Shown piece after piece: positions 1 through 21,128 of a DNA stretch of 21,128 nucleotides. A program made the position numbers and the translations under genes. Source of the DNA: a virus. The notes beneath the pieces are model-generated. The model ran no database searches. It saw only the letters and a program-made list of their open reading frames with translations, and was not told the origin of the DNA. Numbering within the stretch: position 1 is the stretch's first letter; each line of letters begins with the position of its first letter. The stretch spans positions 1 to 21,128 of the IMG/VR virus record IMGVR_UViG_3300020411_003556. One strand, written 5' to 3'.

Positions 1-79
1 TACGATTGCTCCGCAGATCTTCCAAAACGAACAGCGTAAAAATAATAGTGACTTCGGACCCTACGGTATCTACGCATAA
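1..79 (+). CDS. 3' end of a truncated upstream gene
   Basis: The frame beginning at base 2 is open from the window edge to a TAA at 77-79 and gives a 25-residue C-terminal tail ending in FGPYGIYA. The last A of the stop is the A of the next gene's ATG (TAATG), a one-base overlap of the kind used for translational coupling and seen again at 20534-20538. This supports real coding. The tail is too short to assign a function. Because it joins directly to the run of virion-protein candidates downstream, it is probably another structural gene. Confidence 0.65.
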   Translation, partial: TIAPQIFQNEQRKNNSDFGPYGIYA

Positions 80-678
80 TGATTGGAAGATTTGCTACTC
101 AGATCCTACCGAAGCTCGGAAAGAATCTTTCCTACTTAATTCCTAGAAGTAAGGCTGATATAGCACTTAGGTATATGCCTGAATTGGTATGGCCTGTTTA
201 TTCAATGGCTCAATTACCAGAAGGTACACCTTTAGGATCTCGATTAGCAGTAGGTGGTGAAGATTTAGGTATTAACCTGCTCGGCTCGCTGGGTGGACAA
301 GCTATTGGTTTAGGTATTGGCAAAAATATGGCTACTAATAGGTTAAGACGACAAGGCAAAATAGGAGTTACTTCGACTGTTGATGATTTGTATGATGGCT
401 TTGATGGAATTAGTCCTCCTGCAGGTTTAGATGCCAAAACAGCAAGACTCATGGAAATTGGACCTGCTGTAAACGTTGGAGATATAGGTGGAAGCATGGC
501 TGCAAATATGTTCTTACCTAGAAATCAGCTTCAAAAAGCATGGGCAGCTGCAGAAGGCACAGGATTAGAAGGAATGGATCAACAAGCCTTGCTACAAATT
601 TTGGCTGAAATCCAAAGAAGAGAGGAATTAGGGGGCTTTTCCGCCACCGCTGCTAATCCTTACAGCTTTATGGTGTAA
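79..678 (+). CDS. Hypothetical Gly-rich virion/ejection protein
   Basis: 199-residue protein with no domain I recognise. The N-terminal 45 residues are basic and hydrophobic. Residues about 60-83 form a Gly-rich hydrophobic stretch (LLGSLGGQAIGLGIG) resembling a glycine zipper, and there is a second Gly-rich region around 150-157. The C-terminal third is a predicted helix rich in Gln and Glu. The ATG is fused to the upstream stop (TAATG), and the next gene starts 3 nt after this stop, so it belongs to a tight polycistronic run. Gly-zipper hydrophobic segments in late phage genes often belong to proteins that enter the host envelope during DNA ejection; that role is inferred from character and position only. 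Confidence 0.8.
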   Translation: MIGRFATQILPKLGKNLSYLIPRSKADIALRYMPELVWPVYSMAQLPEGTPLGSRLAVGGEDLGINLLGSLGGQAIGLGIGKNMATNRLRRQGKIGVTSTVDDLYDGFDGISPPAGLDAKTARLMEIGPAVNVGDIGGSMAANMFLPRNQLQKAWAAAEGTGLEGMDQQALLQILAEIQRREELGGFSATAANPYSFMV

Positions 679-681
679 ATA

Positions 682-1896
682 ATGGCAGAAACAAACGCTT
701 TCGAAGGTTTCGGACCTACTTTTCGTCAACGATTACGTCAAGTCCCTAGCAAAATCGATGCAGATTTAAAATATTTATCGACGGCATACGAAAATACGCC
801 TGTAGAGGCGATGCTTTCCAGTTCTCCTCTTGCTTTCAGGGCAAGATGGTCTTTACCTGAGTGGTTGGGAGGATTGACTGACGATGCTAAGAGCCAAATA
901 TTAGAACTTCGTAACGACGATCCTCTTCTTAGGCGTTATACGTCTATCCCCGGCTTATATCCCGATCCTAATTCGGCAACAGGTCGGGAATTAGGTCAAG
1001 CAACTTTCGGGAGGAAACTTGGAAGTGGAATGGGAACCCTGATTGCAGACATCATGCAAGATGGGGCTCGTAATATTTGGTGGTTTTTGAATGCACCTCA
1101 GGCATTAGCTCAATTAGCTACGTTGCAAGCCATCTCCGAGGGTACAAACGCTGCGGAGAGAAAAGCACTAGGTCTAGATAAATTGCCATACGACAAGAAA
1201 AAACCTACTTTCCGACACAAGGGCATGAGATTAGCTGCAACTTTACCCGCTGTTGTAGGTGTTTCGTATGCAATTGGAAACTTAGGAAGGCAGGACGGAT
1301 ACAAAGCAATTATTCCAGATGAGAATGATCCTCGTAAATCAGCTGATCCTGTATCTGAAATACTAAGTCGTTATTTCTTAGGTCGAACTGGCAGACTTCT
1401 TCCTTATAACGAGTTCGTCAAAGAAAGACCTGATGTCTCACCTGAGCAGTACAAAGCCTATAAGAGGTATCTATTTTCTGGTATGTCCCCTGTAAAAGCC
1501 ACAACAGAAGGTATTCATGGCCCTGAGGTTACATTCCTTGGAAAATCTATCCCATTAACAACAGGCGTTCTCCCTCTAATTGCTGCTGCAGCCGGCGGTT
1601 ATAGAGGCTCGCGAAATGCTGCTGCTCGTTTAAGGACTAAGAGGAATCAAGCCGTGGAGCTAAGTGATAAGGTAAGACGTATTAAGACAGATTTAGATAA
1701 GGGTAAAAAAGGTGTTACCAAGCTTGATTACGAAAAGGCAGCTAAAGACTATGCAGACCTAGATACGGCTAATGAAGTGGAAGCATTAAAATCAATCATG
1801 CTTAACAGTGGTGTAGGCGTTGCTGGAGGAATAACAGTGGGAAGTATCCTAGAATCAATGAGAAGAGGTCAATCCCAAAGGGAATTAGAGAGCTAA
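682..1896 (+). CDS. Hypothetical membrane-segment virion protein (404 aa)
   Basis: Unrecognised 404-residue protein, the longest in the left-hand run. Three short hydrophobic Ala/Gly-rich segments are visible: around residues 184-202 (LAATLPAVVGVSYAIGNLG), around 290-308 (TTGVLPLIAAAAGG) and around 372-391 (SGVGVAGGITVGSILESM). Between the last two lies a highly charged, probably coiled-coil stretch (about 310-370). Start ATG lies 3 nt after the preceding stop and the next gene begins 1 nt after this stop, so co-translation is likely. The mix of helices and short membrane-compatible segments fits an internal core or ejection protein, but no family signature supports this directly. Confidence 0.82.
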   Translation: MAETNAFEGFGPTFRQRLRQVPSKIDADLKYLSTAYENTPVEAMLSSSPLAFRARWSLPEWLGGLTDDAKSQILELRNDDPLLRRYTSIPGLYPDPNSATGRELGQATFGRKLGSGMGTLIADIMQDGARNIWWFLNAPQALAQLATLQAISEGTNAAERKALGLDKLPYDKKKPTFRHKGMRLAATLPAVVGVSYAIGNLGRQDGYKAIIPDENDPRKSADPVSEILSRYFLGRTGRLLPYNEFVKERPDVSPEQYKAYKRYLFSGMSPVKATTEGIHGPEVTFLGKSIPLTTGVLPLIAAAAGGYRGSRNAAARLRTKRNQAVELSDKVRRIKTDLDKGKKGVTKLDYEKAAKDYADLDTANEVEALKSIMLNSGVGVAGGITVGSILESMRRGQSQRELES

Positions 1897-1897
1897 C

Positions 1898-2392
1898 ATG
1901 ACATTTACTGCGTACAGCCCTCGAGTTGCAAGAGGAGGATTAAGTGATGATTTTTCCAAGTTCAGTGGAATAGCAAAAGATGTTGAGGATCAGATAAAGA
2001 ATGATGCTCTTGCACGAGCACTCAAATGGCAAAGCAGTGAAATCAGAAAGAATATTAGAGGTGCTCAGCCTGTGCAGATGGGTGCTTCTGAACCTACTAT
2101 GGCTGAACAATTGGTGGGTATCGGTGCAAAGTATTTAACAGATAAAGGAGTATTCGACCAGGGTTTAAGAGGAATATTTGGAGGAGGAGGATCTGATCCT
2201 ACTTTTGGAACAGGTATACCAAGTGGAAGTAATCTTCCTACAGGATCTTTTGGTTCAGGCTCTGGAACTCTTGGATCAGGTTTTGGTTCCGCTATTGATA
2301 CAAACATAGGACGACATGTTACAGGGTCGTCAGCAATTCAGCCTGTTGCTAGTGGTGGTGGCGCTTGGTCATGGCTTCCTTGGGTTAATTAA
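1898..2392 (+). CDS. Hypothetical protein with Gly/Ser-rich C-terminal half
   Basis: 164 residues. The N-terminal 85 residues look helical and charged; from about residue 90 the protein becomes a low-complexity Gly/Ser region (FGGGGS, GSFGSGSGTLGSGFGS), then ends in an aromatic tail (GGGAWSWLPWVN). The gene is packed between neighbours with 1 nt before its ATG and none between its stop and the next ATG (TAAATG). Such Gly/Ser linkers ending in an aromatic plug occur in virion proteins. I do not recognise the family. Confidence 0.75.
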   Translation: MTFTAYSPRVARGGLSDDFSKFSGIAKDVEDQIKNDALARALKWQSSEIRKNIRGAQPVQMGASEPTMAEQLVGIGAKYLTDKGVFDQGLRGIFGGGGSDPTFGTGIPSGSNLPTGSFGSGSGTLGSGFGSAIDTNIGRHVTGSSAIQPVASGGGAWSWLPWVN

Positions 2393-2908
2393 ATGGCACG
2401 TTCTTCAGATTGGATCACAGGTACAGGTCTTGATTTTCGGAGAGATGCACCGACAGTAGGCTATGACTGGTTAAATAGTAGGGAGATTTTTGGCACGAAT
2501 GCTACAGGTCTTGAAAGATCTGCTATAGAAAAGGCAAGAATATTAAATGAGTCGGGTACAGGATATAACGTAGGTATTCAAAATCCGTACAATACTCCTG
2601 ATTATCGACCAACAATTGCTAGTTCAGACGTAGGTTTTGGTACTGATTTTTCTGATACTGTCGCTGCAGATATGTACAAGGACTACGCTACTGAAGCTCG
2701 CATGGCTGGTGATGTTTACGATGATATCTTCTTGACTCGTTTTTATGATACACAAGCAGATCTTAATAAACCTAAAAAGAAGAAAGGTGGAATTTGGGGA
2801 ACTATTGGATCTATTGCTGGCATGGTTATAGGTAATACAGTGGCACCAGGTATTGGCGGTCAGATAGGTGCAACAATAGGTGGCAAGGTAGGGTCTGAAA
2901 TAGGTTAA
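2393..2908 (+). CDS. Hypothetical protein with C-terminal glycine zipper
   Basis: 171 residues. Residues 1-130 are polar with many aromatic residues. After a basic hinge (KPKKKKGG, about 127-134) the C-terminus is a textbook glycine-zipper segment, with Gly repeatedly spaced at 3-4 residues (GTIGSIAGMVIGN ... GIGGQIGATIGGKVGSEIG). Such segments pack as membrane-inserted helical hairpins in channel-forming proteins. Its place among other Gly-zipper proteins suggests a role in making the DNA-ejection channel (inference). ATG follows the upstream stop directly. A 47-nt gap follows, one of the larger spaces in this run. Confidence 0.78.
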   Translation: MARSSDWITGTGLDFRRDAPTVGYDWLNSREIFGTNATGLERSAIEKARILNESGTGYNVGIQNPYNTPDYRPTIASSDVGFGTDFSDTVAADMYKDYATEARMAGDVYDDIFLTRFYDTQADLNKPKKKKGGIWGTIGSIAGMVIGNTVAPGIGGQIGATIGGKVGSEIG

Positions 2909-2918
2909 CGAAAACGTC

Positions 2919-2942
2919 TACACTTAGTACATATAGTGTGTA
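2919..2942. repeat. Short imperfect inverted repeat in intergenic gap
   Basis: In the 47-nt gap between two structural genes, TACACT (2919-2924) is followed after 10 nt by AGTGTGTA (2935-2942); ACACT/AGTGT pairs exactly. The centre holds CATATAGT, which could be read as a weak -10. The stem is only 5 bp, so this is at best a weak regulatory hairpin or operator. Confidence 0.25.
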
Positions 2943-2955
2943 ATCCGATTGTCTG

Positions 2956-3801
2956 ATGGCTAGGCCTAAAACAAATGTAGATTTTGGAGCTCAATTTCAA
3001 AACGTCTTAAACAGAGCCAAGCAAGCAGGTAATAAAACCTTCGCAACCTTCTTGGAGATGATCGGACCGGCAGGTTTTATGGCTTTTGCAGAAAAAACGA
3101 AGAGTGATACAACGAATGCTGTGAACCAAGCAAAAAATTATGTTAAAGATCAGGTCAGCAAATTACCTCCAAGCAATGCCGGTAAAGCCGGTATGAGGCC
3201 CGAATTCTTAATAGGAGCAGGAGATGTTTTATTGGATTCAGCATCCACAAGTAGGTTGCCTATTAGTAAAGGTCTTGCTGGTGCCGGATTATTGGCTGCT
3301 GCCTTAGCAGGAGGATTGGAATTAGCAGATCAGGATGATCCTTTAGGAAGAAATATTGTCGAAGGTTTAGGTGTTACAGGCGGTCAGGTTGGTGGCGGTG
3401 TTTTAGGTGGAATGGCAGCAGGCGCTTTAGCTGGTGGTGCTACTGGTGCTTTTGCTCCTATTGCTGTTCCTGCGGGAATGATTATTGGTGGTTTAGCTGG
3501 TGGTGATATTCTTAAGAATTTAGGCGGTGGATTGTATGACGCAGCTACAGGAATCAACGCTCAAGATCGTGCAATGGCTAGGCAGAAGGAAGATTTAGAA
3601 AGAAGACAAGAATTAGCTTTATATCAAATGCAGCTTGCAATGGAGAATCAAAGAGCAATGGATCAGTTTAATGCTGATCAGTTTGAAAATCAGCTATTAA
3701 TGAGAGACAAGCTAGATGAAAGGAGTCGTGTTCAGCAGCTTTATGATAATAGTATGGCTAATGATCAAGCACTGATCACTTCTATCTTGGCGAGTTTGTA
3801 A
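2956..3801 (+). CDS. Hypothetical internal virion/ejection protein (Gly zipper plus coiled coil)
   Basis: 281 residues in three parts. Residues 1-80 are helical and amphipathic. Residues about 104-195 are strongly hydrophobic and Gly/Ala-rich with two long zipper-like runs (LAGAGLLAAALAGG, then GGGVLGGMAAGALAGG and GMIIGGLAGGDILKNLGGG), enough for two or more membrane helices. Residues about 200-270 are a Gln/Glu/Arg-rich helix likely to form a coiled coil. Membrane-active middle plus coiled-coil tail resembles phage DNA-ejection proteins in general layout; I cannot name a family. The next gene starts 3 nt downstream. Confidence 0.82.
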   Translation: MARPKTNVDFGAQFQNVLNRAKQAGNKTFATFLEMIGPAGFMAFAEKTKSDTTNAVNQAKNYVKDQVSKLPPSNAGKAGMRPEFLIGAGDVLLDSASTSRLPISKGLAGAGLLAAALAGGLELADQDDPLGRNIVEGLGVTGGQVGGGVLGGMAAGALAGGATGAFAPIAVPAGMIIGGLAGGDILKNLGGGLYDAATGINAQDRAMARQKEDLERRQELALYQMQLAMENQRAMDQFNADQFENQLLMRDKLDERSRVQQLYDNSMANDQALITSILASL

Positions 3802-3804
3802 ATC

Positions 3805-4356
3805 ATGGGATTAGCTCAACAATTTTTAGCGGCAAGATCTCCACATGTAGTTCGTGTAGGGGATCAAGGTTTAGATACTAAATTTTCTGAAGCATTAGAA
3901 AGAGCTGTCACCGCGAGAGCGAAGAATGAATTCGGATTGGTTGAGAATGCAATGGATGAGGAAGGTGCTCTTGCTAGGACTCAAAATGCGTACCGTCAAC
4001 AAAGGCAAGCGAAACTAGAAGAAGCGCAATATAAAGAAGCAGTAGAACAAGCTGCCGTAAAAGCTGCCGCAACAGATGCCATACTTGGCGATATCTTCCA
4101 GACCAAGCAAGAACGTTTTGATAGATACTTAGATAACAAGGCGAAATGGGACGAGGCTCGAACAGAGGATGCAATTAGTGATGCTATAGAGAATCAGTTA
4201 AGCAGAGAAAGAATAGCAAGCATGATATCTAACGCGACCACAGCAGAGGAATTAGCGGAAGCAGAGAGAAAATACGAATTGTGGAAGGAATCTCAGAGCA
4301 AGAGCAGGAGCTTGAATTCCAGTAATATAAATAAAGAAACGACTACGGCTGACTAA
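3805..4356 (+). CDS. Hypothetical helical, charged protein
   Basis: 183 residues, almost wholly alpha-helical in composition (Ala, Glu, Gln, Lys, Arg), with probable coiled coil over about 45-165 and a Ser/Asn/Thr-rich polar tail. No hydrophobic segment. The preceding protein also ends in a helical coiled-coil region, so the two may interact. Only 2 nt separate its stop from the next ATG (TAAGGATG), so the AGG at this junction may serve as part of a ribosome site. The function is unknown; an internal-core protein is a reasonable guess. Confidence 0.78.
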   Translation: MGLAQQFLAARSPHVVRVGDQGLDTKFSEALERAVTARAKNEFGLVENAMDEEGALARTQNAYRQQRQAKLEEAQYKEAVEQAAVKAAATDAILGDIFQTKQERFDRYLDNKAKWDEARTEDAISDAIENQLSRERIASMISNATTAEELAEAERKYELWKESQSKSRSLNSSNINKETTTAD

Positions 4357-4358
4357 GG

Positions 4359-5129
4359 ATGAGTGATTTATTAACAGAACTTCAAAACGATAGACTTTTG
4401 CGAGATACACGTCTAATGCAGACGTTAGATAGAGCTCAAGACGATATCACGTCGAAGCGGTGGAACAATCCTGTTAGTCGAGAATTTTGGAATCTTAAAA
4501 GAGATATTGGTGATATGTTTACTAGGGATAGCGAGGTGACTCTTTCTTTAGATGATTTCAATGCACTAAGAAATTTGCCGACACTAAAGAGAAATTATTG
4601 GAAAGGAGGCGGAGAATTTGAGATGCAATCAGGAAAAGGTTCAGGATTTGACGGTTCATATAACAGTGCTTATGATTTTGTTAATAATTTTAATATCAAA
4701 GATGTTACTGTCGATGGGGACGGAAGAGTTGTTTTAAAATTTACAGACGAAGCATCTGGAGACGCTTTTAACGAAGCGATGGCTATGAGTAGAGCTAACC
4801 TGAGAAAAAGCGATTCGACTTACAATTTAGGTACATACGCTAATCCTAATAAAGGCTACTACGCAGAAGATCTAGAAGATGCAAAAGATATCAAGCTAGA
4901 GGAACGAAAACAGAAACTATTAGACGAAATGAAAGACTTAAAAGAGGGGTCTGATAGTCGAATAGATCGTTTATTAGATTTAAAAGAAAAAACCAAGATG
5001 AAAGAATTAGATATTATCGGTGGTGCTTCAGGTTTTGATGCTAATAGTCTTATTCGTAATATTTTGACTCGTGTTAATGCAGGGAATAGAGGCTCCAGCC
5101 TCCCCACTCAAATCCGTATTGGTCAATAG
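4359..5129 (+). CDS. Hypothetical structural-region protein
   Basis: 256 residues. The N-terminal 60 residues are helical and charged. Residues about 80-150 look like a mixed alpha/beta domain (KDVTVDGDGRVVLKFTDEASG is a clear strand-turn-strand). Residues about 175-225 are a Lys/Glu/Leu-rich coiled-coil region, followed by a short basic tail. No enzyme motif is seen. Its stop TAG (5127-5129) overlaps the strong Shine-Dalgarno sequence of the next gene. Confidence 0.78.
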   Translation: MSDLLTELQNDRLLRDTRLMQTLDRAQDDITSKRWNNPVSREFWNLKRDIGDMFTRDSEVTLSLDDFNALRNLPTLKRNYWKGGGEFEMQSGKGSGFDGSYNSAYDFVNNFNIKDVTVDGDGRVVLKFTDEASGDAFNEAMAMSRANLRKSDSTYNLGTYANPNKGYYAEDLEDAKDIKLEERKQKLLDEMKDLKEGSDSRIDRLLDLKEKTKMKELDIIGGASGFDANSLIRNILTRVNAGNRGSSLPTQIRIGQ

Positions 5130-5133
5130 GAGG
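5128..5133 (+). promoter_or_regulatory. Consensus ribosome binding site for the 5142 gene
   Basis: AGGAGG lies 8 nt upstream of the ATG at 5142 and overlaps the preceding stop codon. It is the only full AGGAGG consensus before a gene here; most neighbours rely on stop-start overlap with little or no Shine-Dalgarno sequence. It suggests this product is made in more copies than its operon neighbours. Confidence 0.75.
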
Positions 5134-5141
5134 TTATTACT

Positions 5142-6113
5142 ATGAGCTGGTTATCCGATTTTTACGCGGCAAATAACATTGGCGGCCCCGGAGGTAAATT
5201 AGATGGTGGTGCTATTGCTTACTGGGAAAGCGAAAAAGATCGCCTAGGGGGTGGAACTGCAGGAGAAAATGCAGTAAAAGACATTATAAGGGGAACTGCC
5301 ATAAATCAAGGAACATGGCAAATGACCAGTGCTGGTAATCCTGGTGGAAATACTGGAGCAGGTAATACGACTAACGCAAATGCTAACAACACGGTTAGTT
5401 CGACTGATTTCGGTTCGATGCTAGACAACCTCACAATTGAGGGATCTGCATTGCAAGGTGGTTTAAGTGGTTTGACGACACTTGCAAATACGTTCGACAA
5501 AAATACCGATATAACAGGAAATGTTGTTGGAAAATTAGGCGACATTTTCACAACCCAAGCAACTAAGGGGATAATGTTGAATTATGAAAAAGATTTAGCT
5601 AATGCGACTTATGAGATAGATAGTAAGAAGATGGATCGAGAGACCGAGGAAGCTCTTGAATTAGGAGCTGCTGAGCATGGTTGGAAGAAGGATGAATATG
5701 CTGCATTAGGTGCTCAAGATCGTTTAACTATTGGTAAGACAGGAGAAGAGACAAGACTCAATATTGGTGAAGAAGGGAAACAGGATCGTCTAAATATTGG
5801 TGCTCAGAAAGACGCTGATATTGCAACGATTGGTGAAACAGGTAAGCAGCAACGTCTTGGAATTATGGAGACGGGTGAACAGCAAAGAATGAATATAGGA
5901 GCCGAGGGGACTCAAGATCGTTTAAATATCGCCGCTACAGGAAGAGAGCAAAGACTAGGTATTAAAGAGACAGGTCAACAGCAAAGGCTTGGTATTATGA
6001 CTGAAGCTGATGAGAAGCGTAAGACATTAAGAGAAGACTACCGACAGCAGAAAGGGATGCGAGCTGACGCAAGAGGTGCTATATCTAGTGCAGGAGCTAA
6101 GTTCTTCGGTTAA
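5142..6113 (+). CDS. Hypothetical virion protein with nine 11-residue repeats
   Basis: 323 residues. Residues 1-65 look folded, and 65-85 are a Gly/Asn/Thr linker. About 90-145 are helical with small residues, then a charged helix runs to about 189. Residues 190-288 hold nine consecutive 11-residue units of the pattern G-x-Q-x-R-L-x-I-G-x-T with no insertion or deletion. The final 35 residues are basic (KRKTLREDYRQQKGMRADAR). Eleven-residue periodicity is the hendecad repeat of right-handed coiled coils, and similar repeats occur in elongated phage structural proteins. It is the last gene of the left-hand run, has the best ribosome site, and abuts the next ATG. The exact role is unknown; an elongated core or tail component is likely. 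Confidence 0.83.
   Translation: MSWLSDFYAANNIGGPGGKLDGGAIAYWESEKDRLGGGTAGENAVKDIIRGTAINQGTWQMTSAGNPGGNTGAGNTTNANANNTVSSTDFGSMLDNLTIEGSALQGGLSGLTTLANTFDKNTDITGNVVGKLGDIFTTQATKGIMLNYEKDLANATYEIDSKKMDRETEEALELGAAEHGWKKDEYAALGAQDRLTIGKTGEETRLNIGEEGKQDRLNIGAQKDADIATIGETGKQQRLGIMETGEQQRMNIGAEGTQDRLNIAATGREQRLGIKETGQQQRLGIMTEADEKRKTLREDYRQQKGMRADARGAISSAGAKFFG
5709..6005 (+). repeat. Nine in-frame 33-bp (11-codon) degenerate repeats
   Basis: These encode residues 190-288 of the surrounding gene. The units read GAQDRLTIGKT, GEETRLNIGEE, GKQDRLNIGAQ, KDADIATIGET, GKQQRLGIMET, GEQQRMNIGAE, GTQDRLNIAAT, GREQRLGIKET and GQQQRLGIMTE. Each is exactly 33 bp. Codons vary between units, so the repeat is old and kept at protein level. 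The fourth unit is the most degenerate, having lost both the leading Gly and the Arg. Confidence 0.9.
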
Positions 6114-6623
6114 ATGCCTAAAGAAAAAGAAGAGGTTATTCAGTCGTTTTTAACCTCTCTAGATCAAGGATATCGTGAGAATTTTTTAGCCTATGTAGAA
6201 CATACTTATTCTGTTTTTGAAATATGGCTATATGCTTCTGTCCTTGGATATGAAGGTGGTTTCAATGCTTTGGAAGATTGGGTTAATCAGTATTATCCAA
6301 AATTAAATCGTCGCGAAATACTGTTAGCGGAGATTGTTAAATTAGAATCCGACATTGATTTTCTCCGTCAACAGGTTCACGCAGATTTAGTTAAACCGGA
6401 TGCAGCAGCAACACGTATTGCTCATCTTTCTAAAGAATTACGTGGACATCTCGTAGAGGTCGATAAAATAACAAAATCAACAGATAGAAGAGGTTTAGTG
6501 TTAGCAGGTGCTGATAAGGTTATGAGGGAATTACGGTCAATCTTTAAAGAGAATGAGGATGTGACTAATGCCTTGGAATTAGCTTACGAATCTGTTTGGG
6601 CAATGCTTGTTGACGAGAAGTAA
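6114..6623 (+). CDS. Putative terminase small subunit
   Basis: 169-residue, mainly helical protein. Residues 1-75 hold an aromatic helical region (YVEHTYSVFEIWLYASVLGYEGG). About 78-145 is a long charged helix pair (EILLAEIVKLESDIDFLRQQ and ELRGHLVEVDKITK) like the oligomerising helical hairpin of small terminases, and an acidic tail follows. A small terminase binds the packaging site and loads DNA onto the motor. Assignment rests on size, helical layout and position: a one-TM protein follows and the large terminase comes two genes later, echoing the TerS-holin-TerL order of T7-like phages. No helix-turn-helix is clear to me. The ATG directly follows the upstream stop. Confidence 0.5.
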   Translation: MPKEKEEVIQSFLTSLDQGYRENFLAYVEHTYSVFEIWLYASVLGYEGGFNALEDWVNQYYPKLNRREILLAEIVKLESDIDFLRQQVHADLVKPDAAATRIAHLSKELRGHLVEVDKITKSTDRRGLVLAGADKVMRELRSIFKENEDVTNALELAYESVWAMLVDEK

Positions 6624-6648
6624 TCTAAGTTAAATCGTTGTACGTCTT

Positions 6649-6975
6649 ATGACGGAAGATAAAATTAAAGAGATTCTTCCTCATTTGTGTTATACGAAAG
6701 AAGAGGTTGATAAGTTAATTGCAGCAGCCGTGGCAGAGGCGAGAGCTATCGATGAAGAATCTATGAGGTTGCATAATCGTAACGCAACAATTATTAGTAT
6801 GATTCTTGGTTTTACTTGTTTAGCTTTATTCTTAGACGGGACGTTAAGGCTATTAGGTATTATCCCTCCATTCTTAGATATAGATATTAGTATTGTCGAT
6901 AAAATAGCGGAAAAGGTAGAAACAGAAATTCTACCTTTGATTAACCAAGCCAGGGATTATATTCCTAAGATTTAA
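6649..6975 (+). CDS. Small membrane protein, holin candidate
   Basis: 108 residues. A charged N-terminal region of about 44 residues with an Ala/Glu-rich helix precedes a hydrophobic segment (about 46-63, TIISMILGFTCLALFL) and a second weaker one (LLGIIPPFL). The C-terminus is amphipathic with acidic and Lys residues. One clear membrane helix, small size and charged ends fit a T7 gp17.5-like holin, which in T7 also sits between the terminase subunit genes. There is no sequence motif to prove it; an envelope-associated accessory protein is the alternative. It starts 25 nt after the putative TerS stop and ends 7 nt before the stop of an antisense gene. Confidence 0.5.
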   Translation: MTEDKIKEILPHLCYTKEEVDKLIAAAVAEARAIDEESMRLHNRNATIISMILGFTCLALFLDGTLRLLGIIPPFLDIDISIVDKIAEKVETEILPLINQARDYIPKI

Positions 6976-6982
6976 GAAAAGA

Positions 6983-7930
6983 CTATTCTTCTTCTGTATC
7001 CATAGCATCTAAATCTACTTGATCAGCAGGATCTAGTTCTGTCATGGGTTGTTGTGCTTCGAGGTTTTTTTCGTATTCTGTTTTGTAGTAATTATATTTA
7101 TCTTCTAGACGCATATGGGCTATTTCGCGAGCTTTGGTTTTTTGTTCTGATTCGGACAAATTGACAATATCTGAATGAGTCAGTAATGAGCTGAAATGCA
7201 TGTCCAAGAGTGAGTTTACTTCCTTTTCAAGTCTGTTTTGGTAGTCAGTTTCTTGAAGGTGCGACTCAACATATGAATTAAGAGGTCTATTTTTAAAACA
7301 TAGATCTGATTTAAAAATCTTGAAATTGGAGTCTGTGTCATTCAAAAATCTACATCTCAAGAAAGAAGGCATCAAGAAGACGGTTCGTGCTTCTACCATT
7401 GTTCTGTAGACAAGTTCTTCACCACTAAATATTTTGTGGTTTGCTGTTTGGGAAGTTAGTCTTTTCTTGTCTAAGGCAGGATCTTCTATTTCTAGGCATA
7501 TGGTTTTATAACTGGGTTGGTATTCCTCGTTTTTTTGCGGTTTATCTTCTACTATCAAAATACCTACTAATTCTGTATTAGGACTGCAATTTAAATAATA
7601 TTGGGAGTTTTTATCTAATTTGATATAGTCTGTTCTAGCAATAGCCATCGGACTGCTTTTGTCAGCTATCCACTGAGATTTTTCTAGTGTTTTATAGAAT
7701 AATTCATTTAGAGGTGTATTAACCCATATTTCATTCCAATGCGTCAAAGTAATATCGTTTACTTGCATGTCTGGATGTGGTAATTCTTTTAAATCTTCTT
7801 CAGAAGGAGACTCGAAGATGTTAAGGGCTTGTGCTCCGACTTCTTCTAAACCAAGAAGTGGTATGGTGGCCTGAGAAAAAGTAATAGGAAAAATTGTTTG
7901 CGTTGCGTCAAATGGAGGGTTTGCGTCCAT
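6983..7930 (-). CDS. Hypothetical protein, antisense to the packaging genes
   Basis: 315 residues from the ATG at 7930; a TTG at 7942 would add four. I chose ATG because the TTG has no better ribosome site. About residues 60-200 look like a mixed alpha/beta domain with aromatic strands (YYLNCSPNTELVGILIVEDK). About 215-290 is a charged, coiled-coil-like region, and the C-terminus is very acidic (DPADQVDLDAMDTEEE). I see no catalytic motif, signal peptide or DNA-binding helix-turn-helix. It is a single reverse gene between the putative TerS/holin pair and the large terminase, with its own likely promoter. That makes it look like an independently expressed accessory (moron-like) gene. Function unknown. 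Confidence 0.8.
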   Translation of the reverse strand: MDANPPFDATQTIFPITFSQATIPLLGLEEVGAQALNIFESPSEEDLKELPHPDMQVNDITLTHWNEIWVNTPLNELFYKTLEKSQWIADKSSPMAIARTDYIKLDKNSQYYLNCSPNTELVGILIVEDKPQKNEEYQPSYKTICLEIEDPALDKKRLTSQTANHKIFSGEELVYRTMVEARTVFLMPSFLRCRFLNDTDSNFKIFKSDLCFKNRPLNSYVESHLQETDYQNRLEKEVNSLLDMHFSSLLTHSDIVNLSESEQKTKAREIAHMRLEDKYNYYKTEYEKNLEAQQPMTELDPADQVDLDAMDTEEE

Positions 7931-7954
7931 TATCGTTTTCAAAAAACTAGAATC

Positions 7955-7960
7955 ATTATA
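7955..7960 (-). promoter_or_regulatory. Candidate -10 element (TATAAT) for the antisense gene
   Basis: On the minus strand a perfect TATAAT hexamer ends 24 nt before the ATG at 7930, a natural distance for a transcription start and short leader. No good -35 hexamer is seen at 16-18 nt, so a host sigma70-type promoter with weak -35 is the best reading. In an AT-rich gap a chance match is possible. Confidence 0.4.
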
Positions 7961-8002
7961 GATTGCATGTGTTAAAAATAGTGAAAAACATTAGAATAAA
8001 TT

Positions 8003-9535
8003 ATGTCAAATGCTTCCATTGCTCTTGCTCGTAGACGTAGTGCTCAGTTAGCAGCACGTTCTATAACTAAAGAGCCAAAGGTCGTTGAAATACCTAAGCA
8101 TGTAATTAAAGCTAGAAATAATTTTGCTTTCTTTTGCGAGTTAATGGGTAAGCCTCCTGCTCGTCATATGAAAGTATGGCATGAGGCTTTTTTAACTAAT
8201 CAGAGTAACGATCATCTTCTTGATATTGCAGGCCCTAATACATGCTTATTAAGCCCTAGAGGTAGTGCAAAATCAACAGAGATAGGTTTGCTCATAGCTT
8301 GGCTTATAGGTCGTCACGCGACTGCTCGTAAGCTTCTTAGAACTCTTTACGTTTCTTACAACGTTGACGTAGCTCGTAACAAAAGTGCTGCGATAAAAAA
8401 CCTGATAATGAACAAGGAATATCAGGAAATTTTTCCGACAGTTAGATTATCGAAGACTCGCACGAGCGATGAACTATGGTCGATTGATTTTGATTTCGCA
8501 GAAGTAGATATAAGAGGAGAAGACGCTTTCACTGTCGCTTGTGCAGGACTAAAAGGAACTATTACATCTAAACGTAGTTCTTTGATTATTGTTGATGATG
8601 CTATTAAAAGTGCTGCCGCTATATCCAACCCTGACATTCGCAGAGAGATGGAAGCTAACTGGAATAACGTTATTGTCCCCACCATGTTCCAGGGTGCTAG
8701 AGCGATTGCTTTAGGGACTCGTTTCCACTTTGATGATTTATTTACAACTACTTTTTGCGAGAAAAGAGGATGGAAGGTGATAACACAAGCAGCTTTAAGG
8801 TATGAAGAAGATGGCAGGCCACGTTCTTATTGGCCTGAAATGTGGTCAGCAAAGTATTTATTGAAACTGCAAAGTGAAGATCGTATTGCTTTTTCTTATC
8901 AATATTTGAATCAACCGGTTAAAACAAGTGAGTTAGGTATATCGCCTGAATTATTTGTCAAAGGAGAAGTTCCTGATGTGTACGACAGTGTTGGAGTAGG
9001 AATTGATTTATCTGCTGGAATGAGCGAAAGAAATGATTGGACTGTATTTACCCTTGCGGGAAGGGTTGATGACAAGATTTACATTATTGATTACAAGAGA
9101 ATGCGCTCAATGGGGAACGTTGAGAAAATAGAGGCTCTTTGTGAATTACTTGTTGAATGGAATCTGCTGGAATCGAATGATCAAAACCAATTTTTCAAGA
9201 CGGATTCGCCTGTCATTATTTGGCCAGAAGTCGTTGCTTATCAGAAAAGTTTTGAAGGAGATTTAAAACGATTCCTATTTAATGAATGGCAGCTCTACAA
9301 TTTAAGTATTAGCCCTGTAAAAGGTTTTCGCGGTGACAAACTTGCGAGGCTTAGGGGTATTATCGGTCTCTTCGAGAGGCGTAAGATTATCTTCAACAAA
9401 TACCGAGATTTTAATTACATGGTTGATGAAGTAGTGAATTTTGGTCATGCACCTCATGATGATTGTGCTGACTCTTTAAATATCGTTGTACAAGGTTTGA
9501 TGCGACGAGGAAGTGCTCAGGTCGAGTGGCAGTAA
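8003..9535 (+). CDS. terL: Terminase large subunit (ATPase-nuclease)
   Basis: 510 residues, the usual size for the phage DNA-packaging motor. The N-terminal ATPase has a Walker A motif at 84-91 (SPRGSAKS), Walker B at about 194-199 (LIIVDD) and a coupling motif around 236-242 (ALGTRFH). The C-terminal RNase H-like nuclease shows conserved acidic residues at D335 (VGIDLSAG), E409 (IIWPEVVAY) and D486/D487 (APHDDCADSL), a three-acidic-residue metal site. It hydrolyses ATP to pump DNA through the portal and cuts concatemers to headful or unit length. Its ATG has no clear Shine-Dalgarno sequence. It is followed 9 nt later by the portal gene, the normal partner order. Confidence 0.96.
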   Translation: MSNASIALARRRSAQLAARSITKEPKVVEIPKHVIKARNNFAFFCELMGKPPARHMKVWHEAFLTNQSNDHLLDIAGPNTCLLSPRGSAKSTEIGLLIAWLIGRHATARKLLRTLYVSYNVDVARNKSAAIKNLIMNKEYQEIFPTVRLSKTRTSDELWSIDFDFAEVDIRGEDAFTVACAGLKGTITSKRSSLIIVDDAIKSAAAISNPDIRREMEANWNNVIVPTMFQGARAIALGTRFHFDDLFTTTFCEKRGWKVITQAALRYEEDGRPRSYWPEMWSAKYLLKLQSEDRIAFSYQYLNQPVKTSELGISPELFVKGEVPDVYDSVGVGIDLSAGMSERNDWTVFTLAGRVDDKIYIIDYKRMRSMGNVEKIEALCELLVEWNLLESNDQNQFFKTDSPVIIWPEVVAYQKSFEGDLKRFLFNEWQLYNLSISPVKGFRGDKLARLRGIIGLFERRKIIFNKYRDFNYMVDEVVNFGHAPHDDCADSLNIVVQGLMRRGSAQVEWQ

Positions 9536-9544
9536 GATAAGTAG

Positions 9545-11785
9545 ATGAGCAAGCCTACATCAGAGCGTTTCCGACGAATACTGGAAGCAGCTAGAAAGAG
9601 AGACGGCCAAAGCGGGACTGACACGATGATCGTGAATAGTCATTTGGCTCAAATGAAGCTTTTCATGCTTCGTCAAGGACTAGAGTTTTATCCAGCCCAA
9701 GATACTTTCGGTTTCCGTAAGGTATTCTTGAACGACTTAATTATTGAGAATGAAATAGACAGTCGACTAGAAGGAATTGTCGATGATTTCTTGATTGATG
9801 GAAAAGGTTTATTTTATTTTCGACCCATAGGTGATTCCTATCGAATCATGTGGTTTAGCAAGGATAACTACCGTGCTTACTACGATGCTGAAGGAGAATT
9901 AGAAGAAATTGAATTAATTTATTCCTTCAACGTTAAAAACACGTTAGGACCGCTTGCCATGCCGGGTGACAACGGCAGCATGAGGTATGTCAAATTACAG
10001 GTCAAAAGGGATTTAATAAAAGAATCGATAACAAACGAAAGACCTTCATTCGACGGGGGACCATTGCATAATGGTTTCTCTGGCAATAAAACAAGAACTC
10101 TAACCAATAGTCTTGGTTTTATACCAGCCGTAGAATCGTTCAACACGATGCGTTCTACAGGTATGGACGCTTCTGGGGACTTTGATTGGTTGGCAGATCA
10201 AATCGTCTTACATGATGATTTAGTTAAAAATATTAGAACTAATATTCATTTCTTCGGTAATCCAACTTTAGTTTCCAGTAGACCTAAGCATGACTTAGTT
10301 GAATCTGGGGATGAGGAGCAATTAAGACCAACTATTAGTTCTCAGGCTGGTTTCTTCTCTGCTGATAGGGCTTCTACTCGGGTTAGTCAGCCTACAGGAG
10401 GGAGTGCTGGTGGAATGAAAGTTCCTCGCTTAATAGCGAACGTTGAGCCAACTGATAGGGCTGTTTACTTAACCCCCGATGCTGTATCAGGAGACCAAAA
10501 CCTGTATGCGAGACAATATCGAGAAGAAGTAAGAACAGCTTTAGGGGGAGTTGATGAATTAGGTATTAGCTCTGGAGCAACTGCTTATGAAATTAAATCA
10601 CTATATGGTCGAGCTGCCACCACTGCAGCAAGAAGGTGCAGAGGTTTATTAACTTACGGTTTGTGCAAATTATTATCTCTGATTGTTTATCATGAGGAGC
10701 AAATTTTCAGAGAATCTTTTGCAGTTGCTAGTGGTATGATCAAACCTCAACCTCCATTAGAGGAAGTATTTGATGATCCACAACTATACCGACAAGCGTT
10801 AGCTGCTTACGCTGAGCAGAAACCAATATTCGAGAATGAATTAGAAATTGCCATGAGAGAGGCAATTCAAAATACTGAGCTACCTCCAGGAGTAGTTGGG
10901 TTAGTGCCTGACGGTGACAGGAAGATTGAGTGGAGATGGAAAGGCCCAGTGTTCGAGGACAGCACAGAGGATATACTGAATTCAAGTATCGTTGTTAGAA
11001 ACCTTCAGGAACTTGGTGTTAATAGCATCGAAGCCTTAAGGCATCTCTTCCCGAATAAGACGGACGAAGAGCGCAGCGCAATGCTTAGTGGCTATCCATT
11101 CAGAATGGCTCAAGCCACCCAAAGCAGTATTGGCACATTCTTGTCGCTAATAGATAACATGCGACGGATACCTCATCCGCAGGCTCCAGACCTGCCGATG
11201 CTAAGCGATCCGAAACTCGATTTGACGCCATTTGTCTATCGAGCAATGGATTATTTAAAACGAGAATTAACTTATGCAGGACAGTACAACGACTCCACAA
11301 GCTACGGTGACCCCACAACCCTCGATACCATCGAGCGCGCCCGTGTCGACGCCGGTTTACCAGCAAGCTCCAGCCCAGAACGCCCAACCTTCACCCCAGA
11401 CTCCTACGGTGGAATCGGCTCCACAGGTGGCTCCACAGGTGGCTCCACAGGTGGCGAATCCTTGGCAGGAGGCGTACAACCGCTTGTCCGAGAGCCTGAG
11501 CACTCAGCAGCCCTCCCAACCTCAGGCAGCTTACTCAACTCCGACCCCACAGATCCAGAGTCAAACTCCGGTCTCGCAGGCTCCAACAAGCTATCAGGGC
11601 GCTCCATCCGTTTCGGGGACCCCGATCTCATGGCCCCAAGCAACGCAGGCTTATACCCAAGCGCAGGCACCGGTAGCTCCACCCCAGCCCCAGCAAGTGC
11701 AGGCACCGGCACAGGTGCAGAACTTGCAGACAGAGCAAAACGCACCCGCGACAGACGGGTATCTAGGAAGCGTAAGCAGAGATAG
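9545..11785 (+). CDS. Portal protein with long C-terminal extension overlapping the scaffold gene
   Basis: 746 residues. The dodecameric portal forms the DNA channel at the capsid vertex and docks the terminase. Evidence is position directly after terL and a portal-like layout: N-terminal alpha/beta wing (about 30-260), a long helical stem/crown region with paired Arg (TTAARRCRGLL, around 360) and many helices to about 560. The last 170 residues (577-746) are unlike the rest: Gly/Ser/Pro/Thr-rich with three GSTG repeats, ending in a very basic tail (RTRDRRVSRKRKQR). No in-frame stop occurs before 11783, so ribosomes must read through the scaffold overlap unless they shift frame. The GC-rich composition of this tail differs sharply from the core. 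Confidence 0.88.
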   Translation: MSKPTSERFRRILEAARKRDGQSGTDTMIVNSHLAQMKLFMLRQGLEFYPAQDTFGFRKVFLNDLIIENEIDSRLEGIVDDFLIDGKGLFYFRPIGDSYRIMWFSKDNYRAYYDAEGELEEIELIYSFNVKNTLGPLAMPGDNGSMRYVKLQVKRDLIKESITNERPSFDGGPLHNGFSGNKTRTLTNSLGFIPAVESFNTMRSTGMDASGDFDWLADQIVLHDDLVKNIRTNIHFFGNPTLVSSRPKHDLVESGDEEQLRPTISSQAGFFSADRASTRVSQPTGGSAGGMKVPRLIANVEPTDRAVYLTPDAVSGDQNLYARQYREEVRTALGGVDELGISSGATAYEIKSLYGRAATTAARRCRGLLTYGLCKLLSLIVYHEEQIFRESFAVASGMIKPQPPLEEVFDDPQLYRQALAAYAEQKPIFENELEIAMREAIQNTELPPGVVGLVPDGDRKIEWRWKGPVFEDSTEDILNSSIVVRNLQELGVNSIEALRHLFPNKTDEERSAMLSGYPFRMAQATQSSIGTFLSLIDNMRRIPHPQAPDLPMLSDPKLDLTPFVYRAMDYLKRELTYAGQYNDSTSYGDPTTLDTIERARVDAGLPASSSPERPTFTPDSYGGIGSTGGSTGGSTGGESLAGGVQPLVREPEHSAALPTSGSLLNSDPTDPESNSGLAGSNKLSGRSIRFGDPDLMAPSNAGLYPSAGTGSSTPAPASAGTGTGAELADRAKRTRDRRVSRKRKQR

Positions 11786-12380
11786 CTTAGAAGTTCTGAA
11801 TCATTTCGGAGCAGAAGCTCCAGCATTACTTAATCGTTATGCATGTGTAGTAGAAGATGCTCTTCTAGCTCAAGCCAAGCAGACAGCTCAAACTATACAA
11901 AAGGTTGCTGAAGTTCAAGATTCCTTAGGTAAGGCTCAAAATGTTATCAAAGCTGCTGCTGAAGATAATGCTGCTTACCATGTCATGCTGACTAATCCAG
12001 ATATGCTATCTAATTACGTCAACGAATTCTTCGGTCCTAATGGTCCTTATCCTACAGAGATAGCAAGAGATCGTTTAGCGGCTGAAGTAGCTGCTGCTGA
12101 TTCCAGATTCGAACGTCCAGCTCCTCCAGCACAAGCACAAGCTCCAGCTCCAGCACAAGCACAAGCCCCAGCACCTAGCCAAGCTCCAGCTCCAACACAG
12201 AATGCTGAATTCCAGCGTCCACAGTTAGAGATGCCTGCTCCTGGCGTACAGAAAGGATCTGACGACTTCTGGTCTGCTTTCTCTAATATCAGCGATCAGA
12301 ATCCTGCAGATGCATGGAAACTTTTAACTCAAGCAACACCAGATGCTTTACGTAGTAAAGTTCTTGTTTCTGAGGCTTAA
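11274..12380 (+). CDS. Probable scaffolding protein
   Basis: 368 residues. Residues 1-165 are Pro/Gln/Ala-rich low complexity, with PQVA repeats at 50-61. Residues 165-280 form a helical core (ALLNRYACVVEDALLAQAKQ and following). Then comes a second Pro/Ala/Gln linker with tandem PAQAQAPA repeats (285-300) and an amphipathic C-terminal helix (about 330-365), the usual site where scaffolds grip the capsid protein. Gene order (directly after portal), helical core and ending at a strong terminator all support scaffold. The next in-frame Met is residue 238, inside the helical core, so 11274 is the only ATG giving an intact core. The site before it is weak. It overlaps the portal by 512 bp in the +1 frame. 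Confidence 0.72.
   Translation: MQDSTTTPQATVTPQPSIPSSAPVSTPVYQQAPAQNAQPSPQTPTVESAPQVAPQVAPQVANPWQEAYNRLSESLSTQQPSQPQAAYSTPTPQIQSQTPVSQAPTSYQGAPSVSGTPISWPQATQAYTQAQAPVAPPQPQQVQAPAQVQNLQTEQNAPATDGYLGSVSRDSLEVLNHFGAEAPALLNRYACVVEDALLAQAKQTAQTIQKVAEVQDSLGKAQNVIKAAAEDNAAYHVMLTNPDMLSNYVNEFFGPNGPYPTEIARDRLAAEVAAADSRFERPAPPAQAQAPAPAQAQAPAPSQAPAPTQNAEFQRPQLEMPAPGVQKGSDDFWSAFSNISDQNPADAWKLLTQATPDALRSKVLVSEA
11417..11452 (+). repeat. Three perfect 12-bp tandem repeats read in two frames
   Basis: GGCTCCACAGGT occurs three times without mismatch. In the portal frame each unit gives Gly-Ser-Thr-Gly; in the scaffold frame the same DNA gives Ala-Pro-Gln-Val. A unit length divisible by three lets one expansion lengthen both proteins without shifting either frame. 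Confidence 0.9.
12126..12173 (+). repeat. Two 24-bp tandem repeats in scaffold linker
   Basis: Units 12126-12149 and 12150-12173 match at 22 of 24 positions and both encode PAQAQAPA in the scaffold frame. They lie outside the portal overlap. They form a flexible linker between the helical core and the C-terminal helix of the scaffold candidate. Confidence 0.85.
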
Positions 12381-12390
12381 TTGTATCGTG

Positions 12391-12412
12391 GCCCCGTCTT
12401 TCGGGGCTTTTT
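12391..12412 (+). terminator. Rho-independent terminator after scaffold gene
   Basis: Stem GCCCCG (12391-12396), loop TCTTT, stem CGGGGC (12402-12407), followed by five T (12408-12412). It begins 10 nt after the scaffold stop and should end most transcripts of the terL-portal-scaffold block. The next gene's ATG is only 3 nt past the T run. Confidence 0.9.
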
Positions 12413-12415
12413 ATT

Positions 12416-12727
12416 ATGTATCCAACTGAAGAATTTTTAGACCCTTCATTAAGCGGCAATTCGGGAGAAGCTCGTCTAAGAGCTGGTGAACAGATAGCTG
12501 CTGCTGAAGCAGATGGTTTAACATCAATGGCTGGTAGACATGCGAAGTTTGGGCAAAGACTAAAAGAATTCGAATCAGACGAAGCTACTACTGAAAATTA
12601 CAAGAATGCTTTTGCTGAATATGCAAAAGATCTTACAAAAGAAGCTGAAGGTTTATACGCTGGTAGGGAGTTAAATAATTCAGGATTATCAGTTGATGAT
12701 TACATGAGATCTATATTTAGTAGTTAA
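12416..12727 (+). CDS. Small acidic helical protein
   Basis: 103 residues, acidic, Ala/Glu-rich, probably two or three helices (about 22-40 and 60-80) with a short tail (SVDDYMRSIFSS). Not recognised. The start is unusual: ATG lies 3 nt after a terminator T run, so any ribosome site must sit in the terminator's 3' arm, and translation depends on read-through transcripts. The next ATG (12530) would remove a third of the protein, including codons that look coding, so I keep the first. Lying just after the scaffold, a minor head protein or capsid-assembly factor is possible. Confidence 0.7.
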   Translation: MYPTEEFLDPSLSGNSGEARLRAGEQIAAAEADGLTSMAGRHAKFGQRLKEFESDEATTENYKNAFAEYAKDLTKEAEGLYAGRELNNSGLSVDDYMRSIFSS

Positions 12728-12739
12728 ACTGTAGATATA

Positions 12740-12833
12740 TTGGATCCTTCTAAATGCGAACTGCGGGTGGATCCGAATTTAGCGAAGCAATTTCAGATCA
12801 ATGGGACGAAGAGTTTTCGTCTGAAGGATCCAA
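12740..12833. repeat. 11-bp perfect inverted repeat around a gene start
   Basis: TTGGATCCTTC at 12740-12750 is repeated in inverse as GAAGGATCCAA at 12823-12833, separated by 72 bp that contain the ATG at 12754. A third GGATCC lies between them. In RNA this could form a long-loop stem around the start codon; it may also be coincidence. Confidence 0.4.
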
Positions 12834-13023
12834 ATTGGATTCTTTTTTGCGTTTATATGAATTATTAAGATCTAAAGGCTACAGTGATCCGTATGCTGAA
12901 GAAGTGGCTATTGGAATGCTGGAAGGGAAAGAACCTATCGCAAAAGATACAACCAGGTTCGCAGGTACATATCCCGACGATCCACCCAAAGACATTAGAT
13001 TTTGCGGTCAATTTAATAAGTAA
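12754..13023 (+). CDS. Small hypothetical protein, or out-of-frame N-terminal part of the endolysin
   Basis: 89 residues. The first 70 or so look like genuine coding: an acidic helix (FSEAISDQWDEEF), an amphipathic helix (LDSFLRLYELLRSKG) and a Pro/Asp-rich turn (TYPDDPPK). The final ten residues (DIRFCGQFNK) look arbitrary. Just after TYPDDPPK the endolysin's GH24 domain begins in the next frame (+1). Removing one A from the AAA at 12988-12990 would fuse the two reading frames. It could therefore be a separate lysis-module gene with 140 nt of overlap, or the N-terminal region of the endolysin separated by a frameshift. I cannot decide from sequence alone. Confidence 0.55.
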   Translation: MRTAGGSEFSEAISDQWDEEFSSEGSKLDSFLRLYELLRSKGYSDPYAEEVAIGMLEGKEPIAKDTTRFAGTYPDDPPKDIRFCGQFNK

Positions 13024-14137
13024 TTTCGAAGGTTGCGAATTAGAGGCATACCTTAATCCTGTAGGAGTACCTACTATTTGTACTGGTATTAACAGATACC
13101 CTGATGGGTCTTGTGTTATGCTAGGAGACGTCTGTCAGCAATCAATTTGCGATAACTACTTAAAACAAGGATTAATTCGCGATTTTCTCTCACCGATTTC
13201 CTTGATCCCAGGGTGGGGATATTTTGGTTACAAACGGCAAGCGGTTTTATTAAGTTTTGCTTGGAATTTTGGTTCTTCTTTTTACAAGGAATCTGAGTAT
13301 AAAGCTATTGCAGAAGTTTTAGATTTAGGCTTCCAGTATCCTGAGAGGTATCAGGAGATGGAAGCAGTTTTAAATCTTTACATCAAAGATAAAGATGTTA
13401 TCCTTCCTGGGTTAGTGAATCGTAGGTCAACAGAAGGTGCTATGTGGAATCAAGAAGCTGATGGAATCATGAATTTTGTCAGTCGAAAACCAACACTGTT
13501 AAAACGTGCTCCAATTAGTAGTCGTTACTTGTCCTCTTCGGGCAAGATCGAGTGCAAGGAAGGTGAGTTGATCAGCGTTTCCAGACTTGAGGAGATCCCG
13601 GGAGAAAGTCATGCATGGGTTCAATTTGAGGGTGCTACAGAAAGATGGGCTATTTACTTACCGGATTGGAGAGAAAAACGTTCCAGAGCTCTGAAAGAGG
13701 AAGATGATATAGATTGGTCTGATTTTTCTTGTCCTATAGGTAAATATTTATCAGTAGGAGAAGTATTGCAATATGACTCCCGTCGGGCTCCAGAAGCAGG
13801 TAGTGAAATCGAAAAAACCTTAATTAATACTTGTCACCAATTCGACAGTATTAGAAATGCTTGGAAAGAAGCGATTGGCGTCGTCAGTTTTTACAGACCT
13901 GAGCCTGTTAACAGGGAATGCGGAGGAAGCGAAACTTCTCGACATGTTTCAGGAACTGCTATTGATATTTTTCCCGTGAATGGGTCTTTAGACAAGTTTC
14001 ACATGTGGCTTGTTCAAAGATGGAGTGGCGGATATGGCGATTATCGTAGCAAAGGATTTATTCATTTAGACACTAGAAACGGCGGTGGTTTTAAAGGCCA
14101 ACCAGGTGGAAAACCAGAATCGCTATGGGGTTTTTAA
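12884..14137 (+). CDS. Modular endolysin: GH24 lysozyme + SH3-like + M15 peptidase
   Basis: 417 residues from a GTG (other starts ATG 12893, TTG 12911; none has a good ribosome site). Residues about 37-197 are a GH24 lysozyme: catalytic Glu E49 (NFEG), T64 (VPTI), the RYPDG-GD segment at 71-82 and the GLVNRRSTEG motif (176-185). It cleaves peptidoglycan glycan strands. The usual Asp position is Asn (N58, YLNPVG). About 204-262 resembles an SH3-type wall-binding domain. About 335-405 is an M15 peptidase with zinc ligands H354, D361 (SRHVSGTAID) and H394 (FIHLD), expected to cut peptide stems. No signal peptide is seen, so a holin should release it. The first 35 residues look non-native. Confidence 0.9.
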   Translation: MIRMLKKWLLECWKGKNLSQKIQPGSQVHIPTIHPKTLDFAVNLISNFEGCELEAYLNPVGVPTICTGINRYPDGSCVMLGDVCQQSICDNYLKQGLIRDFLSPISLIPGWGYFGYKRQAVLLSFAWNFGSSFYKESEYKAIAEVLDLGFQYPERYQEMEAVLNLYIKDKDVILPGLVNRRSTEGAMWNQEADGIMNFVSRKPTLLKRAPISSRYLSSSGKIECKEGELISVSRLEEIPGESHAWVQFEGATERWAIYLPDWREKRSRALKEEDDIDWSDFSCPIGKYLSVGEVLQYDSRRAPEAGSEIEKTLINTCHQFDSIRNAWKEAIGVVSFYRPEPVNRECGGSETSRHVSGTAIDIFPVNGSLDKFHMWLVQRWSGGYGDYRSKGFIHLDTRNGGGFKGQPGGKPESLWGF

Positions 14138-14556
14138 ACGACTTTAATGCCTAAAGCGTTGCCATTGAACTGAACAGTATCGCCTGATTGAATATCTACC
14201 GATGTCGTTAAGGCACCAGAAGCAATAAAATTACCAGAAGTTTGAGCATCCCAGAGACCGAAATGGGTCAAAGTTTGCTGTGTGTTATTTTGAGCATTAG
14301 TGGTAATTTGAACTGTATTAGTATTTTTTATCTCAAATCCACTAGGAGAAGCTCCTGTCACTCCAGTAAAAGCAGAAGACGATATTGCTGTTCTATTAGC
14401 ACTGCCTGTAACAGTTAATGTCACGTCGCTAGAAGTGCCAGCAGTGCCAGGATCGCCAGTATGGATACTGACGTAGACATTACTTAGTTGCGTTGGAAAT
14501 GAATTTCCTTTAATCCAATTCAGGATCTTTTGACCAAAATACTGGGAAAACGCCAT
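14134..14556 (-). CDS. Phage tail-fibre-like protein
   Basis: 140 residues, beta-rich. It carries the pattern of a common small phage tail/fibre family: an N-terminal region leading to YVSIHTGDPG (around 28-37), then LTHFGLWDAQTSGNFIASGAL and a final VDIQSGDTVQF. Conserved family features are the HTGDPG turn and the W-D-A...G-N-F-x-x-x-G-x-L segment. It is expected in the adsorption apparatus. It is the downstream gene of a minus-strand pair. Its stop and that of the endolysin overlap at TTAA (14134-14137). Confidence 0.75.
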   Translation of the reverse strand: MAFSQYFGQKILNWIKGNSFPTQLSNVYVSIHTGDPGTAGTSSDVTLTVTGSANRTAISSSAFTGVTGASPSGFEIKNTNTVQITTNAQNNTQQTLTHFGLWDAQTSGNFIASGALTTSVDIQSGDTVQFNGNALGIKVV

Positions 14557-14614
14557 ACTGCAGTTAACTCTTCGTCATTTACTATTTTGACAGCTCTTGA
14601 GAGGTGACTATTAT

Positions 14615-15409
14615 TTAGTACCCACCGCTCGGAGAGGATACTGTTAGCGTAGCGTAATTAGACGATGTCAGCTCAGATGTCGCTGAAGAAATACGGTGAT
14701 ACATCAACATGCGACCATAAGGCTCAAAACGTCCCTCTGCTGTTCCGACTGAGTTGATAATGATCACTCCGTAACTTGCTTTGTCGCCTGTTGTAGAGCC
14801 TTCTAGGGCCTTAATAATACTAGGAGCAGGAAGCAGGGCATATGTCTCATTAGATAGTAATGCTGAACCAGTCCATTTGACTAACGGTAATCGGCTAGTA
14901 ACAGTTAAAGCACCAGATACAGTACCGTAAAGTTGAACATAGCGAATGACTTCTAAATTGACGCTATAAGGTAGCTTTTGCCACTGAGAAGAACTAATTG
15001 TAAAATAAAAAATTCCAGGCTGTAACTGCAAAAATTTTTCATCAATATCAGTATTAACGATGTCGTTTTGATAAGCAAAACCGCTATCTGTTAAGGGTAT
15101 TGGTTGCTTATTAGCATTTAAGACACCTATCGAAATATATTTATCTGTATGCTTGTTTAGAAGATTTTTAGTGATTCGAATATCTGATTCTCCTAGACTC
15201 TGAACTTTGAAGTAAATCGTATTGGTTCCCACCTCAGTACCGATATGACCGGTGATACGAGTATTTAAGTTATCAACAGAACCTAAATCTTTTGCTTTTG
15301 ATATGGAATTGAATTTAACATGCTCAAGCCTAAGAAAAGAGGGGGAAGTTTTACTGCTCCCCCCGTAAGAATCAGATATTTTATTTAAAGATGTCGTTAC
15401 CGAGGTCAT
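14615..15409 (-). CDS. Hypothetical beta-rich virion protein, probably tail
   Basis: 264 residues, Ser/Thr-rich and beta-strand rich (TSRLPLVKWTGSALLSNE, ASYGVIIINSVGTAEGRFEPYGR). No membrane segment. It is the upstream partner of the tail-fibre-like gene, with 58 nt between them, which suggests a tail or receptor-binding component. I do not recognise the family. The ATG at 15409 has no ribosome site at normal distance; the AAGGA upstream is positioned instead for a 4-codon ORF whose stop overlaps this start (ATGA). Confidence 0.78.
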   Translation of the reverse strand: MTSVTTSLNKISDSYGGSSKTSPSFLRLEHVKFNSISKAKDLGSVDNLNTRITGHIGTEVGTNTIYFKVQSLGESDIRITKNLLNKHTDKYISIGVLNANKQPIPLTDSGFAYQNDIVNTDIDEKFLQLQPGIFYFTISSSQWQKLPYSVNLEVIRYVQLYGTVSGALTVTSRLPLVKWTGSALLSNETYALLPAPSIIKALEGSTTGDKASYGVIIINSVGTAEGRFEPYGRMLMYHRISSATSELTSSNYATLTVSSPSGGY

Positions 15410-15420
15410 TGAGTCGGCAT
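15406..15420 (-). CDS. Four-codon leader ORF coupled to the 15409 gene
   Basis: On the minus strand, ATG CCG ACT CAA TGA encodes Met-Pro-Thr-Gln. AAGGA (15426-15430) sits 5 nt before its ATG, an ideal spacing, while it is 16 nt before the main gene's ATG. The TGA overlaps the main ATG as ATGA. This is the geometry for stop-start coupled translation. Chance is possible in 15 nt, and a one-base sequence error could also create it. Confidence 0.45.
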   Translation of the reverse strand: MPTQ

Positions 15421-15459
15421 AAAAGTCCTTCTTTACTTGAATCTTACTCGATATAGGAA

Positions 15460-15576
15460 GTCAGGGGACGCCACACGATAGCTAGTCGCCTGGCGTTATG
15501 TTAAAGACTTAAAGAAACTACAAAAATTTAAGTCGCCCTGATCAATTAGTCCCTGACGTAGTTCTTCTTCGGGACT
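15460..15576. ncRNA. Structured intergenic region, possible RNA element
   Basis: Most of the 170-nt gap between the endonuclease and tail genes can fold. ACGCCA/TGGCGT (15468-15473, 15491-15496) and GACTTAAA/TTTAAGTC (15506-15513, 15527-15534) are local hairpins. GTCAGGG/CCCTGAC (15460-15466, 15551-15557) is a 7-bp long-range pair enclosing both, making a multibranch junction. AGTCCC (15548-15553) can instead pair with GGGACT (15571-15576), which excludes the long-range pair. All stems are perfect. It is not a tRNA (no T-loop motif) and I found no group I intron core. The strand of action is unknown; minus is favoured because both flanking genes are minus. Confidence 0.5.
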
Positions 15577-15579
15577 GAC

Positions 15580-16152
15580 TTAGCGTAACTTCTTTTTCAT
15601 GGAGTAGTGCAAGCAGGGTTGAATCGTGTCTATTAGTGTTTCTAATGCTTCTCGTCCTAAGACCAGTTCAATAGTGGATACTTGGTTGCAGCGAGGAGAT
15701 GCTTTTATATTCCAATAGTCTTGTAACCAACGAGATATGATGATGTATTCCTCGTCAGAGTATCTTCCTTTAATAGAGCCTTTACGCCCAATGACTTTCC
15801 CTTGATCTATCCATAAGGCAGTTAAACCGTGAATACCCGCGATTTTTAATACATCATTAGATATATATTTTTCATCTTTTGGGTACAACAGTTCATAAAC
15901 TCTCCAAAGATGATCGCTTTGAAGCCTAAACCTCTCCCTGTCGTAATAAGTGTCAGTTGCTATGCGATCCCAAAAGACTTCTACTTTGCTGACATGCAAC
16001 TTACGTAGAGTCCTTAATTGGTGATCTAAATATGTTTTATCAACCTCGGATCTAGATATTTCTAGCCAAGGTCTTTTCTTGATTCCTTTGAGTTCTATCT
16101 TCCCTTTGCCCAAGCTGTAGCTCAGTACGCGCACTACGAATCGAGCTTGCAT
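15580..16152 (-). CDS. LAGLIDADG-type endonuclease, degenerate second half
   Basis: 190 residues. It aligns by eye with the upstream ORF: RFRLQSDHLWRVYELLYP (75-91) with RFRVSTNKLRPIHNLLYP, then ALWIDQG (112-118) with AWMWAEG, then ISRWLQ with VSRWLE. It is therefore a second, diverged copy of the same domain. Its first motif (about 3-18, VVRVLSYSLGKGK) has Lys where the catalytic Asp belongs, while D116 in the second motif is kept. Either it is a separate subunit, with its own AGGAG (about 9 nt before ATG 16152), or the C-terminal half of a monomeric enzyme separated by a frameshift. It overlaps the upstream ORF by 101 nt. Confidence 0.7.
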   Translation of the reverse strand: MQARFVVRVLSYSLGKGKIELKGIKKRPWLEISRSEVDKTYLDHQLRTLRKLHVSKVEVFWDRIATDTYYDRERFRLQSDHLWRVYELLYPKDEKYISNDVLKIAGIHGLTALWIDQGKVIGRKGSIKGRYSDEEYIIISRWLQDYWNIKASPRCNQVSTIELVLGREALETLIDTIQPCLHYSMKKKLR

Positions 16153-16762
16153 TCCATTCTTCTCCTGTAAATAGATGCTTTCTAGAGTTGGGGGCGTAAG
16201 GGTAAAGAGTTGATTTAATTTTGTCTGCTTGTTCTTTCTCGAAAACTAGTCGAGGTCTGATGTAATAGTGATTAAGAGATGAACTAGCTCCTGTCAAGGT
16301 CTCAAGCCAACGAGATACTAATCGTGCTTCTTCTTCCGTGTTGCCAACTCTCGCAAGACTGACGATACCTGAATCAAGCATCCTCATACCTTCTGCCCAC
16401 ATCCATGCTGCAGCTTCTCCTCCTAGAAGATCTAATGCTGCTTTTGTAATCTGTCTTTCCCCTCGAGGGTACAAAAGGTTGTGAATAGGTCTTAATTTAT
16501 TGGTTGAAACACGAAAGCGAAGGATAGGAGTTGTCTGCCCATTAGCTCTTGGAGCTGTTTTATAGGGAACAATTTTCGCCTTTGTTGGAATGAATTGCCT
16601 GAATTCTGCAACTTTTTCTTCCAGAAAAGCCGACTCAGATGGACCAGCTGTAAGAGTTAGTTGAACATATCCCCCTCCAGGAGTGCGATAAGAAACAAGG
16701 CTGCCATCTGCAAGTAATAATCCAAGTAATCCTCGAACGTCTATTGCGTCCAAAAGTTTCAC
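16052..16762 (-). CDS. LAGLIDADG-type homing endonuclease, first half
   Basis: 236 residues from a GTG. Two LAGLIDADG-like motifs are visible: RGLLGLLLADG (10-20, acidic D19) and GEAAAWMWAEGMR (115-127, acidic E124). These helices form the dimer core and carry the metal-binding acids that cut both DNA strands. Between them lie strands of the DNA-binding face (VQLTLTAG, ILRFRVSTNKLRPIHNLLYP). The first ~205 residues are domain-like; the last ~30, overlapping the next ORF, look out of frame. No intron or intein surrounds it, so it appears free-standing between tail and capsid genes. It diverges from the capsid gene across a shared intergenic region. Confidence 0.75.
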   Translation of the reverse strand: MKLLDAIDVRGLLGLLLADGSLVSYRTPGGGYVQLTLTAGPSESAFLEEKVAEFRQFIPTKAKIVPYKTAPRANGQTTPILRFRVSTNKLRPIHNLLYPRGERQITKAALDLLGGEAAAWMWAEGMRMLDSGIVSLARVGNTEEEARLVSRWLETLTGASSSLNHYYIRPRLVFEKEQADKIKSTLYPYAPNSRKHLFTGEEWNASSIRSARTELQLGQREDRTQRNQEKTLARNI

Positions 16763-16787
16763 CCTACGTACTTCATTTATAGTAGTG

Positions 16788-16808
16788 ATGACACGTCGAT
16801 AGTGTCAT
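16788..16808. promoter_or_regulatory. Operator-like inverted repeat between divergent genes
   Basis: ATGACAC (16788-16794), 7-nt spacer, GTGTCAT (16802-16808): a perfect 7-bp dyad. It sits between two possible -10 elements, TATAAA on the minus strand (16776-16781) facing the endonuclease gene and TATAAG on the plus strand (16817-16822) facing the capsid gene. A dimeric regulator could bind here, or the RNA could form a hairpin in the capsid leader. The -10 calls are weak because no good -35 is seen. Confidence 0.45.
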
Positions 16809-16842
16809 TAAATTTCTATAAGCTACGGAGTGATTGCGATCC

Positions 16843-17985
16843 ATGTGGATTGACAACGATTTTCCAAAGCTGTTAGGCGCTGAGCTTTATAGGCCCCATC
16901 CCGGTTATGTGATCGAGATGGCTGTAGAGCCAGTAGTGGTACACGATTTCGCTAAACAGCCGGGCCAAACGGTCCAGCTTGATCGTTATAGATTCTGGGG
17001 CAATCCTGGTAATAAGGATTCCAGAGAGCGTACAGCGGATCAAACACTCGGTACAGCATCTAGCCGCAATATTGTTAAAGACAAGGTTCTCGTAACCTTA
17101 AAAGAGTACACAGGTCCTGCCGATCCAACAGATGCGACATCTCCTAGTACTTTCAAGGTTGCAAGAGAGACTCTCTTAACAGCACAACGTCTACTTTTAG
17201 ACACAGGTAACCTCAACGTTTTTCACCAGAGCATCGGGTCCTTGACCCTTTTGGATGATTACAGACGTTGGCGTGACAGGGTTTTCGCTGATGAGCTATT
17301 CAAAGCGGAAGCTAACGGAGAAGCAACAGATAGCCAAGGTGGATACTTCTACCCTGGTAGCAAAGCTAAGTCTGGTTCTGCTCCATTTATTAGTTATGCA
17401 GCAGGCTCCTCAGGTAAGTTCGACGTAAAGACAGACTTACTTCAGGTTGTTAAGGACATGCGTAAGCGCAACGTCCCAACTTTTGCTGATGGCTATTACA
17501 GATGTATTGCTGATCCAACAGCGATGATGCATCTGCGCCAGAACGAGGCGTTCAGAGAAATAGCTCGCTATGCAGGAAACGGAATGGTTAATCCACTCCA
17601 GCCTGAGCAAGCTCCTAACGCTAACTTCTTCCAAGGTATGGGTCCTGCTTATGGACAAGCTGGATTTGTAGCTGGTCAGCCGGTGATGCCAACCGGATTT
17701 TTGTTTGAGGGCGTAAGATGGTTCGAATCAACCAACTTGCCTGAGAAATCCTTACAGGTAACAATCACTGACGCGAGCATCACTAACACAGTGACAACCG
17801 CTGCTCCTATGCTCTTCTTTGGCCCTCAGGCTATTGGTGTAGGTATTGGTGGTAACAACGCTCAAATTCTTCTCAATAATAATGATGATTTTTCGCGCTT
17901 CATCATTATGATTTGGTCCCTCTTTGCTGGTTTCGAAATTCTTAATAAGGACTTCGTAACTTGTGCCTTCAGTTTCGTTTACTAA
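16843..17985 (+). CDS. Major capsid protein
   Basis: 380 residues from ATG 16843. A TTG at 16834 would add three residues but lies only 3 nt after GGAG, too close; ATG is 12 nt away. The N-terminal part includes GQTVQLDRYRFWG (about 40-52), a likely extended strand. The middle has YYRCIADPTAMMHLRQNEAFREIARYAG (about 222-249), which resembles N4-gp56-type/HK97-fold capsid proteins, where this segment follows a conserved hydrophobic-aspartate/proline core. The C-terminal region is beta-rich and hydrophobic with GPQAIGVGIGGN. Codons are regular and GC is slightly higher than in neighbours, fitting high expression. A decoration-like gene follows 12 nt later. Family placement is from pattern only. 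Confidence 0.82.
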   Translation: MWIDNDFPKLLGAELYRPHPGYVIEMAVEPVVVHDFAKQPGQTVQLDRYRFWGNPGNKDSRERTADQTLGTASSRNIVKDKVLVTLKEYTGPADPTDATSPSTFKVARETLLTAQRLLLDTGNLNVFHQSIGSLTLLDDYRRWRDRVFADELFKAEANGEATDSQGGYFYPGSKAKSGSAPFISYAAGSSGKFDVKTDLLQVVKDMRKRNVPTFADGYYRCIADPTAMMHLRQNEAFREIARYAGNGMVNPLQPEQAPNANFFQGMGPAYGQAGFVAGQPVMPTGFLFEGVRWFESTNLPEKSLQVTITDASITNTVTTAAPMLFFGPQAIGVGIGGNNAQILLNNNDDFSRFIIMIWSLFAGFEILNKDFVTCAFSFVY

Positions 17986-17997
17986 GGTATTAATCAC

Positions 17998-18642
17998 ATG
18001 GCAAAGAAAATCTTTCCCGGCAACTGGGTTGCCCAACTAAGTAGCTACCAAGGTCAAGGCGTTGTGTCTGAGCCTGGTCGTGTTTACTATCAGAAGACAG
18101 GTTACGCACTAGTTGATTCAACTGGTGGTACATCTTTTGACGTCGTTATTCCTAGCCCAGACCTCAGAGGAGACGACAAAGCTCGTGCAGATATCACAGG
18201 ATTAACAGTGCCAGCTGGCGCTAATGTTTACTCTGTTGGTATTCGTGTACCTGACGTTCGTAAGGACAAAGGAGTTGGAACAGCTACTTCTGGTCTTGTT
18301 GGAACTAACACCAACAGATTGAAAGTTGCTGATGCTATCGGAAACGACGCAACAATTACAACTACTAAAGTTGCTTCTAACTCTGCAGATCTTGCAGTAG
18401 CTAGTACAACTATTGCTCCTGGAACTTCAGTAACTGGTCTTGTTACAGCGGCTACCTTGGCTGGTGCTGAGACTCTTAAGGTCTACGTAACTGACAGTAC
18501 AGGAACATCTGCAGGTTCTGCTTTGACTTCAACTGCAAGCGGTGGTACATACCTCATCGTTACTGTTTCATACTTTGTTGATGATGCAGTACCTAACAGT
18601 GAGGATGTTGGCACTCCATTCGTAGTCGAGCAAGGCGCATAG
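17998..18642 (+). CDS. Head decoration-like structural protein
   Basis: 214 residues, beta-rich, strongly Thr/Ala/Gly/Val with few Cys or aromatic residues. About 1-95 forms one domain (ARADITGLTVPAGANVYSVGIRVPD), and 100-205 is a Thr/Ser/Ala-rich, Ig-like or jellyroll-like domain. A good ribosome site (AAGGT, 10 nt before ATG) and a strong terminator right after it imply high copy number. Immediately following the capsid gene is the classic place for a decoration or capsid-stabilising protein. No specific family motif is seen. Confidence 0.65.
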   Translation: MAKKIFPGNWVAQLSSYQGQGVVSEPGRVYYQKTGYALVDSTGGTSFDVVIPSPDLRGDDKARADITGLTVPAGANVYSVGIRVPDVRKDKGVGTATSGLVGTNTNRLKVADAIGNDATITTTKVASNSADLAVASTTIAPGTSVTGLVTAATLAGAETLKVYVTDSTGTSAGSALTSTASGGTYLIVTVSYFVDDAVPNSEDVGTPFVVEQGA

Positions 18643-18672
18643 TTGGATTAATTAGTTTTTATCCCTACAATG

Positions 18673-18703
18673 AAGGACATCTGGTATCGGATGTCCTTTT
18701 TTT
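18673..18703 (+). terminator. Rho-independent terminator after decoration gene
   Basis: AAGGACATC (18673-18681), 8-nt loop, GATGTCCTT (18690-18698), continuing into a run of seven T (18697-18703). A 9-bp perfect stem. It ends the capsid-decoration unit and lies just 5 nt before the next ATG (18709). An upstream ATG at 18670 would make the terminator part of that gene, so it is unlikely to be the true start. Confidence 0.92.
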
Positions 18704-18708
18704 GTGTT

Positions 18709-19140
18709 ATGACGCTTTATCAAAATCAAAAGACTGGTCAAATTGTTGAATTCATATCCCATCACGACAAGGATTGGGCAATGGTCAAGAACAATGCAGG
18801 CCAAGTTGTTTATGTAGCATTAGCTGACTTGGTTTCTTACGAGGCTGGCAAAGGCCGTACAGGACAAACTATTGAACCACAGACAGCGGAAGACCATAAA
18901 GATGAAGACAAGATGCCTGAAAGTGTTATTCCTGTAGATACTCGATTAAACGTCAATGCGGCGACAGCAGAGAATATTGCTAAAGCTGTAAAAGGTATTG
19001 GTTACGCTACGGCTAAGAAAATAGTAGAGCTTAGATTATCTCTCCCTGGGGAGAGGTTTAAAAATTTAGACCAACTCAAAAAGATTAGTAGAGTCGATTG
19101 GGATACTATTATTGCAGAAGATCTGATCTACGTTGCATAA
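18709..19140 (+). CDS. HhH (ComEA-like) domain protein, probable head-tail component
   Basis: 143 residues from ATG 18709; starting at 18670 would put a terminator hairpin inside the gene. Residues 1-45 look like a small SH3-like beta barrel (KTGQIVEFISHHDKDWAMVK, AGQVVYVALADLVSYE). About 46-78 is a polar linker. Residues 79-143 are a double helix-hairpin-helix of the ComEA type: RLNVNAATAENIAKAVKGIG, then AKKIVELR, then F-K-N-L-D-Q-L. HhH pairs bind DNA backbone non-specifically, or serve as a scaffold. Placed between decoration and connector genes, it is probably a head-completion or neck protein touching DNA near the portal, not a DNA-uptake protein. Translation must use read-through transcripts past the adjacent terminator. 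Confidence 0.8.
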   Translation: MTLYQNQKTGQIVEFISHHDKDWAMVKNNAGQVVYVALADLVSYEAGKGRTGQTIEPQTAEDHKDEDKMPESVIPVDTRLNVNAATAENIAKAVKGIGYATAKKIVELRLSLPGERFKNLDQLKKISRVDWDTIIAEDLIYVA

Positions 19141-19178
19141 TTCCCGTACAATAAAGAATAGGTTGCATTTACTAGCCA

Positions 19179-19664
19179 TTGGAGCTTAACGACTACGACA
19201 AAAGCCGTTGTCGGTTTCATTTGGGCTACAACACCGGAGCTAACCTCCCAGCTGGCGATATTGCCAGAGTGGAAGAAGCTATGGCTCGTATCCCGGATTC
19301 TTATTTCTATAACCGGACAACCGAGCACTTGGATCGCTGTGACAAGGCCTACAAGGTTTCACAGATATTCAAGACAGAATCACAGCCACAACCCAGCCGA
19401 ATACAGCGAATTGTAGGAGACTCTAATAGAGCGATCTATCAGTCGGATCCCATCAAGGCTGCTAAGGATTACTGGGAAGTATATTTACGTGAAGTCGATC
19501 AATTAGCAGAAACATTATATGTTGCTAATTACAGGCGTAGTGACGTGAGACGTTATGCCTTCGAAAGATCTGGCTCAGAGTTTATTATGGCTGTAAAGGG
19601 ACCAGCAGATACAGCGGTTGGAACCAGAGTCTCGCAAGCTGTTGGCTCAATGAACTGGAGGTAA
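19179..19664 (+). CDS. Probable head-tail connector/adaptor protein
   Basis: 161 residues from TTG 19179. An in-frame stop lies 6 nt upstream, so TTG is the first possible start; the residues directly after it (ELNDYDKSRCRFHLGYN) look like a true N-terminus. The body is helical and charged (IARVEEAMARIPDSYFYNRT, AAKDYWEVYLREVDQLAETL), with a C-terminal mixed region. Phage head-tail adaptors are often helical proteins of this size at this place. No family motif confirms it. A 38-nt gap precedes it with only a weak AGG. Confidence 0.6.
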   Translation: MELNDYDKSRCRFHLGYNTGANLPAGDIARVEEAMARIPDSYFYNRTTEHLDRCDKAYKVSQIFKTESQPQPSRIQRIVGDSNRAIYQSDPIKAAKDYWEVYLREVDQLAETLYVANYRRSDVRRYAFERSGSEFIMAVKGPADTAVGTRVSQAVGSMNWR

Positions 19665-19666
19665 CT

Positions 19667-20536
19667 ATGGCACGACTACCTAAAGGATTAAATCCTAATG
19701 AATTTGTTACAACGAATCCTATAAGTGACATAGGACAGAGATGGCGTAAAGACGCTTTATCTTCTGAGGAATATAATGCTAGCGCCAATCTTGAAGGCCC
19801 TGGAATGGGCGGCTGGACTACGCACGTCACGAAAGGTGCGCAGGAAAGTGCTTTAAAGGCGATGGCTGATCAATATATGACTCAAGCTAACGGTGCTTCT
19901 TTTACTCCTTTCGACGTTAATACAGTTCCTTCTGATGGAACATTCAGCCAAGGCAACACAACTCCATTTAAATCTCAACTTAATAGAAGTGCGGCTTTAG
20001 GCGACGTTCAAAATGTGATTGGGGATGGTAACAGAAAATCAACATTTGGATTAGCACAATCTGGCATTAACATGCAGCCAGAGATAGGAGTTACCCAGAG
20101 TAAGACAGGAGTAAAACCAGCAAGACCTTTAGAAGAAGGTAATGCTCCTAAGAAAATGAATGATTTTGTTGCTGCTTTAAATCTGGAGAAAGAAACACCA
20201 ACTGGATTAACAACATACAATGCTCCGAATGCAGCAGAATTCTTGATGAAGCATAAGCCTTCAATAGAGAAGAAGGCGAGAAAAGAAGCCAAACAGGACA
20301 AGCCAAAAGTGGTTGGCGAACCTTGGGAGGGGCCAATGGAAGGTAGACCTAAGGGAGGTGGTAGAGGCAAAGAATTTGAAGGAGGTAATGCAGGATCAGA
20401 TTGGTGGTATAGCCCAGAAGTTGGAGGTAGAGGCAAAGAGCCTGTCGCAGAAGGGAGGCCTAGGAAGACAAAAGCCAACCGCAGAGATAATCAACAGTGG
20501 CCTCCCATACAACTCTTTAGTGGAGGTATAGGTTAA
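19667..20536 (+). CDS. Hypothetical virion protein, disordered and basic C-terminus
   Basis: 289 residues. Good ribosome site (GGAGGT, 4 nt before ATG), 2 nt after the preceding stop. No recognised domain. Residues 1-75 contain short helices; about 75-170 is low in hydrophobic residues; from about 195 it is Lys/Gly/Arg/Pro-rich, with a near repeat (GGGRGKEF / VGGRGKEP) separated by SDWWYSPE. The end is basic (RPRKTKANRR). This looks largely disordered, as in neck or minor head proteins that bind DNA or RNA non-specifically. Its stop shares one base with the next ATG. Confidence 0.75.
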   Translation: MARLPKGLNPNEFVTTNPISDIGQRWRKDALSSEEYNASANLEGPGMGGWTTHVTKGAQESALKAMADQYMTQANGASFTPFDVNTVPSDGTFSQGNTTPFKSQLNRSAALGDVQNVIGDGNRKSTFGLAQSGINMQPEIGVTQSKTGVKPARPLEEGNAPKKMNDFVAALNLEKETPTGLTTYNAPNAAEFLMKHKPSIEKKARKEAKQDKPKVVGEPWEGPMEGRPKGGGRGKEFEGGNAGSDWWYSPEVGGRGKEPVAEGRPRKTKANRRDNQQWPPIQLFSGGIG

Positions 20537-21030
20537 TGTCATTTGCGACTCCTAGCGGCGATAGTGGACAACGACCTAGAAAGAGATCAGGGAGCATGGT
20601 TCCCGATCACTTGAAACATCGTTCTGGACCAATCAGGGCAACGAGGTATAACGAGTGGTATGAAAATACCCCTCAGGTGCGTAAAACTGCTCGTGACTTA
20701 TCTGCTAGCAGAGGCGGGGTTCCCAATAATCCAATGAATGTTGAATCATTCAGGCCTGCGGACGACACAGTAGTGAGAACGAATGTATACAGAGACGCGG
20801 AACAAGTAGGGACACAAGAAGGGCCTGTTAGGACTAAGCCTGATCAAACAGGTGGTCGTTTTAAGCCCCCTCATATAAGGAAAGAGAGGGAAGGAAAGAT
20901 TAAACCTAATAAAGCACAGAAAGGAACAAGAATGGCTCCAGGTCCTTTAGGTTCTGGTCCACAGAGAAATGTTGCTCCTGAACCCGATGGTTTTGAGAGC
21001 TTCGAGAACTTTGAGACTCCGTTCTTTTAA
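20536..21030 (+). CDS. Hypothetical basic, Pro/Gly-rich protein
   Basis: 164 residues, almost without hydrophobic core: Arg/Lys/Pro/Gly/Asn rich with an acidic-aromatic tail (FESFENFETPFF). Its ATG overlaps the previous stop (TAATG), and both genes encode similar basic, unstructured sequence. They may be partners or a split of one long disordered protein. Function is unknown; position in the head-tail module suggests a minor virion component. Confidence 0.7.
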   Translation: MSFATPSGDSGQRPRKRSGSMVPDHLKHRSGPIRATRYNEWYENTPQVRKTARDLSASRGGVPNNPMNVESFRPADDTVVRTNVYRDAEQVGTQEGPVRTKPDQTGGRFKPPHIRKEREGKIKPNKAQKGTRMAPGPLGSGPQRNVAPEPDGFESFENFETPFF

Positions 21031-21063
21031 TTTCTTTAAAATCTAACTAGATGAGGTATTAAC

Positions 21064-21128
21064 TTGGCTGCCAGTAGTACAAACAAGATGCCGCTGTTGA
21101 TAGACAGACCGCTGCATTCTTTCGCAAG
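21064..21128 (+). CDS. 5' end of a further gene (truncated at window edge)
   Basis: A TTG at 21064 opens a frame that continues past the edge: (M)AASSTNKMPLLIDRPLHSFAK. GAGGTATTAA (21053-21062) precedes it, nearly the same as AAGGTATTAA before the decoration gene, which supports TTG as the start; ATG 21085 is the alternative. Too short to identify; probably the next neck or tail gene. Confidence 0.6.
   Translation, partial: MAASSTNKMPLLIDRPLHSFA

Follow-up and report, generated by a model that had tools for sequence, protein, structure and literature searches.

A compact RNA of aquatic phages with a covarying two-domain fold, a mostly palindromic loop and kinship to the cyanobacterial CyVA-1 RNA

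The question raised by this locus is what kind of element forms the strongly folding stretch between a LAGLIDADG gene and the next gene of a virus. The window, i.e. the whole stretch of 21,128 nucleotides that was analyzed, corresponds to positions 1 to 21,128 of the IMG/VR record IMGVR_UViG_3300020411_003556. Its major capsid protein matched Synechococcus phage S-EIVl, the sole named phage found, with 68.8% identity. We localized an RNA gene to the minus strand, where it spans about 116 nt from roughly 15576 to 15461. Directly upstream lies the LAGLIDADG_2 gene LAG2 (15580-16152, minus strand; Pfam PF03161, 1.1e-07), next to a second LAGLIDADG_2 gene, LAG1 (16052-16762, minus strand; Pfam PF03161, 3.2e-08). 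The major capsid protein gene lies beyond LAG1. Downstream of the RNA, the next gene runs from 15409 to 14615 on the minus strand and its ATG is located 51 nt past the RNA end.

LAG1 and LAG2 are tandem, overlapping and free-standing, and lie opposite the capsid gene; the pair is retained across the LAG1 loci. In relatives the major capsid gene is interrupted by group I introns (RF00028), for which 19 matches were obtained in 10 of the 12 loci scanned (L015, L020, L021, L026, L032, L034, L035, L037, L039 and L046). The intron sites are found at codons about 51, 110, 142, 236 and 286, and the capsid gene of the window has no intron. Both LAG genes are candidate homing endonucleases or maturases for these capsid introns. 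Within the gene 14615-15409 a hairpin having a run of T resembles a terminator (15341-15364, minus strand). The letters under it code for a YGGS...SPSFLR peptide which is seemingly common to the relatives.

Since LAG2 and the gene 14615-15409 are both encoded on the minus strand, the transcript was expected there. The folding energy of the plus strand was -39.0 kcal/mol (z -4.4) with 0 of 200 shuffles as good, and that of the same bases on the minus strand -37.6 (z -3.1) with 2 of 200 shuffles as good. In the minus-strand reading of the relatives G-U cells outnumbered A-C cells 72 to 20, or 43 to 20 when one invariant G-U pair was subtracted. Because of the flanking genes and this excess of G-U changes the RNA was assigned to the minus strand, to which all RNA features below refer. 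It begins with hairpin A (15548-15576; stem 15571-15576 / 15548-15553, loop region CGAAGNAGAACNACGUCAG), followed by a three-way junction (15461-15541) in which the helix P2 closes hairpins B and C. P2 is formed by UCAGGG (15536-15541) and CCCUGA (15461-15466), the latter being the end of the conserved RNA. Hairpin B (15506-15534) has the stem 15527-15534 / 15506-15513 and the loop UUUUUGUAGUUUC, and hairpin C (15468-15496) contains the stems 15491-15496 / 15468-15473 and 15486-15489 / 15475-15478.

Two alignments of relatives were used. Alignment A1 holds 40 rows from 50 non-redundant ones; left out were L065, which lacks the 3' domain, and nine rows of the L169 type (L188 and L211 among them) without P2 or C. 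For alignment A2 (30 rows) ten further A1 rows, misplaced by MAFFT or distant, were dropped. The model R1, built without these ten rows, recovered all of them. In A2 the stem of hairpin A was 100% paired with two-sided changes at four of the five pairs counted. Hairpin B showed two-sided changes at 8/8 pairs and 92.5% paired cells, hairpin C at 6/10 pairs and 93%. The full structure, composed of A, P2, B, C, a pairing between loops and the palindrome of loop C, had 94.4% of its cells paired versus 83.9% in shuffled columns, and two-sided changes were found at 27 of its 37 pairs (slid controls 30-45%). Judged by this comparison, the A hairpin, the P2/B/C junction and the A-B loop pairing are under selection. 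In L065 (near 5800-5880) the 3' part of the RNA is gone from within hairpin B, apparently deleted when compared with L064.

A first-pass annotation of the window had proposed a structured RNA with two exclusive folds at this place. The complementary stretches on which it relied are present: a 7-bp pair (15460-15466 / 15551-15557), one hairpin of 8 bp, another of 6 bp that encloses four more pairs, and 15571-15576, which is indeed able to pair with 15548-15553. The structured RNA as such was borne out by a fold that beats shuffled sequence on both strands and by the covariation across relatives. The folded strand and the 7-bp closing helix had to be replaced, the conserved fold being that of the minus strand with hairpin A and P2. 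The 7-bp helix, which would break hairpin A, exhibited 0 two-sided changes in 30 relatives and was 76.2% paired versus 76.2% in shuffled columns. With this alternative helix not conserved, the two exclusive folds and the switch were abandoned. The apparent alternative is regarded as a local coincidence, because hairpin A and P2 both contain the letters CAGGG.

Six letters of loop A, AACUAC (15558-15563), are complementary to GUAGUU (15516-15521) in loop B. This 6-bp helix reached 100% pairing in both alignments, and across the 40 rows of A1 three of its pairs had changed on both sides. Across phages, 104 of 105 distinct instances, which had been found by loop shape with complementarity not required, were complementary at 6/6 positions, and compensatory changes occurred at five of the six pairs; this count used 188 of 192 loci from two variant-motif scans, L433 onward being left out. 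The lone non-complementary instance, L250, looks like a chance match. After the letters AAC the pairs UAC/GUA, GGC/GCC, GAC/GUC, CAC/GUG, UGC/GCA and AGC/GCU were observed, and GACAGC/GCUGUC and AGCGAU/AUCGCU represent further types.

Upstream of hairpin A a -10-like box, TACGCT (TANNNT; 15582-15587), overlaps the last codons and the stop of LAG2 and keeps its place in relatives. Among 64 non-redundant phage rows (75 minus one with too short an upstream region and minus ten of the L169 type), 53 had a TANNNT whose first letter lies between -19 and -15 relative to the hairpin A letters CGAAG, compared with a shuffled mean of 5.9 and a maximum of 13. The start of transcription is predicted 6 nt past the box at the foot of hairpin A (15575-15576), where 81% of the 53 aligned rows carry a G. 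No -35 box was evident. In seven of the eleven boxless rows (L011, L012, L016, L017, L026, L334 and L352) a similar box was seen by eye about 15 nt further out, ahead of an apparent extra small hairpin. Since the box occupies a fixed place upstream of hairpin A, the RNA probably has its own -10-type promoter with a start at the hairpin foot.

Loop C of the window, UAGCUA (15479-15484), is a palindrome and represents a proposed homodimer contact. Its six letters self-pair in 92.1% of the A2 cells, while slid controls gave 3-57% and one single-pair slide 90%. At the two inner pairs, which are impossible within one hairpin, G-C was exchanged for A-U in 7 rows and A-U for G-C in 13 rows of A2. The script rule found no stable C hairpin in 12 of the 75 non-redundant rows, two of which, L254 and L273, carry TGATCA and TGGCCA by eye. 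Of the remaining 63 rows, which are related and hence do not count as independent events, 45 had a 4-nt palindrome in the unpaired loop C (shuffled mean 17.5, maximum 29) and 26 a 6-nt palindrome (shuffled mean 2.4, maximum 8). Four or five of the 63 have no true C arm and are of the L169 type or similar (L170, L193, L194 and L349, with L246 doubtful). The loop words include UGAUCA, UAGCUA, CAGCUG, CCAUGG, UCAUGA and UGGCCA as well as GGCC or UCGA cores, and in most phage lineages the core alternates between GAUC, AGCU, GGCC and CAUG. About a quarter of the lineages have a non-palindromic loop C (e.g., L022, L042, L052, L183, L249, L282, L317 and L325). Whole clades are among the 15 rows without a palindrome, namely those with UCGC loops (L022, L042, L282 and L287), L249 with L261, L183, and L052. 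In the account of OLE, an inner tetranucleotide alternating between GGCC, GAUC and AGCU forms part of the authors' case for intermolecular pairing (PMC12286853). Following this argument, we infer from the switching palindrome that two copies may join via loop C in most phage lineages; according to the same source, natural RNA homodimers are rare.

The Rfam family CyVA-1 (RF02965, 77 nt, listed as sRNA) matched the minus strand of the window in part under permissive settings (15546-15582); the score of 19.9 bits, with an E value of 8e-4 in the record from which the window derives, is below its gathering threshold of 41.4 bits. Among other phage loci L178 reached 29.0 and L012 26.2 bits, and the other 8 of the 10 scanned had no match at E up to 1. 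Only model positions 33-69, corresponding to hairpin A, align in the window. The CyVA-1 hairpin A loop GAAGGAGAACGACGUCAG is nearly identical in the phage RNA, whereas the enclosing helix and first hairpin of the family (model positions 1-32 and 70-77) are both missing from the window. RF02965 was detected above cut-off in 17 of 194 cyanobacterial genomes with one to four matches each. The cyanobacterial copies were followed past the end of the Rfam model in 28 loci, of which three were shifted repeat matches to copies already counted. Here they continue into a hairpin B, whose UUUUU-type loop is complementary to loop A, and then into another arm. Their A-B words matched at 6/6 positions in 19 of the 23 loci scored and at 5/6 in the other four, with six fully complementary types; of two loci missed by the script, L220 fits by eye and L225 does not. 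In the comparison that also covered the phage instances, the cyanobacterial set comprised the scored loci plus L220, with L225 omitted. The 6-bp complementarity of loops A and B that marks this extended RNA is likewise found in the phage RNA. Thus, the phage RNA is related to CyVA-1 as defined by Rfam and is not a member of it, and the shared elements indicate a common ancestry with the cyanobacterial RNA.

The two forms differ in several respects. In phages the RNA has a compact form, its linker is short and its loop C mostly palindromic, whereas the cyanobacterial C arm has no palindromic loop by eye. R1 scored cyanobacterial copies weakly; the best reached 28.6 bits and four loci exceeded the best control of 22.4 bits (L108, described below, aside). 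A fixed -10 box was sought in 24 cyanobacterial loci and no sharp peak emerged, TANNNT being spread from about -35 to -19. The CyVA-1 RNA is reported to be expressed at low abundance in halite cyanobacteria (PMC7002113). In the literature found under CyVA-1 or RF02965, which did not include the source paper of 2017, neither the extended RNA nor its occurrence in phages was described. In one cyanobacterial genome (G094) two near-identical CyVA-1 copies, L218 and L234 at 404424 and 405150, are 726 nt apart, which suggests a local duplication.

Scans of viral contigs yielded 30 stretches with the exact loop letters, 75 with a shorter motif, and 108 and 84 with variant motifs; of the last set, the loop test retained only L388 and L416. 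R1 matched 43 of the 44 motif loci L169-L212, and each of 20 chosen contigs of 31-99 kb held a single copy. S-EIVl gave no R1 match, BLASTn against named phages returned none or just short matches judged to be chance, and LAG1 was not found in named phages. P-SCSP-R27W was dropped as a named carrier after inspection of its match. In genome contigs the hairpin A motif occurred in 96 stretches, and 91 non-cyanobacterial loci were scored with R1. Only L108 scored well (106.7 bits), and a general bacterial RNA was rejected. Its contig is binned as a marine Euryarchaeota MAG and is probably a misbinned phage. The Nostoc loci L079 and L159 were rejected by eye as coding chance matches.

We assign a probability of about 0.72 to the reading that the phage element is a trans-acting, self-dimerising structural RNA with an A-B-locked fold, its own promoter and kinship to CyVA-1. 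Transcription would start from the -10-type promoter at the foot of hairpin A, the monomer would be locked by the pairing of loops A and B, and the working form would be a homodimer, or a larger assembly, joined via the palindromic loop C. The invariant loop letters GAAG-AG, GUCAG, UUUUU and UUC may provide a surface for a factor shared with cyanobacterial hosts. Action in trans is strongly indicated, because the RNA lies beside different neighbour genes in different phages and occurs once per phage. A more speculative extension, to which we give a small chance, is that the units of about 116 nt pair via A and B between as well as within molecules and are joined further by C into a ring, chain or cage during infection, mimicking or titrating the longer, non-palindromic cyanobacterial RNA.

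The position of the RNA between two genes allows other readings. As a cis-acting leader it could serve as a switch, attenuator or translation element of the gene 15409-14615. The 51 nt to the ATG, a similar spacing in several relatives and the L169-type phages, which hold only A and B and in which hairpin B ends about 10 nt ahead of an ATG, agree with this idea. In the latter the gene beside the RNA is similar to genes of Flavobacterium, Methylophilales, Pelagibacter and Roseobacter phages, and a cis role there is possible. For the RNA in general we consider a leader function unlikely. The constant downstream gene that it calls for was not found; that gene is different or convergent in L061, L067, L171, L178 and L047, and in L029 and L039 2 kb separate the RNA from the homologous gene. 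The neighbours in cyanobacteria are unrelated: the ten neighbour genes of seven loci fell into no shared category (cation efflux, transposase-like OrfB, SnoaL-like, HAD, epimerase, dehydrogenase and unknown). Nor is the 7-bp alternative helix conserved. From the suggested placement upstream of a tail gene, the gene 15409 to 14615 does follow the RNA in the window, but other or convergent genes do so in other phages.

A function tied to the LAGLIDADG genes, either as a 3' element that stabilises the 3' UTR or as a partner RNA working with the endonuclease, appears improbable. It draws on a close association, since in LAG-bearing phages the RNA lies directly behind LAG2 on the same strand. R1 matched it there in 38 of the 42 LAG1 loci, and two of the four misses (L009 and L025) are contigs that end too early. 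The other two, L036 and L041, carry LAG1 and LAG2 and have no R1 match, and conversely the RNA was found with no LAG relative nearby in L047, L059, L169, L170, L182, L183 and others and also in cyanobacteria. Moreover, the RNA's own -10 box sits at the LAG2 stop. The suggested processing or termination element after an endonuclease is weakened by the same observations: the adjacency to LAG2 was confirmed, but the RNA also occurs without an endonuclease and has its own promoter-like box.

We hold it to be highly improbable that the hairpins act as DNA in a recombination, attachment or origin site. Loop C is palindromic as DNA too, and the RNA lies near a tyrosine integrase in L059 and L201 and near tRNA-Ala in L190 and L201; these loci, like L206 with a thymidylate synthase near the RNA, have no LAG genes close by. 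An integrase or tRNA was not detected in most contexts inspected, the 43 to 20 ratio of G-U to A-C changes agrees with a minus-strand RNA, and the fixed -10 box points to transcription. The remnant of a self-splicing intron or ribozyme, raised by the first-pass annotation because of its setting, is scarcely credible: relatives often have group I introns and LAGLIDADG genes immediately next to the RNA, but the models of group I and II introns and of ribozymes matched neither the window at gathering thresholds nor the surroundings of the RNA at E up to 10, while the same Rfam search detected group I introns in relatives, and the RNA is intact, conserved, outside an interrupted gene and present where no such gene was seen adjacent.

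The 77-nt Rfam motif thereby becomes a two-domain RNA with a tertiary contact backed by comparison, and diverse aquatic phages carry it in a compact version preceded by a promoter-like box of its own. Among known systems the pRNA of phage phi29, about 120 nt in length with loops that pair between molecules, is among the closest. Its model was absent from the three Rfam matches obtained near the RNA at E up to 10. Likewise a phage RNA, it contains a three-way junction, and two of its hairpin loops interlock (PMC5340915). Unlike these, the A and B loops of the phage RNA pair most simply within one molecule; furthermore, the RNA is also found on cyanobacterial chromosomes, where a packaging motor would not be expected. 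Retroviral dimer initiation hairpins use a palindromic apical loop for homodimer kissing as proposed for loop C; they differ in size, host and setting, and a relation by descent is not suggested.

The Rfam models of OLE, GOLLD and ROOL, homo-oligomeric RNAs of bacteria and phages, matched nothing in the window at gathering thresholds, nor near the RNA at E up to 10. Phages carry ROOL and GOLLD, whose function is unknown and which often lie close to tRNAs (PMC12286853). The covariation of adjacent palindrome letters, which serves as a criterion there, was found in most phage lineages, not in all. OLE, GOLLD and ROOL comprise several hundred nt, whereas the phage RNA, with about 116 nt and one candidate symmetric contact, offers a small RNA for the study of palindromic loop switching. 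In this respect OLE is similar, since its symmetric loop alternates between GGCC, GAUC and AGCU, as loop C does (PMC12286853).
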